This document shows positions 1 through 64,000 of a DNA stretch of 64,000 nt, piece after piece. This DNA comes from Mucilaginibacter tundrae (lineage in GTDB: Bacteria; Bacteroidota; Bacteroidia; Sphingobacteriales; Sphingobacteriaceae), in assembly GCF_013408825.1 (NCBI RefSeq), contig NZ_JACCBZ010000002.1, positions 496,001 through 560,000 of the forward strand, read 5' to 3'. The notes beneath the pieces were generated by a model that made no database searches, had not been told where the DNA came from, and saw only the letters and a program-made list of their open reading frames with translations. How positions within the stretch are numbered: position 1 is the first letter of the stretch; each line of letters opens with the position of its first letter. The position numbers and the translations under genes were made by a program.

Positions 1-2
1 GT

Positions 3-215
3 ACAGCAGTGCCGGAAGTAGTCGCAGACTTAAGGCGCTATTACAATCAATCCATTGAACTGGAAGACAAGTCGGCAACCTGCCTTTGCTATGGCGAATT
101 TGATACGACAAAGCCAATAGATATTGTATTACGACAATTGGCCGGGGCGATAGGTGCTACTATTAAGCTAACTGATAAAGGATATATAATAGAGGGGGGA
201 TGTAATGACAGATAG
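3..215 (+). CDS. FecR-family anti-sigma factor, C-terminal fragment
   Basis: This is the 3' end of a gene that begins left of the window. The visible 70 or so residues have the pattern of the C-terminal DUF4974 domain of FecR-like anti-sigma regulators: a leading VPEVVADLRRYYN segment, an LRQLAGAIGATIKLTDKGY segment and a short end. In this family the protein spans the inner membrane, holds an ECF sigma factor in check and receives a signal from the STN domain of a partner TonB-dependent receptor. The next gene is such an STN-bearing receptor, about 200 bases downstream on the same strand. The matching sigma gene would be expected further left, outside the window. The family call rests on pattern and context because most of the protein is missing. 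Confidence 0.72.
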   Translation, partial: TAVPEVVADLRRYYNQSIELEDKSATCLCYGEFDTTKPIDIVLRQLAGAIGATIKLTDKGYIIEGGCNDR

Positions 216-416
216 CATAATATAAAGAAAATAGACTGCCGTTTCCGGCAGTTGCCTAACCAAATTTTAACGAATAAACTTAACTGCAAAAAAATGAAAA
301 ATTGCTTTACAGGATTCCTTTTGCCCTTTTTGTGGCTCATTGAGCAGTCACCACCGCTAATTAATCCATTGAAATCAAGCATTATTTTATCCCTTAACCC
401 CAATTAATTAAACACT

Positions 417-3400
417 ATGCTCAAAAATTTACGCTCCCGATTCAGGTACAAGTACTTTGTATTAACCGTTGCCACGACCTGTTTCATCAACTGCGCCCTG
501 GCAACGGTAATAGCTAAATCACAAGATTTAGACAAGCGGATTTCTATAGATGTAGAAAAGAAAACATTAAAAGAAACGCTCGACCAAATTTCCAAACAGG
601 CGCACATAGGTATTATATACAGCAATGCCAAAGGAATATTAAAAAAATCAGTAACGATCCATGCAAAAGATCAGCCGGTCAGTATAGTGCTTACTGAATT
701 ATTGTCACCGCTTACCCTGACCTATGAAATTATCGGGGATCAGATTGTGATAAAATTAGATGATACAAGTGTGCGGCCTCCTTCGAAAGTGGTACCACAA
801 AAACAAAAATTCCCAATAAAGGGAAAGGTTACCGACGTAAATGGTTTGGCTTTGCCTGGTGCAACTATTAAAATTAAAGATGGCGCGGCGTTGGCGACCA
901 CTGACAGTAATGGTGAGTTTCAAATAAGCAATGTCGCTGATAGTACGATTTTACAAATATCTTTTGTTGGGTATCTAACAAAGGAGATTGTAATAAAAAA
1001 TACCAATTATATAACTATTTCTCTCGAAAATGGGAGTAATCAACTTAATGAGGTAGCTGTCGTATCTACGGGTTATCAGACTATACCGAAAGAAAGAGCG
1101 ACTGGATCTTTCACAATAATCGACAGCACCTTACTTAATCGCGCACCCTCATCTGATTTGATTTCAAGATTAAATGGTGTAACAAACGGCCTTTTGGTTT
1201 CCAGCTCTACCGCAAATAATTCCGGAAATCCATTGGGAATTAGCATTCGCGGAAGAAGTACGCTATTTTCCAATACCCAACCTTTAATCGTTATTGACAA
1301 TTTTCCTTTTGAAGGAGACATAAATACGATCAATCCGAATGATATTCAGACGGTTACTTTATTAAAAGATGCAGCGGCGGCATCTATATGGGGTGTAAGA
1401 GCAGGAAACGGAGTAATTGTAATAACAACAAAAAAAGGAAAGGTAAACAAGAAGCCGACCATCACTTTTAACACGAATCTAACAATTGGCAGTAAGCCTG
1501 ATCTTTATTATCAACCTCAATTGTCATCAAGTGATTACATCGACTTAGAAAAATATCTGTATAAACAGGGTTATTATGATGCTGAGTCATATGATGATTA
1601 TTCGCTAATATCTCCAGTGGTTGCCATATTACAAAAGGAAGGTGCAAACCAAATAACGGATGCACAGGCAAATCAGCAAATTAACGCGTTAAAAAATATA
1701 GATGTAAGAAAACAGGAAAGCGAATATTTTTATAGAAAAAGTGAACAGCAAGAATATCATTTAGATGTTAGCGGTGGTGGAACGAATAATACCTATTTCT
1801 TTTCCGGTGGCTACGACAAAAATATCGCAAATATTGTAGGAAACAGTGGATCAAGGATTACGCTCAAGGCGAGTAATACTTATTCTTTCCTTGATAATAG
1901 GTTAAAATTAAGTTCAGACATTAATTTTTCAAGGTCAGAAACCGATAATACCAATGCGTATGGATACACACCTCTTTACCCATATGAACAAATAGCCGAC
2001 TCAAAAGGAAACCCCTTACCTACCCTGGTTGCCGGCGGCCTGCGCTCATCGTACACGGATACAGTCGGGAACGGGAATTTGCTGGATTGGAAATATCGAC
2101 CGTTGGAAGAACTTAGAAATCAAAATAGCACGAGTAAATCTGATCTAACTGATTACCGGATATTGTTAGGTCTTAACTATAAAATTTTCAAACCCCTGAC
2201 GGCTTCGCTTACTTATCAATATTACAATTCAAATCAGAACGGACAAATTGATTATAACCAGCAGTCATTTTACACCAGGAACCTGATAAATACGGTCACC
2301 CAGATTGATCCGACGACAGGAGCGATTACAAGGCCGATCCCTATTGGAGATGTTTATAGTCCATCATTTAATAATGGCCAGACGAATTATGGACGAGGTC
2401 AGCTCAATTTTAACCAGGCTTATGGTAAAAACGATATTAATGCTATAGCAGGCTATGAAGTAAGATCGGAAAGTTATCAAAATAATTCATCTACACTCTA
2501 TGGGTATTTTCCGGCGACAGAAACCAATTCTCTTGTAGATTATATTACCGCTTTCCCAAGTTATTATGGGCCTGGAGCAACGACGATACAATTAGGGAAT
2601 AACACCTTTCAAAGCTCAACAACGAACAGATATATCTCGTATTATGCGAACGCATCGGATATGTATGATGAAAAATATATTATTTCCGCGAGCTACCGGA
2701 AGGATGAATCAAATCTGTTTGGAGTAAAGGCCAACCAAAAAGGAGTGCCTTTGTGGTCTACGGGTTTCGCATGGAATGTAAACAAGGAAAGCTTTTTTAA
2801 TTTCGATTGGCTTTCTCTTTTGCAATTAAAAGCTACTTATGGTTATAATGGGAATGTTAACCAAACTGTATCTGCCTATACGACTGCAAACGAATCGTCA
2901 CGACCGAGCCCTTTATATGGCTCAAGCTATGCAACCATCATCAATCCTCCGAATGACGCCTTAAGATGGGAACGCGTAAAAAATATTAACCTGGGTATAA
3001 ATTTTGATACTAAGAATGACCGCCTTTCAGGAAGCATTGAATATTATATCAAGAATGGCCTTGATCTTATTGCTACCAGCCCGATTGCACCACAAACTGG
3101 TGTATCTACATTTACCGGAAATTCAGCCGATACCCACACTAATGGTATCGACCTGCAAATTAATTCGAAAAATTTGACAGGACAATTCAGGTGGTCTACT
3201 ACAGGAATATTAGATTGGGTTAAAGATAAGGTAACTGACTATAAGGCTCCCAGAGGCACCAATGAGGATATGCTGTCAGGTTATCTCGGTTTAACGCCGC
3301 TTGCAGATTACCCGATCAATTCGCTATTTGGCTTTAAATGGGCTGGGCTTGATAATACAGGCGCCCCCCAAGGGTACTTAAATGGTGTAGTTAGTAAGGA

Positions 3401-3941
3401 CTACACATCAATTCTCAATTCTGAGAACACATCTGATCTTAAGTTCTTAGGTTCGGCCGTCCCGACGTTTTTTGGAAGTGTTATAAATACTTTTTCTTAT
3501 AAGAATTTCGAGTTGTCTTTTAACATCATTTACAAGTTCGGCTATTATTTTAGACGAACATCTGTGAACTATACGCAGTTGTTTGCAGGGAATTATATGC
3601 AGGCTGACTATTCAGAGCGCTGGCAAAAGCCAGGTGACGAACTGAAAACTAATGTGCCTGCTATAGTCTACCCGGCTGATGCAAACAGTGATGAGTTTTA
3701 TCGTCTCTCTTCCGTGCTTGTGGACAAAGGAGATAACATAAGGTTCCAGGATTTTAAATTAGGTTATACATTCCAAAAAAGTAGCTTTCAACATTTTCCC
3801 TTTAATAGCTTGAGTATTTACTTCTATGCGAGTAACCTCGGCCTTATTTGGCGCGCGAACAAAGATCATTTAGACCCGGACGCGATATCGGGCTATCCTA
3901 CACCCAAAACTATTGAATTCGGTTTAAGTAGTAATTTCTAA
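417..3941 (+). CDS. SusC/RagA-family TonB-linked outer membrane receptor with STN domain
   Basis: This 1174-residue protein is a TonB-dependent outer membrane transporter of the SusC/RagA class. It forms the barrel under a SusD lid and imports glycans, peptides or other ligands. A signal segment (about residues 13-32) is followed by an STN domain (about 45-100, starting ISIDVEKKTLKETLDQIS), a carboxypeptidase-regulatory-like beta domain (about 135-210), a plug (about 215-330, VAVVSTGYQTIPKERATGSF) and a long beta barrel ending in a terminal Phe. The STN domain is the signalling module that contacts FecR in the periplasm, and a FecR tail lies just upstream, so transport and transcription are probably linked here. 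SusD starts 12 bases downstream. The substrate cannot be read from the sequence, and no glycoside hydrolase gene sits nearby. Sequence appears more AT-rich than the later housekeeping genes. Confidence 0.95.
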   Translation: MLKNLRSRFRYKYFVLTVATTCFINCALATVIAKSQDLDKRISIDVEKKTLKETLDQISKQAHIGIIYSNAKGILKKSVTIHAKDQPVSIVLTELLSPLTLTYEIIGDQIVIKLDDTSVRPPSKVVPQKQKFPIKGKVTDVNGLALPGATIKIKDGAALATTDSNGEFQISNVADSTILQISFVGYLTKEIVIKNTNYITISLENGSNQLNEVAVVSTGYQTIPKERATGSFTIIDSTLLNRAPSSDLISRLNGVTNGLLVSSSTANNSGNPLGISIRGRSTLFSNTQPLIVIDNFPFEGDINTINPNDIQTVTLLKDAAAASIWGVRAGNGVIVITTKKGKVNKKPTITFNTNLTIGSKPDLYYQPQLSSSDYIDLEKYLYKQGYYDAESYDDYSLISPVVAILQKEGANQITDAQANQQINALKNIDVRKQESEYFYRKSEQQEYHLDVSGGGTNNTYFFSGGYDKNIANIVGNSGSRITLKASNTYSFLDNRLKLSSDINFSRSETDNTNAYGYTPLYPYEQIADSKGNPLPTLVAGGLRSSYTDTVGNGNLLDWKYRPLEELRNQNSTSKSDLTDYRILLGLNYKIFKPLTASLTYQYYNSNQNGQIDYNQQSFYTRNLINTVTQIDPTTGAITRPIPIGDVYSPSFNNGQTNYGRGQLNFNQAYGKNDINAIAGYEVRSESYQNNSSTLYGYFPATETNSLVDYITAFPSYYGPGATTIQLGNNTFQSSTTNRYISYYANASDMYDEKYIISASYRKDESNLFGVKANQKGVPLWSTGFAWNVNKESFFNFDWLSLLQLKATYGYNGNVNQTVSAYTTANESSRPSPLYGSSYATIINPPNDALRWERVKNINLGINFDTKNDRLSGSIEYYIKNGLDLIATSPIAPQTGVSTFTGNSADTHTNGIDLQINSKNLTGQFRWSTTGILDWVKDKVTDYKAPRGTNEDMLSGYLGLTPLADYPINSLFGFKWAGLDNTGAPQGYLNGVVSKDYTSILNSENTSDLKFLGSAVPTFFGSVINTFSYKNFELSFNIIYKFGYYFRRTSVNYTQLFAGNYMQADYSERWQKPGDELKTNVPAIVYPADANSDEFYRLSSVLVDKGDNIRFQDFKLGYTFQKSSFQHFPFNSLSIYFYASNLGLIWRANKDHLDPDAISGYPTPKTIEFGLSSNF

Positions 3942-3953
3942 TTTATAAATAAA

Positions 3954-5342
3954 ATGAAATCAAAAAATTATATCCTCTGCTTACTGTCGCTTTTAGTTAT
4001 GACAGCAGTAAGTTGTAAAAAGGGATTTTTGGACGCAAAACCAAGTTCAACAATCCTACAACCCCAAACCCTTGACGATTTTCAAAGCCTGCTCGAAAAT
4101 AATAATATTACCTATAGCCCCGCTTTGCCAACATTAGCCGGAGATGAATATGTCTACATAAGTTACCCGATATGGCAAAGCGCCAGGACCGCAACTGAAA
4201 GGAACTCTTATGTATGGGCTGTAAATCTGTTCAACGGAGAAACGTCAGGTGGAGATTGGAGCATTCCTTACCAGGCGATATTTTATTCGAACAATGTATT
4301 AGCCGGTCTTGATAAATTTCAGTCAGAAGGAAATGATTTATCACGGATAAAATTCATTAAGGGTTGGGCATTGTTTGCCAGAGCGTTTGCTTATTTTGAA
4401 CTCGTAAATAATTTCTCAACTGCCTACGACCCAAGCACGGCAAATGCAGATTTGGGGGTTCCAATTAAGCTAAACCCTTCCGTAGATGACATCCAGCCAA
4501 GGTCTTCGGTTCAGCATACCTACGATCAGATTTTATCGGACTTAAATGCGGCCACGCCATTATTGAGTGCCACGCTGCCATTAAATAACAGGGAACAGCC
4601 CTCACAAATCGCTGTACACGCATTGCTTGCACGCGTATACCTTAACATGAGGAAATATGATCTGGCAGAATCACAGGCTGACAGTACATTACATCTATAT
4701 AACACTTTAATTGACTACAATGCGGTAAGTACCACAAGCATCCAGCCTTTTTTAAAAACTAACGATGAATTGATATTTTACAAGTCGGCAAATACGAGCT
4801 ATGCCTCTGCTACAGTCTTCCATAACAGTTATACCAGGGTCAACCCCGCTCTTATTAATCTATATGATCACAATGATTTACGATTACAAATTTTTTATTC
4901 CTTACAACCTGACAGTTCAAACATTATGAAAGTTCAGTATGATGGGCTTACTACCTTGTATCCTTTTACAGGATTGGCCACGGATGAAGTTTACCTTATC
5001 AAAGCTGAATGTGCCGCAAGACGTAATGATGTCGGAACCGCCATGACCTATCTAAACGATTTGCTCATTAATAGGTACAGCACAAACACTTTTACAAGTG
5101 TGACAGCTTCAACTTCTACTGATGCTTTAAATAAAATATTGATTGAAAGACGAAAAGAGTTAGTTTGGAGAAACCTCCGGTGGTATGATATTAAGAGATT
5201 GAATAAGGAAGGTGAAAATATTACACTGACTCGTTTGCTTAACGGCCAGGTATATATGCTACCGCCTAATGATCCAAGGGATGTCTTTCCTATTCCCGAT
5301 AATGAAATATCTTCAAGCGGTATACAACAAAATGTCAGGTAG
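3954..5342 (+). CDS. SusD/RagB-family nutrient-binding outer membrane lipoprotein
   Basis: This 462-residue lipoprotein is the substrate-binding lid of the upstream SusC barrel. The N-terminus is a clear lipoprotein signal with the lipobox Cys at residue 21 (MTAVSCKKGF). The next segment, FLDAKPSSTILQPQTLDDFQ, is the usual SusD start. TPR-like repeats follow (ALLARVYLNMRKYDLAESQAD, then YLIKAECAARRNDVGTAMTYLNDL), with the family's C-terminal signature around ILIERRKELVWRNLRWYDIKRLN. It is translated 12 bases after susC and is followed at once by a thioredoxin-like gene. The length is slightly short for the family (about 500). The ligand is unknown. Confidence 0.95.
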   Translation: MKSKNYILCLLSLLVMTAVSCKKGFLDAKPSSTILQPQTLDDFQSLLENNNITYSPALPTLAGDEYVYISYPIWQSARTATERNSYVWAVNLFNGETSGGDWSIPYQAIFYSNNVLAGLDKFQSEGNDLSRIKFIKGWALFARAFAYFELVNNFSTAYDPSTANADLGVPIKLNPSVDDIQPRSSVQHTYDQILSDLNAATPLLSATLPLNNREQPSQIAVHALLARVYLNMRKYDLAESQADSTLHLYNTLIDYNAVSTTSIQPFLKTNDELIFYKSANTSYASATVFHNSYTRVNPALINLYDHNDLRLQIFYSLQPDSSNIMKVQYDGLTTLYPFTGLATDEVYLIKAECAARRNDVGTAMTYLNDLLINRYSTNTFTSVTASTSTDALNKILIERRKELVWRNLRWYDIKRLNKEGENITLTRLLNGQVYMLPPNDPRDVFPIPDNEISSSGIQQNVR

Positions 5343-5343
5343 G

Positions 5344-6879
5344 ATGAAGAATTTTATAGCGATAACCATATTCCTATTGCTGATGTGCAATAGAATATTT
5401 AGTCAGAGTCGAGGTAATAATACAAAATTCCAAGATGATAGGGTCGTAATCCAAGGCAAAGTGGCCGATTCTCTGATAAGACAGTTGCCTGAGGGTATCA
5501 GCACAGTAACACTCTTGATCTCAAAATATCCTTTACCATCTGTAAACATGGTTGGGGTCGCCTATAAAAGATACGAGATGAAAGTTCATTATAACGAACA
5601 ATTTAAGTTAACTATCCATCCTCCAGCAGATAGGTTTTATATGTCATTATATTATGATTTAGAACCGGTCAGTTCCCATTTTTTTTGGTCTGATATTGAC
5701 AACATTTATATACTTGAAAAAGGTGATAGTGTAAATGTGAGTTTGAAAAAGGATTTTTTCTTGTTTTCCGGAAAGGGGGCGGCAAAACTCAATTGCGAAA
5801 GTGAAATTTATAAAAGGAATTATGATAGTTCTGAATTGTTTGTAAACGCTGTAAATAATCGTGATTATAAATATTTTTTTAATACAGTAAGCCATAAAAT
5901 AGATTCCTGTTTTAAACTTCAACTTGCTATTATTAAACAATTTAAAAATGAATTAAGTGTCAAGGATCAAGATATTTTAATCGCTAACTCCTACGGGCTC
6001 AGATATTATTCCCTTTTAAGGGAAATCAGACAAAGTATGGGAATGAATGGTGATACGGCCATTTTTAAACCTGTAATAAATAGCGATGATTATAAACAGA
6101 TTGATTTTACTATTGGTAAAAATGTCGATCCGGAAAATTTAGCTCAATCACCAATTTATGTAAGTGCCATATTTGAAAAAATACGTCTTGATAATTTTTT
6201 AATGGTTAATGGTATTGTTCAATTACCGGCCTCGATTCAAAAAACCTTTAAAACGATCAAGAACCAGTTCCATGGTTCAATTAGAGATAAGTTACTATGC
6301 CTATTTTTTATAAATTATTCAAGGACACCTACATCTTTCGATTATTTGGAAGATGCGATTAATATCTGCAACGATGGGATATATAAACTGTATTTACTTG
6401 ATTTACAAGAAAGGTCATCGGTAGGTTCACTCTTTTATAATTTTCATCTACCTGATCCAAGTGGAAAAATTATAAATCTATCTGATTTTGGCAATAAAGT
6501 TGTAATCGTGGATTTTTGGTATACTGGATGTGAAAATTGCATTAATTTGCATCAGGCAATGAAAAAAGTGGTTGCATTTTACAAAGACAATCCAAACTTT
6601 ATTTTTTTATCAATTTCAATAGATCGAGATAAGCAACGGTGGATAAGCAGTATAAGGAGCGGAAGATATGTTGATCCGAACGGGGTTAATCTTTTTACTG
6701 AAGGAAGCGGTGATGAACATCCTTTAATTAAGGCGGCGAAAATTATAGGATACCCAACCACAATTATATTAAAATCCGGAAAAGTAGTTAGTTCTAACCC
6801 ACCTTTTCCGAATGGGAAAACTATTTTTGATGGAGGCACGAAGCAACTAATTAATTTAATTGATAATGCGTTAAAATAA
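5344..6879 (+). CDS. Periplasmic TlpA-like thiol-disulfide protein
   Basis: This is a 511-residue secreted protein with a C-terminal thioredoxin-like (TlpA/AhpC-TSA) domain. The active-site motif CENC (Cys396 and Cys399) sits in DFWYTGCENCINLHQAMKK, and the cis-Pro appears in IIGYPTTIIL. The N-terminal signal is KNFIAITIFLLLMCNRIFSQ. About 350 residues between the signal and the redox domain are unassigned and resemble the long N-terminal regions of other Bacteroidota TlpA-type proteins. I chose the ATG one base after the SusD stop because the signal peptide starts there. An in-frame ATG at 5332 and longer starts back to 5269 overlap susD. It is the third gene of the susCD operon. A divergent MauE-like membrane redox protein lies downstream, suggesting a shared thiol function. 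Confidence 0.88.
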   Translation: MKNFIAITIFLLLMCNRIFSQSRGNNTKFQDDRVVIQGKVADSLIRQLPEGISTVTLLISKYPLPSVNMVGVAYKRYEMKVHYNEQFKLTIHPPADRFYMSLYYDLEPVSSHFFWSDIDNIYILEKGDSVNVSLKKDFFLFSGKGAAKLNCESEIYKRNYDSSELFVNAVNNRDYKYFFNTVSHKIDSCFKLQLAIIKQFKNELSVKDQDILIANSYGLRYYSLLREIRQSMGMNGDTAIFKPVINSDDYKQIDFTIGKNVDPENLAQSPIYVSAIFEKIRLDNFLMVNGIVQLPASIQKTFKTIKNQFHGSIRDKLLCLFFINYSRTPTSFDYLEDAINICNDGIYKLYLLDLQERSSVGSLFYNFHLPDPSGKIINLSDFGNKVVIVDFWYTGCENCINLHQAMKKVVAFYKDNPNFIFLSISIDRDKQRWISSIRSGRYVDPNGVNLFTEGSGDEHPLIKAAKIIGYPTTIILKSGKVVSSNPPFPNGKTIFDGGTKQLINLIDNALK

Positions 6880-6884
6880 AAAAA

Positions 6885-6906
6885 GGAGGGGATTAAAGCC
6901 CCCTCC
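6885..6906 (-). terminator. Hairpin between convergent genes
   Basis: A stem of GGAGGGG paired with CCCCTCC has a seven-base loop. Read on the minus strand it is followed by a run of seven T, as expected for an intrinsic terminator of the small secreted protein gene. It also lies just after the TlpA-like stop codon and may serve both directions. Confidence 0.8.
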
Positions 6907-6915
6907 AATTGTTAT

Positions 6916-7236
6916 TTAATCACCATCATAAACGCCTTTATCAGCATCTATAGGTGTTATCCAACCATTGCTTTGGAAAGTCGATGCTTGCGCAGCTGTA
7001 AAGTTGGAGGAAGTAACATGGGTTGCACCTGCAGTAGTTACTTCATAGCCGCAGGGAACAGATTTTGTATTTTCGCAAAGCGAAGGATTATAAGCACTAC
7101 TTAGTTTTTGATAAGATCCGTTAGCCTGGTTGCCATATTGATCACCAGCAGCTTTTTTTGCATTTGTGAATGAACTAAAACCGAGTGCCAATGCGCCCAC
7201 TAATAGGCCAAAAGCGATTTGCTTGAAATTTTTCAT
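6916..7236 (-). CDS. Small secreted two-cysteine protein, DUF6520-like
   Basis: This 106-residue protein has a clear signal peptide (KNFKQIAFGLLVGALALGFS, then a cleavage site near FTNA). The mature part is about 80 residues. It contains only two cysteines, in the segment LCENTKSVPCGYEVTTAG, and ends in the acidic tail KGVYDGD. The layout resembles the small Bacteroidota proteins grouped as DUF6520, whose function is unknown. The start codon overlaps the stop of the upstream MauE-like gene as ATGA, so the two are probably translationally coupled. The cysteine pair and its redox neighbours suggest that this protein could be a disulfide substrate or carrier, but that is inference. Confidence 0.7.
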   Translation of the reverse strand: MKNFKQIAFGLLVGALALGFSSFTNAKKAAGDQYGNQANGSYQKLSSAYNPSLCENTKSVPCGYEVTTAGATHVTSSNFTAAQASTFQSNGWITPIDADKGVYDGD

Positions 7237-7709
7237 GATTTTGATTTTTTTAAAAATTTATTGAAATTAATGAGTCGGACAGCCATTACGGCTATTATAA
7301 TAAAAGCAAGGTTAAACCATATGTGCTGTGACCAACTAAGTTTTTCGATGGCACCTCCACAATGGCATGGTAATTTTTTCTCCCAAATCAACGCGCTAAT
7401 AATGTAGAGGGTAAACCCGCACATAACTACCATAAAACAGTACAATCCAATTTTGGCCGTTTGGGGGATAAGTAATAATGTCGCAGTTATTATTTCAAAT
7501 ATGGGAACTGCAAAAGAAACAAATACTGCAAATCCACTAATGAGGTGTACTCTTGTCAGACCCTTTAAAAAGCGGTCATGATCGACTATTTTGGCATTGG
7601 CAGTATAAATAAATAGGGCCATACATAACCATCGTATAGCTATTACTATTCTTTGTCTGGTAAGTTGAGAAAATTGAAATATTGAATTGTTAATTATTAC
7701 GCTTTCCAT
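7233..7709 (-). CDS. MauE/DoxX-family redox-associated membrane protein
   Basis: This 158-residue inner-membrane protein has four likely transmembrane helices (about residues 20-40, 57-80, 87-108 and 130-150). The motif LPCHCGGAIEKLSWSQHIWFN between helices 3 and 4 is typical of Bacteroidota MauE/DoxX-like proteins. MauE is needed for disulfide formation in methylamine dehydrogenase, and relatives are thought to move electrons across the membrane for thiol reactions. It is the first gene of a two-gene minus-strand unit and overlaps the small two-cysteine protein by 4 bases. It faces the susCD-tlpA operon, so all three redox-type proteins lie within 2.4 kb. Confidence 0.87.
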   Translation of the reverse strand: MESVIINNSIFQFSQLTRQRIVIAIRWLCMALFIYTANAKIVDHDRFLKGLTRVHLISGFAVFVSFAVPIFEIITATLLLIPQTAKIGLYCFMVVMCGFTLYIISALIWEKKLPCHCGGAIEKLSWSQHIWFNLAFIIIAVMAVRLINFNKFLKKSKS

Positions 7710-8027
7710 GAGTAGGTATAATTGTCCATCGTTAAATTAATCGATAACGTCAGTTATCAGCAGGTTCGTAACCTGCATTTTAATTTGATCCTGTTTGTCA
7801 CCAAGCTCCTTTCTCTTTGTATTACTTAAATATTTAAGTAAGCGGTTAATCGTTCTTGAAATTCGGAGACTATATCAACGAAATGATGCCGTTAAGTAGA
7901 TTTGACCAACTATTTTCAAGAATTAATGATATAAAGTTAGATGGCGAATGACTTCACTCCAAATCGTTGTATGGTGCAAAAAGGTTGATTATCAGTAATA
8001 CTTTGCGAATGGTTAAAATACCTATCT

Positions 8028-8048
8028 ACATAGTATTTTATACTATGT
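8028..8048. repeat. 21-base perfect palindrome
   Basis: ACATAGTAT and ATACTATGT are exact reverse complements around a three-base TTT centre. The size and symmetry fit a dimeric regulator's operator or a small structured site. There is no T run to support a terminator. Confidence 0.6.
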
Positions 8049-8108
8049 ATAAATTCATGTTTAAGACGGATTAATCCCCATCAAAAAGTAGAAGAAATGG
8101 CGTAGCAG

Positions 8109-8151
8109 TTATTTAATGTAATAATTGATTGGCAATTATTACATTAAATAA
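8109..8151. repeat. Perfect 19-base inverted repeat with 5-base spacer
   Basis: The left arm TTATTTAATGTAATAATTG is matched exactly by its reverse complement after the spacer ATTGG. The flanking bases do not pair, so the arm length is sharply defined. It lies about 190 bases beyond the integrase stop and has no following T tract. It could be a recombination accessory site, an operator or the foot of a lost mobile element. Confidence 0.75.
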
Positions 8152-8173
8152 GCATGTGATGACAAAGGTTAGT

Positions 8174-8308
8174 TTATCTCCGGTTTCGGTTCGCCAAGTA
8201 AATAAAAAATAGTATCCATACGCCGAATCCAATTAAAAAGGCCGGTAATTTATTTGCACAGAGGTCGCTGCAAGAAATGCTATTGTTCCGATAATGGAAG
8301 TGAGGCAT
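8174..8308 (-). CDS. Possible 44-residue single-helix small protein
   Basis: An ATG at 8308 opens a 44-codon frame ending in TAA. The product has a polar start with two cysteines, then one hydrophobic helix (LPAFLIGFGVWILFFIYLA) and a basic end, NRNRR. It lies 30 bases after the integrase stop on the same strand, so co-transcription is possible. No family is recognised, the ribosome-binding site is weak and the ORF is short, so it may be a chance frame or a remnant. Confidence 0.25.
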   Translation of the reverse strand: MPHFHYRNNSISCSDLCANKLPAFLIGFGVWILFFIYLANRNRR

Positions 8309-8338
8309 AAATGAATGTTCTCATAAGCTTTAAAATTA

Positions 8339-9646
8339 TTATGCGCTTACTAAACGCATGGTTCTCCTTTGTTCAATTGGGTTTATTAATCTTTTTGTTT
8401 TTGGCTCGTTCCGGTCAACTAATAATTCAACAACATTTGCTTGTACTTCATCAACGATGCTCCAGTCTTTTTCGATATAAATATCGGTCACTTTGTTCCC
8501 GTGATCCATATGATTAAGCGCCAGCGCTACGTCATCCTTGCTCATCCGGCATTTGTTTCTTGCGAGGTTACCAAAGCTGTGTCGCGCCCAATAATAAGTT
8601 ATGCCAGATAATCCAGCGTTCTTATTAACCACATCCATTCCCTCCTTAATAGCCCGGTCTAAAGCATGTGAACGGCAATATCGGGTATGAAGTTTACCGA
8701 GGTATTTTTCTAAAAGAGGTTTTGCTTCCTTTACTAACTTAATGCTGATAAATGCTTTATCCTTTCTGCGCTTGGTTTTTCTTCTATTGTATTCAATACG
8801 CCCTTTTTTAATGTTGTCGCTGGTTAAATAATAAAGGTCGACTGCGTTGGTTCCGCATAAGTAAAACGATAACATAAAAAGGTCGCGCGCCATTTCGGCA
8901 CGGCTTCCAGGCTCAACATTACAATCTCTGATTAGCTTTATTCTTTCTATATCTAAATTGCGTTTCCTTGTTTCCGGGGTATCTACAATCTTATAATTAT
9001 CGAATGGGCAATAAGGGATTCGTATTTGCCCGATTTGCGGTTTATTAAAATGCTTCATTGCCGCCTTGAACAGAATACGCAGATCACGGAAATGATTATG
9101 CACGGCTCCGTCTGTCATTCCTTTTACGATCCGTTTACGCAATTCGCCCTGGTTCATCCGCTTTATCTCACGTTTTCCACGCAGGTACTTTTCATAAGAA
9201 GATAGCATCCATTCATTAATTTCAAGCGGGGATAAAGCATTCTGATTGAAATAGTCTTTGAGGCTAAATAATACCGTTTTTAGCGTACCAGCTGATCCGG
9301 AACGCTTTTCCTTTTCTAATTCTTCTATATGATTCTGACAGAATTTAAAAAAATCCATCGGTTCGTCCTTATCCCTTAAATGGTTCCTTAAAGTTTCCGC
9401 ATTAAAGAATTCAAGTTTGGGGCCGAGTGTACTGATCGTTACCCGATAGTCATCGAGCGTTTTATTCAATATCTGTTTTAAGGTAGCATCCTTGAGGACG
9501 CATTTGGCAGTGAGTTGCTTGTCGACAACAAAGTGGGGGGTATCGAGGTATTTTTTCTCCCCTTTGTGTGCAACCCTGATTTTTACGTTGTAAGTTCCGT
9601 CTGCTTTTTTGTGGTGTTTGTGGATTTTAATACCTACAGTAGCCAT
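8339..9646 (-). CDS. Tyrosine-type site-specific recombinase (integrase)
   Basis: This is a 435-residue Bacteroidota integrase with an N-terminal arm-binding region (ATVGIKIHKHHKKADGTYNV), a SAM-like core-binding domain (about residues 95-200) and a C-terminal catalytic domain. Visible active-site parts are a basic turn (RRKTKRRKDK), the ARHSF box, LNHMDH and the nucleophile Tyr390 in TDIYIEKD. The usual first catalytic Arg is not obvious in LCGTNAVDLYYL, and the usual first His of the H-x-x-R box is Tyr (YYWARH). Similar substitutions occur in other Bacteroidota integrases. It lies about 200 bases from the 3' end of tRNA-Phe, the classic arrangement of a tRNA-targeted element. A longer start at 9676 is in frame. 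I prefer 9646 because the family N-terminus begins there. Confidence 0.92.
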   Translation of the reverse strand: MATVGIKIHKHHKKADGTYNVKIRVAHKGEKKYLDTPHFVVDKQLTAKCVLKDATLKQILNKTLDDYRVTISTLGPKLEFFNAETLRNHLRDKDEPMDFFKFCQNHIEELEKEKRSGSAGTLKTVLFSLKDYFNQNALSPLEINEWMLSSYEKYLRGKREIKRMNQGELRKRIVKGMTDGAVHNHFRDLRILFKAAMKHFNKPQIGQIRIPYCPFDNYKIVDTPETRKRNLDIERIKLIRDCNVEPGSRAEMARDLFMLSFYLCGTNAVDLYYLTSDNIKKGRIEYNRRKTKRRKDKAFISIKLVKEAKPLLEKYLGKLHTRYCRSHALDRAIKEGMDVVNKNAGLSGITYYWARHSFGNLARNKCRMSKDDVALALNHMDHGNKVTDIYIEKDWSIVDEVQANVVELLVDRNEPKTKRLINPIEQRRTMRLVSA

Positions 9647-9798
9647 GACATAATCTGTTTTGGCGAAAGAGGTCAAATAGTTTTGTGCCCTATTTGTGCC
9701 CTTTTTTCGCGGGGTTAAACAAAAAATTATGTAAAAGCTATCAGAACGGATCGTTCCTGACAGTTGGCATTTGCCATTGAAAAGTGCCCAAATATACG

Positions 9799-9834
9799 AA
9801 AAAAGGCCTTTTTCGCTTGAAAAAGACCTTTTTT
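9799..9834 (-). terminator. Terminator downstream of tRNA-Phe
   Basis: A long A/T-flanked hairpin with a GGYCTTTTTC/GAAAAAGGCC stem, one G-T pair and a four-base AAGC loop is followed by T on the minus strand. It lies 8 bases beyond the 3' end of the tRNA and would end its transcript. Confidence 0.75.
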
Positions 9835-9841
9835 AATTTTG

Positions 9842-9914
9842 TGGTACCACCTGGATTCGAACCAGGGACACAAGGATTTTCAGTCCTTTGCTCTACCGAC
9901 TGAGCTATGGTACC
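9842..9914 (-). tRNA. tRNA-Phe (anticodon GAA)
   Basis: A 73-base cloverleaf reads on the minus strand from GGTACCATAGCTCAG to the discriminator A. The acceptor stem GGTACCA pairs with TGGTACC. The D arm is GCTC..GAGC, the anticodon loop CTGAAAA gives GAA (Phe), and the T arm is CCTGG-TTCGAAT-CCAGG. The terminal CCA is not encoded. The gene is intact although an integrase lies just past its 3' end, so the inserted element would have restored the tRNA's end. Confidence 0.97.
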
Positions 9915-9929
9915 TCCCTTTGAGGAGTG

Positions 9930-9960
9930 CAAATGTAGCTTGTTTTTTTATTTATCGAAA
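9930..9960 (-). promoter_or_regulatory. Promoter of tRNA-Phe
   Basis: On the minus strand a TACATTTG box (9930-9937) matches the Bacteroidota -7 consensus TAnnTTTG and lies 16 bases before the tRNA. A TTTCG at about 9956-9960 sits 18 bases upstream as a weak -33 element. Confidence 0.6.
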
Positions 9961-10025
9961 CTTTTTTATAAAAAAGGTTTTAAATAGCTGATTTTCATTA
10001 CCAATAATTTAAATTCACGCAACTA

Positions 10026-10055
10026 TTTGCCAAATCAACCAATTAACTATATTTG
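10026..10055 (+). promoter_or_regulatory. Promoter of the Fe-S protein pair
   Basis: TTTG at 10026-10029 and TATATTTG at 10048-10055 match the -33 and -7 elements of the Bacteroidota primary sigma factor with an 18-base spacer. The -7 box lies 20 bases before the ATG of the membrane Fe-S protein. Confidence 0.6.
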
Positions 10056-10075
10056 AAAAATACTATGCACGCATA

Positions 10076-11383
10076 ATGATTGGCCAATTAATCTTTATTA
10101 TCATACTGGTAGCCGCTATTTACTTATTCAGTAAAAATGTGGCCAAAATACGACGTAATATTTTGTTGGGAAAAGACACTGACCGATCAGATCAGCCTGC
10201 GAAACGCTGGAGGATTATGGCTAAGGTGGCTTTAGGTCAAACCAAAATGGTTAAGCGCCCTGTTGCGGCGGTAATGCACTTTTTCATCTACGTGGGTTTC
10301 GTTATCATCAACCTGGAGGTAATGGAGATCATGATTGATGGCATCTTTGGTTCGCACAGGGTATTTTCAAAACCATTGGGTAGTTTATATGGCTTATTAA
10401 TCGGGAGTTTTGAAATTTTGGCCGTTTTGGTACTTACCTCATGCGTTGTTTTCCTTATCCGCAGAAACATCATCCATCTAAAACGCTTTAGCGGCGTGGA
10501 AATGACCGAATGGCCGAAATCTGACGCTAACTATATTCTTTGTATTGAGATATTGCTGATGTCGGCATTTTTAACCATGAATGCGGCTGATTATAAATTA
10601 CAGGCACTCCATTTCGGCGAATATATTAAAGCAGGCAATTTTCCGGTTAGCAGCCTGATTGCTCCGCTATTGCCAGGCAGTGCACATGCGCTGGTAATTA
10701 CCGAGCGGGTTTGCTGGTGGTTCCACATTTGTGGCATCCTGGCTTTTTTAAACTACCTACCGTACTCTAAGCATTTTCATATCCTGTTGGCTTTCCCTAA
10801 CGTGTATTATTCAAATCTTAATCTTAAAGGTAAGTTTACCAATATGCCATCTGTTACTAACGAAGTAAAGGCGATGCTCGATCCTTCATTTACGCCTCCT
10901 GCCCCGGCAGACGGCGAAGTAAGCCGTTTTGGTGCCAAAGATGTGACCGATCTTACCTGGAAAAACCTGATGGAAGCATATACATGCACCGAATGTGGGC
11001 GTTGTACATCGGTTTGCCCGGCAAATATTACCGGCAAGCTATTATCGCCCCGCAAGATCATGATGGATACGCGCGACCGCATTACCGAGGTTGGTAAAAA
11101 TATCGATCTGAATGGGAAAGATCATGATGATGGCAAAACGCTTTTAGATACTTACATTACCCGTGAAGAGATTTGGGCCTGCACTACCTGCAACGCTTGC
11201 GTTGAGGCTTGCCCCGTAAATATAAACCCATTAGAAATTATTACTGAATTACGTCGTTATGCCGTAATGGAAGAGGCGCAATCACCTGCCAGCTTAAACA
11301 ACATGTTTGGCAATATGGAAAACAATGGCGCACCCTGGAAATATTCGCAGGCGGACAGGTTTAATTGGGCAGAGAACAAATAA
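10076..11383 (+). CDS. Membrane-anchored 4Fe-4S dicluster protein, HdrC/GlpC-like
   Basis: This 435-residue protein joins a membrane half to a ferredoxin-like half. The N-terminal 260 residues hold about five transmembrane helices resembling the nitrate reductase gamma/cytochrome b type. The C-terminal part has two CxxCxxCxxxCP cluster motifs, at Cys304-Cys314 (CTECGRCTSVCP) and Cys369-Cys379 (CTTCNACVEACP). Such proteins carry electrons between a quinone or membrane haem and a soluble oxidoreductase. The partner is likely the CCG-domain protein encoded 50 bases downstream, giving an HdrC/HdrB-like pair. The physiological donor or acceptor is not encoded nearby. A good -33/-7 promoter sits just upstream. 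Confidence 0.9.
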   Translation: MIGQLIFIIILVAAIYLFSKNVAKIRRNILLGKDTDRSDQPAKRWRIMAKVALGQTKMVKRPVAAVMHFFIYVGFVIINLEVMEIMIDGIFGSHRVFSKPLGSLYGLLIGSFEILAVLVLTSCVVFLIRRNIIHLKRFSGVEMTEWPKSDANYILCIEILLMSAFLTMNAADYKLQALHFGEYIKAGNFPVSSLIAPLLPGSAHALVITERVCWWFHICGILAFLNYLPYSKHFHILLAFPNVYYSNLNLKGKFTNMPSVTNEVKAMLDPSFTPPAPADGEVSRFGAKDVTDLTWKNLMEAYTCTECGRCTSVCPANITGKLLSPRKIMMDTRDRITEVGKNIDLNGKDHDDGKTLLDTYITREEIWACTTCNACVEACPVNINPLEIITELRRYAVMEEAQSPASLNNMFGNMENNGAPWKYSQADRFNWAENK

Positions 11384-11384
11384 A

Positions 11385-11416
11385 GTGCAGATATGCTGAT
11401 GTGCAAATATGCAGAT
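11385..11416. repeat. Two tandem copies of a 16-base unit
   Basis: GTGCAGATATGCTGAT is followed directly by GTGCAAATATGCAGAT, with two mismatches. The pair fills most of the gap between the two Fe-S protein genes and looks like a remnant of a short tandem repeat. Confidence 0.6.
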
Positions 11417-11433
11417 GATAGAGAAATTATAAA

Positions 11434-12279
11434 ATGGAAGAGATAAATCCTGAAGTGAGCGGTAAATCCGAAATTGAAAAATCGAAATCCGAAATCTTTA
11501 AAGTGCCTACCATGGCCGAACTTATTGCCGAAGGGAAAGAACCTGAAATATTATTTTGGGTTGGATGTGCCGGGAGCTTTGATGAACGGGCACAAAAAAT
11601 AACACGCGACATCTGTAAAATATTACAGCATGTGGGCATAAGCTATGCCGTTTTAGGTACAGAAGAAAGTTGTACCGGCGACCCGGCTAAACGGGCGGGC
11701 AACGAGTTTTTGTTCCAGATGCAGGCCATGACTAATATTGAAGTGCTTAATGGCTATAACATCAAAAAAATAGTTACCGGTTGCCCGCATTGCTTCAACA
11801 CGATAAAAAATGAATACCCAGGTTTGGGTGGTACTTACGAGGTGATACACCACACCCAACTAATACAGCAACTTATTGACGAAGGCAAGCTAAAAGCCGA
11901 AGGTGGAGAAAGTTTTAAAGGCAAACGCATCACTTACCATGATCCCTGCTATTTAGGCCGTGGCAATAATGTTTACGAAGCTCCACGCAAAGCATTGGAA
12001 ATTCTGGACACGGAGTTGATTGAAATGAAACGCTGCAAATCAAACGGTTTATGCTGTGGTGCAGGCGGTGCGCAAATGTTTAAAGAAGCTGAAAAAGGCA
12101 ACAAAGAAATAAACGACGAACGTATTGATGAAGTAATCTCCATCAACGCGACAGTTGTGGCTGCGGCTTGTCCGTTTTGCATGACTATGCTGACTGATGG
12201 CGTTAAACATCGAGATAAAGAGGACGAGATTAAAGTATTAGATATTGCCGAGATTACGGTGAGGGCGAATGGGTTGTAA
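11434..12279 (+). CDS. CCG-domain (Fe-S)-binding oxidoreductase, HdrB/GlpC-type
   Basis: This 281-residue cytoplasmic protein carries two cysteine-rich CCG domains. The first spans GCAGSFDER to TGCPHCFNTIKNEYPGLGG (about residues 45-135). The second spans HDPCYLGRGNNVYEAPR, then CCGAGGAQMF and ACPFCMTML (about 170-270). These domains bind Fe-S clusters in heterodisulfide reductase subunit B, in glycolate and glycerol-3-phosphate dehydrogenase subunits and in LutA. It follows the membrane Fe-S protein in the same direction and probably forms a complex with it. The first 25 residues are charged and unlike the family core. The exact substrate is unknown. Confidence 0.9.
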   Translation: MEEINPEVSGKSEIEKSKSEIFKVPTMAELIAEGKEPEILFWVGCAGSFDERAQKITRDICKILQHVGISYAVLGTEESCTGDPAKRAGNEFLFQMQAMTNIEVLNGYNIKKIVTGCPHCFNTIKNEYPGLGGTYEVIHHTQLIQQLIDEGKLKAEGGESFKGKRITYHDPCYLGRGNNVYEAPRKALEILDTELIEMKRCKSNGLCCGAGGAQMFKEAEKGNKEINDERIDEVISINATVVAAACPFCMTMLTDGVKHRDKEDEIKVLDIAEITVRANGL

Positions 12280-12292
12280 TATATACTGCCCT

Positions 12293-12400
12293 TGTCATTT
12301 CGACCAGAGGGAGAAATCTTCTGCGACTAGCATGGCGGAAATGCAAGGCGGAGTAGCAGGGTTAAGAAGATTTCTCTCTCGTTCCTCGTTCGAAATGACA
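12293..12400. repeat. Palindromic dispersed repeat, TGTCATTTCGA type, copy 1
   Basis: The element is bounded by TGTCATTTCGA and its exact reverse complement. Inside it, GAGAAATCTTCT and AGAAGATTTCTC form a second inverted pair. Related copies lie at 17249-17335 and 25263-25358. It sits between the convergent CCG protein and a minus-strand gene and carries no ORF. Confidence 0.8.
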
Positions 12401-12408
12401 TTGAAGAA

Positions 12409-12891
12409 CTACAAACCCTTATTCTTAAAATAATTCAATACCATCTGTAAGCTATCCAACCGCTCCGGTTCCATGTTTTTAACCGGGATATTTAGTTGGG
12501 TTGCCATGGTATCGATGTCCTCGCGTGGATCATTATAAGTTTGCACGATAATGTCATCAGCAACGGCTTTTAATTGTAAAGTGCCGTTAACGGTGCTGCC
12601 CATGTAATCCATATCTGTAAAGCGATGCAGTTGGAAAGAAAAATATTCCTGTTTGCCGTTGGTATAAGTTTTACGCAAGCGGATGAAAGCATCATCAGTC
12701 AACACCAGTTCCCATTTTTTTAGTTTGACCTGGCCGGATGGATCATAGGATTCCGTTAGGCACTTATTGCTCCAAGTAAGCATTTCCTGCTCAGTCATGG
12801 CCGGTTTAAAGCTAAAATGCACTATAGCCAGTAATACTATCGCACCTAAAAAATAAAGTTTTTTTGTTTTTTGCAGAACTGATTTTATCAT
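12409..12891 (-). CDS. Conserved hypothetical exported or membrane-anchored protein
   Basis: This 160-residue protein has one N-terminal hydrophobic segment (about residues 12-29, LYFLGAIVLLAIVHFSF). The remainder is soluble and mixed alpha/beta in look (WELVLTDDAFIRLRKTYTNG). No family or active-site motif is recognised. The N-terminal helix suggests attachment to the inner membrane or export to the periplasm. It is a single gene between a palindromic repeat and the divergent gene at 12937. Confidence 0.7.
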   Translation of the reverse strand: MIKSVLQKTKKLYFLGAIVLLAIVHFSFKPAMTEQEMLTWSNKCLTESYDPSGQVKLKKWELVLTDDAFIRLRKTYTNGKQEYFSFQLHRFTDMDYMGSTVNGTLQLKAVADDIIVQTYNDPREDIDTMATQLNIPVKNMEPERLDSLQMVLNYFKNKGL

Positions 12892-12936
12892 GACATCCCC
12901 ACTCTTTCCAAAGTTAATAAAATACTAAATTTGCGC

Positions 12937-13422
12937 ATGCAATTTTCACAAAACTCACGGGTTTGGGTATACCAATCGGATAAACAGCTAAACGATGCAG
13001 ATGTAATTAAGTTGCAAATTTTGCTGGATAATTTTACCACCGGCTGGACAGCGCACAATAACCAGCTTAAAGCTAAAGCGGAAATTAGATACAACCGCTT
13101 TATTATTTTAATTGTGGACGAAAGCCAGGCAGGTGCCAGCGGTTGCTCGATTGATAAATCGGTGCGTTTTATGAAAGATATTGAAGAGCAATTCGGCATT
13201 AATTTATTCGACAGGTTTAATTTGGCTTATCGCAGCGACGAACAGATATTGTCTGTTCCACGTCATACCTTTGAAGAGTTAATATCAAACAAAACCATTG
13301 ATGCCAATACCATAGTATTCAATAACATGGTGCAAAATTTAACCGAACTGGAGAATAAATGGGAAGTACCTTTTAAAGATAGCTGGCATATCCAGTTATT
13401 CAGCTCATTGCTTGCCCAATAA
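12937..13422 (+). CDS. Conserved Bacteroidota protein of unknown function (often mislabelled ABC transporter ATPase)
   Basis: This is a 161-residue soluble protein. Relatives in this group, as I recall them, carry the label ABC transporter ATPase, but no Walker A, Walker B or LSGG signature is present here. Conserved-looking blocks are SRVWVYQSDKQL, GWTAHNNQLKAKAEIRY, DESQAGASGCSIDKSVRFM and WEVPFKDSWH. The GASGCSID block might be a nucleotide- or metal-handling loop, but nothing proves it. I chose the ATG at 12937. A TTG two codons earlier is also in frame. folC starts 12 bases downstream, so the two genes are probably co-transcribed. Confidence 0.82.
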   Translation: MQFSQNSRVWVYQSDKQLNDADVIKLQILLDNFTTGWTAHNNQLKAKAEIRYNRFIILIVDESQAGASGCSIDKSVRFMKDIEEQFGINLFDRFNLAYRSDEQILSVPRHTFEELISNKTIDANTIVFNNMVQNLTELENKWEVPFKDSWHIQLFSSLLAQ

Positions 13423-13433
13423 TCCTATCTGCC

Positions 13434-14735
13434 ATGGATTACGCCGAAACTTTGCAATACCTGTATACGCAACTACCCATGTTTACCCGCGTGGGATCAT
13501 CAGCATATAAGGAAGATCTGACCAATACCATCGAGTTGTGCAAAAGGCTTGATAACCCGCAGGACAAATTTAAAAGTGTGCATATTGGTGGCACAAATGG
13601 TAAAGGTTCAACCTCGCATATGCTGGCGGCAGTTTTGCAAACGGCAGGCTACAAAACCGGATTGTATACCTCGCCGCACCTGCGCGATTTTAGGGAGCGC
13701 ATCCGTATTAATGGCGAGATGATCAGCAAGCAGCAGGTAATTAATTTTGTAGCCGATCATCAAAAAGATTTTGAAGCTATCAGTCCATCATTTTTTGAGA
13801 TGACGGTTGGATTAGCCTTTGACATTTTCGCGAAGGAAAAAGTTGATATAGCCGTTATTGAAGTTGGATTAGGTGGACGGTTGGATTCTACCAATATTAT
13901 TACCCCGCTCCTATCGGTAATCACCAATATCGGTTGGGATCATATGAATATTTTGGGTGATACCTTGCAACTTATCGCAGGTGAAAAGGCCGGAATTATT
14001 AAACACGGTGTACCTGTTATTATTGGCGAATATCAGCCGGATATAGCTAACATCTTCTTACAAAAAGCGGCTAAGGAAGAGGCGGATATTTCTTTTGCTT
14101 CGGACGATTTTGAGGTTAAAGGCGAAAGGATAAAGGATAATGGTCTTTCAGAGCTATTAAACATAGAGATCAAGAACAACAACTCACAACTTTCAACTCA
14201 CAACCTACAACTCGATCTAACCGGGAGCTATCAGCTTAAGAATATAAAAACTGTTCTTTCCGCAGTTGAACAATTGCGCGAACAGGGATTTGTGATTACT
14301 GATGAGCATTTACAAATAGCCTTACGCCAGGTTAAAACCCTGACCGGATTACATGGGCGATGGGAAGTTTTAAATACTAACCCTTTAACTATTTGCGATA
14401 CCGGGCATAACCCTGAAGGAATAAAAGAAGTACTAAAAAACATTGCTGCAACCCCTTACCAACACTTGCATTTTGTGATTGGCATGGTGAATGATAAAGA
14501 CATCAGTAAAGTATTAAGCATGTTACCCACAGATGCCACTTATTATTTTTGCAGACCCGAGATCCCAAGAGGCTTGGAAGCAGAAAATTTAAAACAACAG
14601 GCAGCAGATTTTGGGTTGCATGGTGAGATCTACTCTGATGTGAAATCAGCTTATCAATGGGCACAAAAAAATGCAGAAAAGGATGATTTGGTGTTTGTTG
14701 GCGGAAGTACTTTTGTAGTGGCTGAGGTGGTATAA
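13434..14735 (+). CDS. folC: Bifunctional dihydrofolate/folylpolyglutamate synthase
   Basis: This 433-residue Mur-ligase-family enzyme adds glutamate to dihydropteroate and to tetrahydrofolate in the cytoplasm. It shows the family start YTQLPMFTRVGSSAYK, the P-loop GGTNGKGSTSHML (about residues 53-65), the TSPHL and FFEMTVGLAFD motifs, IEVGLGGRLDSTN and the C-terminal DTGHNPEGIKE. A short Asn/Gln/Ser-rich segment, NNNSQLSTHNLQLD (about residues 248-261), is encoded by CAACTCACAAC-type repeats and looks like a small insertion between the two domains. The length is normal and the frame is intact. Confidence 0.95.
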   Translation: MDYAETLQYLYTQLPMFTRVGSSAYKEDLTNTIELCKRLDNPQDKFKSVHIGGTNGKGSTSHMLAAVLQTAGYKTGLYTSPHLRDFRERIRINGEMISKQQVINFVADHQKDFEAISPSFFEMTVGLAFDIFAKEKVDIAVIEVGLGGRLDSTNIITPLLSVITNIGWDHMNILGDTLQLIAGEKAGIIKHGVPVIIGEYQPDIANIFLQKAAKEEADISFASDDFEVKGERIKDNGLSELLNIEIKNNNSQLSTHNLQLDLTGSYQLKNIKTVLSAVEQLREQGFVITDEHLQIALRQVKTLTGLHGRWEVLNTNPLTICDTGHNPEGIKEVLKNIAATPYQHLHFVIGMVNDKDISKVLSMLPTDATYYFCRPEIPRGLEAENLKQQAADFGLHGEIYSDVKSAYQWAQKNAEKDDLVFVGGSTFVVAEVV

Positions 14736-14747
14736 TCTTATCCCACA

Positions 14748-14830
14748 TTGTCATTCTGAACGGAGTGAAGAATCTATAAACTTTGCTTGACGTTTTGCAT
14801 TATGGATAGACGCTTCGTTCAGAATGACAA
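14748..14830. repeat. Palindromic dispersed repeat, TTGTCATTCTGAA type, copy 1
   Basis: Exact 13-base terminal inverted repeats (TTGTCATTCTGAA and its complement) enclose an imperfectly palindromic core with CGGAGTGAAGAATCTAT. It lies just after folC, between convergent genes. Related sequence occurs at 32141-32230 and 56109-56139. Confidence 0.8.
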
Positions 14831-14844
14831 GAGGTTAAAATAAT

Positions 14845-15054
14845 CTATTGACAAGAAGTAACTCCCTCTTTCTGTTTTCTCTTCATTAAAACAATCCCTG
14901 CTATTTCAAATACAAGTCCTGCACCGCCTAAAAATCCGCGAAAAAAATCTGGTATACAAATATATTCTTTCAATAAGAACGGCATAGTTACCATTAACAA
15001 ACCGCCTGCAATAAGCAGCCTGATGTATACGGGTTGTTTTTTCATATTATTCAT
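14845..15054 (-). CDS. Small membrane protein in an ECF sigma operon
   Basis: This 69-residue protein has two hydrophobic segments (IRLLIAGGLLMVTMPFLL and LGGAGLVFEIAGIVLM) and a basic C-terminus, RKQKEG. No family is recognised. Its start overlaps the end of the preceding minus-strand gene by 8 bases, so it is the third gene of a sigma factor/membrane protein operon. A role alongside the putative anti-sigma protein is possible but unproven. Confidence 0.65.
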   Translation of the reverse strand: MNNMKKQPVYIRLLIAGGLLMVTMPFLLKEYICIPDFFRGFLGGAGLVFEIAGIVLMKRKQKEGVTSCQ

Positions 15055-15634
15055 TTATTTGTTTTGATATGGTGTGGAGCTTTTCTATTTGTTCGTTTAT
15101 TTTTCTTTCTTCTTTTTTGAACACCCTCGGCCTGACTATAAACCATATAACTACAAGATAAAGTATAGTCGCCGCGTAAACACTGAGGAACAATGTGGTG
15201 TTTTTATAAACACCTTCGTACAAATACAGGATTAAACCCGTAGCACAGATCATCATGGCTATTACCTGTGTATATTTATGATAAAAATGTTGGCGCAAGC
15301 GGGTCTGTTCCAAAAATTGGAGAAACTCTTTATTACTGCACTCTTTAAGTTTATAAAACCTGTTTAATGAATTCAGGTTCGTGGCCACAAGTATAATGCC
15401 CGCGATTATGATAAGCGCTTCGCCTAAACGCGTAGTGAACATGGTCGATTTGTAGATGAACATTACCCAAATCATCGCCATTATCAACAAAATAGTTGCA
15501 ACTACAAGCGCGGCAATTTTCAGTATTTTTTTGTTCCGGAACTTGCGGACGATCTGCACCATTTCGTGCGAATCGGGCAGGCTATCGGTTTTCGCGGTTA
15601 GCCATATCGCTTTTAAATCATTCAAATTGTCCAT
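15047..15634 (-). CDS. Membrane protein downstream of ECF sigma factor, possible anti-sigma factor
   Basis: This 195-residue protein has a soluble N-terminus of about 33 residues (MDNLNDLKAIWLTAKTDSLP), then two pairs of transmembrane helices (about 36-57, 68-85, 117-136 and 143-163). A charged coiled-coil C-terminus follows (KKEERKINEQIEKLHTISKQ). It overlaps the sigma factor gene by 17 bases, so the two are coupled. The position and the short cytoplasmic N-terminus match membrane anti-sigma proteins, but no ZAS zinc motif (HxxxCxxC) is visible. It is not FecR-like. Confidence 0.68.
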   Translation of the reverse strand: MDNLNDLKAIWLTAKTDSLPDSHEMVQIVRKFRNKKILKIAALVVATILLIMAMIWVMFIYKSTMFTTRLGEALIIIAGIILVATNLNSLNRFYKLKECSNKEFLQFLEQTRLRQHFYHKYTQVIAMMICATGLILYLYEGVYKNTTLFLSVYAATILYLVVIWFIVRPRVFKKEERKINEQIEKLHTISKQINE

Positions 15635-16094
15635 GTTCTTTAAATTTAATGGCCAGTTTTTCTTTTATCCGGTGGACCTTTATCCTGATATTACCATGGC
15701 TTAAGCCGACAATGCCTGCAATCTCGGCCTGCGGCAAATCTTCCAGCATTAGCGAAATAATGATCCTGTCTATTTCTTCGAGTTCCGCAATACAGTTATA
15801 TAAGAAAGTTAATCTATCTTCCTGGGTTTCTTCTGGTATGTCTGGCAGCTGAAATGGCAGCTCTACCTTAGTTACCCGCTTGTTCTTTTCTATCGCCCTT
15901 AAACAATTGTTCGTGGCTATGCGAAATATCCAGGTGCTAATTTTGGATTGATTTCTGAACGTGGACAGATTTCGCCATACCGAGATGAAAGTTTCCTGTG
16001 TAAGGTCTTTAGCTTGTTCAGGATCATTTATATAACCCATACATACCCGAAATATCTGGGGCGAGTACTGGTTATATATTTGCTCAAAATCCAT
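15618..16094 (-). CDS. ECF-type RNA polymerase sigma factor
   Basis: This 158-residue sigma-70 family regulator has region 2 (FEQIYNQYSPQIFRVCMGYI, then DLTQETFISVWRNLSTFR) and region 4 (ELEEIDRIIISLMLEDLPQAEIAGIVGLSHGNIRIKVHRIKEKL), with the helix-turn-helix near residues 120-145. It is the first gene of a three-gene unit with two small membrane proteins, and overlap with the next gene suggests sigma/anti-sigma coupling. No SusC/STN receptor gene is near, so it is not of the FecI iron or glycan type by context. Its promoter targets are unknown. Confidence 0.93.
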   Translation of the reverse strand: MDFEQIYNQYSPQIFRVCMGYINDPEQAKDLTQETFISVWRNLSTFRNQSKISTWIFRIATNNCLRAIEKNKRVTKVELPFQLPDIPEETQEDRLTFLYNCIAELEEIDRIIISLMLEDLPQAEIAGIVGLSHGNIRIKVHRIKEKLAIKFKEHGQFE

Positions 16095-16252
16095 TTATTA
16101 TTTGCAGCTATGGTAATTTTTGACGGGTTAGATACAGTGATTTTTTAAATGTTACAAGATTAAATCGCTATTCATATAGTTCAATAAAAATTTCTGTTTT
16201 AAGGTAATTTAAAAATTCTATTTTTACCCAAACTAACACCTATTTTAAAAAG

Positions 16253-17242
16253 ATGACATACGTACCCTCTCCCGATAGATACAAAAACATGCAATACCGC
16301 CGTTGCGGTAAAAGCGGCATCCTGTTACCGGCGGTTTCGCTGGGGCTATGGCATAACTTTGGCCATGTAGATGTGATGGAAAATTACCGCAAAATTTTGC
16401 ATTTAGCATTTGACAGTGGTATTACCCATTTCGACCTGGCTAACAATTACGGGCCGCCCCCTGGATCGGCTGAAACCAATTTTGGAAAACTTTTAAAAGA
16501 AGATTTCAGCGCTTACCGTGATGAACTAATCATATCCAGTAAAGCAGGTTACAATATGTGGGAAGGCCCTTATGGCGAGTGGGGATCGAAGAAATACCTT
16601 GTGGCAAGTCTGGACCAGAGCCTTAAACGCATGGGGCTGGATTATGTAGATATTTTCTATCACCACAGACCAGATCCGGATACCCCGCTTGAAGAAACTA
16701 TGGGCGCGTTAGACCTGATCGTTCGCCAGGGTAAGGCTTTGTATGTGGGTATATCCAATTATCAAAAGGAAGAAGCAAATCAAGCTATAGAAATATTAAA
16801 GCGATTAGGCACGCCATGCCTTATCCATCAACCTAAATACTCCATGTTTGAACGTTGGGTTGAGGGTGGCTTACTGGATGTTTTGGAGGCTGAAGGTGTT
16901 GGTTGTATACCATTTTCGCCATTAGCACAGGGGATGCTTACCAATAAATACCTGCATGGTATTCCTGAGGATTCACGCGCTGCAAAAGCAAGCGGCTTTC
17001 TGCAAACAAGCCAGATCACACCTGAGCGTTTGGAGGAGATTAAACAATTGAACGAATTAGCAAAACAACGCGGACAATCATTGGCGCAAATGGCTTTATC
17101 GTGGATATTGAAAGATCCGCGGGTAACGTCGGTCTTGATTGGCGCCAGCAAGCCTGAGCAATTGGCTGATTCGTTGAAATGTTTGGATAATATTGTTTTC
17201 TCGAAAGAGGAATTGGAAAAGATTGAGAGTATTCTAAAATAA
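16253..17242 (+). CDS. Aldo/keto reductase, L-glyceraldehyde 3-phosphate reductase-like
   Basis: This 329-residue NADPH-dependent TIM-barrel oxidoreductase is of the YghZ/Kv-beta subgroup. The N-terminus PSPDRYKNMQYRRCGKSG and the GLWHNFGHVD block are typical of this group. The catalytic tetrad is visible: Asp in THFDLANNYG, Tyr in the same motif, Lys in SSKAGYNMW and His in FYHHRPDPDT. The NADPH site is the C-terminal VLIGASKPEQLADSL. It is a single gene ahead of a Gfo/Idh/MocA oxidoreductase. The natural substrate is uncertain. Aldehyde detoxification or sugar metabolism is plausible. Confidence 0.93.
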   Translation: MTYVPSPDRYKNMQYRRCGKSGILLPAVSLGLWHNFGHVDVMENYRKILHLAFDSGITHFDLANNYGPPPGSAETNFGKLLKEDFSAYRDELIISSKAGYNMWEGPYGEWGSKKYLVASLDQSLKRMGLDYVDIFYHHRPDPDTPLEETMGALDLIVRQGKALYVGISNYQKEEANQAIEILKRLGTPCLIHQPKYSMFERWVEGGLLDVLEAEGVGCIPFSPLAQGMLTNKYLHGIPEDSRAAKASGFLQTSQITPERLEEIKQLNELAKQRGQSLAQMALSWILKDPRVTSVLIGASKPEQLADSLKCLDNIVFSKEELEKIESILK

Positions 17243-17248
17243 ACCTAT

Positions 17249-17335
17249 TGTCATTTCGACCGGAAGGAGAAATCTCTGCTAAATGCAAGTAGAGTTGCTT
17301 GGCGAAGAAGATTTCTTCCTCCGGTCTAAATGGCA
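17249..17335. repeat. Palindromic dispersed repeat, TGTCATTTCGA type, copy 2
   Basis: It starts TGTCATTTCGACCGGA and has an internal GGAGAAATCT mirrored by AGATTTCTTCC. The right end has drifted (CTAAATGGCA instead of CGAAATGACA). It fills the gap between the aldo/keto reductase and the next gene. Confidence 0.7.
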
Positions 17336-17353
17336 TTTTCTACGTACTAAATC

Positions 17354-18328
17354 ATGAGCGATATTAAGTGGGGAATAATTGGCTGCGGAGATGTTACCGA
17401 GAAAAAAAGCGGACCAGCATTTAACAAAGTACCGGGCAGTGAACTTATTGCCGTTATGCGCCGTGATGCCGAAAAAGCTGAAGATTATGCCCAACGACAT
17501 CATGTCGGCAAATGGTATAGCGATGCGGATAAAATGATGGCAGAAGCCGGTGTAAACGCCATTTATATTGCAACACCACCATCATCACATCTGGATTATG
17601 CTTTATCAGCATTAAATAAAGGTTTTAATGTTTATGTAGAAAAGCCGGTGACCCGAAATGCTGCAGAGGCAGAGCAAATGGCCGAAGCTGTTAAAATGAG
17701 CGGACAAAAACTTACTGTAGCACATTATCGCAGGGCGGTGCCTATGTTTTTACATGTTAAAGCTTTGCTTGACAGCTATGCTATAGGGGATGTACGTACT
17801 GTGCAAATACGCATGTGGCAAGCGCGTAAACCAAAACTGGTTGCAGATGTAGCTACTAACTGGCGTGTGCAACCTGATGTATCTGGCGGTGGCTATTTTC
17901 ATGACCTCGCCCCTCATCAGCTCGACCTGATGTTGTTTTATTTTGGCGAGCCTGAATTTTATAACGGATTTTCACTAAATCAATCAGAAGCAACTCTAGC
18001 TGATGATCATGTATGTGGGCAAATATTATTTAAAAACAAGGTGGTAGTTAATGGTTCGTGGTGTTTTAATGTAGCGGAAAGCGAAACTATTGACAGTTGT
18101 GAGATCATCGGTACAAAAGGAAAAATCACGTTTCCTTTTTTTGGAAACTTTGTAACCCTTAAAACCGGAGATGAAGAAAAGACCGCTGAGTTTATTCATC
18201 CGGAGCACATACAGCAACCTATGATAACCAAAATAGTAGCTTACTTTAAAGGTGAAGGCCCAAATCCATGCACTATTGAAGAGGCAGTTACTTTGATGAA
18301 AATTATGGATGCTTTTACCACTAAATAA
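17354..18328 (+). CDS. Gfo/Idh/MocA-family NAD(P)-dependent oxidoreductase
   Basis: This 324-residue protein has an N-terminal Rossmann fold (KWGIIGCGDVTEKKSGPAF, residues 4-22) and the sugar-dehydrogenase motif VEKPVTRN (about residues 94-101). The C-terminal substrate domain begins near residue 125 and includes GGGYFHDLAPHQLDLM, which holds the usual catalytic His. Family members oxidise or reduce sugars, inositols and related polyols in the cytoplasm. It follows an aldo/keto reductase in the same direction with a repeat between them, so joint transcription is uncertain. The exact substrate cannot be read. Confidence 0.93.
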   Translation: MSDIKWGIIGCGDVTEKKSGPAFNKVPGSELIAVMRRDAEKAEDYAQRHHVGKWYSDADKMMAEAGVNAIYIATPPSSHLDYALSALNKGFNVYVEKPVTRNAAEAEQMAEAVKMSGQKLTVAHYRRAVPMFLHVKALLDSYAIGDVRTVQIRMWQARKPKLVADVATNWRVQPDVSGGGYFHDLAPHQLDLMLFYFGEPEFYNGFSLNQSEATLADDHVCGQILFKNKVVVNGSWCFNVAESETIDSCEIIGTKGKITFPFFGNFVTLKTGDEEKTAEFIHPEHIQQPMITKIVAYFKGEGPNPCTIEEAVTLMKIMDAFTTK

Positions 18329-18424
18329 TAAAAACTGATCAAGGAAGATTCATTTGCCGTGTAATTGTAGTATCTTCAAAACATATACTACCCAACCATG
18401 TTACCCTAAAAATAATTTACACAT

Positions 18425-19519
18425 ATGGCAGTAAAAAAAGCTACCCATCCTTTTTACGAAAAACTTTCATTAGTACTTGTCGGACTCATCGCGTTGGGTT
18501 ACCTCGTAATTCAGGCCAAAGATGTGCTTGACCCGTTAATGTTTGGCTTTTTGTTCGCCATCCTTTTACTGCCTGTATCCAATTTCTTTGAGAAGAAATG
18601 CCGCTTGCCGCGTAGCGCCTCTTCATTGTTATCTATTTTATTACTTATCGCATTTGTTTTTGGAATTGGCTATTTAGTTGGCTCCCAAATATCAAATCTG
18701 GCTGATGACTGGCCTCAATTAAAAAGTCAGGTTTCTGATTCAATTACTAATTTGCAAGGCTGGATATCAGGCGCATTCCATGTAAATGCTGCCAAACAAA
18801 TGACTTACGTAAACAATACAACCAAAAAGATCATTGCCTCAGGCACCACTGTATTGGGTACAACTTTCGGGGCCATATCATCACTTATGTTGTTTTACGC
18901 ATTCATGATGATATTCACTTTCTTTATCTTGTTTTATCGCAGGTTACTGTTCCGGTTTGTTGTATGGGTATTTGATGAAACTAACAAATCAATTGTGGTG
19001 GATATTGCCGAAAATATACAAAGCATTTTAAGGCAATATATATTAGGTTTATTATTGGAAATGGGTATTGTAGCAACAGTGGCTTGTACCATTTTTTGGA
19101 TCATCGGTATTAAATACGCGGTACTACTGGGATTAATTGTAGGCCTGTTTAATATTATACCCTATCTGGGAATTTTTTCAGCCTTATTGTTAAGTTCTAT
19201 TATCACATTTGCAACAGGATCTGTTAAAGACGCGGTGGAAGTGGCCGTAAGTGTCATAGCCATACATGCCATTGATTCAAACCTGTTATTGCCAACTATA
19301 GTAGGTTCAAAAGTACGCCTTAATGCGTTAATTACCTTTTTAGGGATTGTTTTTGGCGAGATGATTTGGGGATTATCTGGTATGTTTTTATCTATCCCAA
19401 CCATCGCTATTTTTAAAATCATCTTCGACCGTATTGAAACCCTTAAACCGTGGGGCTTTTTAATGGGTGGCCGCTACGAGTATAAGGAATCGGCAGAAAA
19501 AGACATGAAAACTGAGTAG
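18425..19519 (+). CDS. AI-2E family permease
   Basis: This 364-residue inner-membrane protein has about eight hydrophobic segments. An N-terminal pair is at about residues 15-50 and a helix at 60-80. A soluble part at about 85-145 includes SQISNLADDWPQLKSQVSDS. Several helices follow, including GLIVGLFNIIPYLG and the family-typical GLSGMFLSIPTIAIFKII. The family includes TqsA, an autoinducer-2 exporter, and many proteins with other or unknown cargo. The name therefore does not prove AI-2 transport. It converges on a small minus-strand gene 3 bases away. Confidence 0.9.
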   Translation: MAVKKATHPFYEKLSLVLVGLIALGYLVIQAKDVLDPLMFGFLFAILLLPVSNFFEKKCRLPRSASSLLSILLLIAFVFGIGYLVGSQISNLADDWPQLKSQVSDSITNLQGWISGAFHVNAAKQMTYVNNTTKKIIASGTTVLGTTFGAISSLMLFYAFMMIFTFFILFYRRLLFRFVVWVFDETNKSIVVDIAENIQSILRQYILGLLLEMGIVATVACTIFWIIGIKYAVLLGLIVGLFNIIPYLGIFSALLLSSIITFATGSVKDAVEVAVSVIAIHAIDSNLLLPTIVGSKVRLNALITFLGIVFGEMIWGLSGMFLSIPTIAIFKIIFDRIETLKPWGFLMGGRYEYKESAEKDMKTE

Positions 19520-19522
19520 TTC

Positions 19523-19828
19523 TTAACTTATCTGCCTGTAAACTGCATAAGCTACCGTTAAAAAATAAGCCAGTAATACTAAAGTATTTATTACGAGTAG
19601 CCAGTTTAAGTCGACTTCCTTGTACTTTTTTATGGTACACAAAACCAATAGCGTCACAAACCCTACTATTAATATAGATGGAAATGCCAGCGTCCATTTT
19701 CGATGTACAACAAACTGGAAGTTTTGTAACTTTGGGTTGTTCCCCTCTAAAAAAGGAACGGTAGAGATAAGCAAAAGCAAAAGAAATACGCGTACAACAG
19801 CTTTTGCCGCAATTTGACTGATTTTCAT
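19523..19828 (-). CDS. Small three-helix membrane protein, unknown function
   Basis: This 101-residue protein has three hydrophobic segments: VFLLLLLISTVPFL, LAFPSILIVGFVTLLVLC and WLLVINTLVLLAYFLTVAY. No conserved motif is recognised. It ends 3 bases after the convergent AI-2E permease and lies next to the divergent start of the metallo-hydrolase gene. It could be unrelated to either. Confidence 0.6.
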   Translation of the reverse strand: MKISQIAAKAVVRVFLLLLLISTVPFLEGNNPKLQNFQFVVHRKWTLAFPSILIVGFVTLLVLCTIKKYKEVDLNWLLVINTLVLLAYFLTVAYAVYRQIS

Positions 19829-19864
19829 AATCGGCCAAAATTAAATAAAAAATATTATTCAAAT

Positions 19865-20827
19865 ATGTTTCGTACCAAAACCGTCCTTGTAGTCGTTTTT
19901 TTATTTGTATTTGCAATTACCGCTCATGCGCAAATTAAACCAGCAGCATCATTTAAAATTGTCCCGCTTGGTGTAAAAGGTGGTATTGATGAAAGTAACC
20001 TATCGGCCTATATGGTAGCCGCAACGGGTACCAATAATTACATTTGCCTTGATGCCGGCACACTACACTACGGTATTGAAAAAGCCATAAGCAACGGTGT
20101 ATTTAATATACCTGCCGAACAAGTGTTGCGCGGATATATTAAAGATTATTTTATATCTCATGCCCATTTAGATCATATAGCGGGACTAATTATCAATTCG
20201 CCTGATGATACGGCCAAAAATATTTATGCTTTGGCCAGTTGCATAAAAACCATTCAAAAGGATTATTTTACCTGGGAAAGTTGGGCCAATTTTGCAGATG
20301 AAGGCGAAGCGCCACAAATAAAGAAATATCATTATGAGGTGCTTATACCTGATAGCATTACCGCCATAAGAAACACGGCGATGACAGTGCGCGCATTTCC
20401 CTTAAGCCATTCTAACCTAACAAGTACTGCTTTTTTGATTGGAAGTAATGATGCCTACATTTTATATCTGGGCGATACCGGCCCCGATGAGATTGAGAAA
20501 AGCCACAACCTGCATAATTTGTGGTTGGCTATTGCTCCGCTTATCAAAGCAAATAAATTAAAGGCAATAATGATTGAAACATCCTTCCCGAATGAACAAC
20601 CGGATAAAACATTATTTGGACATTTAACCCCTCATTGGTTAATGAATGAAATGAATAATTTGGCAGACTTAACAAGCAAAAACCAATTAAAAGGGCTTAA
20701 CATCATTATTATACACGTTAAACCTCCACAATTAAACATAAACAAACTCAAAGCACAGCTTCAGGCTGAAAATAACCTTAAGTTAAATCTTATCTTCCCG
20801 GAGCAGGGCAAGCTTATTATGTTGTAA
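19865..20827 (+). CDS. Secreted class II 3',5'-cyclic-nucleotide phosphodiesterase-like metallo-hydrolase
   Basis: This 320-residue exported protein has a signal peptide (VLVVVFLFVFAITAHAQ) followed by a metallo-beta-lactamase-like fold. The zinc ligands are visible in SHAHLDHIAG (His99, His101, Asp103, His104), in PLSHSNLTS and in LGDTGPDE. The segment KAIMIETSFPNEQPDKTLFGHLTP is typical of PDE class II enzymes such as yeast Pde1 and periplasmic CpdP. These hydrolyse cyclic AMP or GMP. I chose the ATG at 19865 because the signal peptide starts there; a longer frame exists from 19814. It is a single gene. Confidence 0.88.
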   Translation: MFRTKTVLVVVFLFVFAITAHAQIKPAASFKIVPLGVKGGIDESNLSAYMVAATGTNNYICLDAGTLHYGIEKAISNGVFNIPAEQVLRGYIKDYFISHAHLDHIAGLIINSPDDTAKNIYALASCIKTIQKDYFTWESWANFADEGEAPQIKKYHYEVLIPDSITAIRNTAMTVRAFPLSHSNLTSTAFLIGSNDAYILYLGDTGPDEIEKSHNLHNLWLAIAPLIKANKLKAIMIETSFPNEQPDKTLFGHLTPHWLMNEMNNLADLTSKNQLKGLNIIIIHVKPPQLNINKLKAQLQAENNLKLNLIFPEQGKLIML

Positions 20828-20949
20828 ACAATTTTCATTTCTAAGCATTATATCTTTAATCGCTTAATAATTAACAGCTTTTATATTTCCTAATAGTTAA
20901 TTAATTATTTAACGACAACTTATTCAATTCCATATTCGTAATAAGCGTT

Positions 20950-21174
20950 ATGAAGGGCTATGTTAATATTCCAAAAAATATTTATGTAAAGCGTTGCAAA
21001 GAGTGTGGTGCGCGCCCGATTATTGCCTTAATAAATGAGGGTGCTTACATTGTAAAATGCCCAATTAGCGATAAACATTACCATACTCAGCCAGGATTAA
21101 TAGACCTGGAAGATTGGAATCAGCACAATCCATCTTCAAACGATTACAACTTGAATAGTATGTCGACCATTTAA
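20950..21174 (+). CDS. Small hypothetical protein with a Cys-rich zinc-ribbon-like core
   Basis: This is a 74-residue soluble protein. It contains RCKECGARP and, about 25 residues later, KCPISDKHYH, so a CxxC plus C/H arrangement could bind zinc. A short acidic stretch, LIDLEDWNQHN, follows. It is not in a recognised family. It precedes a hybrid sensor kinase by 99 bases in the same direction and may be unrelated. Confidence 0.55.
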   Translation: MKGYVNIPKNIYVKRCKECGARPIIALINEGAYIVKCPISDKHYHTQPGLIDLEDWNQHNPSSNDYNLNSMSTI

Positions 21175-21273
21175 ATAGATAACTGACCATTATTTAATAA
21201 ATAATTGTAATTAATGCTTTTTGCTTATAATTACATTGCTAAACCTAATACTGATAAACCTAGTGAGTAATTA

Positions 21274-23052
21274 ATGAACAAATTAAAGCTTTTAATAGGG
21301 TATGATGACCCGGAAATCACGTTAGAAAATAAACTTTTTAACGCTGTTGCTTTAATTATCAGCTTTTATATGCTGTTATCTTTTATCATCAATATTATAT
21401 TAGGATACAGCATTTATTTAGATATCACAATTACATTAGTAGGAATATTATCCAGCTTTGCATACTACCGTAGCCGCTATGTGGGCTATCAGGAAAACAC
21501 CGTCTTAGCCTATGTTACTGTAGGAATATTATTATTTATACCCGGTTGGTTTTTTAACGGCGGTGTAGAAGGGTCGACCCCACAGGAGGGTATTTTTTTA
21601 ATTTCATTGATCATTATTCTGCTTCAACGCAAATACCATTTTTTTTTTATAGGTGTAATAATCGCGCTGTTTTTAGGTTGTTTTTTTACCGAAAAGCTTT
21701 ACCCGCATTTAGTTTCCCTACCCTCAACACTTACCAAAAAAGAAACTGATATTATTACATCAGCAGTAATGGATATATTGATAATAGGCCTATTGCTGAG
21801 CGTATTGAAGAAAAGCCACGAAAATGACAAGTTTTTATTGGTTAAACAGCGCGAAGAATTGCGATCATCACAAATAGAATTATCAACTGCTAAAGATCAG
21901 GCCGAAGCTGCCACGTTTGCTAAATCAAACTTTCTGGCAAATATGAGCCATGAAATCCGCACACCTTTAAACGGAATAATTGGCACGGCGCAATTATTAT
22001 CCAGTTCGGAATTATTGCCGGGTCAGCAGGAGTTACTCCAAACCTTAAATACAAGCAGCAGTTTATTACTTAATATCATTAGTGATATACTTGATCTATC
22101 AAAAATTGAGGCTGACAGGCTGGTAATTATACCCACAACGGTTGATATACGTGAATGTGTAAAAACAGTAATTGGCATTTGCCGGCCAGGGATAGCCAAT
22201 AAAAATTTAATATTGGAATACGCCATTGATAACCGATTAGCTGATTTTGTAAATATAGATGAAAGCCGCTTGCAGCAAATTTTAGTAAACCTGATAGGTA
22301 ATGCCATAAAATTTACCGATAAAGGATTTGTCGAGTTAAAAGTTATAGTAACCCGCAATCGCCTGGATATGCAGGAAGTTAAATTCCAGATAAGTGATAG
22401 TGGTATAGGTATTAGCGAAGAGGCGATCACGCAACTATTTAAACCATTTACGCAAGTTAATAGTACTGCTCTACGTAAATACGGTGGCACGGGGCTGGGT
22501 TTATCAATCTGTAAAAAAATTGTGGAAATGATGGGTGGCAGACTTTGGGTAGAAAGCAAGGAGTCACAAGGATCAATATTTAGTTTTAGTTTGCCACTTA
22601 CCATTGCCGAGAGTGTGGCGAAAGATGTACCTGTTTATTATGAACAGGCTGATTTTGTAAAAAAACCTTTAGCTATTTTATTGGTAGAAGACAACAAAAT
22701 GAACCAACTGGTAGCAGGTAGGATATTTGAAAAAATAGGTTATAAGATTGATTTTGCTGACAATGGACAAATAGCATTAGACATGGTTGCTGAAAAAAAT
22801 TACGACCTTATATTTATGGATATACAAATGCCTGTAATGGACGGTTTACAGTCGACCAGACATATTATTGAGAAATATGGCGAAAATACCCCTCCTATTA
22901 TTGCCATGACAGCCAACGTATTGAGTGAAAATGAAGCGGAATGCCGTGAAGCAGGAATGAAAGACTTTTTAAGCAAACCTTTTACAATTGACAGGCTAAA
23001 ATCGATTATACATAAATGGAGCTTAATGCAGAATGAACTGCAGAATAATTAA
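21274..23052 (+). CDS. Hybrid sensor histidine kinase with receiver domain
   Basis: This 592-residue inner-membrane kinase has six hydrophobic segments in its first 185 residues and then a linker coiled coil. A HisKA domain follows with His226 in [12 protein letters not shown], then a HATPase domain (N box [16 protein letters not shown] boxes SDSGIGIS and [13 protein letters not shown]). A C-terminal receiver has the phospho-acceptor Asp516 in [13 protein letters not shown]. There is no separate sensing domain besides the membrane part. No response regulator gene is adjacent, so output is probably through phosphorelay to an unlinked Hpt protein or by direct protein contact. Thioredoxin starts 45 bases downstream. 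Confidence 0.95.
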
Positions 23053-23097
23053 AACGTATTGCTGCTACGGTTGTTATTATTATTGAGGAACAACAAA

Positions 23098-23394
23098 ATG
23101 GCAAATTTTAAAGAGTTAATAACATCAGACAAACCAGTTTTGGTAGATTTTTCGGCAGAGTGGTGCGGGCCATGCAAAATGATGCCACCCATTTTGAAAC
23201 AACTGAAAGATAATATGGGCGATAAAGTAACCATCTTAAAAATAGACGTAGACAAAAACCCTTCAGCTGCAAGCGAATATAAGGTTCAGGGAGTGCCAAC
23301 ACTTATTGTATTTAAAAACGGGCAAACCAAGTGGCGCCAGAGTGGCGTAGTACAGGCAAAGCAGTTACAGCAAATTATTGAGCAGTTTGTTTAA
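23098..23394 (+). CDS. trxA: Thioredoxin
   Basis: This 98-residue protein is a complete cytoplasmic thioredoxin with the active site WCGPC (Trp22, Cys23, Cys26) in [16 protein letters not shown]. The cis-Pro is in [14 protein letters not shown]. It reduces disulfides in target enzymes and is itself reduced by thioredoxin reductase. The ATG at 23098 has a GAGGAA ribosome-binding site. An upstream in-frame start at 23059 would add a Leu-rich stretch and is less likely. It ends 9 bases from the convergent ABC exporter gene. Confidence 0.95.
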
Positions 23395-23403
23395 TAATAA
23401 TCA

Positions 23404-25242
23404 CTAACGGTACCCCATTGCCTGTAGGTCGAATAGTTCAGCGTAGCGACCACCTTTAATGAGCAGTTCTTCGTGGCTGCCAATTTCTATTAATTCGCCT
23501 TTATCTAATACTAAAATCCTATCTGCCATGCGTACGGTGCTGAAACGATGCGAGATAAGTACTGCTGATTTTCCTTTAGTTAACTCTGCAAAGCGTTCAA
23601 AAACATTGTACTCCGCACGGGCATCTAAGGCTGATGTTGGCTCATCTAAAATCAATAATTGCGCGTCACGCATATAGGCGCGTGCTAATGCTACTTTTTG
23701 CCATTCACCACCGGATAATTCAACACCATCGGCAAAACGTTTGCCTAATTGCTGGTCGTAAGCGGCAGGTAATTTGGCAGCCAACACATCAGCAAGGCTT
23801 TGGCGGGCGGATGATTCAATTAATGGGCGATTTTCTTTTTCGTTGATATTCCCGACAGCGATATTTTGAGCGAAACTCATTTGGTAGCGTAGATAATCCT
23901 GGAAAATAATGCCGACGTTTAAGCGCAGATCGGCAAGATCATATTCTTTCAGGTCAATACCATCCAATAAGATTCTACCTTCCGATGGGTCATATAGGCG
24001 GGCCAATAGTTTTACCAGTGTGGTTTTGCCTGCACCATTCTCTCCTACCAATGCCAGTTTTTCGCCTGGATGCAGGGTGAAGGTTAAGTGCCTGTTTGCC
24101 CAACGTTCAGAATTGACGTAGCGAAAACCAACATTCTCAAAAGTAAAGCCTTGCTTAATAATTTTCGGAAACGGAATCGGGTTGTCAGGTAATTTTATTT
24201 TAGGCTGGATTTCAAAGAACTCAAAGAAATCACTCAAATAAATCGCGCCTTGTGATACAGCGGTAAAGCGGGTTAAAATCCCTTCTAACAAACTCCGTAA
24301 CTGACGGAAAGACCCCGCAAGGAAAACTAAATTACCTATAGTAACAGTACCATCAATGGTTTTAATAATGATAATCACATAGGCTGCGTAGTACCCTATA
24401 CTTCCCAGCATCGCGAAGAATGTGCCCCACAATGAACGTTTGATCGACAATCGTTTATTATCGAAGTAAAATTTATCCGAAAGCAGTTTAAAGCGTTCAA
24501 TGATAAATCCTGAAAGGTCGAATATCTTAACTTCCTTGGCCGTTTCATCGCTGGCACCGAGGTAGCGGATATAGTCCAGTTCACGGCGTTCTGGCGTTTG
24601 ACCACGGGTTAATGCATAGCTTTGATCGTTAAAATGAGATTCACCCAAAAAAGCGGGTATAATCGCGATCAGCAATAAAACAATCAACCATGGATTAAAT
24701 GCCATTAAGCCTACCGCCAAAAAGCCCATCGTTATCAGATCCTGCACTTGGCTCATTACTTGTGAGAGTAATATAGTTCGTCCTACTGTCTGCTGTCTTG
24801 CACGTTCCAATTTATCATAAAAGATAGCGTCCTCAAATTGATCCAAATCAAGTGTAGCGGCATGCGCCATTAGCTTTACCGAGGTATGGTTATTAAACAG
24901 ATCACCCAGCAAGCTATCCATCAAAGTAATAGCGCGGGATAATGCATCAGAGAAAATAGCCAATGCAAACTCAGCCGCAACCAATTTCCATAAATGATGG
25001 GTATCGGCACCATGCTTATGGGCAATGGAAATTACCTGATCAATGATTAGTTTGCCGATATATAATAAGCCTAAAGGCATAGCAGATTTCAAAATACGCA
25101 GTACGGAATTAACAACAGTCATCCACGGACTGGTTTGCCATACTAACTTGAAAAACGCAGGCAAGTTGCGCAATGCTTCAATGCGCTCCTTAAAGCTTGT
25201 GGGTTCTGGTTTTTTATTTTTTGGGGGGCGGGCGGTGTTCAA
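23404..25242 (-). CDS. ABC exporter, fused membrane and ATP-binding domains
   Basis: This is a 612-residue half-transporter of the MsbA/LmrA type. The N-terminal two thirds holds about six transmembrane helices (for example LVAAEFALAIFSDA and LITMGFLAVGLMAFNPWLIVLLL). The C-terminal nucleotide-binding domain has Walker A GENGAGKTTLVKLL, Q-loop IIFQDYLRY, signature LSGGEWQKVALARAY, Walker B QLLILDEPTSALD and the H-loop His in ISHRFSTVR. It would work as a homodimer. The cargo is unknown; lipids, drugs or peptides are possible. It is a single gene with a palindromic repeat upstream. Confidence 0.95.
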   Translation of the reverse strand: MNTARPPKNKKPEPTSFKERIEALRNLPAFFKLVWQTSPWMTVVNSVLRILKSAMPLGLLYIGKLIIDQVISIAHKHGADTHHLWKLVAAEFALAIFSDALSRAITLMDSLLGDLFNNHTSVKLMAHAATLDLDQFEDAIFYDKLERARQQTVGRTILLSQVMSQVQDLITMGFLAVGLMAFNPWLIVLLLIAIIPAFLGESHFNDQSYALTRGQTPERRELDYIRYLGASDETAKEVKIFDLSGFIIERFKLLSDKFYFDNKRLSIKRSLWGTFFAMLGSIGYYAAYVIIIIKTIDGTVTIGNLVFLAGSFRQLRSLLEGILTRFTAVSQGAIYLSDFFEFFEIQPKIKLPDNPIPFPKIIKQGFTFENVGFRYVNSERWANRHLTFTLHPGEKLALVGENGAGKTTLVKLLARLYDPSEGRILLDGIDLKEYDLADLRLNVGIIFQDYLRYQMSFAQNIAVGNINEKENRPLIESSARQSLADVLAAKLPAAYDQQLGKRFADGVELSGGEWQKVALARAYMRDAQLLILDEPTSALDARAEYNVFERFAELTKGKSAVLISHRFSTVRMADRILVLDKGELIEIGSHEELLIKGGRYAELFDLQAMGYR

Positions 25243-25262
25243 TGGTGTTTCTTTCTTTTAGA

Positions 25263-25358
25263 TGTCATTTCGAACGAGGTACGAGGAGAAATCTTCTTCG
25301 AGCTGTAAAGCGGCCTACGCATATCGAAGAAGATTTCTCACTAGCGTTCGAAATGACA
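25263..25358. repeat. Palindromic dispersed repeat, TGTCATTTCGA type, copy 3
   Basis: Exact 14-base ends (TGTCATTTCGAACG and complement) enclose a second inverted pair built on GAGAAATCTTCTTCGA and TCGAAGAAGATTTCTC. This is the best preserved copy of the three. It sits between the ABC exporter start and the pyrophosphatase stop. Confidence 0.85.
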
Positions 25359-25444
25359 AGTTGGATAGAATAAAATTACTCAAAATCAACGTACCAATCC
25401 AGTCGCTCCTATTATTGTGAGAACCCAATGACATCCAACAAAAA

Positions 25445-25472
25445 AAGAGGGATGCTTTTCAGCGTCCCTCTT
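25445..25472 (-). terminator. Terminator of hppA
   Basis: AAGAGGGATGC pairs with GCGTCCCTCTT (one G-T pair) around a six-base loop. On the minus strand it is followed by T-rich sequence 26 bases after the hppA stop. Confidence 0.75.
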
Positions 25473-25497
25473 CGATTTTGTTTAGGTTATTGCGATA

Positions 25498-27738
25498 TTA
25501 AATTTTGTTTTTAACAACCGGTTTCGCGGGCATAACCATTGACTGGATATGAATTTCCCTTTGTAAACGAGGGCTGTGATTTAAGTCCTTATGTAAATGC
25601 GGAGCAATTACCAGCGATACGATCGACATTAATTTGATCAGAATGTTCATTGACGGGCCAGAAGTATCTTTAAACGGATCACCAACAGTATCACCTGTTA
25701 CGGATGCTTTATGTGGTTCTGATTTTTTATAATACATCTCACCATTGATCTCTACGCCCTTTTCAAATGATTTTTTAGCGTTATCCCATGCACCACCTGC
25801 GTTACTCTGGAATATACCCATTAACACACCTGACACGGTAACACCTGCTAACATCCCACCCAAAACTTCAGGGCCGAAAATGAACCCTACAATGATCGGA
25901 GAGATCAAAGCGATCAAGCCAGGAGCAACCATTTCGCGAATAGAAGCTTTAGTTGATATGGCTACGCATTTTTCGTACTCAGGCTTGGCTTTGTATTCCA
26001 TAATACCCGGGATCTCGCGGAACTGACGGCGAACCTCTTCTACCATCGCCATCGCCGCACGTCCTACTGCCGAAATACATAATGCCGAGAATATAAACGG
26101 GATCATGCCGCCAACAAATAAGCCGGCTAATACATCTGCTTTGTAAATATCAATATGTTCAATGCCTGCCACACCCACAAAGGCTGCAAATAAAGCCAGT
26201 GAAGTTAACGCCGCCGAAGCAATGGCAAAACCTTTACCTGTAGCCGCGGTAGTGTTACCTACGGCATCTAAATTATCTGTACGATGACGTACTTCTTCGG
26301 GGAGGCGACTCATTTCGGCAATACCACCCGCGTTATCAGCAATCGGACCAAAAGCATCAATAGCTAACTGCATGGCTGTAGTTGACATCATACCCGCTGC
26401 AGCAATAGCCACGCCATATAAACCCGCGAAATGGTATGAACCATAAATACCTGCAGCCAATACTAAAATTGGCAATACAGTTGATTCCATACCTACAGCC
26501 AAACCAGCGATTATGTTGGTAGCGTGCCCTGTTGACGACTGACGAATAATTCCTAATACCGGGCGTTTACCCATCGCGGTATAATATTCGGTTATCATCG
26601 ACATTAAAGTTCCAACTACCAAACCAACCATTATAGAGTAGATAACACCGGTTTTGGTAAATTCTAATGATCCCTCTTTTAGACCACCGCCCGGAAGTTC
26701 ATCTCTTAGCATGTGAAAAGTATCGTTTGGAAGCATCCAGTTTACCAAAAATATGGTTGCGATAGCTGTTAATATGATTGATGTCCAGTTACCTATGTTA
26801 AGGGCCTTTTGTACACTGGAAGTTTCACTTTTAATTTTTACAAAAGACGCGCCTACTATTGAAAATATCAAACCTAAGCCCGCGATCACCATGGGTAATA
26901 AAACCGGGGCTATGCCGCCAAAGCTATCATGCGATACAATTTCGCGACCCAAAACCATAGTTGCCAGCATGGTAGCTACGTACGACCCGAATAAATCGGC
27001 ACCCATACCCGCTACGTCGCCTACGTTATCACCAACATTATCGGCAATAGTTGCAGGGTTACGTACATCATCCTCGGGGATACCAGCTTCAACCTTACCC
27101 ACTAAATCCGCACCTACGTCGGCAGCCTTAGTATATATACCGCCACCTACACGGGCAAATAACGCGATTGACTCGGCACCTAACGAGAATCCTGCCAAAA
27201 CATCTAATGCTTTAGCCATCGCCTCGCCATTTACATCGCCACCAGTGTTTTTAACATAGATGGTAAAGAAAACGATGAATAATGAACCCAAACCTATAAT
27301 TGCTAAGCCGGCAACACCTAAACCCATAACAGTACCACCTGTAAACGATACTTTTAAAGCTTGAGCCAGACTTGTACGGGCCGCTTGCGTGGTACGTACA
27401 TTAGCTTTGGTAGCTATACGCATCCCCAAAAATCCGGCAAACGCCGAAAGGAATGCCCCAACTATAAATGATATAGCGATAACCGGGCTTGATGTATGCA
27501 CCGTTGTGCCCGAATACGCAAGTAATATACCTGCAACAATAACAAAATAGCTTAGCACTTTCCACTCAGCACGTAAAAAAGCCATCGCGCCATCGGCAAT
27601 GTAGCCTGCCAGTTGCGCCATATCCCCATCGCCCGCATCCTGTTTAGTAACCCACGCGGCTTTAACAGCCATCACTGCAATCCCAATCAGCCCAAAAACG
27701 GGTATCAGGTAAATTAAATTAGTGTACAAAAAGTCCAT
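25498..27738 (-). CDS. hppA: Membrane-bound K+-dependent ion-translocating pyrophosphatase
   Basis: This 746-residue integral membrane enzyme couples pyrophosphate hydrolysis to H+ and/or Na+ export. It has about 16 helices and the family motifs [20 protein letters not shown] and [18 protein letters not shown] (pyrophosphate/Mg site) near residues 206-249. The K+-dependence determinant reads [12 protein letters not shown], with Ala rather than Lys at the diagnostic site, so it belongs to the K+-stimulated class. Whether it moves Na+, H+ or both is not decided by what I can see. The C-terminus extends some 35 residues beyond the last helix ([19 protein letters not shown]), which is unusual in length. 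It is a single gene with a strong terminator. Confidence 0.96.
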
Positions 27739-27988
27739 GTTAGAATTTTAGTTTATTAAATGTATTTGGTTAGTACTGGTTTATATATTGGACTGCAAAT
27801 TAGCAAATTAATTTATTTACAAAAGGAAAGCTCAATTGTTTTTATACTGATTTTAAGCGTTATATAGACAGTTATCGATTTTGTTATGGTAGATAAAACT
27901 AAATCTATTTGTTGTAATTTGTATAAACGAACAGTATCTTAATTTACGACTTTATCACTATCTTAACCCGCAAAACTAACCGCATTTT

Positions 27989-29455
27989 ATGACCGAAAAA
28001 TCTACTGAGCCCAAATTAAAACATTCCCTCGGACTGCTTGACGGCACCATGATCGTGGCAGGATCAATGATAGGCTCGGGCATATTTATTGTGAGTGCTG
28101 ATATTATTCGCAATGTTGGTTCGGCCGGATGGTTAATTGTAGTTTGGGCGCTTACCGGTTTTATGACATTAACCGCAGCCTTAAGTTATGGCGAATTAAG
28201 TGCCATGTACCCAAAAGCAGGCGGCCAATATGTTTATTTAAAAGAAGCCTACAACAAGCTAATAGCCTTTTTATACGGCTGGAGTTTTTTCGCGGTGATA
28301 CAAACCGGGACTATTGCGGCAGTGGGTGTGGCGTTTTCAAAATTTACGGCTTATTTGATACCAGCTTTTAGCGAAGACAACATTCTATGGAAATTACAAA
28401 CCGGGGTTGATGATGCGGGCGCTGCTAAGTTCTTTACAATAAGCGCGGCTCAGGTAGTTTCAATCTTACTAATCATATTACTAACTTTTATTAATACCCG
28501 CGGTGTTAAAAGCGGTAAAATCATTCAGAATACATTCACGCTAACCAAATTATTTAGTCTGTTTGGGTTGATCATCTTCGGCTTTATTATGTTGAAAGGA
28601 GATGTATGGCATGCTAACTGGACTAATGCATGGCATCTGCAAAAACTAAATACTGACGGCACATTTTCACAATATACTGTAGGCGCGGCATTAGGTGCTG
28701 TGGCTGCCGCGATGGTAGGTTCTATATTCAGTAGCGACGCCTGGAATAACGTGACCTTTATAGCAGGCGAAATGCGCAACCCCAAAAGAAATATCGCGCT
28801 AAGTCTTTTTTTAGGTACGATGATCGTTACCATAATCTATGTATCGGCCAACTTTGTTTATACAGCAGTATTACCCTTGCACGATATTGCCACCGCTGCA
28901 AAAGATCGTGTTGCCGTATCTGCTTCGCACGCCATATTTGGTAATGTTGGTACTATAATAATCGCGCTGATGATTATGATCTCAACGTTTGGGTGTAATA
29001 ACGGGTTGATATTGTCAGGCGCGCGTGTTTACTATACTATGGCTAAAGACGGCCTATTTTTTAAACGTACAGGTGAATTAAACAAATTTTCCGTGCCAGA
29101 ATTTGGCTTGTGGTTGCAATGTATAGTTGCCGGAATATTATGCTTAAGCGGTAAATATGGCGATCTGCTTGATATGATTTCCTTTGTAGTTGTACTTTTT
29201 TACGTACTCACCATTATTGGCATTTATATATTAAGGGTTAAGCACCCTGATGCTGAGCGCCCATACAAAGCCTTCGGTTACCCGGTGCTGCCTGCTATTT
29301 ATATTGTAATGGGATTAAGCTTTTGCGCGTTATTAATAAAATATAAGCCACAATTTACATGGCCTGGTTTGATTATTGTATTGATAGGCATTCCTATCTA
29401 TTATATATCGCAACGCAACGTGAAGCATGAGGATACCACAATTACTAACGCTTAG
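27989..29455 (+). CDS. APC-family amino acid permease
   Basis: This 488-residue transporter has about twelve to thirteen transmembrane helices. The first carries the substrate-binding motif GSMIGSGIFIVSADI of the amino acid/polyamine/organocation family. A second block, YPKAGGQYVYLKEAYN, follows. The later FSSDAWNNVTFIAGEMRNPKRN is also family typical. It imports or exchanges amino acids across the inner membrane, with the exact cargo unknown. Its 3' end overlaps the start of dacB by 29 bases, so the two are co-transcribed. Confidence 0.93.
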   Translation: MTEKSTEPKLKHSLGLLDGTMIVAGSMIGSGIFIVSADIIRNVGSAGWLIVVWALTGFMTLTAALSYGELSAMYPKAGGQYVYLKEAYNKLIAFLYGWSFFAVIQTGTIAAVGVAFSKFTAYLIPAFSEDNILWKLQTGVDDAGAAKFFTISAAQVVSILLIILLTFINTRGVKSGKIIQNTFTLTKLFSLFGLIIFGFIMLKGDVWHANWTNAWHLQKLNTDGTFSQYTVGAALGAVAAAMVGSIFSSDAWNNVTFIAGEMRNPKRNIALSLFLGTMIVTIIYVSANFVYTAVLPLHDIATAAKDRVAVSASHAIFGNVGTIIIALMIMISTFGCNNGLILSGARVYYTMAKDGLFFKRTGELNKFSVPEFGLWLQCIVAGILCLSGKYGDLLDMISFVVVLFYVLTIIGIYILRVKHPDAERPYKAFGYPVLPAIYIVMGLSFCALLIKYKPQFTWPGLIIVLIGIPIYYISQRNVKHEDTTITNA

Positions 29456-30839
29456 TTTTTTTTTATTTATAGCGGGATATGCCCCCGCGCAATCCCTTCA
29501 GCAAAAATTACAGGCGGCCGTAAACAGGTTGCAGGCGGATAACCAGTGCCAATATGCTTCCATATCGTTAACGGTATTAGACGTAAACAGTGGTAAAGAA
29601 GTATTTTCTGCTAATCCCAGTATGGGTTTGGCTCCTGCTTCTACCATGAAAACCATTACCACCATTACAGCATTCAATGTTTTGGGGGCAGATTTCAAAT
29701 ATCAAACGACTTTTGGTTATAGTGGATCAATTACCGACGGTACATTGAACGGTGACATCATTATCAGAGGTTCCGGCGATCCAACCCTGGGCAGTTGGCG
29801 CTATGAAAGCAGCAAGGAAGAGCACATTTTAACTTTAATGGTTGATGCCATCCGCAAAGCGGGAATAAAAAAAATAAACGGAAGGGTTATTGGCGATGAT
29901 TCAATATTCGGATCACAGTCTATCCCCGATGGCTGGATATATCAGGATATGGGCAACTACTACGGCGCAGGCACATCCGGCCTTTGCTGGCGCGAGAACC
30001 AGTACGATGTTAAACTGCATACCGGCGAGATTGGCACTCAAATCACCGTATCTCGCACCGTCCCTCCAATGCCTTATCTTAAGTTTAAAAGTGAGTTACT
30101 TAACGCTCCCGCCCATACCGGCGACCAATCCTATGCTTATCTGCCGTTAAATGGTAATGTAGTATACTTACGCGGTACTTATGCCGAAGATCAAACCAAA
30201 AAAAGCATCGCCCTGGCACTACCCGACCCTGCTTATGATGCGGCTTTTCGTTTGGCTGATACACTGAAACAATTGGGTATTTCCGTTTCAGGCGTAACCG
30301 AATCAACCTCTACCCTAATGGCCAAAGGAGAAGTTATACCAATAGCAAGCCAAAATATTTTAACCATATCCTCGCCCGAACTCAGCAAGATCATCTACTG
30401 GACCAACCAGAAGAGCATTAACTTATATGCCGAGCAATTACTCAGAACGATTGTTTGGAAAGCCGGTAAACAATCATCTACTTCAAATGGCGTTAAGATA
30501 TTGCAGGATTTCTGGAAACAGCGCGGTATCGACCCAAACTCATTAAACGTATTTGATGGCTCGGGACTGTCCCCCGGTGATCGTGTAACCACCCGCACCA
30601 TGGCTACTATATTGCTATCGGCTACTAAAGCGCCCTGGTATCATGATTTTTATGAGAGCCTACCCATCTACAACGATATACACATGAAAAGCGGCAGTAT
30701 CAACAACGTGCTTAACTATGCAGGTTACCAAACACATGATGGCAAGCAACTATGCTTCTCTATCATGGTAAACAACTATAACGGATCAGGAAAAGATATC
30801 AAAGCCAAGATATTCAGGGTTTTGGATGAATTGAAATAG
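29427..30839 (+). CDS. dacB: D-alanyl-D-alanine carboxypeptidase/endopeptidase, PBP4 type
   Basis: This 470-residue periplasmic penicillin-binding protein (peptidase family S13) trims peptidoglycan peptides. A signal peptide (LLTLSFFLFIAGYAPAQS) is followed by the active-site triad: Ser72-x-x-Lys75 in PASTMKT, the Ser-Ile-Asn motif in NQKSINLYAEQLLRT and KSG in HMKSGSIN. The domain between the first and second motifs (about residues 90-275) is the insertion typical of PBP4. It starts within the permease gene and is followed 7 bases later by a patatin gene, so the three form an operon. Confidence 0.94.
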   Translation: MRIPQLLTLSFFLFIAGYAPAQSLQQKLQAAVNRLQADNQCQYASISLTVLDVNSGKEVFSANPSMGLAPASTMKTITTITAFNVLGADFKYQTTFGYSGSITDGTLNGDIIIRGSGDPTLGSWRYESSKEEHILTLMVDAIRKAGIKKINGRVIGDDSIFGSQSIPDGWIYQDMGNYYGAGTSGLCWRENQYDVKLHTGEIGTQITVSRTVPPMPYLKFKSELLNAPAHTGDQSYAYLPLNGNVVYLRGTYAEDQTKKSIALALPDPAYDAAFRLADTLKQLGISVSGVTESTSTLMAKGEVIPIASQNILTISSPELSKIIYWTNQKSINLYAEQLLRTIVWKAGKQSSTSNGVKILQDFWKQRGIDPNSLNVFDGSGLSPGDRVTTRTMATILLSATKAPWYHDFYESLPIYNDIHMKSGSINNVLNYAGYQTHDGKQLCFSIMVNNYNGSGKDIKAKIFRVLDELK

Positions 30840-30846
30840 CGATTAT

Positions 30847-31656
30847 ATGAACACAAGTATCGAGGCCAAGGGAGTAAAAAAAGTAGGATTAGCGCTCTCA
30901 GGAGGTGGCGTGAGGGGTGTTGCGCATTTGGGTGTGATACAGGCTCTTACCGATCACGGTATACAATTCTCACATATCTCAGGCACCAGTGCCGGGGCGG
31001 TTGCCGGGGCTTTTTTCGCGGCGGGTATGCAACCGAGGGAAATACTCCAGGTTATTAAAGACGCTAAACTGCTTAAGCTGCTGCGCCCTGCGCTGGGCAG
31101 CACAGGTTTGGTTTCTATTATGAATGTAAGTTCATTGATCAAAAAATATATCCCGCATAATACCTTCAAGGAGCTTAATATAAAGGTAACTATCTCTTCC
31201 GTAGATTTAGGCGAGAGCCGACTCGTTTACTTTACCGAAGGCGAGCTGGATATAGCAATTTTAGCATCCTGTTGCCTGCCCGGCATATTTAAACCAATAA
31301 TGATCAGTGATCACATGTATGTGGATGGTGGTATACTCAATAACTTCCCGGTTGACCCGCTGGTAGGCAACTGCGACTTCATCATTGGCTCGTCCTGCAA
31401 CCATTTGCCAATCGTTACCGAGATCAAATCATTCGCCAATATGATAGACCGTGCGGCAATGATCTCCATTAATTCCAGCTTAAACACGCATAAGCTGCTG
31501 TGTGACGTAGTAATTGAACCCCAGGATCTCGGCGGCTACGGCATATTCGATACTGACGCTGCCGACGATATTTTTATGATCGGCTATGAAGAAGGCCTGA
31601 AAGCTGTTCGCGGAAATGAGAAAATTAAAGAGCTATTAGCGGCAAATAAAAGCTAG
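30847..31656 (+). CDS. Patatin-like phospholipase
   Basis: This 269-residue Ser/Asp-dyad acyl hydrolase has the oxyanion loop GLALSGGGVRGVAHLGVI (about residues 15-32), the nucleophile Ser48 in GTSAGA and the catalytic Asp160 in YVDGG. It would remove acyl chains from phospholipids or other lipids. There is no signal peptide, so it is probably cytoplasmic or membrane-peripheral. It follows dacB by 7 bases. A terminator-like hairpin follows at 31712. The length is typical of short bacterial patatins. Confidence 0.93.
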   Translation: MNTSIEAKGVKKVGLALSGGGVRGVAHLGVIQALTDHGIQFSHISGTSAGAVAGAFFAAGMQPREILQVIKDAKLLKLLRPALGSTGLVSIMNVSSLIKKYIPHNTFKELNIKVTISSVDLGESRLVYFTEGELDIAILASCCLPGIFKPIMISDHMYVDGGILNNFPVDPLVGNCDFIIGSSCNHLPIVTEIKSFANMIDRAAMISINSSLNTHKLLCDVVIEPQDLGGYGIFDTDAADDIFMIGYEEGLKAVRGNEKIKELLAANKS

Positions 31657-31711
31657 GTGTACCAGGAAACAAAGTGGAACACTTGGCACAGTTGATACAC
31701 TTTTAACCCCA

Positions 31712-31746
31712 AAAAAGCCCTAAAACATACCAAAAGCAGGCTTTTT
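31712..31746 (+). terminator. Hairpin after the permease-dacB-patatin operon
   Basis: AAAAAGCC pairs with GGCTTTTT around a loop of about 19 bases, and T follows the right arm. It lies 56 bases after the patatin stop and could end the operon transcript. The long loop weakens the call. Confidence 0.45.
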
Positions 31747-31985
31747 AGATTGATTTTCAGCCAAAAAAAGGCTCATTTTAAGCTAAAAAAGCGTCAAAAT
31801 CGACCAAAAAACATCCAAAATCAACTAAAAAACGATCGAAAAACATCAAAAAAGCAACGAATTTCATCTGTTTTTACCCTATTTCATCGCATAGTGAAAC
31901 AGCGCCAACCAGCAAAACGTTATTGGAGTGATTCAACATTTTTAGGTTCTTTATGAATGCCTAAATCTTATCATTGACAAAAAAC
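31747..31985. other. A-rich spacer with loosely repeated units
   Basis: This stretch is built of repeated A runs split by short C/G steps (for example CCAAAAAACATCCAAAATC and CTAAAAAACGATCGAAAAAC). The only frame across it starts with TTG and gives a Lys/Gln-rich low-complexity product, so it is treated as non-coding. Phased A-tracts of this kind can bend DNA. Confidence 0.45.
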
Positions 31986-31991
31986 TAAAAT

Positions 31992-32133
31992 GAGCGCAAA
32001 GGCCCGACGGAAAACCGGGCCGGGAGCAGGCCTTGCGGGCAGAAGGTTTTTTCCGTCCTGACTTTTTGGTTCTTTTGTGTCAAGACAAAAGAACTAGCCC
32101 CCGCGGCAATGAGCGGACGGAACATCTCATTTA
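31992..32133 (+). repeat. Structured ~130-base repeat, copy A
   Basis: First of three related copies in the same orientation. It contains GACGGAAAA pairing with TTTTCCGTC, an inner GGCC/GGCC pair, a GTTCTTTTG/CAAAAGAAC hairpin and a final CCGCGGCAATGAGCGG hairpin. A REP-like palindrome follows at 32141. It lies between the convergent patatin and AraC-family genes. Confidence 0.75.
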
Positions 32134-32140
32134 AACGAGA

Positions 32141-32230
32141 ATTTGTCATTCTGAGGAACGAAGAATCTTCTTCGTTTTGCAAGCGAACAATGCAGGTTCA
32201 GAAGATTCTTCGTTCCTCAGAATGACAAAT
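32141..32230. repeat. REP-like palindrome with perfect 30-base arms, TTGTCATTCTGA type
   Basis: Positions 32141-32170 and 32201-32230 are exact reverse complements around a 30-base core. The arms contain TTGTCATTCTGAGGAACG and AAGAATCTTC. It is the best preserved inverted repeat in the window. It lies at the 3' end of the minus-strand AraC gene, where it could act as a transcript end or stabiliser. Confidence 0.85.
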
Positions 32231-32256
32231 TATTTAGTCTGATCAAAGCAACACAA

Positions 32257-33177
32257 TCAATTAAACGACGCTCTAAACTCCAAAGGTGATAACTCAGTTT
32301 TCGTTTTAAACAACTTGCTAAACGATTGCGGATGCTCAAACCCCAACTCATAAGCAATCTCGCTAACTGATAAACTGGTGGTAGATAACTTCTCTTTCGC
32401 TTTATCAATCAACTTATCGTGTATATGCTGTTGGGTGCTTTGGCCCGTCAGCATTTTAAGCGATCCACTTAAATAACTTGGCGATATATTTAATGTATCC
32501 GCGATGTATTGTACCGTAGGCAAACCTCTCTTCAATAAATTATCGCTGTTGAAATATTCGGTCAAAATTTGTTCCAGTCGATCAAGTATTTGATGATTAG
32601 CTATTTTGCGGGTGATGAATTGTCGCTGGTAAAAGCGCTCCGCATAAGAAAGGAGTAATTCCAACTGCGCGATGATGATCGTCTGGCTAAACTTATCAAT
32701 GTTCGACTTATACTCCTGCTCCATACTCTGCATCATGCCAATAATCGTCGCCTCTTCTTTATCCGACAAAAACAAGGCCTCATGCACCGAATAGCTAAAA
32801 AACTCGTACTGTTTAATGGTTTTGGCAAACGGCGTATTCCACAAAAAATCAGGATGGATGAGCAGCAGCCACCCCGAATGCTTTAAATGTGTGCCTTTAT
32901 CAATCTCCATCCCAAATACCTGCCCCGGCGAAATAAAGAACATGATCCCCTCATCAAAGTCATACACCTGCTGCCCATATTTCATTTTACCGTTAAAATT
33001 CCGCTTCAGCGAGATGGAATAAAAATCAAACATAATGTTGATCGATTCATCCATCGGCAATCGCTTGATCAGGTCAAAATCGATCACGCTGATCAGCGGG
33101 TGCTCCGGTTTCGGCAGCCCCATGATCTGGTGATATTCGCTGATGGTTTTGATCCGGAGAGGTTGCGTATTTGCCAT
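32257..33177 (-). CDS. AraC-family transcriptional regulator
   Basis: This 306-residue DNA-binding regulator has a C-terminal pair of helix-turn-helix motifs (about residues 215-300): VQYIADTLNISPSYLSGSLK, then VSEIAYELGFEHPQSFSKLFK ending TELSPLEFRASF. The N-terminal 180 residues form a cupin-like ligand domain (FISPGQVFGMEIDKGTHLKHSGW). It lies 12 bases after the NmrA-like gene on the same strand and is probably co-transcribed with it. It may control that gene or the nearby hydrolase. The effector is unknown. Confidence 0.93.
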   Translation of the reverse strand: MANTQPLRIKTISEYHQIMGLPKPEHPLISVIDFDLIKRLPMDESINIMFDFYSISLKRNFNGKMKYGQQVYDFDEGIMFFISPGQVFGMEIDKGTHLKHSGWLLLIHPDFLWNTPFAKTIKQYEFFSYSVHEALFLSDKEEATIIGMMQSMEQEYKSNIDKFSQTIIIAQLELLLSYAERFYQRQFITRKIANHQILDRLEQILTEYFNSDNLLKRGLPTVQYIADTLNISPSYLSGSLKMLTGQSTQQHIHDKLIDKAKEKLSTTSLSVSEIAYELGFEHPQSFSKLFKTKTELSPLEFRASFN

Positions 33178-33189
33178 GATCCAATATAG

Positions 33190-34080
33190 TTATTTTTGAT
33201 GGTAGATAGTCGCGAATTCTTTCGCGTAATCCGCCATTTTCACTTTACCCATCACTTTAGGCCAATGGCGGTAAAAATCTTCAGCCAAAGTACCATTATG
33301 CTGAGCCGAAAACATCTCCACTAATCCATGCGCCATAGCTGTACTTAAACCAAAGGATTCCAGTTGTTGCTGCCTTTCCTCGTCCGATACCAATACCCAT
33401 TTTAAATCAGGCTTACCGATCGCCTCACCCAAAATACGAGCGGTTTCATTACCTGTAAGTTCATCGCTTGCCACATAACGTACTTTGTGACCTGTAGCAG
33501 GCGTTTCCAGCTCCTCAGCCACAGCCGATGCGATATCGACAGGTGCAACCCAAATCAGCATATCGTCCGCGCCATAATTCGCCACAATTACACCGGCAGC
33601 CTTTATCCCCGGTATAAAACCCAGCAGGTTATAATAAAATCCCGACGGTCTCATATAAGTGATCGCTACATCCGGAAGCTCTTTTTCAAAAATATCTTCC
33701 ACCTGTCTGTGCGCCAGGATCAATCCCGAACCTTTCTCCATATGGGCCCCGATGCTGCTCAAATGCACCACCCGCTTAACCCCCGATTTTTCAATTGCCT
33801 CGGCAAAGTTTTCACCCGTTTCACGACAGTAAGCCATCATATCCGGGGCCGCGTAATTAGGCGGCACCAAGGTATATACCGCATCCGCGCCGGTAAAGGT
33901 ATCTGTCAAAAAATCAACATCGGCAAGCGTACCTATAGCTGCTTTGGCACCCAATGTCTCAATTTCTTTTTTCTTGTCGGGATTACTGCTAACAACCGTA
34001 ACCGCATGCCCTTTAGCCAGTAATTTTTCTGTTAATGGCTTGCTAATGTGTCCTAATGAACCTGTTACTATGATCTTCAT
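33190..34080 (-). CDS. NmrA/NAD(P)-binding atypical SDR-family protein
   Basis: This 296-residue protein has an N-terminal Rossmann fold with the atypical nucleotide motif VTGSLGHISKPL (residues 5-16), VVSSNPDKKKE and a mid-chain VVHLSSIGAHMEKGSGL. This matches NmrA-like and quinone-oxidoreductase-2-like proteins that bind NADP and may sense redox state or reduce quinones. The ATG at 34080 is preceded by an AAGAAAA-type purine stretch. A longer frame from 34128 lacks family likeness. It is the first gene of an operon with an AraC regulator. Confidence 0.88.
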   Translation of the reverse strand: MKIIVTGSLGHISKPLTEKLLAKGHAVTVVSSNPDKKKEIETLGAKAAIGTLADVDFLTDTFTGADAVYTLVPPNYAAPDMMAYCRETGENFAEAIEKSGVKRVVHLSSIGAHMEKGSGLILAHRQVEDIFEKELPDVAITYMRPSGFYYNLLGFIPGIKAAGVIVANYGADDMLIWVAPVDIASAVAEELETPATGHKVRYVASDELTGNETARILGEAIGKPDLKWVLVSDEERQQQLESFGLSTAMAHGLVEMFSAQHNGTLAEDFYRHWPKVMGKVKMADYAKEFATIYHQK

Positions 34081-34219
34081 TTTTCTTTTGGTTTGATGAC
34101 ACAAAGTTGCACACAACCAAAAGGCCAAACGTAGCCGAATCGACTATTGTTGTAGCCAAAAACATTGCCATCGAAGCATACTTCTTTCTATTAGTGTGGC
34201 AGGTGAATGAGAAAACAAT

Positions 34220-34349
34220 GTGCGCAAAAGCCTGACAGAAAACCGGGCCAGGTTCTGGGCAGTGGGCAGAAGGTTTTTTCTGTCTTGATTTTTTGCTACC
34301 TTTTTATCAAGAAAAAAGTAGTAGCCTCCGCGGCAATGAGCGGGACAGA
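34220..34349 (+). repeat. Structured ~130-base repeat, copy B
   Basis: The copy has drifted, but the outer stem is preserved by paired changes: GACAGAAAA with TTTTCTGTC instead of GACGGAAAA with TTTTCCGTC. The CCGCGGCAATGAGCGG hairpin is identical to the other copies. It lies between the divergent NmrA-like and hydrolase genes. Confidence 0.7.
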
Positions 34350-34581
34350 ATATCTTGGCTAACGAGAATTACTTTGCGAAGCAACCAATAGAAAATTTCT
34401 CTTATTGCCATTTATACATCTGCATTTGCATGCGGTAACCAACGTTTGTTAATAATCGATCTATTTTTTTGACGGTATGATATTTATATATCAACTTTTT
34501 ATTTCCTAATTTTAGGTTTCCTCCCCTAAACTATTCGAAAGAAAAATAAAAACACATTTATCATTCAAAAATCACACACCT
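34350..34581. other. Upstream region of the hydrolase gene
   Basis: This AT-rich stretch between repeat copy B and the hydrolase start holds no ORF of note. A TTTTTGACGG at about 34465 and a palindromic GATATTTATATATC follow it, and a TAATTTTAGG lies nearer the gene. None is a convincing Bacteroidota promoter. Confidence 0.3.
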
Positions 34582-35403
34582 ATGAGCACAATTAAAGTAA
34601 AAGACGGAACAGAGATTTATTATAAAGACTGGGGAACCGGGCAACCAATTGTTTTCCATCACGGCTGGCCATTATCTGGTGACGACTGGGACGCGCAAAT
34701 GATGTTTTTCCTGCAGCATGGTTACCGGGTTATCGCCCATGACCGCCGGGGACATGGAAGGTCGGGCCAGGCATCCGAAGGCCACGACATGGACACCTAC
34801 GCGTCTGATGTTGCCGAGCTTACTACATTCCTTAATTTGAAAGATGCCATCCATATCGGCCACTCCACAGGCGGTGGCGAGGTTATCCATTATGCCGCTA
34901 AATACGGCAAAGGCCGTGTTGCTAAGGCGGTGCTGATTAGCGCAGTTACACCGATCATGGTGCAATCCGCTACTAATCCGGATGGTGTTCCAATGTCGGT
35001 TTTCGATGAGATCCGTGAGGGAACTTCCTTCAACAGGGCGCAATATTATGAGGATTTCACTATCCCTTTTTATGGCTATAACCGCGAGGGTGCAAAAATA
35101 TCAGTAGGTATCAGAAAAAACTGGTGGCGCCAGGGAATGATGGGTGGTGTAAAAGCACATGTTGAAGGGATCAAGGCTTTTTCGGAAACAGATTTTACAG
35201 AAGACCTGAAAAGCTTAGATATCCCCGTACTTGTTTTACATGGCGAAGATGATCAGATTGTTCCATTCCCTATTTCGGGGGCAAAGTCAGTAAAACTACT
35301 AAAAAACGGCAAACTGATTTCCTATCCGGGTTTTCCTCACGGGATGCCCGCCACCGAGGCTGCAACCATAAATAAGGATCTACTAGAGTTTATTAAATCA
35401 TAA
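34582..35403 (+). CDS. Alpha/beta hydrolase, non-haem chloroperoxidase-like
   Basis: This 273-residue hydrolase has the nucleophile Ser95 in GHSTGGGEV, an acid in HGEDDQIVPF and the catalytic His in FPHGMP. The start VKDGTEIYYKDWGTGQPIVF and the HDRRGHGRS block are typical of the cofactor-free haloperoxidase/esterase subgroup. Members hydrolyse esters and can form peracids; the haloperoxidase activity is often a side reaction. There is no signal peptide. It lies beside the NmrA/AraC operon, divergently. A strong terminator follows. Confidence 0.93.
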   Translation: MSTIKVKDGTEIYYKDWGTGQPIVFHHGWPLSGDDWDAQMMFFLQHGYRVIAHDRRGHGRSGQASEGHDMDTYASDVAELTTFLNLKDAIHIGHSTGGGEVIHYAAKYGKGRVAKAVLISAVTPIMVQSATNPDGVPMSVFDEIREGTSFNRAQYYEDFTIPFYGYNREGAKISVGIRKNWWRQGMMGGVKAHVEGIKAFSETDFTEDLKSLDIPVLVLHGEDDQIVPFPISGAKSVKLLKNGKLISYPGFPHGMPATEAATINKDLLEFIKS

Positions 35404-35430
35404 AATCTTTCTCATAATACCTTTAAATAG

Positions 35431-35465
35431 AAAAGCTGTCGCTATGAATGAGCGGCAGCTTTTTT
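35431..35465 (+). terminator. Terminator of the hydrolase gene
   Basis: AAAAGCTGTCGCT pairs with AGCGGCAGCTTTT (one G-T pair) around a seven-base loop, then a T run. It starts 28 bases after the stop codon. Confidence 0.88.
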
Positions 35466-35504
35466 GTTTAGCTGTTATTCTCCTCTAATATTTGAAATGA
35501 TACC

Positions 35505-35637
35505 GAGCGCAAACGTCCGACGGAAAACCGGGCCGGGAGCTGGCCCAGCGGGCAGAAGGTTTTTTCCGTCTTGATTTTTTGCTGCCTTTTTTATCAAGAA
35601 AAAAGTAGTAGCCCCCGCGGCAATGAGCGGAACAGAA
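35505..35637 (+). repeat. Structured ~130-base repeat, copy C
   Basis: Near-identical to copy A in its first 70 bases. It has the GACGGAAAA/TTTTCCGTC outer stem, an inner GGGCC/GGCCC stem and a CTTTTTT/AAAAAAG hairpin with different bases from copy A. A decayed REP-like palindrome follows (35660-35733, AGGAACGAAGCATCTAT). It lies between the convergent hydrolase and dnaE genes. Confidence 0.75.
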
Positions 35638-35738
35638 TAACTTATTAAAACAAGAATATTTCTGCTGAGGAACGAAGCATCTATCCGCAGTAAACCACCT
35701 TACATTCTCCGTTCTATTCAGAATAACAAGTATGAAAA

Positions 35739-38700
35739 TTACGAATTCAACACCGGTTGCACATTCGTAATATTAAAAATATCAGCCATCAAATCATCAC
35801 TCGGGTTAACCTTCAAGCTCTTAGAAATCGCTTCCAGCACAATCGTATCCTCCCTATCCTTCACTAAAAACCTTACCGAGCAATTTTTAACCGGGTACTT
35901 CTCTATATTCACATCAATCACCTGCTGAATGTTATTCATTAACTGCTCATTTAACAACTGTAGGTCAACACAAACCGTAAGCGATTTCGTCAGCTTATCG
36001 CGCATTTCTGATAACGGACTCATGTTCAAAATCTTCATGTCCCAGTTATCCTTCTGCCTGAATTTCTCTTCGATGATGCCTTTAATATGCAGGAAATAAC
36101 CATCAACCAACAAATACCTGAATTTCATATAATCCTCGCCAAATAGCGCGAATTCATATGATTCCTTGTAATCCTCCAACACAAATGTCCCGAATGGCTT
36201 ACCGTTTTTAGTCATTTTATGCTGAACACCTGATACCAGGCCCCCCACACGAATATCACCACGCTTGCGCAGTTCATTAAACGCGTTCATGATCTCCTCA
36301 CCACCCTCACCGCTACGGGCTTTCTGCATATTTTTCAGATCGCTGATGTTGGTGTTGCAATAGCGCTCCATCTCCAGCTTAAAGTTATCCAGCGGGTGCC
36401 CGGTAAGGTAAATACCGATTACATCCTTCTCAAATTTCAGCTTCTCAATCAGCGGCCACTCATCCGCCTCCGGCATACTTGGCTCCGGAACATACGAAGC
36501 TACCGAACCACCAAATAAAGAAGATTGGTTACTGCTTTGCGTATTCTGGTAATCGTTGGCATATTTTATTAAACGCTCTACACCTGTTAAAATACCGTTC
36601 TCTGTTTTGGCGAAGAACTGCGCACGGTTCAATCCCATAGCATCAAAAGCACCGCCATAGATCAGGTTTTCATATGATTTCCGGTTAACGCTGCGGGTAT
36701 TTGATCGCTGCGCGAAATCATAAACAGATTTATATGGCCCACGCTCGTTGCGCTCTTCAATAATACTTTCAACCGCTTTATCGCCTACGCCTTTCACGCC
36801 TGTCAAACCAAACCGAATTTCACCTTTGGAGTTCACCGCGAAAGCCAAATCCGATTCATTTACATCAGGTCCCAAAACATGCACACCCATTCGGCGGCAC
36901 TCATCCATAAAAAAGGTTATCTTTTCCATGTTGTTCTGGTTGTTCAATACCGCGGCCATATATTCGCTAGGGTAATGGGCTTTTAAATAGGCGGTTTGAT
37001 ACGCCACAAAAGCATAACAGGTAGAGTGCGATTTATTGAACGCGTATTGCGCGAATGCTTTCCAATCGTTCCAAACCTTGGTCAGTTTATCTTTAGGGTG
37101 ACCTTTAGCGGTAGCGCCACTCATAAACTGGGCCTCCATTTTATTCAGTACCTCAATTTGTTTTTTACCCATCGCCTTACGCAAAACGTCGGCATCGCCT
37201 TTACTAAAGCCAGCCAGCTTTTGCGATAAAAGCATCACCTGTTCCTGGTATACGGTAATACCGTAGGTTTCGCCCAGATATTCCTCCATATCAGGTAAAT
37301 CAAAAGCTATCGGTTCATACCCATGTTTACGCTTAATAAACAGCGGGATATATTCAATCGGCCCCGGGCGGTAAAGCGCATTCATGGCAATCAGATCCTC
37401 AAACTTATCCGGCTTCAAGTCGCGCAGGTACATTTGCATCCCATCACTTTCAAACTGGAACGTGCCGTTTGTATCGCCTTTCTGGTAAAGCTCAAAAGTC
37501 TTGGCATCATCCAACGGAATGTAATCTATATCGATAACAACGCCATGGTTTTGTTTGATGAGCCTTAACGCATCCTTAATAATGGTCAGGGTTTTTAAAC
37601 CCAAAAAGTCCATCTTAATAACGCCCGCATCCTCAATTACCCGCCCGTCGTATTGGGTAACCAACAGATCGGAGTCTTTAGCAACCGCTACCGGCACAAT
37701 ATCGGTTATGTCATAAGGGGCTATGATGATACCGGCGGCATGCACCCCCGTATTACGGATTGACCCTTCCAGTTTCCCCGCCTCGCGCAAAACGGTTGCC
37801 CGCAGGTCATTCCCTTTAACTATCGCTTGTAGTTCGGGTACCTGGTCTATCGCGCCTTGCAGCGTGATACCCAAGGTATCTGGCACCATTTTCTTCAGTA
37901 AGTTTACTTCAGATAACGGCATATCCAGCACACGCCCCACATCCTGTATACTGGTACGGGCCGCCATTGAACCATAAGTAATGATCTGCGCTACCTGGTT
38001 CTTACCGTATTTTTCAACTACATAGTCAATAACTTTTTGCCTGCCCGCATCGTCAAAATCCGTATCAATATCGGGCATCGACTTACGGTCAGGGTTCAAA
38101 AATCTTTCGAATAGCAAATTATATTTCAGCGGATCGATATTGGTGATCCCGATACAATACGCCACCACCGACCCCGCCGCCGAACCACGACCCGGGCCAA
38201 TAAACACACCCATATCACGGCCAGCTTTGATGAAATCGGCTACAATTAAAAAGTAGCCGGCAAAGCCCATAGTACGGATGGTGAACAGCTCAAAATTGAT
38301 ACGTTCTTCTGCCTCCGGCGATATATCTACATAGCGGTCTTTAGCGCCTAAAAAGGTAAGGTGCTTCAGGTATTCCCATTGGTTTAGTGTATCCGAATCA
38401 GGGGTCAGGTCGCTGTGTATCTTAAACTCCGGCGGGATAACGAAGTTGGGCAGTAAAATATCCCTCTTCAGCTTTAATACATCTACCTTATCTACAATCT
38501 CATTGGTATTATCTAATGATTCCGGCAAATCATGGAACAGCTTGCCCATTTCCGATTGCGTTTTAAAATAAAACTGGTCGTTAGGGAAACCGAATCGATA
38601 GCCCTTACCGCCTTCTTCATCAGTAGCGATGGGCGTACTTTGCATATCGCCGGTATTCACGCACAACAAAATATCATGCGCGTTCGAGTCCTGCTGATCC

Positions 38701-39332
38701 ACGTAGTGCGAATCATTTGAACATATCACTTTTACATTATATTTCTTGGCGTATTTAAGCAATACATTATTTACAGTGTGCTGCTCAGGTATATCGTGGC
38801 GTTGCAGCTCGATGTAATAATCTTCGCCAAACAGATCCAGCCACCATTTAAATTCCGCTTCGGCCTCATCTTCAGTTTTACGCAATATTGCTTGCGGTAC
38901 CGATGCGCCTATACAGCAGGTAGTAGCAATTAAGCCTTTGTGGTATTTTAAAATCAGTTCCTTATCAACACGGGGCCATTTGCTGTAAAGGCCTTCCATA
39001 TAGCCCAACGAACACAATTTTACCAGGTTCTTATAGCCCTCGGCATTTTTAGCAAGCAAAAGCTGGTGATGCCTTACGTCCTTTTTCTCCTTGGTGAATT
39101 GTTTTTTGTGCCGATCTTCAACCACATATAATTCGCAGCCTACTATGGGTTTTACATTGTGTTTACCCGCCTCGGCCACAAATTTAAATGCACCAAACAT
39201 ATTGCCGTGGTCGGTAATGGCCAGGGCTTTCATGCCATCGGCGGCGGCCTTTTTGTATAGTTTACCTATATCGGCGGCACCGTCGAGTAATGAAAATTGA
39301 GTATGTACGTGTAAGTGCGAAAAATCGGGCAT
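35739..39332 (-). CDS. dnaE: DNA polymerase III subunit alpha
   Basis: This 1197-residue replicative polymerase starts with a PHP domain (FSHLHVHTQFSLLDGAADI). The catalytic palm has Asp residues in MPDIDTDFDDAGRQ (about residues 415-425) and KMDFLGLKTL (Asp575). The fingers follow, then a helix-hairpin-helix region (FGLTGVKGVGDKAVESI) and a C-terminal OB fold (VGGLVSGVQHKMTKNGKPFG). It synthesises the chromosome as part of the holoenzyme. It is full length and ends with a short tail, FNITNVQPVLNS. Its stop is close to repeat copy C and the decayed palindrome. Confidence 0.98.
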   Translation of the reverse strand: MPDFSHLHVHTQFSLLDGAADIGKLYKKAAADGMKALAITDHGNMFGAFKFVAEAGKHNVKPIVGCELYVVEDRHKKQFTKEKKDVRHHQLLLAKNAEGYKNLVKLCSLGYMEGLYSKWPRVDKELILKYHKGLIATTCCIGASVPQAILRKTEDEAEAEFKWWLDLFGEDYYIELQRHDIPEQHTVNNVLLKYAKKYNVKVICSNDSHYVDQQDSNAHDILLCVNTGDMQSTPIATDEEGGKGYRFGFPNDQFYFKTQSEMGKLFHDLPESLDNTNEIVDKVDVLKLKRDILLPNFVIPPEFKIHSDLTPDSDTLNQWEYLKHLTFLGAKDRYVDISPEAEERINFELFTIRTMGFAGYFLIVADFIKAGRDMGVFIGPGRGSAAGSVVAYCIGITNIDPLKYNLLFERFLNPDRKSMPDIDTDFDDAGRQKVIDYVVEKYGKNQVAQIITYGSMAARTSIQDVGRVLDMPLSEVNLLKKMVPDTLGITLQGAIDQVPELQAIVKGNDLRATVLREAGKLEGSIRNTGVHAAGIIIAPYDITDIVPVAVAKDSDLLVTQYDGRVIEDAGVIKMDFLGLKTLTIIKDALRLIKQNHGVVIDIDYIPLDDAKTFELYQKGDTNGTFQFESDGMQMYLRDLKPDKFEDLIAMNALYRPGPIEYIPLFIKRKHGYEPIAFDLPDMEEYLGETYGITVYQEQVMLLSQKLAGFSKGDADVLRKAMGKKQIEVLNKMEAQFMSGATAKGHPKDKLTKVWNDWKAFAQYAFNKSHSTCYAFVAYQTAYLKAHYPSEYMAAVLNNQNNMEKITFFMDECRRMGVHVLGPDVNESDLAFAVNSKGEIRFGLTGVKGVGDKAVESIIEERNERGPYKSVYDFAQRSNTRSVNRKSYENLIYGGAFDAMGLNRAQFFAKTENGILTGVERLIKYANDYQNTQSSNQSSLFGGSVASYVPEPSMPEADEWPLIEKLKFEKDVIGIYLTGHPLDNFKLEMERYCNTNISDLKNMQKARSGEGGEEIMNAFNELRKRGDIRVGGLVSGVQHKMTKNGKPFGTFVLEDYKESYEFALFGEDYMKFRYLLVDGYFLHIKGIIEEKFRQKDNWDMKILNMSPLSEMRDKLTKSLTVCVDLQLLNEQLMNNIQQVIDVNIEKYPVKNCSVRFLVKDREDTIVLEAISKSLKVNPSDDLMADIFNITNVQPVLNS

Positions 39333-39414
39333 AGTGGTAAACTAGTAAATTTTATGGCGAAATACAAAGTTATTAAAAAACAAATGCTCACCCCCCGGTG
39401 TTGAAAAAAGTATT

Positions 39415-39493
39415 AGCCCCTCCCAACCCTCCCCGGAAGGGAGGACTCAAATAATTTAAGTCTTCCCTACAGGGGAGAGATTTTGAGGGGGCT
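39415..39493. repeat. AGCCCCTCC-type palindromic spacer element
   Basis: It opens AGCCCCTCCCAACCCTCCCC and closes GATTTTGAGGGGGCT, with an internal CGGAAGGGAGGACT mirrored by AGTCTTCCCTACAGGG in part. It lies in the 229-base gap between the divergent dnaE and tamB genes. It differs in sequence from the other palindromic families here. Confidence 0.65.
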
Positions 39494-39561
39494 GGTGTAT
39501 TTAGCACACTATTTGTATTACTTAGGCAACAACAATCTTCACCTTTGAAAATTTATACAAT

Positions 39562-42500
39562 TTGAAACGATTTGGACTTATAGCGTTAAAAACTATTCTT
39601 TGGATAATTGCAAGCGTACTATTCCTGGTGCTGCTTGTAGCTATTTTAATACAGGTACCTGCCGTACAAAACTTCGCTAAAAATAAAGCTGTAACTTTTT
39701 TACAGAATAAAATTCACACCAAAGTTCGGATAGATCATATCAGCATCGGCCTGCCAAAGTCAATTGTTTTGCAAGGGGTTTATTTTGAGGATCAGAAACG
39801 CGATACCTTAATTGCCGGCGATAAACTGGAAGTAGATGTAAGCATGCTAAAACTGCTACACCACAAGTTAGAGATAAATGAAGTAAACCTGGATGGCATT
39901 ACGGCCAAGGTAAGCCGCGGGCCGGATAGCCTTTTTAATTTTGACTATATTATGCGGGCTTTTGCAAGCCCGACAAAGGTTGCTCCCAAACCAACGGACA
40001 CCGCTTCCGCAATGACGATATCGATTGAAACGGTTATTCTAAATAAGATCAACATCGCTTATAAAGATGCCATCACCGGCTATAACGTAAAGTTTTTACT
40101 GGGGCATTTTGATACCAAGATCACAACTTTCGATCTGGATAAAATGAAATTTACTATTCCGAAGGTTAACCTTTCGGGATTTAACGCGAAGATCATTCAA
40201 ACTACAGTTCCTCCGCCAAAAGCGGCCCCCCCAGTTGTGCCAATAACTACAACGCACCCACAAGGCATGTTCCTTAATATAGGTACGGTTGATATATCCA
40301 AGATTAATGTTGACTACGGTTCGCCAACCATGACCGCCAAGGTAGATCTGGGCCGTTTGTTGGTTGATATGAAAAAGATCGACCTGAACAACCAGGTCAT
40401 CGGCATCAAATCTATTGATTTAGATGACACCAAGGCAGTCCTAACCTTCGCGCAGCCGCAAAATGTTAAAAAAGAGGTGGTGAAAACTATCAAAAAACTG
40501 GATACCCTTGCAAAACCTGCTGCAAGCACTAAAGGCTGGGCAGCTACGCTGGACAGGATCACTTTTAGCAATGACAACATTAAATACGATAACAACGCTA
40601 CAAAGGCCCTGCCTAAAGGACTTGATTTTTCGCACATGGATATCCATAATTTAAATGCGGATCTCGAAAGCTTATCATACAATCCTGATACAATTTCCGG
40701 CAAAATAAATTCGTTCACTTTCTCCGAAAAAAGCGGACTGGAGTTGAAGAAATTCCACACCGCGTTCTTCTATGGGCCGAAGAATGCTTATTTGAATGAT
40801 CTGTATCTGGAAACTCCCCAAACCGTTATTCAAAAACAATTGCAGGTAAGCTACCCATCCATCGAGTCGTTAAGCACCAACTTAGGCGCATTAAACTTGA
40901 ATGCTAATTTAGATGGCAGCCGCGTTTCACTAAAAGATGTTTTAATATTGATGCCGACGATGAGCAGCTCGATCGGTAAAGTATCGCCTAACGAAGTATT
41001 CAGGATAAACGGGCGCGTATTTGGTAAGGTAGACGATTTACACATTCCAAGTTTGGAAATCACCGGCTTACGCAATACGCATATAAAGGCATCTGCCAAT
41101 ATGCGTGGCTTGCCAAATGTAAATAAAGCCACCTTTGATGTTAACATAGCCGACTTTACTACCTCTCGCACCGATATATATACACTCGCCTCAAAAGGTA
41201 TGATCCCGGCTAACGTTAGCATTCCGGAAAATATCAACCTGAAAGGGACTTTTAAAGGAGGCATCAGCAACTTCAACACCAAAATGAATTTACGTACCAG
41301 CTATGGCGCGGTAGATTTGACAGCCGCTATGAAAAACGGCAGTAATAAAAATAACGCGAGCTATTCGGCCAACATTAGGGCAAATAATTTAAATGTTGGC
41401 GCATTAACCAAGCAGCCGCAAACTGTAGGCAGTATCACGCTTTCGGCCAACATTTCAGGCACTGGGCTTAACCCAAAAACAGCGAGTTTGAAATTTAATG
41501 GCGATGTAGCGAGCGCCTATGTAAAAGGCTACACTTATCATAGCTTGAAACTGAGCGGAACAGCTCATAATGGTGCCTACGCGGCCAAAGTATTCATGAC
41601 GGATCCGAACATTCACTTCAGCCTTGATGCGAAGGCCAATATGAACAAAAAATACCCTTCAGTTTATGCTACGTTGAACGCGGATAGCATAGATATGCAA
41701 AAACTGCATTTCTCAACTACCCCCATGCGTTTCCACGGTAAAATTGTAGCTAAAGTTCCAACCGCTGATCCGAATTATTTGAATGCTGATATCGAGGCGA
41801 CTGATTTATTAGTGGTAAATGGCACCCAGCGCATAAAGCTTGATACTGTAAGCTTGTTATCTACCGCTAATGCTGACAGCAGCACTTTGAAATTAAAACT
41901 GCCAATGCTTACCGCCCACATGGCCGGTAAATACAAATTGCCCGAGATTGCTCCAGCCATGCAGGATTTGATCAACAAATATTATAACACCAGTTTAGCC
42001 ACCGGCAAACATGTAGTAAAATACTCGCCTGAGAATTTTGAGTTTGACATACACGTTGTAAAAACCCCGCTGGTATCCCAATTCGCGCCTGATCTGAAAC
42101 AGTTAGATCCTATCTTGATTAAGGGTAATTTTGATAGCCAGGCAGGTACGCTCGTAGTAAATGGCTCTATGCCGAAAGTTGTTTACGGCACTAATACCAT
42201 CAATAACTTAAAGCTAAATATTAATACAGCCAACAATGCGCTTAACTATGCCATTACCGTTGATGATGTTAAAGCTGGCTCGTCTATTAACTTACTGTAC
42301 ACCAGCATCTCAGGCAATGCCCAAAATAACAAGCTAAACCTGAGCTTACAGGTACGCGATGCCACTAAAAAAGAACGTTACCGCATAGCAGGTGTGTTCA
42401 GTGCTTTACCTAATGAGTATCAGTTTAGCTTCCTGCAAAATGGCTTGCTGCTTGATTATACAGAGTGGGCAGTTGCCTCAGACAATGCATTACAATTCGG

Positions 42501-44718
42501 TACTAAAGGTATAATGGCTAAGGATTTTGTGATCAGCAATGCCGGCCAGTCTTTAGGCATCACCAGCAACCCACAAACTTTCAACGCGCCAATTACGGTC
42601 GACTTTAAAAACTTTAAAATTGAAACATTGACCCGCCTCGCCCAACAGGATTCGTTACAGGTTGGCGGTGTGCTTAATGGCGACGCGCATATCAGTAACT
42701 TCCAAAAATCACCGGTATTTACTGCAGTTTTAAATGTGGGTGACTTTAACTTTAAAGGTGATACCGTAGGCAACATCGCCCTAAAAGTAAATAACCAAAC
42801 CGCTAACGCTTATGCTGCCGATGTAGATATTACTGGTAAAGGCAACCAGGTAACCCTCAAAGGAATTTACTATACCCAACCGAATAGTCGTTTTGATCTC
42901 GATCTGAATATCGTCACACTGAATATGAAGAGTGTTGAAGGCTTTAGCTTCGGCGCCATCCGCCGGGCTACGGGAGCTATTTCCGGGGATATGAAAATAA
43001 CCGGCACTACTGCTGCGCCTGCTGTCCGGGGTGATATTAACTTTAATAAAGTGGGCTTTAACGTGTCTATGCTCAATTCCTACTTCAGTATTCCGAATGA
43101 AAGCCTCACGTTCAATAATGATGGCATTCGTTTTAACGATTTTACACTAGTCGATTCTACCGGTAATAAGGCGGTGGTAACCGGCTCTATCTATACCACT
43201 AACTACACCGACTTTAAATTTGGCATGAAGATACACATGGACAATTTCCGTGTGATCAACTCAACTCAGGCTGATAATAAAATGTACTATGGCAAGCTTT
43301 ATTTGAATAGTGATGTAAGCATAACAGGTAATACAGATAAACCTATTGTTGATGCTACTTTAACCGTGAATGATAAAACAGATCTTACCATTGTTCTTCC
43401 GGAAAATGACCCGGGAGTTGAAGACCGTAAGGGTGTAGTGGAGGTGATTAATGAGAATGCGCCTAAGCTGGATTCTATTATGCTGGCAAAGAAACTCGAT
43501 TCGCTGAAACAATCAAACCTGAAAGGACTTGATGTAAGCGCGACCGTAAACATTAGTAAGGCTGCTAAGTTCACCATCGTTGTTGACCCCTCTAACGGAG
43601 ATGTGGTACACATACAAGGCGAAGCGCATCTGAACGGCGGTATCGACCCAAGCGGAAAAACTAATTTGACAGGCATATATACAGTCGAGGCAGGATCATA
43701 TAACCTGGCTTACGCTACGGTAAAACGTACCTTCCTGTTCAAAAAAGGAAGTACCATAACATGGACGGGCGACCCCACCAGCGCCAATATTAACCTAACC
43801 GCGGTTTACGTAGCCAATGTGCCACCGATTGATTTGGTGCAGCAACAATTAGGTGGCGATAACACCTCTGTAAACGCTACCCAATACAAACAAAAGCTGC
43901 CATTCAATGTGAATTTGAATTTAAAAAATCAATTATTAAAGCCCGATATCAGTTTCGATATCATATTGCCTGATAGCAGCTACGAGGTATCGCCTACCGT
44001 TGTTCAAACTGTTAATGACCGTTTAGCGCAGGTTCGGCAGGACCCTAACGAGATGAATAAACAAGTACTGGGCGTGCTGGTTCTGGGTCACTTCATCGGT
44101 GATAACCCACTCCAAAGCGAAGGCGGAAGTACCGGCATAAACGGCGCTATCCGTAACAGCGTAAGCAGCTTGTTATCCGACCAGTTAAATAAACTTGCGG
44201 GCAACCTGATTGGTGGTGTACAATTAAGCTTTGGCCTTACGTCGGGTGCGGATTACTCCACAGGTGTTGAGCAAAACCGTACCGATTTAAATGTTGGCCT
44301 GTCCAAACAGTTTTTAAATGACCGTGTTACCGTAACCGTAGGTAACAACTTTAATCTGGAGGGGCAAAATCAACCGGGGCAAAAAACTACCGATATAGCG
44401 GGCAACCTATCCGTAAACTACAAATTAACCGAGGATGGGCGCTACATGATCCGCGCTTACCGTAAAGATGAATTTATTGTAATAGAGGGACAAGTAGTTG
44501 AAACAGGAGTAGGCTTCTCTATCACTTACGAGTACAATAAGTTTAAAGAACTTTTCGTCAAAAAATCAAAAGAAGACAAGGAACGCGCAAAGAAATATAA
44601 ACAAGATCAAAAAGAGAAAAAGAAGGAACAAAAAGAAGCAGACAAAAAGCATGATGACGCGGTTGCGGATGTGCAACCTGCTGACCAGCCTACGCAAAAC
44701 AAACAAACATCTAACTAA
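39562..44718 (+). CDS. tamB: TamB-family envelope assembly/lipid-transport protein
   Basis: This 1718-residue protein is anchored by one N-terminal helix (about residues 8-30, LKTILWIIASVLFLVLLVAI) and has a very long periplasmic beta-rich body. The C-terminal 450 residues hold the TamB/DUF490 domain (for example GIYTVEAGSYNLAYATVKRTFLF). The end has a charged Lys/Glu-rich tail (about residues 1660-1718). TamB with a TamA-type barrel helps insert outer membrane proteins, and family members move lipids between membranes. The start codon is TTG; there is no in-frame ATG before residue 94, and the anchor requires the TTG start. tamL follows 3 bases later. Confidence 0.92.
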   Translation: MKRFGLIALKTILWIIASVLFLVLLVAILIQVPAVQNFAKNKAVTFLQNKIHTKVRIDHISIGLPKSIVLQGVYFEDQKRDTLIAGDKLEVDVSMLKLLHHKLEINEVNLDGITAKVSRGPDSLFNFDYIMRAFASPTKVAPKPTDTASAMTISIETVILNKINIAYKDAITGYNVKFLLGHFDTKITTFDLDKMKFTIPKVNLSGFNAKIIQTTVPPPKAAPPVVPITTTHPQGMFLNIGTVDISKINVDYGSPTMTAKVDLGRLLVDMKKIDLNNQVIGIKSIDLDDTKAVLTFAQPQNVKKEVVKTIKKLDTLAKPAASTKGWAATLDRITFSNDNIKYDNNATKALPKGLDFSHMDIHNLNADLESLSYNPDTISGKINSFTFSEKSGLELKKFHTAFFYGPKNAYLNDLYLETPQTVIQKQLQVSYPSIESLSTNLGALNLNANLDGSRVSLKDVLILMPTMSSSIGKVSPNEVFRINGRVFGKVDDLHIPSLEITGLRNTHIKASANMRGLPNVNKATFDVNIADFTTSRTDIYTLASKGMIPANVSIPENINLKGTFKGGISNFNTKMNLRTSYGAVDLTAAMKNGSNKNNASYSANIRANNLNVGALTKQPQTVGSITLSANISGTGLNPKTASLKFNGDVASAYVKGYTYHSLKLSGTAHNGAYAAKVFMTDPNIHFSLDAKANMNKKYPSVYATLNADSIDMQKLHFSTTPMRFHGKIVAKVPTADPNYLNADIEATDLLVVNGTQRIKLDTVSLLSTANADSSTLKLKLPMLTAHMAGKYKLPEIAPAMQDLINKYYNTSLATGKHVVKYSPENFEFDIHVVKTPLVSQFAPDLKQLDPILIKGNFDSQAGTLVVNGSMPKVVYGTNTINNLKLNINTANNALNYAITVDDVKAGSSINLLYTSISGNAQNNKLNLSLQVRDATKKERYRIAGVFSALPNEYQFSFLQNGLLLDYTEWAVASDNALQFGTKGIMAKDFVISNAGQSLGITSNPQTFNAPITVDFKNFKIETLTRLAQQDSLQVGGVLNGDAHISNFQKSPVFTAVLNVGDFNFKGDTVGNIALKVNNQTANAYAADVDITGKGNQVTLKGIYYTQPNSRFDLDLNIVTLNMKSVEGFSFGAIRRATGAISGDMKITGTTAAPAVRGDINFNKVGFNVSMLNSYFSIPNESLTFNNDGIRFNDFTLVDSTGNKAVVTGSIYTTNYTDFKFGMKIHMDNFRVINSTQADNKMYYGKLYLNSDVSITGNTDKPIVDATLTVNDKTDLTIVLPENDPGVEDRKGVVEVINENAPKLDSIMLAKKLDSLKQSNLKGLDVSATVNISKAAKFTIVVDPSNGDVVHIQGEAHLNGGIDPSGKTNLTGIYTVEAGSYNLAYATVKRTFLFKKGSTITWTGDPTSANINLTAVYVANVPPIDLVQQQLGGDNTSVNATQYKQKLPFNVNLNLKNQLLKPDISFDIILPDSSYEVSPTVVQTVNDRLAQVRQDPNEMNKQVLGVLVLGHFIGDNPLQSEGGSTGINGAIRNSVSSLLSDQLNKLAGNLIGGVQLSFGLTSGADYSTGVEQNRTDLNVGLSKQFLNDRVTVTVGNNFNLEGQNQPGQKTTDIAGNLSVNYKLTEDGRYMIRAYRKDEFIVIEGQVVETGVGFSITYEYNKFKELFVKKSKEDKERAKKYKQDQKEKKKEQKEADKKHDDAVADVQPADQPTQNKQTSN

Positions 44719-44721
44719 CCT

Positions 44722-47007
44722 ATGACAAAACTTAGCTACATATATATTCTTTTTATTGCTGTTTTTGTTAGCGCATGCAGTACTACTAAATTTTTACCCC
44801 CAGGCCAAAAGCTGTACACCGGTGGCGAAGTGAAAATTATTGATAGTGCCAACGCAATGAAAAAGAGTGATAAAAAAGAACTAAAAGGCGAGTTAGAAGG
44901 TTTGTTACGCCCAAAACCCAATTCAAATATCCTTGGGTTAAGGTATAAGTTGTATATCTACGAAAAAACAAAAACTAATAAGGTAAAAGGCCTCAGGCAT
45001 TATTTAAATACTCATTTAGGAGAACCGCCCGTGCTGGCTAGCAGTGTCGATTTAGTTCATAACAGCACCATTTTGCAAACCACCCTTCAAAACGAAAGTT
45101 ACTTTTTAGCACAAGTAAGTGGCGACACAATAGGAAAAAATCGCACAGCTAAAGCTGTGTACTCCGTTCAGCCGGGTCCGGCGTATCATTATCGCAAAAT
45201 TGTGTTTCCGCAGGAAAAAGATGACCTTGATACCGCGGTTACCGGCACCTCGAAACAAACGCTGCTTAAAGTAGGCGACAAATACAACCTTGGTACAATC
45301 GTTAATGAACGCATACGCATTGATGCCAAATTAAAAGAAGAAGGTTACTATTATTTCGCTCCCGAAGACCTGATCATGAAATACGACAGTACCATCGCGG
45401 GCCATCAGGTTGATCTGTTTGTAAAAGTAAAAGAAACTACCCCCGATGAAGCAAGATGGGTTTATAAGATCAGGAACATATACGTTTACCCGCATTACAG
45501 CTTAAATGACACTTCATTAAAGTTAGATTCTGCAGTTAAATACCGCTGGTATAATGTTGTTGGCGGCAGAAAAACCGTTCGTCCATTCGTATTCAAAAAT
45601 ACAGTATTGTTGCACCCGGGCGATATCTATAACCGTACCGAACACAACAATTCCTTAAACCGTTTTATTGAACTTGGCCCCTTTACTTATGTAAAAAACA
45701 GGTTTGAAGATGTCACGCCCGATTCAGCTTTTCTGGATGTTTATTATTTCCTGACGCAGGCAAAACGAAAATCACTAACTGCTGAAATTTTGGCCCGGCA
45801 AACATCCGCTAATTATGATGGTACACAGCTTGATTTAACCTTCAGAAACAAAAATACTTTTAAAGGCGCCGAGTTGCTAACCGTTACATTTTTCACCAGT
45901 ACCGATAAACAGTTCGGTAGTTATCAACATGGTTTTAATGTTTACCAGTTTGGTGTAACGCCGTCATTATCGTGGCCTAGGTTTATTAGTCCTTTTAACT
46001 TCACTACTAATAATGCCTTTATTCCACACACTGTTTTAACCACAGGTTATACACTGATCGACCGCTCACAACTATATAATTTAAACTCCTTTAACGCGTC
46101 ATGGGGTTATCAATGGAAACCCAGCCTATACAAACAACACACGCTTGACCTGTTAGATTTTGCTTATGTAGATGCCAGCGGGGTTACACCGCTTTACCTG
46201 GATAGTATCCGCAAAACAGGCAACCCGGAGCTGAAACATGTTATCAACAACCAACTTACTTTTGGCCCGAGCTATAGTTATACTTATGATAACACAGGTG
46301 ATAGCTTCAGGACCAATAGTTTTTATTACATGGGTAAGATCAGCACCTCGGCAGTTTTATTGGGGTTGATAACAGGCGCCGATACGCTAAATGGAAAGGT
46401 GAGAACAATAGATGGAACTCCATTCGATCAATATGTAAAACTAGAAAATGAGATCCGGTTTTTTCATAAATTAAGTCCGGATACCAAACTGGCCATGCGC
46501 TTGCTGGTTGATGTTGGTTTACCTTATGGCAACTCCACTATTTTACCATACACACAGCAATTTTTTATTGGTGGGCCAAATAGTTTGAGAGGTTTCCAGG
46601 CACGCACATTAGGGCCCGGTTCGTATGATTATCGTACAGCGGTAGGTTATGGCGGCACACAGTTTTTGCCTGATGAATCTGGTGATATAAAATTGGAGGG
46701 GAACGTTGAATACCGGGCCAAACTATTCAGTATTGTTGAAGGCGCGTTATTTGTTGATGCCGGAAATATATGGTTGCTTCATCCGGAAGACGGCCTCCCC
46801 GGTGCAGCATTTGGTAAAAACTTTTTGAGCCAGGTTGCCGCCGATGGTGGCTTTGGCTTACGCTTTAACCTTTCGGTGCTAATATTACGTACTGATTTGG
46901 GCTTCCCGTTGATCGATCCAACCAGGCCGGTAGGCCAGCGCGACCGTTTTAGTAGCATAAGCATTAATAATTCAGTGTTTAATCTCGCCATAGGCTATCC
47001 ATTCTGA
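44722..47007 (+). CDS. tamL: TamA/BamA-family outer membrane protein, lipoprotein type
   Basis: This is a 761-residue Omp85-family barrel. It has a lipoprotein signal with Cys19 (FIAVFVSACSTTKFLPPGQ), so it is the lipidated TamL form found in Bacteroidota rather than the classic TamA. POTRA-like domains fill about residues 30-330. The barrel carries the family motif NSLRGFQARTLGPGSY (about residues 625-640) and ends FNLAIGYPF with a terminal Phe. It starts 3 bases after tamB, supporting a TamB-TamL complex that spans the envelope. The mature Cys sits in the lipobox. Confidence 0.92.
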   Translation: MTKLSYIYILFIAVFVSACSTTKFLPPGQKLYTGGEVKIIDSANAMKKSDKKELKGELEGLLRPKPNSNILGLRYKLYIYEKTKTNKVKGLRHYLNTHLGEPPVLASSVDLVHNSTILQTTLQNESYFLAQVSGDTIGKNRTAKAVYSVQPGPAYHYRKIVFPQEKDDLDTAVTGTSKQTLLKVGDKYNLGTIVNERIRIDAKLKEEGYYYFAPEDLIMKYDSTIAGHQVDLFVKVKETTPDEARWVYKIRNIYVYPHYSLNDTSLKLDSAVKYRWYNVVGGRKTVRPFVFKNTVLLHPGDIYNRTEHNNSLNRFIELGPFTYVKNRFEDVTPDSAFLDVYYFLTQAKRKSLTAEILARQTSANYDGTQLDLTFRNKNTFKGAELLTVTFFTSTDKQFGSYQHGFNVYQFGVTPSLSWPRFISPFNFTTNNAFIPHTVLTTGYTLIDRSQLYNLNSFNASWGYQWKPSLYKQHTLDLLDFAYVDASGVTPLYLDSIRKTGNPELKHVINNQLTFGPSYSYTYDNTGDSFRTNSFYYMGKISTSAVLLGLITGADTLNGKVRTIDGTPFDQYVKLENEIRFFHKLSPDTKLAMRLLVDVGLPYGNSTILPYTQQFFIGGPNSLRGFQARTLGPGSYDYRTAVGYGGTQFLPDESGDIKLEGNVEYRAKLFSIVEGALFVDAGNIWLLHPEDGLPGAAFGKNFLSQVAADGGFGLRFNLSVLILRTDLGFPLIDPTRPVGQRDRFSSISINNSVFNLAIGYPF

Positions 47008-47018
47008 TTTTCCAAATG

Positions 47019-47060
47019 GTTGATTGCGCGAATGTTATTTATATCATTTGCACAATCAAC
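47019..47060 (+). terminator. Hairpin after tamL
   Basis: GTTGATTG and CAATCAAC with a further GCGAATG/CATTTGC pair form a stem of about 15 pairs around a 10-base loop, with one mismatch and one G-T pair. No strong T tract follows, so it may be a weak terminator or a transcript-stabilising structure. Confidence 0.4.
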
Positions 47061-47200
47061 TATTTAATTCGACCCAACCTTCAAACCCAATAAATTCTTT
47101 TTTTCCGTATTTAATTTTAACTTTATTAGCATAATCGATATAAAACCTGATGTTTGGGCCATTGCTAAACATTTATTGATTTTAGCCGTATTATAGTTAA

Positions 47201-49825
47201 ATGCCGATATCGCAAAAAAACATTATCATTTTGGTAAGCATGGTTACGCTAACTATGGGCGTTATCATCATGATCGGATGGATATTCCCGGGCACAGAAC
47301 TTTTAGATTTTCTTCCCGGCGTTATAATTCGGTTTAATGCCGCGCTTTGTTTTGTGTTATTAAGCGGGGCCTTGCTGGTTTCGCAGTTACACTTTAAAGG
47401 TTGCCAAAATCCTTTTTTTTTAATTTTATCATTATTGGCAACGTTAATTGCCGTTATCACTATCAGCCAAGATATTTTCCATGTCAATACAGGCATTGAT
47501 CAATTATTCGTTATCGATGATACACCCGTTTCAGCTAAATTTCCTGTCCCGGGTCGTATGGCATTTAATGCTTCGCTAAGTTTTTGTTTCTTAGGTTCGG
47601 GCTATCTTCTTTTCTGTACAAAAAACGTAAGGCTACACACAATTTCACAATATCTTTTTCATGCCGTTACCCTAATTGCCGGCACGGCATTAATTGGTTT
47701 TATGTACAACGTTGCTTTGTATAACTCATTATTTTACGTTACCTCAATGGCCTTTACTGCTGCCGTGTTGTTTTTAGTATTATCTATGGCGTCATCCCTT
47801 CTAAATCCCGACCTCGGACTTGCTGCTATTTTTACAGGCGACCGCGTAGGAAACCAGGTTGCACGCCGGCTATGTACACTCATTTTTTTAATGATCCTGA
47901 TTTTCGGGGTATTAAAATTGGAAACCAGGAATTCAATATTATTTTCTTCTGTAGATATAGGTATGGCACTGTTGGTCATTTGTTTTTTACTGGCAATTAT
48001 CGCGCTAATCTGGAATACCACCATTTGGTTAAATGGCATTGATGCTAAACGCGAACTTGCCGAACAGGAAGTTATCAATATGAATGTGGAGTTGGAAGAA
48101 CGGGTAGAACAACGAAAGCAGGAGTATCATAAAAGCGAACAACGTTACCACTCACTCATTCAACAAGCTACTGATGCGATTTATGTGGTAGATAATGACC
48201 GGAATTTTACCGAAGTAAACGATAGCATGTGCGAGATGACCGGATATACACGGGAAGAACTATTGCACATGAATGTAAGAACGGTACTTGATCCCGAAGA
48301 GTTAAAAAGCAGACCGTTACCTCCGCTAGCTAGTTACATTGGGCAAGGGCCGGTTGAAAGAAGGTTTATTAGAAAGTCGGGGGAAAGGTTTACCGCGGAG
48401 GTAAATGTTAAAGTATTCCCGGATAACCGCATCATGGTGGTTGCCCGTGATGTTACCTACCGTAACAAAATGGCTTCGGAAGTGAGTGATGCCGAGCTCA
48501 AATTCAGAACCATCGCCGATAAATCAATGGTAGGTATCTACATGGTTCAGCACGGTAAATTTATTTATGTAAATCCGCGTTTTGCCGAGATTTTTGGTTA
48601 CCAGCCAGAAGAATTAACCAATACCGTTCCTTTAGATACCATTATTTACGACACACATCGAGAGTATACTAACCAGCAGGTAAAACTGCGCATGGAGGGT
48701 AAAATTGATAGTGTCCGCTATGAAACAAAAGGCAAAAAGAAAGATGGCTCAAGCAATTGGGTTGAATTTTATGGCAGCCGGGCAATAATGAGTGGGGTTA
48801 CTACCATTATTGGCTCCATGATGGATGTTACCGAACGACGAAAAGCCGAAGATGAGCTTAAAGCATCAGAACAAAAATACAAAGTTTTGTTTGAAAGTAA
48901 CCCAATGCCAATGTGGATGATAGCAAAAGACAGCCTGAAGATAATTGCGGTGAACGATGCCGCTGCACGGCATTACGGCTACACCAAAGAAGAACTAAGT
49001 AACATGGATGTAACCGCGTTACGATTGCCCGAAGACCGTGAAATACAGTTACGGGGATATGAAGATGATAACGATAAGACAAGGATTGTACGCCATATTA
49101 AAAAAGATGGAACAATAATGTTTGTTAGGCTAACCACGCACGATATTATTATTGACGGAACACCAATTAGGCTATCCCAAACAAATGATATAACCGAACA
49201 GTTTAAAGCTGAAGAATCGCTCAAAAAATCAGAAGCTAATTTGAAAGCTATATTAAACACTACTGACACCGCTTATGGTTTGTTCGACAAAGACCTTAAA
49301 GCCCTGATGTTTAACCCCAAAGCTACCCAGTTTATTAAAGAGCAATATGGCCATAACCCCGAAAGTAACAGCCATCTCTCCGATTATTTTCCACCCGATA
49401 AGTTCCAGCAATTACATAAGTTTACCGGTAAAGTTTTAAATGGAGAAAACATAAATTTTGAAGTTAATTTTCTGCAAGAGGATGGTTCCACACTTTGGTA
49501 TTATGTACGCCTGTTCCCTATAACCAGCGATCATACTGAGATATTGGGTATATTAATGGCCCTATATGATATTAGCGAACGAAAAAATTCAGAGCAAAAC
49601 CTTAAAACAGCTTATAAACATATTCAAAGCCACATTAATAGCATAAAAGACATGGCATGGAAACAATCGCACCTCATCCGCAGCCCGCTGGCTAATCTAA
49701 AAGGATTGATAACAATGCTTAAAACCGATCCCGACCCGGAGATCCTCCAACACATAAAAACCGAACTTGACCGCATGGATTCCATCATTTTAGAAATGGC
49801 CGAAGATGCCAATACTAAAAATTAA
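47201..49825 (+). CDS. Multi-PAS membrane sensor with truncated kinase core
   Basis: This is an 874-residue protein. The first 280 residues hold about eight transmembrane helices. A coiled-coil linker follows, then four PAS domains with S-box-like ends (about residues 315-425, 430-545, 550-670 and 680-790). The C-terminal 75 residues form a HisKA-like dimerisation helix pair with a His in KQSHLIRSPLANLKGL. The HATPase domain is absent; the protein ends EMAEDANTKN. Such short-ended PAS proteins occur in Bacteroidota. It cannot autophosphorylate by itself and probably relies on another kinase or on protein contact. Confidence 0.88.
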   Translation: MPISQKNIIILVSMVTLTMGVIIMIGWIFPGTELLDFLPGVIIRFNAALCFVLLSGALLVSQLHFKGCQNPFFLILSLLATLIAVITISQDIFHVNTGIDQLFVIDDTPVSAKFPVPGRMAFNASLSFCFLGSGYLLFCTKNVRLHTISQYLFHAVTLIAGTALIGFMYNVALYNSLFYVTSMAFTAAVLFLVLSMASSLLNPDLGLAAIFTGDRVGNQVARRLCTLIFLMILIFGVLKLETRNSILFSSVDIGMALLVICFLLAIIALIWNTTIWLNGIDAKRELAEQEVINMNVELEERVEQRKQEYHKSEQRYHSLIQQATDAIYVVDNDRNFTEVNDSMCEMTGYTREELLHMNVRTVLDPEELKSRPLPPLASYIGQGPVERRFIRKSGERFTAEVNVKVFPDNRIMVVARDVTYRNKMASEVSDAELKFRTIADKSMVGIYMVQHGKFIYVNPRFAEIFGYQPEELTNTVPLDTIIYDTHREYTNQQVKLRMEGKIDSVRYETKGKKKDGSSNWVEFYGSRAIMSGVTTIIGSMMDVTERRKAEDELKASEQKYKVLFESNPMPMWMIAKDSLKIIAVNDAAARHYGYTKEELSNMDVTALRLPEDREIQLRGYEDDNDKTRIVRHIKKDGTIMFVRLTTHDIIIDGTPIRLSQTNDITEQFKAEESLKKSEANLKAILNTTDTAYGLFDKDLKALMFNPKATQFIKEQYGHNPESNSHLSDYFPPDKFQQLHKFTGKVLNGENINFEVNFLQEDGSTLWYYVRLFPITSDHTEILGILMALYDISERKNSEQNLKTAYKHIQSHINSIKDMAWKQSHLIRSPLANLKGLITMLKTDPDPEILQHIKTELDRMDSIILEMAEDANTKN

Positions 49826-49867
49826 GCGTATACCTTTATATCGTTTTATTTAACTGTCTAATTTCAA

Positions 49868-50293
49868 ATGCGCGTATCGGCCCCACTCCAAATTATTGAT
49901 CTTAATGGCGATGGTTTTCACCCCTTATTAAACATCAAAGTATATGGCAAAACATTTACAGTGGTTTTAGATACAGGTGCATCAAAAACGGCCTTTGATA
50001 AAGGACTGTTGCTTAAAGCCAATAAAAAAGCGCTGATAAACGATAGCGATATATTATCAACCGGCTTGGGTACAAACAACATGCAATCTTTCACCGCGAC
50101 AATACATGATATGCGCATAGGCCGCTTGAAGATCCCCGAATTCCAGGTAGCCGTCCTTGATCTGTCCACCATTAACATCGCCTACACACAGCTGGGCCAC
50201 CCGCAAGTTTTAGGTGTATTAGGCGGCGATATTTTGATGAAATATAAAGCGGTTATTGATTACGGCAAGCAGGTGATAAAATTTAAATTGTAG
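49868..50293 (+). CDS. Retropepsin-like aspartic protease-fold protein
   Basis: This 141-residue single-domain protein has the clan AA motif VVLDTGASKTAFDKG (Asp at about residue 37) and a closing LGGDILMKYKAVIDYG. A dimer would form two catalytic Asp-Thr-Gly sites. There is no signal peptide, so it is probably cytoplasmic. It follows the PAS sensor by 42 bases. Some family members are proteases, others have no known activity. It converges on the DUF5996 gene. Confidence 0.8.
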   Translation: MRVSAPLQIIDLNGDGFHPLLNIKVYGKTFTVVLDTGASKTAFDKGLLLKANKKALINDSDILSTGLGTNNMQSFTATIHDMRIGRLKIPEFQVAVLDLSTINIAYTQLGHPQVLGVLGGDILMKYKAVIDYGKQVIKFKL

Positions 50294-50301
50294 CGAAAAA
50301 A

Positions 50302-51255
50302 TCAACCCCCAACACTGTTACTCTCAAATCCGGTTAAATCACAACACAACTTATCGTCCCATTGCCCGGTCTTCGCCGCGGCTTTATAAGTAGATCTCAA
50401 AAATTTCAGCAAAGTACCCTCTGGATCACTGGATCGCTGCACTACTTCGTACAATAAAAAATACTCACCCATTTCATTACTATAAAATGCTTCGTTAGGT
50501 TCAACCACCTGGCTGCCAAAATCCGCGGGGGTTGGGTAGCAATAACTATAAAATACCGGGTGCGGAAAACCCTCTCTCCCGCCCCAAAAACCAGCGCTGC
50601 TTACCTCGTGCGAATAAGCTTCCTGCATTACCTTAACCGGCATATTTGGCGCACCGCCCGGATGTAAAGGTGCTTCCCTGCCCGAAAACCTGGTAACCGC
50701 CAGATCAAATGCGCCCCAAAACAAATGTACCGGGCTGCACTTGCCGGTAAACTCAGCCCTAAAACGCAGGAATACCGCATTTATCCGCACCAAAGCCTGC
50801 CAGTACAAGTTCATCTGCACAGCATTATAAGTTTTATGCTGCTCATCTGTTGCAAATGGTATAGCAGGGTCAAGTTCATTTGGTTTTGGGTAGATTTTCG
50901 CTTCAATGCCCATTACGTTAAGCTTTTCAAACAATTCCTTATAAAAATCAGCTACCGAACGTGGCTTTAAAACCATGCTTTGCAAACCGCCATCGCTTGC
51001 AATGATCTTTAATTGGTGATCAACAAAATCAAAATCTATCTGGAAACTTCCGCCCTCATATGGTATATTTCCGGTAGTCAGTCCGCGCGGGTTTGCATAC
51101 AAGGTAACGTGCCAGCTATGGTTTATCCAGGGTGTTTTCACCAGCCTGATCTTCCCCACAATTTGCGCCCAAAGTTGTACGGTTTCTAACGTATCCTTTA
51201 AATATTCAAAAGCCAGCTCGGGCCATGGGGTTGAAGTAGAGATTTGGGTTGCCAT
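50302..51255 (-). CDS. DUF5996-family protein
   Basis: This is a 317-residue soluble protein of the DUF5996 family. Characteristic blocks are WPELAFEYLKDTLETVQLW, NHSWHVTLYANPRGLTT and HLFWGAFDLAVTRFSGR, with the C-terminal GFWGGREGFPHPVFYSY. The family has no established biochemical role. Conserved His, Trp and Arg residues in these blocks could form a binding or catalytic pocket. It is a single gene. Confidence 0.82.
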   Translation of the reverse strand: MATQISTSTPWPELAFEYLKDTLETVQLWAQIVGKIRLVKTPWINHSWHVTLYANPRGLTTGNIPYEGGSFQIDFDFVDHQLKIIASDGGLQSMVLKPRSVADFYKELFEKLNVMGIEAKIYPKPNELDPAIPFATDEQHKTYNAVQMNLYWQALVRINAVFLRFRAEFTGKCSPVHLFWGAFDLAVTRFSGREAPLHPGGAPNMPVKVMQEAYSHEVSSAGFWGGREGFPHPVFYSYCYPTPADFGSQVVEPNEAFYSNEMGEYFLLYEVVQRSSDPEGTLLKFLRSTYKAAAKTGQWDDKLCCDLTGFESNSVGG

Positions 51256-51356
51256 GTTTGTGTTGTGTTTTAAGATAAGATTTTTTTAACTTATTTGTTT
51301 ACTTAAAAAGTATTGACGTATTAATGGAAACGTTATTTTTGAACAAACTAAAGCCA

Positions 51357-51959
51357 ATGAAATTTAATATTATTTTAATATTATTAACCATCAGTAATTT
51401 AGTACTTGCTCAAAGTAATAACAAATACAAAATTAAAATTGAAGCCTCAGCTCCACTGATCGGCCAGGGACATTGGTTTGATATAATTAAAACAAATGAT
51501 TCAGTTAAGATCATTTATTCAGTTTTAGATAGTATTCGATTCCGATCATTAATAAAAGACCCAGAATACGCCAAAATACAAGACACAATAAACAAAGTTC
51601 ACAATAATCCCGATTATAGAATCAAAGAAAAGGCTTCTATGGCAAAATATAAGCTGACCGAAAAATATTATGTGTATGATAGTGACACGGTCGATATATC
51701 ATTAAATGATTATCCTAGTTATAAAAAATTGCTAGATAGTATTTATACCGGTACAGATTTTAATGATGTAAAAAACAGGGGGGTACTTGATGGTGTATAT
51801 TTTTCAGTAAATGTTATATCAACTACAGTAAATCGTGAATTTCACGCAGATAATCCGGATGAAAGTTCTAATCCAACTATTTTTCATTTAACGAACGACA
51901 CTTTTAACATTTACCGTAGACTACGAAAACGCATACTTGTTCATCACAGAATTAGATGA
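51357..51959 (+). CDS. Hypothetical secreted protein
   Basis: This protein is 200 residues long from the ATG at 51357. It has a signal peptide (FNIILILLTISNLVLAQ) and no other hydrophobic part. The mature protein is rich in Lys, Asp and Tyr (KYKLTEKYYVYDSDTVDI), and no motif is recognised. A start at 51324 would add 11 residues before the signal peptide and is less likely. It seems more AT-rich than its neighbours. No cysteines are present after the signal. Confidence 0.6.
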   Translation: MKFNIILILLTISNLVLAQSNNKYKIKIEASAPLIGQGHWFDIIKTNDSVKIIYSVLDSIRFRSLIKDPEYAKIQDTINKVHNNPDYRIKEKASMAKYKLTEKYYVYDSDTVDISLNDYPSYKKLLDSIYTGTDFNDVKNRGVLDGVYFSVNVISTTVNREFHADNPDESSNPTIFHLTNDTFNIYRRLRKRILVHHRIR

Positions 51960-52023
51960 TAAAACTTGCAATATTTAAGCAGTTAACCCTCGGCGCATTT
52001 TTCCTATCTTTACAACAAGTTGT

Positions 52024-53097
52024 ATGAAGTATTTGCGCTTGCTCCTGTTCCCATTTTCACTTATTTACGGCCTGGTGGTAAGCATCCGTAACTGGTGTTT
52101 TGATACGGGTATTTTTAAAAGCCGCAAGTTTTATACCCCCATAATATCAGTAGGCAACCTTGACGTTGGCGGTGCAGGAAAAAGCCCTATGACGGAGTAC
52201 CTGGTACGGTTGCTAAAAGACAAATATAAACTAGCAACCCTTAGTCGCGGTTACGGCCGTAAAACCAAGGGGTATTTTGTAGCGTCAAAACATGCCCCAC
52301 GCAGCCTTGCATCACTTGTTGGCGATGAGCCTGGCCAGTTTCACCAAAAATTTCCTGATATTACCGTAGCCGTTTGTGAAGACCGTGTAATTGGCATTAA
52401 AACACTTCAGGTTGATCATAGCCTCATTATTTTGGATGATGCCTACCAGCACCGCACGGTAAAACCCGGTTTCAGTTTATTGTTATTTGATTATAATCGT
52501 GTAAACGAACCGCACCTGCTTTTACCCGCAGGTAACCTTCGCGAACCTTTTAGCGGGCGCAAACGTGCTGATGTAATTATCATCACTAAATGCCCCGGCC
52601 AACTTTCAACCCAAGAGCAAACAATCGTTTTAGACCGGATAAAACCATTCACGCACCAACAGGTATTTTTTACATCGATCAATTACCAATCGCTGCAAAC
52701 ACTAAAAGGTGACATAGCTGATATTAAGTTAACAGCTGATACTACTGTTTTTTTATTAACCGGGATAGCTAATGCTAACCCGCTCGTACAGCATTTAAAA
52801 CGTTTTACGCAGCAAATTATCCATCATAAATATCCCGATCATCATCGCTTTAGCTTAAAAAATATCAGTAAACTTGCTGATGATTTCGCGGCATGCGCCC
52901 AGTCTCATAAAGTGATCGTCACTACAGAGAAAGATGCGCAACGCCTGGCAACAAATGAATTGCTATCCGTAATAAAAGATTTGCCGGTTTTGGTACTGCC
53001 AATAGGCATCAGCTTTTTGAATAGCGGGCAGCAAGCGTTCGATCAACTTGTATTAAATTATGTTACAGAATATACAAAACACCACCAATTACATTAA
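52024..53097 (+). CDS. lpxK: Tetraacyldisaccharide 4'-kinase
   Basis: This 357-residue enzyme phosphorylates the 4' position of the lipid A precursor at the inner membrane. It has an N-terminal membrane-associated helix (LLLFPFSLIYGLVVSIRNW), the P-loop VGNLDVGGAGKSPM (about residues 42-55) and the LSRGYGRKTKG block. LDDAYQHR follows at about residues 138-145. The length and order match the family. Its 3' end overlaps the purine nucleoside phosphorylase gene by 38 bases, so they are co-transcribed, an unusual pairing. Confidence 0.96.
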   Translation: MKYLRLLLFPFSLIYGLVVSIRNWCFDTGIFKSRKFYTPIISVGNLDVGGAGKSPMTEYLVRLLKDKYKLATLSRGYGRKTKGYFVASKHAPRSLASLVGDEPGQFHQKFPDITVAVCEDRVIGIKTLQVDHSLIILDDAYQHRTVKPGFSLLLFDYNRVNEPHLLLPAGNLREPFSGRKRADVIIITKCPGQLSTQEQTIVLDRIKPFTHQQVFFTSINYQSLQTLKGDIADIKLTADTTVFLLTGIANANPLVQHLKRFTQQIIHHKYPDHHRFSLKNISKLADDFAACAQSHKVIVTTEKDAQRLATNELLSVIKDLPVLVLPIGISFLNSGQQAFDQLVLNYVTEYTKHHQLH

Positions 53098-53875
53098 AAG
53101 TCGCATTGCCGATTTTGAACCGGAAGTTGGTATAATTTTAGGCACCGGCCTTGGCGCATTGGTAAAGGAAATTGAAGTTGAAAAGCAACTAATGTATGGC
53201 AACATACCTGATTTTCCTATTTCAACATTGGAATTCCACTCGGGTAAATTAATCTTCGGTACACTTTCCGGTGTTAAGGTGGTTGCTATGCAGGGGCGCT
53301 TGCATTATTACGAAGGCTATAACATGCAACAGATAACCTTCCCGGTTAGGGTAATGAAGATGCTGGGCATTAAAAAACTGCTGGTATCAAATGCCAGCGG
53401 ATCACTAAACCCTGATTTTAAAAAGGGCGATCTGATGATTATTGATGACCATATCAACCTGCAGCCGCAAAACCCTTTAGTTGGTCGTAACGAGGATGAG
53501 CTTGGGCCCCGTTTTCCGGATATGAGCACGCCTTACAACCCTGAGTTTATAAATAAAGCGCTTGATATTGCCAAGGCTAACAATATTACCTGCCATAAAG
53601 GAGTTTATGTTGCTGTAACCGGCCCAAACCTTGAAACCAGGGCCGAATATAAATACTTGCGAATAATTGGAGGCGATGCCGTAGGAATGAGTACAGTACC
53701 CGAAGTAATAGTGGCAAACCACATGGGCTTGCCGGTATTTGCCATATCGGTACTTACCGATGAAGGTTTCCCCGAAGTACTGCACCCTGTTTCTATAGAA
53801 GAAATACTTGCTATAGCCCAGGAAGCTGAGCCAAAAATGACCTTAATACTTAAAGAATTAATAGCTGGTTTTTAA
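53060..53875 (+). CDS. Purine nucleoside phosphorylase, trimeric type
   Basis: This 271-residue enzyme splits inosine and guanosine with phosphate to give base and ribose 1-phosphate. Motifs are GIILGTGLGALV, HSGKLIFG, GRLHYYEGY, SNASGSLNPDFKKGDL and the base-binding GVYVAVTGPNLETRAEYK with GGDAVGMSTVPE. The start lies inside lpxK. The stop overlaps the ATG of the porin gene (TAATG). It therefore sits in a tight three-gene operon of envelope and salvage functions. Confidence 0.95.
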   Translation: MLQNIQNTTNYIKSRIADFEPEVGIILGTGLGALVKEIEVEKQLMYGNIPDFPISTLEFHSGKLIFGTLSGVKVVAMQGRLHYYEGYNMQQITFPVRVMKMLGIKKLLVSNASGSLNPDFKKGDLMIIDDHINLQPQNPLVGRNEDELGPRFPDMSTPYNPEFINKALDIAKANNITCHKGVYVAVTGPNLETRAEYKYLRIIGGDAVGMSTVPEVIVANHMGLPVFAISVLTDEGFPEVLHPVSIEEILAIAQEAEPKMTLILKELIAGF

Positions 53876-55980
53876 TGCCTCATAAATTAAAATACTTATT
53901 AATATTACTGATAGCATTAGTTGCGCAGGGAGCCTTTGCCCAAATACCAGGGCAACCCGGCTATGGGCAAACTGGCCAGCCAGGCTATAATAATGGTCAG
54001 CAGGTATCGCCTTTTGCTGATACTGCCCACAGGCAGGTTAAACAACTGACTGCCGACCAGGAGATTGATACCCTGCGTAAACAGGAAGAAGCCAAACGCG
54101 ACAGCGTTATTTTTACCAATAAATTTGTTAAGGTAACTACTGAGCGCTTGTTACGGGATAGCACCCAGGTTTTTCCGCTGGATACCACTATCAATAATTT
54201 TGAAAATTATAACCCCTTATACCAACCCGGCGATCCTAAAATAAGCCTCGGTCACTTAGGTCTGGATGCCCGCGACTTACTGTATGAGCCTTCAAAAACC
54301 ATTGGGTTTGATGTTGGGCTGCACACGCTTGATCTATATGTACTCCATCCCGAAGATCTGAATTACTATAACACACGGGTACCATATACTTTACTTAGTT
54401 ATGTTAGCACAGATCAGGTATTTAAAGTAATACATACCCAAAACATTAAGCCCAACTGGAATATGGGCTTCAATCTTAACTTTTTGGGTTCGCATGGTGT
54501 TTATTCAACTAACGATGTGCTTGGGCAAAACGTAAGCAATATAAACGCGGCTTTATTTAGCTGGTATCAATCCAAAAACAGGCGCTATAACATGCTGGCC
54601 AATATAATGTTAAACAACGTTAAAGCTCCGGAAACAGGCGGCCTGTCAAAAAGCTATAATAATTTATTTACAGAATCTGTTTTAGATAAAACAACTATAC
54701 CCGTAAACCTGCCAAACACCTATGAAAACTGGCGCGATAACGGCCTTTACATTAAACAGTTTTACTATATAGGCCACGTAGATACCGTTCAAAAAGGCGG
54801 CGATACCGCTAAGGTAATCCCTACTCAACGAATAGCTTATACCTTCCATTACAGTGTGCAAACCTATGAGTTTTTGCAAAATGATCAGGATACCGCGCAC
54901 GTATTCCCCGACTATTATTACAGCTCAAACCGTTCACGCGATTCGTTAAGCGTTCATCATTTACAAAATGATTTTTCTTACAGCTTCTTGTTAAAAAGCA
55001 AAGCGGCCAAAAATGTAATTAAATTAGATGTTGGCCTAACGCAGGACTATTATCAGTACACACAATCTGTAAGTGATTCCGTTGTAAACCAATATGGTAT
55101 ACAGGTTGTCCATTCCGATCACGTACAAACAAATTCCTTCGAAGATCTGACCCTTAAGGGTCGGCTCGGCTATAGTTTTAGTAACCGAGCGGCCTTTGAG
55201 GCCAATATTAACCAGATAGTGCAGGGCCGCGATTTTGGCGACTTTTTATATGATTTCAAACTGATGCTGGCTGGCAATAATAAAGCAGGTAAAATTATAT
55301 TAGATGCCTATACCCAAAGCAGCGCGCCGCCATTGGTATATACCGATTGGGTTTCCAATCATTACATCTTCCATAACTCGTTTGCCAATCAAAAAACTAA
55401 TAGCGCGTCATTCAACTATATTAACAATGCCCTGCAACTTGATCTGAAAGCGGAATACTTTCTGTTAACCGATTACTTGTATTTCACAGCGGATGCTAAT
55501 AGTAACGATGCCCACCCCGCGCAAGTAACCAGCCCTATAAACCTGCTTAAAGTAACGTTGTCAAAAAATATGCAGTGGAGAAGGTGGCATTTCAACAATA
55601 CCATTGTTTATCAAAAAACCGACAACGAGGGCACGCTCCGTACACCCGATTTATATACCTACACCAGCCTGTATTATTCAAAGCTATTGTTTAATGTGCT
55701 TAACACCAGCATAGGCACCGATATACGCTACAATACCACCTACCTTGCCCCATCATACGCAGTAGGCCTGGGCCAGTTTTACAACGGGCCGGATGTTACA
55801 TTTTCATCATATCCAAAAGCAGCAGTATTTATAAAAGCCACCCTAATGCGTACAAACCTGTTTGTAATGTATGATTACGCAAATCAGGGCTTGTTTAGTA
55901 AAGGCTCCTACAGCGTAAACCGCTATCCTAATGAGGATGCCCAACTAAAATTCGGCGTTTCGTGGACATTCTTTAATTAA
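53875..55980 (+). CDS. Putative outer membrane porin, Porin_10-like
   Basis: This 701-residue beta-rich protein has a signal peptide (LKYLLILLIALVAQGAFAQ) and a Gly/Gln/Pro-rich stretch with the repeat GQPGYGQTGQPGYNNGQQ at residues 26-43. The body has many aromatic beta strands and ends LKFGVSWTFFN. The block GFDVGLHTLDLYVLHPEDL is typical of the Bacteroidota putative porin family. It would form a diffusion channel, with the substrate unknown. It is translationally coupled to the upstream phosphorylase by a one-base stop/start overlap. Confidence 0.82.
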   Translation: MPHKLKYLLILLIALVAQGAFAQIPGQPGYGQTGQPGYNNGQQVSPFADTAHRQVKQLTADQEIDTLRKQEEAKRDSVIFTNKFVKVTTERLLRDSTQVFPLDTTINNFENYNPLYQPGDPKISLGHLGLDARDLLYEPSKTIGFDVGLHTLDLYVLHPEDLNYYNTRVPYTLLSYVSTDQVFKVIHTQNIKPNWNMGFNLNFLGSHGVYSTNDVLGQNVSNINAALFSWYQSKNRRYNMLANIMLNNVKAPETGGLSKSYNNLFTESVLDKTTIPVNLPNTYENWRDNGLYIKQFYYIGHVDTVQKGGDTAKVIPTQRIAYTFHYSVQTYEFLQNDQDTAHVFPDYYYSSNRSRDSLSVHHLQNDFSYSFLLKSKAAKNVIKLDVGLTQDYYQYTQSVSDSVVNQYGIQVVHSDHVQTNSFEDLTLKGRLGYSFSNRAAFEANINQIVQGRDFGDFLYDFKLMLAGNNKAGKIILDAYTQSSAPPLVYTDWVSNHYIFHNSFANQKTNSASFNYINNALQLDLKAEYFLLTDYLYFTADANSNDAHPAQVTSPINLLKVTLSKNMQWRRWHFNNTIVYQKTDNEGTLRTPDLYTYTSLYYSKLLFNVLNTSIGTDIRYNTTYLAPSYAVGLGQFYNGPDVTFSSYPKAAVFIKATLMRTNLFVMYDYANQGLFSKGSYSVNRYPNEDAQLKFGVSWTFFN

Positions 55981-56108
55981 AGGAATTCAGTAAGAAGACT
56001 GGATGGGGCATTGCCTCCGGCCCGCGCTTTTCGCTCATACAACACAGGCATTAGCCGCAGGCCGGTACCCGCTGCAATCGCTAATGCGGAAAGTAACACC
56101 AACCATTT

Positions 56109-56139
56109 TTGTAATTCTGAACGGAGTGAAGAATGACAA
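56109..56139. repeat. Half copy of the TTGTCATTCTGAA-type repeat
   Basis: TGTAATTCTGAACGGAGTG followed by AAGAATGACAAGG looks like the two ends of the palindrome joined with the core lost. It lies between the convergent porin gene and the next minus-strand gene. Confidence 0.55.
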
Positions 56140-56151
56140 GGAGAATAAACT

Positions 56152-57414
56152 CTATGTCTTCTGTTTCTTCTTATGCGCCGCCGGGAACAACACATTATTC
56201 AATATCAACCTATATCCCGGTGAGTTGGGGTGCAAGTGTAGATCAGTAGGCGGGTCGCCAACCATGTGTTGATAATCTTCCGGGTCATGGCCGCTGTAAA
56301 AGGTCCATTGCCCTTTACCGTAATCACCGTGGATATAACGTGCTTCGTTACCAGTTTTCATTTCACCCATAATAATAACGCCGGGTTTAATTTTACTTTC
56401 GTCAAAAGCCGTTGTAAGGCCCATAAATCCTTTGATCACTTTCTCATGATCCTGCGTAAGCATGCTTGGCACCACATCCCATTTAGCCGAAAAATCAAAC
56501 AGTGTAAAAAAATCATGCGCCTGGTCAACCTGGCGGGTTGGGGTAACATCAATATTGCTGAAGCTATGCGATAGCGGATTCATATCGATGGTAAAATTCT
56601 GGAAAGCGAAGGTTTCACTAAAATCCAGTTTTGATTGCGCGTTTGGGTCGGCAGCGTCCCCATCAAACATACTTTCACATATATCTGTATTGTGGGCGGC
56701 AAGGGCAATATCAAACGTATCCGTCCCCGAACACATCGCGAACAGGAAGCCGCCTCCGGCGCAAAAATTCTTAATATTCTCAGCGACGGCCAATTTCATC
56801 TGCGATACCTTTTTAAAGCCCAATTTATGCGCCATAGCCTCCTGGTTCCGTACATCATCATTATACCACTGCGCATAGCGGAAACCACCGTAAAACTTAC
56901 TGTACTGGCCTGTAAAATCCTCGTGATGCAGGTGCAGCCAGTCATATTTAGGCAAATCACCACGAATCACCTCCTCATCATAAACTACATCATAAGGTAT
57001 CTCGGCATATTTTAAAACCAATGTAACCGCATCATCCCAGGGCAATTTATCCTTAGGGGAGTAAACAGCCATTTTAGGCGCTTTCTCCAGCTTTACAATA
57101 TCCATATTGACGGATGGGTCACTAACCTCGCTAATAATCTCGTTTACCTTGGCATCCGGCAAAACCTCGTAGCTCACACCACGTATATTGCACTCATCCT
57201 CAATCTTTTTATCATACTTCATCATAAAGCTGCCGCCGCGATAATTGAGCAGCCAATCCACTTCCTGGCTGTTCTTCAACACCCAAAAAGCAATGCCGTA
57301 TGATTTCAAACAATCCTTTTGTTCATCGTCCATCGGGATAAGGATGGAAGATGCCCTGGTTAGAATAGGTAAAAGGAGAAAGGCAAAAGGTAAAAGGAAC
57401 TTAAGGCGCATCAT
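56152..57414 (-). CDS. Exported protein of unknown function, usually labelled asparagine synthetase B
   Basis: This is a 420-residue protein from the ATG at 57414. A signal peptide (LKFLLPFAFLLLPILTRA) leads to a mature start IPMDDEQKDCLKSYGIAFWVL. Relatives in this group often carry the label asparagine synthetase B, but neither an N-terminal amidotransferase Cys nor the SGGxDS motif is visible. Blocks such as YDWLHLHHEDFTGQY, FCAGGGFLFAMCSGTDTFD and GQWTFYSGHDPEDYQH suggest a class I glutamine-amidotransferase-like or ThuA-like fold. A true function is unknown. An upstream start at 57471 is possible but lacks a signal at its N-terminus. Confidence 0.75.
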   Translation of the reverse strand: MMRLKFLLPFAFLLLPILTRASSILIPMDDEQKDCLKSYGIAFWVLKNSQEVDWLLNYRGGSFMMKYDKKIEDECNIRGVSYEVLPDAKVNEIISEVSDPSVNMDIVKLEKAPKMAVYSPKDKLPWDDAVTLVLKYAEIPYDVVYDEEVIRGDLPKYDWLHLHHEDFTGQYSKFYGGFRYAQWYNDDVRNQEAMAHKLGFKKVSQMKLAVAENIKNFCAGGGFLFAMCSGTDTFDIALAAHNTDICESMFDGDAADPNAQSKLDFSETFAFQNFTIDMNPLSHSFSNIDVTPTRQVDQAHDFFTLFDFSAKWDVVPSMLTQDHEKVIKGFMGLTTAFDESKIKPGVIIMGEMKTGNEARYIHGDYGKGQWTFYSGHDPEDYQHMVGDPPTDLHLHPNSPGYRLILNNVLFPAAHKKKQKT

Positions 57415-57505
57415 GCTCAAATTTAACGAATAATTGGGGAAGGTATTATTGCGAATATTAATTACCTTCATTCATTAACAACTCAGACCTTATATTACTT
57501 TATAA

Positions 57506-57697
57506 ATGAATAAAACTGTAAGAAGATCAATAGTAATAAGCTGTTTTATAGTTGGGTTTATTGTATCTGCCATAGCATGGACAGTTCCGATAACTCCAAA
57601 TTGGTTGAACACTTATTGATTTGTTTTTGGTGTAGTGTTAGAAACAGGAGCACTAATTTATATATTCATCAGGTTTATTCGCCGCATAACCCAATAG
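57506..57697 (+). pseudogene. Two-helix small membrane protein split by an in-frame TGA
   Basis: An ATG at 57506 opens 37 codons, MNKTVRRSIVISC through PITPNWLNTY, then TGA at 57617-57619. The same frame continues FVFGVVLETGALIYIFIRF and IRRITQ to a TAG at 57695. Each half has one transmembrane helix with basic ends, so the whole would be a sensible 63-residue two-helix protein. This fits a single-base nonsense change, a sequencing error or stop readthrough. No selenocysteine element is seen. It is divergent from the upstream minus-strand gene and has no clear ribosome-binding site. Confidence 0.55.
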
Positions 57698-57746
57698 TAA
57701 AGTATATAACCAGTCCTGACATTGAATCCACCTAATTCTTCACTAT

Positions 57747-57832
57747 CGTCATTGCAAGCGAAGCATGGCAATCCCCGACTTTGCAAATCCGCTCTGTATA
57801 ATTGGGATTGCCACGCTTCGCTTGCAATGACG
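57747..57832. repeat. CGTCATTGCAAGCG-type palindromic element
   Basis: Arms of 29 bases (57747-57775 and 57804-57832) match as reverse complements except for one position. They read CGTCATTGCAAGCGAAGC then a GGCAATCCC. Similar GTCATTGC-type repeats are known to me in several bacteria. It lies between the broken membrane ORF and the cyclophilin promoter. Confidence 0.8.
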
Positions 57833-57863
57833 CCTTGAATAAATACATTGTAACTCCTTTATC

Positions 57864-57895
57864 CTTTCGCCTTTCCGCTCAATTTATTACATTTG
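57864..57895 (+). promoter_or_regulatory. Promoter of the cyclophilin gene
   Basis: TACATTTG at 57888-57895 matches the Bacteroidota -7 box. CTTTCG at about 57864 is a weak -33 about 20 bases upstream. The gene begins 21 bases after the box. Confidence 0.45.
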
Positions 57896-57916
57896 CCAAC
57901 TATATAAAAATTACAA

Positions 57917-58354
57917 ATGAGTAAAGCGATTATTAAAACCGAAAAAGGCGACATGACTGTCGAGTTTTATGATAAGGATGCACCAAATACCGTTGCAAAT
58001 TTTAAAAAACTGGCTAAATCAGGATTTTATGATAACGTAATTTTCCACAGGGTTATCCCTAACTTCATGGTACAAGGTGGCGACCCAACCGGTACAGGCG
58101 CTGGTGGCCCGGGCTACAAAATTGATTGTGAATTAACTGGCGATAACCAATACCATGACCGTGGTGTATTATCAATGGCTCATGCTGGCCGCAACACTGG
58201 TGGTTCACAATTTTTCATCTGCCATAGCCGTGAGAATACCGCGCATTTAGATCGTAACCATACTGTGTTTGGTAAAGTGATTGAGAATGTTGACGTAGTT
58301 GACGCTATCCGCCAAAACGATAAGATTTTAAGCATAGAAGTAATAGAAGATTAA
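57917..58354 (+). CDS. Cyclophilin-type peptidylprolyl isomerase
   Basis: This 145-residue cytoplasmic cyclophilin catalyses cis-trans isomerisation of prolyl bonds. The core motif FHRVIPNFMVQGGDPTGTG (about residues 44-62) holds the catalytic Arg, and GGSQFFICHS (about residues 95-104) is the second conserved block. It has no signal peptide and no extra domains. It precedes a DUF5606 gene with a palindromic spacer between them. Confidence 0.96.
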   Translation: MSKAIIKTEKGDMTVEFYDKDAPNTVANFKKLAKSGFYDNVIFHRVIPNFMVQGGDPTGTGAGGPGYKIDCELTGDNQYHDRGVLSMAHAGRNTGGSQFFICHSRENTAHLDRNHTVFGKVIENVDVVDAIRQNDKILSIEVIED

Positions 58355-58361
58355 GTGAACA

Positions 58362-58430
58362 GTTGATTAAGTTAGGTTAAGTTGATTGGTTTAACTACTC
58401 ACTTAATCAACCTATTCAACCCAATCAACC
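58362..58430. repeat. Palindromic spacer between cyclophilin and DUF5606 genes
   Basis: GTTGATTAAGT (58362-58372) pairs with ACTTAATCAAC (58401-58411). Further GTTGATTGG- and CCAATCAACC-like units flank the core. The whole gap is built from variants of TTGATTRRGTT and its complement. It would form a hairpin in the joint transcript. Confidence 0.6.
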
Positions 58431-58434
58431 AAAC

Positions 58435-58992
58435 ATGAACTTACAGGGAATAGTAGCAGTATCCGGCAAACCGGGATTGTGGAGAGCGCTTTCACAAAAC
58501 AAAACAGGCTTTATATTGGAGAGCCTTGATGCGCAAAAAACTAAATTGGTGGCCAACCTTTCAACAGCTAAACTGGCTGCTTTAGACGAAATTACAATTT
58601 TTGGTTTTAACGATGATATTAAGCTTACCGATGTTTTTGTAAAGATGAAAACCGCGGCAAATGTCCCTGATTCTAAAACAGACGGTAAAAAACTACGGGA
58701 ATTTTTCCTGGAAGTAGCCCCTGATCATGACGAGGAAAAGGTTTACGCATCTGATATGAAAAAGATCGTTAACTGGTTCCATATCCTTAAAGATATGCCT
58801 TTGTTTAATGAAGCACCTGTTACCGAAGCACCTGTTGCCGAAGAAGTTGATTCATCAACAGATACTGCAAAACCTGCTGTTGCTGTTAAAAAACCAGTTG
58901 CAACTACTGTACCTAAGGCTGTTACTAAACAACCTGCACCAAAGGCTACTGCCAAGCCAAAAGCTACTGCAAAACCCAGAAGAGCGGAATAA
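58435..58992 (+). CDS. DUF5606-family protein
   Basis: This 185-residue protein has an N-terminal conserved domain (NLQGIVAVSGKPGLWRALSQ through about residue 120, with LAALDEITIFGFNDDIKLTDVF) typical of Bacteroidota DUF5606. A C-terminal Ala/Lys/Pro-rich low-complexity tail follows (about residues 125-185). The role is unknown. The basic tail could bind nucleic acid or ribosomes, but nothing proves it. It is placed after cyclophilin, separated by a palindromic spacer. Confidence 0.85.
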   Translation: MNLQGIVAVSGKPGLWRALSQNKTGFILESLDAQKTKLVANLSTAKLAALDEITIFGFNDDIKLTDVFVKMKTAANVPDSKTDGKKLREFFLEVAPDHDEEKVYASDMKKIVNWFHILKDMPLFNEAPVTEAPVAEEVDSSTDTAKPAVAVKKPVATTVPKAVTKQPAPKATAKPKATAKPRRAE

Positions 58993-59013
58993 TTCATTTC
59001 GTCTTCATATATC

Positions 59014-59047
59014 CCCATAGTTGTATTTACCAATATACAGCTATGGG
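59014..59047 (+). terminator. Hairpin after the DUF5606 gene
   Basis: CCCATAGTTGTAT pairs with ATACAGCTATGGG (one G-T pair) around an eight-base loop. It starts 22 bases after the stop. The T tract is weak, so efficiency is uncertain. Confidence 0.55.
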
Positions 59048-59518
59048 TTATACAACATACCTAAAGCTTATCTCGTATACCTATGGTAAAAGCCACTATA
59101 AATTAGAATGTGGATAAATTTTTATGCCTATTAATCTGTACAAATAAATTATTAGGAAATTTTTTATAGTAATCGTATTTCTCAATAGTTAATTACAGAT
59201 TTCTGTTTGGTTATATAAAATCCCCTATTCTAAACGTAGAAAGGCATCATATTTATTTTTAAAAAAAATAGTTAAAAAATTGCTTTAAAGTATATCTAGT
59301 TTAATTAACTATTGGTTACAATAATATAGCAATGTGAGTAAAATAAGACTTGTAAACAGCTTGTTTATAGCTATTTATATGGCATCATGTATTATATTTG
59401 CCGACCGTATTTTAATCTATATTATAAAATAACAACCTGAGGTTTTAAATAAACGAAATTGATATTAGTGGCACATATTTTACATGTGCATGTGCGTTAT
59501 GAATGGACTAATTAATAT
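59048..59518. other. AT-rich intergenic region upstream of a PAS kinase
   Basis: No ORF of note lies here. A TATATTTG at 59393-59400 matches the -7 box of Bacteroidota promoters, but no good -33 is placed 19-21 bases before it. If it is used, the sensor kinase gene has a leader of about 110 bases. The rest is AT-rich with no strong repeat or hairpin. Confidence 0.4.
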
Positions 59519-60994
59519 ATGAGTTTTACTGACGATCACGATTCAACAGATAGTGCATCCCAATTTACTCATGTAGTAAATAATACAAATGCAGGTATCT
59601 GGGAGTTTAACATCAATACTAATGAGGTTAAATGGTATGACGGGTTTTACCGGGTTTTAGGCTACGAACCAGGTGAAATTGAATCGTCGTATAATTATTT
59701 TTTTGAGCACTTACTCTACCACGGTGATAAGGCTGCTTATACCAAGTCTATTACTGAACGCAATCAAAACAACATATCAAGTGTACAAATAAGGCTGTTA
59801 ACCACAACCGGTTATCAATGGTTTGAAAGCTCAAGCCGACGAAACAACGACCCTGCAAACCCTAAGGTTTATGGCTTTATTGTTAATATAAACGCTTATA
59901 AAATAACTGAACACCAAGCCGCGCAAAAAGACTTGTGGCTTAACGAAGCTGGCAAACTGGCAAAAATAGCTTTATGGGAGATAGAGGTAAGCTCCATGAA
60001 TTTAACCCTTTCTAAAGAAGGGTATGATATATTTGAGATTAGTGACACAGTTAAACTTACTGTTGATGAAGCCATTAGCTTCTTTGAACCGAAATATCGG
60101 TCAGAGGTAAGTAGTGCTATAGAAAATATTCTAAGGTCATGCCGTGCCTTTGATTTGGAATTACCGTTTCGCACAGCCAAGAACAGGGTAATATGGGTTA
60201 GGTTTAAAGCCATGCCTATTATTGACAACCTGGGCAGATGCATCAGTATTCGAGGTATACTGCAGGACATTAACGAAAGCAAAAAAAGAGAGTTAACCAC
60301 ACAAAGCTCCCTTAGTTTATCTTACGACCAAAACAAAAGACTCCAGAATTTCGCCTATATGGTTTCGCATAATCTGCGGTCGCATACTGGCAATCTTGAT
60401 TTTATGGTTAACCTGTATACTCAAACCGATTCAGCTGAGGAAAAACTGGAAGTATTTGAGCACATAAAAGCAATTAGCTCAAGTCTTAACACAACTGTAA
60501 AACATTTGGAAGAGATAGTACAGATACAGGCCGAAATAAATGATGATAAAACGGTAATTAAATTTGAAACAATATTTACACAGGTGATGGGTGCCCTGCA
60601 AAGTAATATTACGGACGCTGATGCGCAAATTGAGTTTGATTTTAGCAAAAGCCCTGAAATAAATTACATCCCCGCATACCTGGAAAGCATATTTCAAAAC
60701 CTGTTGACCAACTCATTGAAATACAGGCAGAAAAACCATGCTCCGTTAATAAAATGCTATACCTTTCAAATGAATGGGCATATTTACATGATATTTGAAG
60801 ATAATGGTATCGGTATTGACCTGGAACGATATGGCGACAAAGTGTTCGGAATGTATAAAACTTTCCACAAAAATACCGATGCAAAAGGTATAGGCCTGTT
60901 TATTACCCGCAGCCAGGTAGAATCATTAGGTGGTACTATTAAGATTGAAAGCACCGTGAATGTAGGTACCAAATTCACACTAAAACTCGCCTGA
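59519..60994 (+). CDS. PAS-domain sensor histidine kinase
   Basis: This 491-residue soluble kinase has two PAS domains (about residues 15-130, GIWEFNINTNEVKWYDGFYR; and 140-255). A HisKA-like helix follows with His284 in YMVSHNLRSHTGNL. The HATPase domain has an N box (LESIFQNLLTNSLKYR), IFEDNGIGIDLERYG and GIGLFITRSQVESLGG. There is no membrane segment, so it senses a cytoplasmic signal. No response regulator gene is adjacent. The HisKA motif is of the NLRSH variant frequent in Bacteroidota. Confidence 0.92.
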   Translation: MSFTDDHDSTDSASQFTHVVNNTNAGIWEFNINTNEVKWYDGFYRVLGYEPGEIESSYNYFFEHLLYHGDKAAYTKSITERNQNNISSVQIRLLTTTGYQWFESSSRRNNDPANPKVYGFIVNINAYKITEHQAAQKDLWLNEAGKLAKIALWEIEVSSMNLTLSKEGYDIFEISDTVKLTVDEAISFFEPKYRSEVSSAIENILRSCRAFDLELPFRTAKNRVIWVRFKAMPIIDNLGRCISIRGILQDINESKKRELTTQSSLSLSYDQNKRLQNFAYMVSHNLRSHTGNLDFMVNLYTQTDSAEEKLEVFEHIKAISSSLNTTVKHLEEIVQIQAEINDDKTVIKFETIFTQVMGALQSNITDADAQIEFDFSKSPEINYIPAYLESIFQNLLTNSLKYRQKNHAPLIKCYTFQMNGHIYMIFEDNGIGIDLERYGDKVFGMYKTFHKNTDAKGIGLFITRSQVESLGGTIKIESTVNVGTKFTLKLA

Positions 60995-61013
60995 TCCTAG
61001 CTCGGGTCGAACT

Positions 61014-61313
61014 TTAGTTCGATGATTTTTCTTTTACTATCACAAAAACATCCTCATTATCCTTCTTCATCAGGTACTTTTCACGTGCGAATTTCTCTAA
61101 CTGGGCAGGGTTTGATGTCAATTCACTTAGGTCTTTAGCTACCTGGGCAGCTTGTTTAGTATAAAAATCGCGCTCGGTTTTCAGCTTGCTAACTTCCTGG
61201 TGGTATTGATATTGCGATAACAGATCGTTCTTATCAAAAAACAACATCCACACCAAAAAAGCCGCGGTCACCCAAAAAAACTTGTTTTTAAAAAGAAGAA
61301 AAAGGCGTTGCAT
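61014..61313 (-). CDS. FtsB/DivIC-type septum formation initiator
   Basis: This 99-residue inner-membrane cell-division protein has one helix (about residues 11-27, KFFWVTAAFLVWMLFF) followed by a periplasmic coiled coil (about 33-75, SQYQYHQEVSKLKTERDFY). The end has the family motif LEKFAREKYLMKKDNEDVFV. It joins the FtsL/FtsQ-type complex at the septum. It is a single gene, convergent with the PAS kinase. Confidence 0.93.
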   Translation of the reverse strand: MQRLFLLFKNKFFWVTAAFLVWMLFFDKNDLLSQYQYHQEVSKLKTERDFYTKQAAQVAKDLSELTSNPAQLEKFAREKYLMKKDNEDVFVIVKEKSSN

Positions 61314-61407
61314 ACAACAGGCAATTAATTTATTTAAAATTAAAGCAAAACTTTGATTGCCGCAATAGAGATTATTAACTTATTAACAGTGATGGTTACT
61401 AAGTAAA

Positions 61408-61503
61408 TTCCCCTCTTGAGAGGGGGCGCGATGGGCAAGTGTAGTAGCAGGGGTGTGTTATGCATCTCGCATAACACACCCCTAACCCCTCTCAAGAGGG
61501 GAA
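61408..61503. repeat. Nested double palindrome
   Basis: An outer pair of exact 18-base arms, TTCCCCTCTTGAGAGGGG and its complement, encloses an inner pair of exact 15-base arms (AGGGGTGTGTTATGC and complement) around a five-base loop, ATCTC. The two stems could form a cruciform. It lies between divIC and the helicase, just after the helicase stop. Confidence 0.85.
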
Positions 61504-61513
61504 CAACTTATCA

Positions 61514-62824
61514 TTAATCTCTTCTACCCCTGTTACCACCGCTTCTAGCGCCACTCATACCGCTGCCACCACTTCCGGCACGGCCCCGGTCTTTGTTACC
61601 ATAGCCACGGCCACGTTTAGGCGCGCCACCACGACCACCGCCGCCAGCGCTTTTTGCAGCTTCGGATTTAGCAACCATGCTTTGCGGGCTCATCGGGTAA
61701 GGATGTTCCTCGTTAACAGGAATTTGTTTGGCAATTAGTTTATGTATGTCTTTCAGGAACGGTAATTCTTCTGAATCGCAAAAAGAAAGTGCTATACCAC
61801 TTGCCCCTGCCCTGCCTGTACGGCCAATACGGTGTACATAAGTTTCAGGCACATTAGGTAATTCGTAGTTTATTACGTGTGTAAGCTCGTCAATATCAAT
61901 ACCGCGGGCGGCAATATCGGTGGCAATTAACACACGTGTAGTACGGTTTTTAAAATTAGTTAACGCCCGCTGACGCGCATTTTGTGATTTATTACCATGA
62001 ATAGCTTCGGCTGTGATACCAACCTTAACAAGGTCTTTAACTACTTTATCAGCACCATGTTTGGTACGGGTAAATACAAGTGCTGTTTTAATCTCTTTAT
62101 CCTTTAAAATATGATTAAGCAACGCTCGTTTGTCATTCTTCTCCACATAAAAAAGCTCCTGCTGTATTGTGTCAGCAGTTGATGATACCGGGGTAACTTC
62201 AACCTTTTCGGGCCGGGTTAATATAGTATCAGCAAGCGTTTGTATTTCCTTAGGCATAGTAGCCGAAAAGAATAAAGTTTGCCTTTTAGCAGGTACTTTA
62301 GCTATGATTTTTTTAACATCATTAACAAAACCCATATCCAGCATACGGTCGGCTTCATCCAAAACCAACATTTTAATATGATCAAGGTGAACGATACGTT
62401 GTTGCATCAAGTCAAGCAAACGACCTGGGGTCGCTACCAAAATATCAACGCCACGGCGGATAGCATCAGCCTGTGGGTTTTGTGAAACACCGCCAAAAAC
62501 AACTATTTGTTTTAAACCAGTATGCTTGCCATAAGCAGTAAAGCTTTCGCCAATTTGTATAGCCAGCTCGCGGGTCGGGGTTAAAATAAGCGCTTTTATT
62601 GTTTTCTGTTCCTTGTGCTGCAACCTGTCGTTATACAATAATTGTAAAATAGGTATAGCGAAGGCCGCGGTTTTACCGGTACCGGTTTGCGCGCAGCCAA
62701 GCAAATCGCGTTGTTGTAATATAATGGGGATGGATTGCTCCTGTATTGGCGTGGGTGTAGTATATCCCTCAGTTTTTAAAGCCCTGAGTATAGGCTCAAT
62801 TAATTTTAAATTTTCGAATGACAT
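61514..62824 (-). CDS. DEAD-box RNA helicase, RhlE-like
   Basis: This 436-residue ATP-dependent RNA helicase has the Q motif ([14 protein letters not shown]), motif I AQTGTGKT, Ia [33 protein letters not shown] and [12 protein letters not shown]. The C-terminal 70 residues are Gly/Arg-rich ([15 protein letters not shown]) and typical of RNA-binding tails. It acts in ribosome assembly or mRNA turnover, often more at low temperature. A TATCTTTG box precedes it by about 90 bases. Confidence 0.95.
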
Positions 62825-62917
62825 GTAATGTTTTTAATGTATGTGCTAACGCGATTGCATAAGCGGATCTGAAGAGTTGTCAATGATCAAAACCGTAAGC
62901 GAACGGGTATTATTCCG

Positions 62918-62925
62918 CAAAGATA
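62918..62925 (-). promoter_or_regulatory. -7 box of the DEAD-box helicase gene
   Basis: TATCTTTG on the minus strand matches the Bacteroidota -7 consensus. No clear -33 TTG lies 19-21 bases upstream. The leader would be about 90 bases, which is long and may be regulatory. Confidence 0.5.
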
Positions 62926-63113
62926 CGCTTTTTTATTGGCTTGTAGATTTTTAGGTATTTAGTTGCACTTTGAAATAGATAAATTGCAACTATCCTGCAA
63001 GCCATTTTTGAATTTGACTTTTAGCAGTTGAAGCAAAAATGGAGTAATTTCCCTCGAACAGGCCATCAAATCTAAGTAAAAATTACTTCGAATTGTTAAA
63101 CCATACCTGAAGA

Positions 63114-63692
63114 TTAACTCTTCATCTTCTTCAACAAATTCTCCACTACTTTGGGAAAATGCTGGTGCTCCAGCTGCTGGCCTTTAAATTTTATCATTTC
63201 CAGGTTGTCGCCGGGCTCTATTTTAAAACGGGATTGATGGATGATCTCACCTTCATCAAAATTCTCGTCAACAAAATGTATAGTGATGCCTGATTCTTCT
63301 TCGTTATTGGCTAAAACGGCCTTGTGCACGTGGTCGCCATACATGCCCGCACCGCCGTACTTTGGTAACAAGGCAGGGTGCAGGTTGATGATTTTATTAG
63401 GAAAAGCTTTTAGTAATGATAACGGAACAAGCCAAAGAAAACCTGCCAGAACGATCAGGTCTACCTGTAGATTTTTAAGCAGTTTAATTACATCGTCGGA
63501 TTTATAGAACTCGTCACGGGTAAAAATATGCGACGGCACCTCGAAGTTATCGGCACGTTGCAACACATACGCTTGTGGGTTATTAGTGAGGATAAGCACA
63601 ACTTCCGCTTCGGAGCTACGCTTAAAGTGTTCCATGATCTTTTGAGCATTTGATCCGGAACCTGAAGCAAAAATGGCTATTCTTTTTTTCAA
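63114..63692 (-). CDS. purN: Phosphoribosylglycinamide formyltransferase
   Basis: This 192-residue purine biosynthesis enzyme transfers a formyl group from 10-formyltetrahydrofolate to GAR. The N-terminal nucleotide loop is ASGSGSNAQKI. The catalytic residues lie in INLHPALLP (Asn and His) and FVDENFDEGEII (Asp). It is complete and single. A TATATTTG box lies 29-36 bases upstream. Confidence 0.96.
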   Translation of the reverse strand: MKKRIAIFASGSGSNAQKIMEHFKRSSEAEVVLILTNNPQAYVLQRADNFEVPSHIFTRDEFYKSDDVIKLLKNLQVDLIVLAGFLWLVPLSLLKAFPNKIINLHPALLPKYGGAGMYGDHVHKAVLANNEEESGITIHFVDENFDEGEIIHQSRFKIEPGDNLEMIKFKGQQLEHQHFPKVVENLLKKMKS

Positions 63693-63720
63693 AATGGCAG
63701 ATCAATTTTTTATATCCATC

Positions 63721-63728
63721 CAAATATA
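63721..63728 (-). promoter_or_regulatory. -7 box of purN
   Basis: TATATTTG on the minus strand matches TAnnTTTG and sits 29 bases before the start codon. The -33 element is not obvious. Confidence 0.5.
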
Positions 63729-63801
63729 AAATTTTCGGATTAATAACCTGTGTTAAACAAGTTGTTTTTTAATTGAATGTTGAATAGGAGGTTTGATATA
63801 G

Positions 63802-64000
63802 CTATTGTGTACTTGTAATTTGATGTACAAAACCATATTGCACAATCCTGCGCTTGGTGGTTGATGTATAAAATGAGTTAACATCTCCCGTTTGCAAAAC
63901 AAAGGAGTATTGACCAAGGTTAACGATTTTGGCGTTGATGAAGGGCTGTGCCTTTTTAGGATCTGGCGCCCCCCCTATCAGCGTATCTGCACAAAGCATA
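63802..64000 (-). CDS. C-terminal fragment of an unidentified protein
   Basis: About 66 residues are visible at the 3' end of a minus-strand gene that begins right of the window. The segment ADTLIGGAPDPKKAQPFINA and the end IVQYGFVHQITSTQ contain no recognised motif. The reading frame is open to the edge of the window. The family and function are not known. Confidence 0.5.
   Translation of the reverse strand, partial: MLCADTLIGGAPDPKKAQPFINAKIVNLGQYSFVLQTGDVNSFYTSTTKRRIVQYGFVHQITSTQ

Follow-up and report, generated by a model that had tools for sequence, protein, structure and literature searches.

Three copies of a folded repeat

The window, a 64,000-nucleotide stretch of the Mucilaginibacter tundrae genome, carries three copies of a repeat of about 130 bases, all short forms on the plus strand: copy A at 31992-32116 (placed by the copy alignment and family searches), copy B at 34220-34343 and copy C at 35505-35630 (both placed by sequence comparison). 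These coordinates agree with the earlier note, which had described three copies in one orientation and had remarked that no transposase lies nearby; the surrounding open reading frames, and the four scanned against Pfam, are not transposases. Each unit is built from outer stem P1, a folded domain that varies and, on the 3' side, a CTTGAN module, which within the genus is followed by a GC hairpin. The module contains a hairpin (S2) whose NTCAAG loop can pair with a strand just upstream, CTTGAN (S1), and this predicted pairing makes the module either a pseudoknot or a two-state switch.

P1 reads GACGGAAAACC/GGTTTTTTCCGTC in copy A (32006-32016, from sequence and arm alignment, and 32045-32057, from sequence) and in copy C (35519-35570, arms 35519-35529 and 35558-35570), but GACAGAAAACC/GGTTTTTTCTGTC in copy B (34234-34284, arms 34234-34244 and 34272-34284), so both arms changed together, as had been claimed. 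The A/T hairpin S2 likewise differs in both arms. In copy A it is GTTCTTTTG-TGTCAAGA-CAAAAGAAC at 32069-32094, with the S1 partner in the loop at 32078-32085, whereas in B and C the arms are CTTTTT(T)/AAAAAAG. Copy A pairs the S1 strand CCTGAC at 32057-32062 (consensus CTTGAC) with GTCAAG of the loop, with one mismatch, while B and C pair CTTGAT with ATCAAG perfectly; sequence and copy alignment place this domain at 34284-34318 in B (S1 34284-34289, S2 arms 34300-34305 and 34312-34318, loop 34306-34311) and at 35570-35605 in C (S1 35570-35575, S2 arms 35586-35592 and 35599-35605, loop 35593-35598). The terminal hairpin, CCGC-GGCAATGA-GCGG in copy A, lies at 32101-32116, 34328-34343 and 35615-35630. 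The earlier note had called this CCGCGGCAATGAGCGG hairpin constant, which holds for A, B and C but not for a larger alignment of 77 copies, where its two outer pairs vary and are partly compensated.

Comparison with the genus genome G009 gave results that differed between the copies. Copy A has no match in the orthologous patatin-AraC gap, copy B has an ortholog with compensated changes (CTTGAT/ATCAAG in B against CTTGAA/TTCAAG), and copy C has an ortholog at the same gene end that is unmatched at that gene end in 15 other genus genomes. G009 carries two copies of one shared type. Apart from its orthologs of B and C, none of the three was found in the equivalent gaps of the fetched relatives, and a recheck of L110-L129 with wider profiles returned only one weak partial match (L112:3936-3970, E 0.035 to 0.054), outside the copy-B gap.

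A large non-coding family spread across Bacteroidota

The three copies are members of a large non-coding repeat family that extends from Mucilaginibacter to distant Bacteroidota. The repetition is far beyond chance: within the same genome we obtained 29 matches at E<=0.001, some of them pieces of one copy (best non-self E 1.9e-51), and 24 matches with a covariance model, the kind of search that the earlier note had proposed. A core model placed the family in 90 of 92 genus genomes and in 75 of 296 genomes sampled across the phylum, with 0 to 53 matches per genus genome where at most 53 candidates were scored. The earlier note overlooked this phylum-wide spread, as it did the pairing of loop and upstream strand, a long form and the paired forms described below.

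Copies are intergenic and lie in every orientation relative to genes. Flanking genes of 78 copies, counted with a simple ORF caller that flagged 4 of them as overlapping a long ORF, were convergent at 24, codirectional at 40 and divergent at 10, with one neighbour missing at 4. Because the flanking genes take all orientations, the proposal that the repeat is an RNA element of transcript ends is unsupported, and we rejected a transcript-end or leader element on the same counts.

A unit may stand alone, form an inverted pair with a second one or be repeated in tandem. In genome G042, 5 of 9 fetched stretches each contain an inverted pair, all of much the same length (422-465 bases), with inverted ends of about 65 bases; such terminal inverted repeats are present in the inverted-pair forms and absent from units that stand alone, A, B and C among them. 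Of the three pairs in G084, two (L244 and L247) have the opposite arrangement, and copies that are alike have different flanks. Presence and absence at orthologous sites point to turnover of copies between species, as in G000, which lacks the element at a site where G009 has one, although the borders of that empty site are not base-precise. The tandem arrays L221, L234 and L081 have no genes between units, and an integron gene-cassette reading of the A-gene-B-gene-C order was dropped for that reason. Copy A had no DNA match in the plasmid and phage collections; four patterns found 2, 3, 10 and 3 stretches in IMG/VR contigs, among which we read L088 and L089.

We saw no gene that the element could call its own. 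Across 140 element loci, the sole reading frame common to more than five is the element's own overlapping frame, present in 91; the other frame clusters, of at most five loci each, are orthologous or house-keeping-like neighbours and an IS1595 transposase. No large frame cluster came up beside the copies in these 140 loci, nor did they include an autonomous parent, carrying a gene within it or next to it. We also rejected a known Rfam RNA, since no family of Rfam release 15 reached its gathering score in the window and 43 loci, of which the genus supplied 14. The Va-907 model on a distant copy at L081 scored 17.8 of the 45 bits required (E 0.71), a chance-level match below the cut-off, and the weak matches were eukaryotic microRNA models on a neighbouring palindrome. 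Pseudoknotted, structured RNAs that turn up as orphan copies too are known from HEARO and the omega RNAs of IscB and TnpB, but the element has no Rfam match. We found no description of the element in the open-access literature. A Flavobacterium sRNA paper describes Rfp18, and the available part of its text yielded no tie to the element (PMC9723704).

Paired changes preserve the fold

Taken alone, copy A folds only slightly better than its shuffles (z -1.47, on either strand), and the case therefore rests on comparing copies. Five rows of a sister repeat family were excluded from alignment A2, 9 of 31 fragments were excluded from alignment A4 for odd length or a wrong partner, and in the distant set 6 of 51 copies were unparsed and 2 duplicates were removed. 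In 77 copies the pairing of loop and upstream strand covaries strongly: the variable S1 pair is U-A in 37, A-U in 14, C-G in 13 and unpaired in 9, the covariation score is 0.164 against 0.074 in shuffles, and double-sided cells number 61 against 13.6 in shuffles. A long form of about 245 nt has additional covarying helices, with double-sided changes at 21 of 53 predicted pairs among 22 sequences. Distant copies keep the variable S1 pair in 37 of 43 cases (shuffled mean 24.6; 0 of 5000 shuffles), and the base of P1 is GGC/GCC in 10 and GAC/GTC in 5, with no mixed cases, among the 15 of 51 distant copies in which both motifs were located. Covariation of the kind expected of a structured RNA was found in the 77 copies, the 22 long forms and the distant set alike. 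P1 outscored all 30 of its shuffles in 52 of 143 cores (mean z 2.35; 159 unique cores, 143 of them with enough upstream sequence); the predicted stem is convincing by its pattern and covariation, but not in every copy.

Folding kept by selection or by a copying mechanism had been the earlier suggestion, and additional copies do change in pairs rather than randomly. The paired changes might instead arise simply through copying and gene conversion between a small number of repeat types, with folding under no selection, since related copies share changes, as the two G009 copies of one type do, and shuffles leave relatedness in place. We consider this very unlikely: the covariation score drops to 0.036-0.055 in slid controls, where relatedness is preserved; one position shows three pair types within the genus, and in the distant set two are common; and the CTTGAN module is kept where the remaining sequence cannot be aligned. 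Distant relatives also retain the order of outer stem, variable domain and CTTGAN module, the 3' module being the most conserved part while the 5' domain differs between lineages. As the sequence varies while an unusual knotted fold stays, the fold itself seems to be what selection keeps.

A structured RNA or a mobile element

The chief competitor of a mobile-element reading is that selection acts on an expressed RNA. Under this possible, though less than probable, alternative the family would be a multi-copy structured RNA, for example regulatory, protein-binding or self-propagating, in which selection keeps the RNA fold of P1, internal loops and 3' pseudoknot. Distant relatives keep, by eye, the internal-loop motifs GRCCTYA/CAGYC, GTTAAGAAA/TTTTTAGC and TGTYTGA-GC/GC-GAGTT; the 77 copies and the long forms carry double-sided changes; the minus-strand module would have the lengths of a classical H-type pseudoknot (a 10-bp stem, a 1-nt loop, a 6-bp stem and an A-rich loop); and in one distant genome four copies lie between cysD-like and cysN-like genes in the direction of the genes. 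However, the gene context of the 78 copies has no fixed direction, single-copy folds are weak and no Rfam family reached its cut-off. Departures of the G-T type are about as common as A-C in the core (18 vs 21) and tilt the opposite way in P1 (27 vs 45), and the excess in S2 (77 vs 17) is inflated by a fixed flanking G-T.

The mobile component of the earlier note's palindromic mobile element fits the varying copy number, the presence or absence at orthologous sites and the inverted pairs. Fixed target duplications with free variation, the pattern that the note had linked to a mere mobile element, are not what we observed: inspection of 11 G084 copies by eye revealed no target-site duplication, and the variation is paired. 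Four sites have an IS1595-family insertion sequence in the position of the S2 loop, and the two where both ends were read show an 8-base duplication of the loop. Its transposase is the sole one that recurs among the 140 loci; the insertion sequence inserts into the element, and its ends are not those of the element. Insertion at the S2 loop is a hint of a DNA hairpin.

The element could also be a REP/REPIN of the classical kind, mobilised by a Bacteroidetes-subclass RAYT (TnpA-REP), given that it is palindromic, intergenic and found in inverted pairs, that RAYT-like genes occur in 66 of 76 genus genomes and that the available portion of PMC6006769 ascribes "atypical secondary structures" to the flanks of such RAYTs. 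Our survey of loci, taken as the best RAYT and Y1 matches, has already weakened this reading, and we regard it as improbable. The four RAYT-like genes read in this genome are flanked, by eye, by other palindromes; 2 of 50 genus RAYT loci have the element nearby and none has it on both sides; and in 30 element-rich genomes it occurs at 0 of the best 30 Y1 loci, the two profiles used having recovered all 26 of 26 distant loci already known. The ten genomes that lack a RAYT match have 13.5 element matches in the median and 46 at most, the 66 with one a median of 8.5, and RAYT number and copy number are barely correlated (Spearman 0.08). RAYT ownership is unsupported, as no RAYT locus examined was flanked on both sides. 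An element copy in L013 lies about 0.9 kb from the RAYT of L032.

A retro-copied, SINE-like element whose conserved 3' module is read by a reverse transcriptase would account for a 3' module that is the most conserved part beside a 5' domain that differs by lineage. This has the slightest probability of the readings considered: an RVT_1 match was found in 12 of 30 element-rich genomes and in none of the other 18, which include G042 and G084 with their many alike copies, an indirect suggestion of active spread where no reverse transcriptase is present, and 0 of 30 reverse-transcriptase loci contain the element. Ownership by a reverse transcriptase is unsupported in the loci examined.

Comparison with known systems

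As far as the available portions of PMC3733652 and PMC6006769 describe them, REP, BIME and REPIN sequences share with the element an intergenic position, palindromy, many copies, inverted dimers, varying copy number and several unrelated families per genome, but they are 20-40 bases long with a single hairpin, whereas the element has 125-250 bases, an outer stem and a predicted pseudoknot. They also carry a GTAG or CGTC tag in these accounts (PMC3733652, PMC6006769); the element has no constant tag of either kind, its last hairpin being preceded by GTAG in B and C, CTAG in A, and ACAG and others in the 77-copy alignment. In a REP/REPIN system a RAYT gene would be expected between copies of its own repeat, and no RAYT locus we examined had the element on both sides. 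MITEs such as BrickBuilt of Porphyromonas gingivalis, in the part of PMC4596501 available, are likewise non-coding, present in tens of copies and from Bacteroidota, and they resemble the inverted-pair form in G042; the element differs in that no target duplication was seen, no insertion sequence with the same ends occurred among 140 loci, solitary half-units are common and the fold is phylum-wide. The STAXI motif, described in the accessible text of PMC2864571 as tandem pseudoknots near DNA-handling genes in Enterobacteriales, shares a repeated pseudoknot that may act as RNA or as single-stranded DNA, but it belongs to a different phylum and architecture, and we saw no gene association and no Rfam match for the element. 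Flavo-1, Bacteroidales-1, Bacteroides-1 and 6S-flavo, named in the same portion of PMC2864571, are also RNA candidates of this phylum from comparative genomics; none matched the element at E<=1 in the loci scanned.

A folded strand that may be read in trans

The family is interspersed and structured, and probably old in Bacteroidota. We give an even chance to the explanation that it is a non-autonomous REP/MITE-like element, read as a folded single strand by a candidate enzyme acting in trans. The element would spread as DNA through this enzyme, which would read the single strand when it is exposed in replication or transcription. Arms may drift only jointly because recognition would require the fold, and gene conversion may homogenise the copies. 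Against this explanation stand the lack of a mobilising enzyme in the RAYT/Y1 and reverse-transcriptase loci examined, the absence of a visible target duplication at the 11 G084 copies together with the unclean empty site, the pairs of both arrangements in G084, the weak single-copy folds, G-T and A-C departures that point consistently to neither strand, and the internal-loop motifs kept across the phylum, as expected of an RNA. A repeat that is purely selfish would also not be expected to keep its order across so wide a span of relatives.

More tentatively, the family may be a phylum-wide mobile structured nucleic acid that carries no gene and conserves nothing but its fold, P1 with a 3' pseudoknot or two-state switch. 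Compensatory change would have maintained this fold since the early Bacteroidota, and an enzyme outside the known repeat systems would read it in the form of RNA or of single-stranded DNA.

In practical terms, an IS1595-family insertion sequence uses the element as a landing site, and the element yields spurious small reading frames, such as the one common to 91 of 140 loci. Such repeats tend to be classed as REPs or MITEs and taken no further. Here sequence, length and copy number differ across the phylum but the fold is conserved, and neither of the usual motors, RAYT and reverse transcriptase, is a flanking owner in the loci examined, which leads to a testable question: which protein reads the pseudoknot, and does it do so on DNA or on RNA?

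A structured repeat between genes

The three copies that the earlier note had placed here are confirmed at those positions: each is about 125 bases long, and all lie on the plus strand, at window 31992-32116 (copy A), 34220-34343 (copy B) and 35505-35630 (copy C). Copy A separates a patatin-like gene from an AraC-type regulator, both with their 3' ends towards it. Copy B is faced by the starts of two genes, one NmrA-like and the other an alpha/beta hydrolase, and copy C by the 3' ends of that same hydrolase and of a gene that resembles dnaE. Searching the whole genome with copy A returned 29 matches (E<=0.001), of which some are fragments of a single copy, and a covariance model of the element core returned 24. 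Directly 3' of copy A, at window 32140-32231, is a perfect 32-base inverted repeat (AATTTGTCATTCTGAGGAACGAAGAATCTTCT), which gives false matches to eukaryotic microRNAs; palindromes resembling it occur in many copies in the genome (query 2131-2206).

In the short unit the outer stem P1 (GACNGAAAACC/GGTTTTTTCNGTC) is followed in turn by a small inner domain, a CTTGAN-TTTTTG-S2 hairpin segment and CCGC-GGCAATGA-GCGG. New relative to the earlier note is a complementarity between the S2 loop (N'TCAAG) and the CTTGAN strand immediately upstream, a pairing we call S1. As the S1 and S2 helices are not compatible with ordinary nesting, they imply either a pseudoknot or two hairpins that form alternately, as a switch. 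The plus-strand linker from the loop partner to the second S2 arm is tight (0-1 base); on geometric grounds, the minus-strand lengths would fit a classical H-type pseudoknot whose third loop is A-rich. A sister repeat family carries a similar T-rich hairpin (TTTGGTTACTTTC..GAAAGTAAC) without the S1 pairing (L017:2797, L060:1774, L076:1661, L079:2317 and L101:1198).

Covariation of the fold

We aligned 77 different core copies on sequence alone. In this alignment 94.2% of cells are pairing, double-sided changes occupy 61 cells where shuffles give 13.6, and the covariation score reaches 0.164 versus 0.074 shuffled (sd 0.005; 0/500). At the variable S1 pair, 37 copies have U-A, 14 A-U and 13 C-G, while 9 are unpaired. 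Loops match their own upstream strand better than the strands of other copies (404 versus 363; sd 6.4; 0/2000 permutations). Because the copies are related, these cells are not independent events, a concern to which slid controls and orthologous pairs speak. Slid alignments scored 0.036-0.055. Copy B reads CTTGAT/ATCAAG and its orthologue in genome G009 CTTGAA/TTCAAG, with paired S2 changes as well, in surroundings of 81-83% identical sequence; the copy C orthologue has one S1 mismatch. We are nearly certain that the copies form a genuine family whose fold is under selection.

Spread and larger forms

Spread was assessed with a covariance model of the core only, without the pseudoknot, under strict filters and with rough E-values. 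The element was found in 90 of 92 genus genomes, with 0 to at least 53 matches each. A phylum-wide sample of 296 genomes yielded it in 75, of which four belong to the same genus. Among distant copies the module (CTTGAN strand plus S2 hairpin) and the arrangement of parts are shared, whereas the remainder is not; internal-loop motifs recur among them by eye. Their P1 base reads GRC...GYC, with GGC opposite GCC in 10, GAC opposite GTC in 5 and no mixed case among the 15 of 51 copies in which both motifs were found. Of 43 distant copies that could be parsed, 37 retain the variable S1 pair, against 24.6 expected by shuffling, and among 159 unique cores S1 has at least five Watson-Crick pairs in 131 and at least six in 119 (raw counts). 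Some copies lie in virus-like contigs (L089:2320-2510 and 3874-4085; L088:18-96), near genes that by eye resemble phage portal and terminase genes. An Rfam match to a group II intron domain (L232:1152-1228) lies about 270 bases from an opposite-strand element in a distant genome.

Relatives, and a few copies of this genome, also have a long form (about 245 bases). From 22 of 31 extracted fragments, RNAalifold predicted 53 pairs, 21 with double-sided changes; of the energy of -44.18 kcal/mol, covariation accounts for a small part (-2.17). The double-sided changes occur in P1 (one pair: GC 11, AU 8, CG 2), P2 (GC 10, AU 10), P3 (CG 10, GC 7), S2 and the last hairpin. Many relatives have a head-to-head pair of units whose last hairpins point outward, as in 5 of 9 fetched stretches of G042 (span 422-465 bases); in G084 one of three pairs is so arranged (497 bases) and two are opposite. 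Other units form tandem arrays with a spacing of about 220-465 bases, for example five in G315, four in G030 and four in G201, the last all between two genes that resemble cysD and cysN. Two copies 288 bases apart with similar flanks (L011 and L012, G000 C8:178699-179135) look as if the element and its flank had been duplicated in tandem.

Turnover and the search for a motor

The window and G009 share copies B and C; copy A has no match in the equivalent G009 gap, which holds an additional gene. In fetched stretches, the place of copy B had no match in four relatives with the AraC-NmrA block, nor that of copy C in 15 with the dnaE-like end, and wider profiles added one weak partial match, elsewhere in L112. 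One G009 copy lacks a counterpart at the orthologous G000 site, a difference that includes flanking palindromes and is not base-clean. Eleven alike G084 copies have the same edges, GAGCGGTGGCC or similar on the 5' side and GAGCGGCCAATG on the 3' side, in different flanks, with no visible target duplication; flanking repeats are also common to three of them. Of 78 copies, 24 lie between convergent genes, 40 between codirectional and 10 between divergent ones, and 4 are missing one neighbour, a pattern that fits a repeat tolerated in intergenic space. It is unlike that of a leader or terminator, and the suggestion of an RNA element of transcript ends therefore did not hold up.

The only single frame common to more than 5 of 140 loci, present in 91, overlaps the element itself; it has 204 members, and 182 of them coincide with a match to the core. 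This genome has four RAYT-like Y1 transposase genes (L031, L032, L033 and L034), each with its own, different flanking palindrome by eye, so that several REP systems apparently coexist. The element lay near 2 of 50 genus RAYT loci and flanked none on both sides. It was absent from the best 30 Y1 loci and from 30 reverse-transcriptase loci in 30 element-rich genomes; the profiles used recover 26 of 26 known distant loci. Eighteen of these 30 genomes had no RVT_1 match and two (G078 and G354) no Y1 match. Copy number did not track RAYT number (76 genomes; Spearman 0.08, p 0.52).

Folded DNA or RNA

Our first choice, which we hold at roughly even odds, is that the element moves as folded single-stranded DNA via an enzyme; an expressed RNA comes next. 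G-T and A-C intermediates, which can distinguish the strands, number 18 versus 21 in the core, 27 versus 45 in P1 and 77 versus 17 in S2, the last count inflated by a fixed flanking G-T; together they favour neither strand. At four sites in two genomes (L019:1501-1558 with L029:1501-1525; L086:3184 and about 7228; L024:1501-1540; L025:1501-1540, also in L014), an IS1595-family insertion sequence (DDE_Tnp_IS1595, E 1.4e-42; ends GGAGAYTATATACNTGTTAG) is located precisely at the S2 loop. Both ends were read at two of these sites, and there the eight loop bases are duplicated (TGTCAAGA, TATCAAGA). This placement hints at a DNA hairpin, although a sequence preference would explain it equally well without one. 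We found no description of the element in text searches of the open literature or in Rfam 15. It differs from RAYT-REPs in size, tag and owner gene, and qualifies only in part as a MITE, but it works like either.
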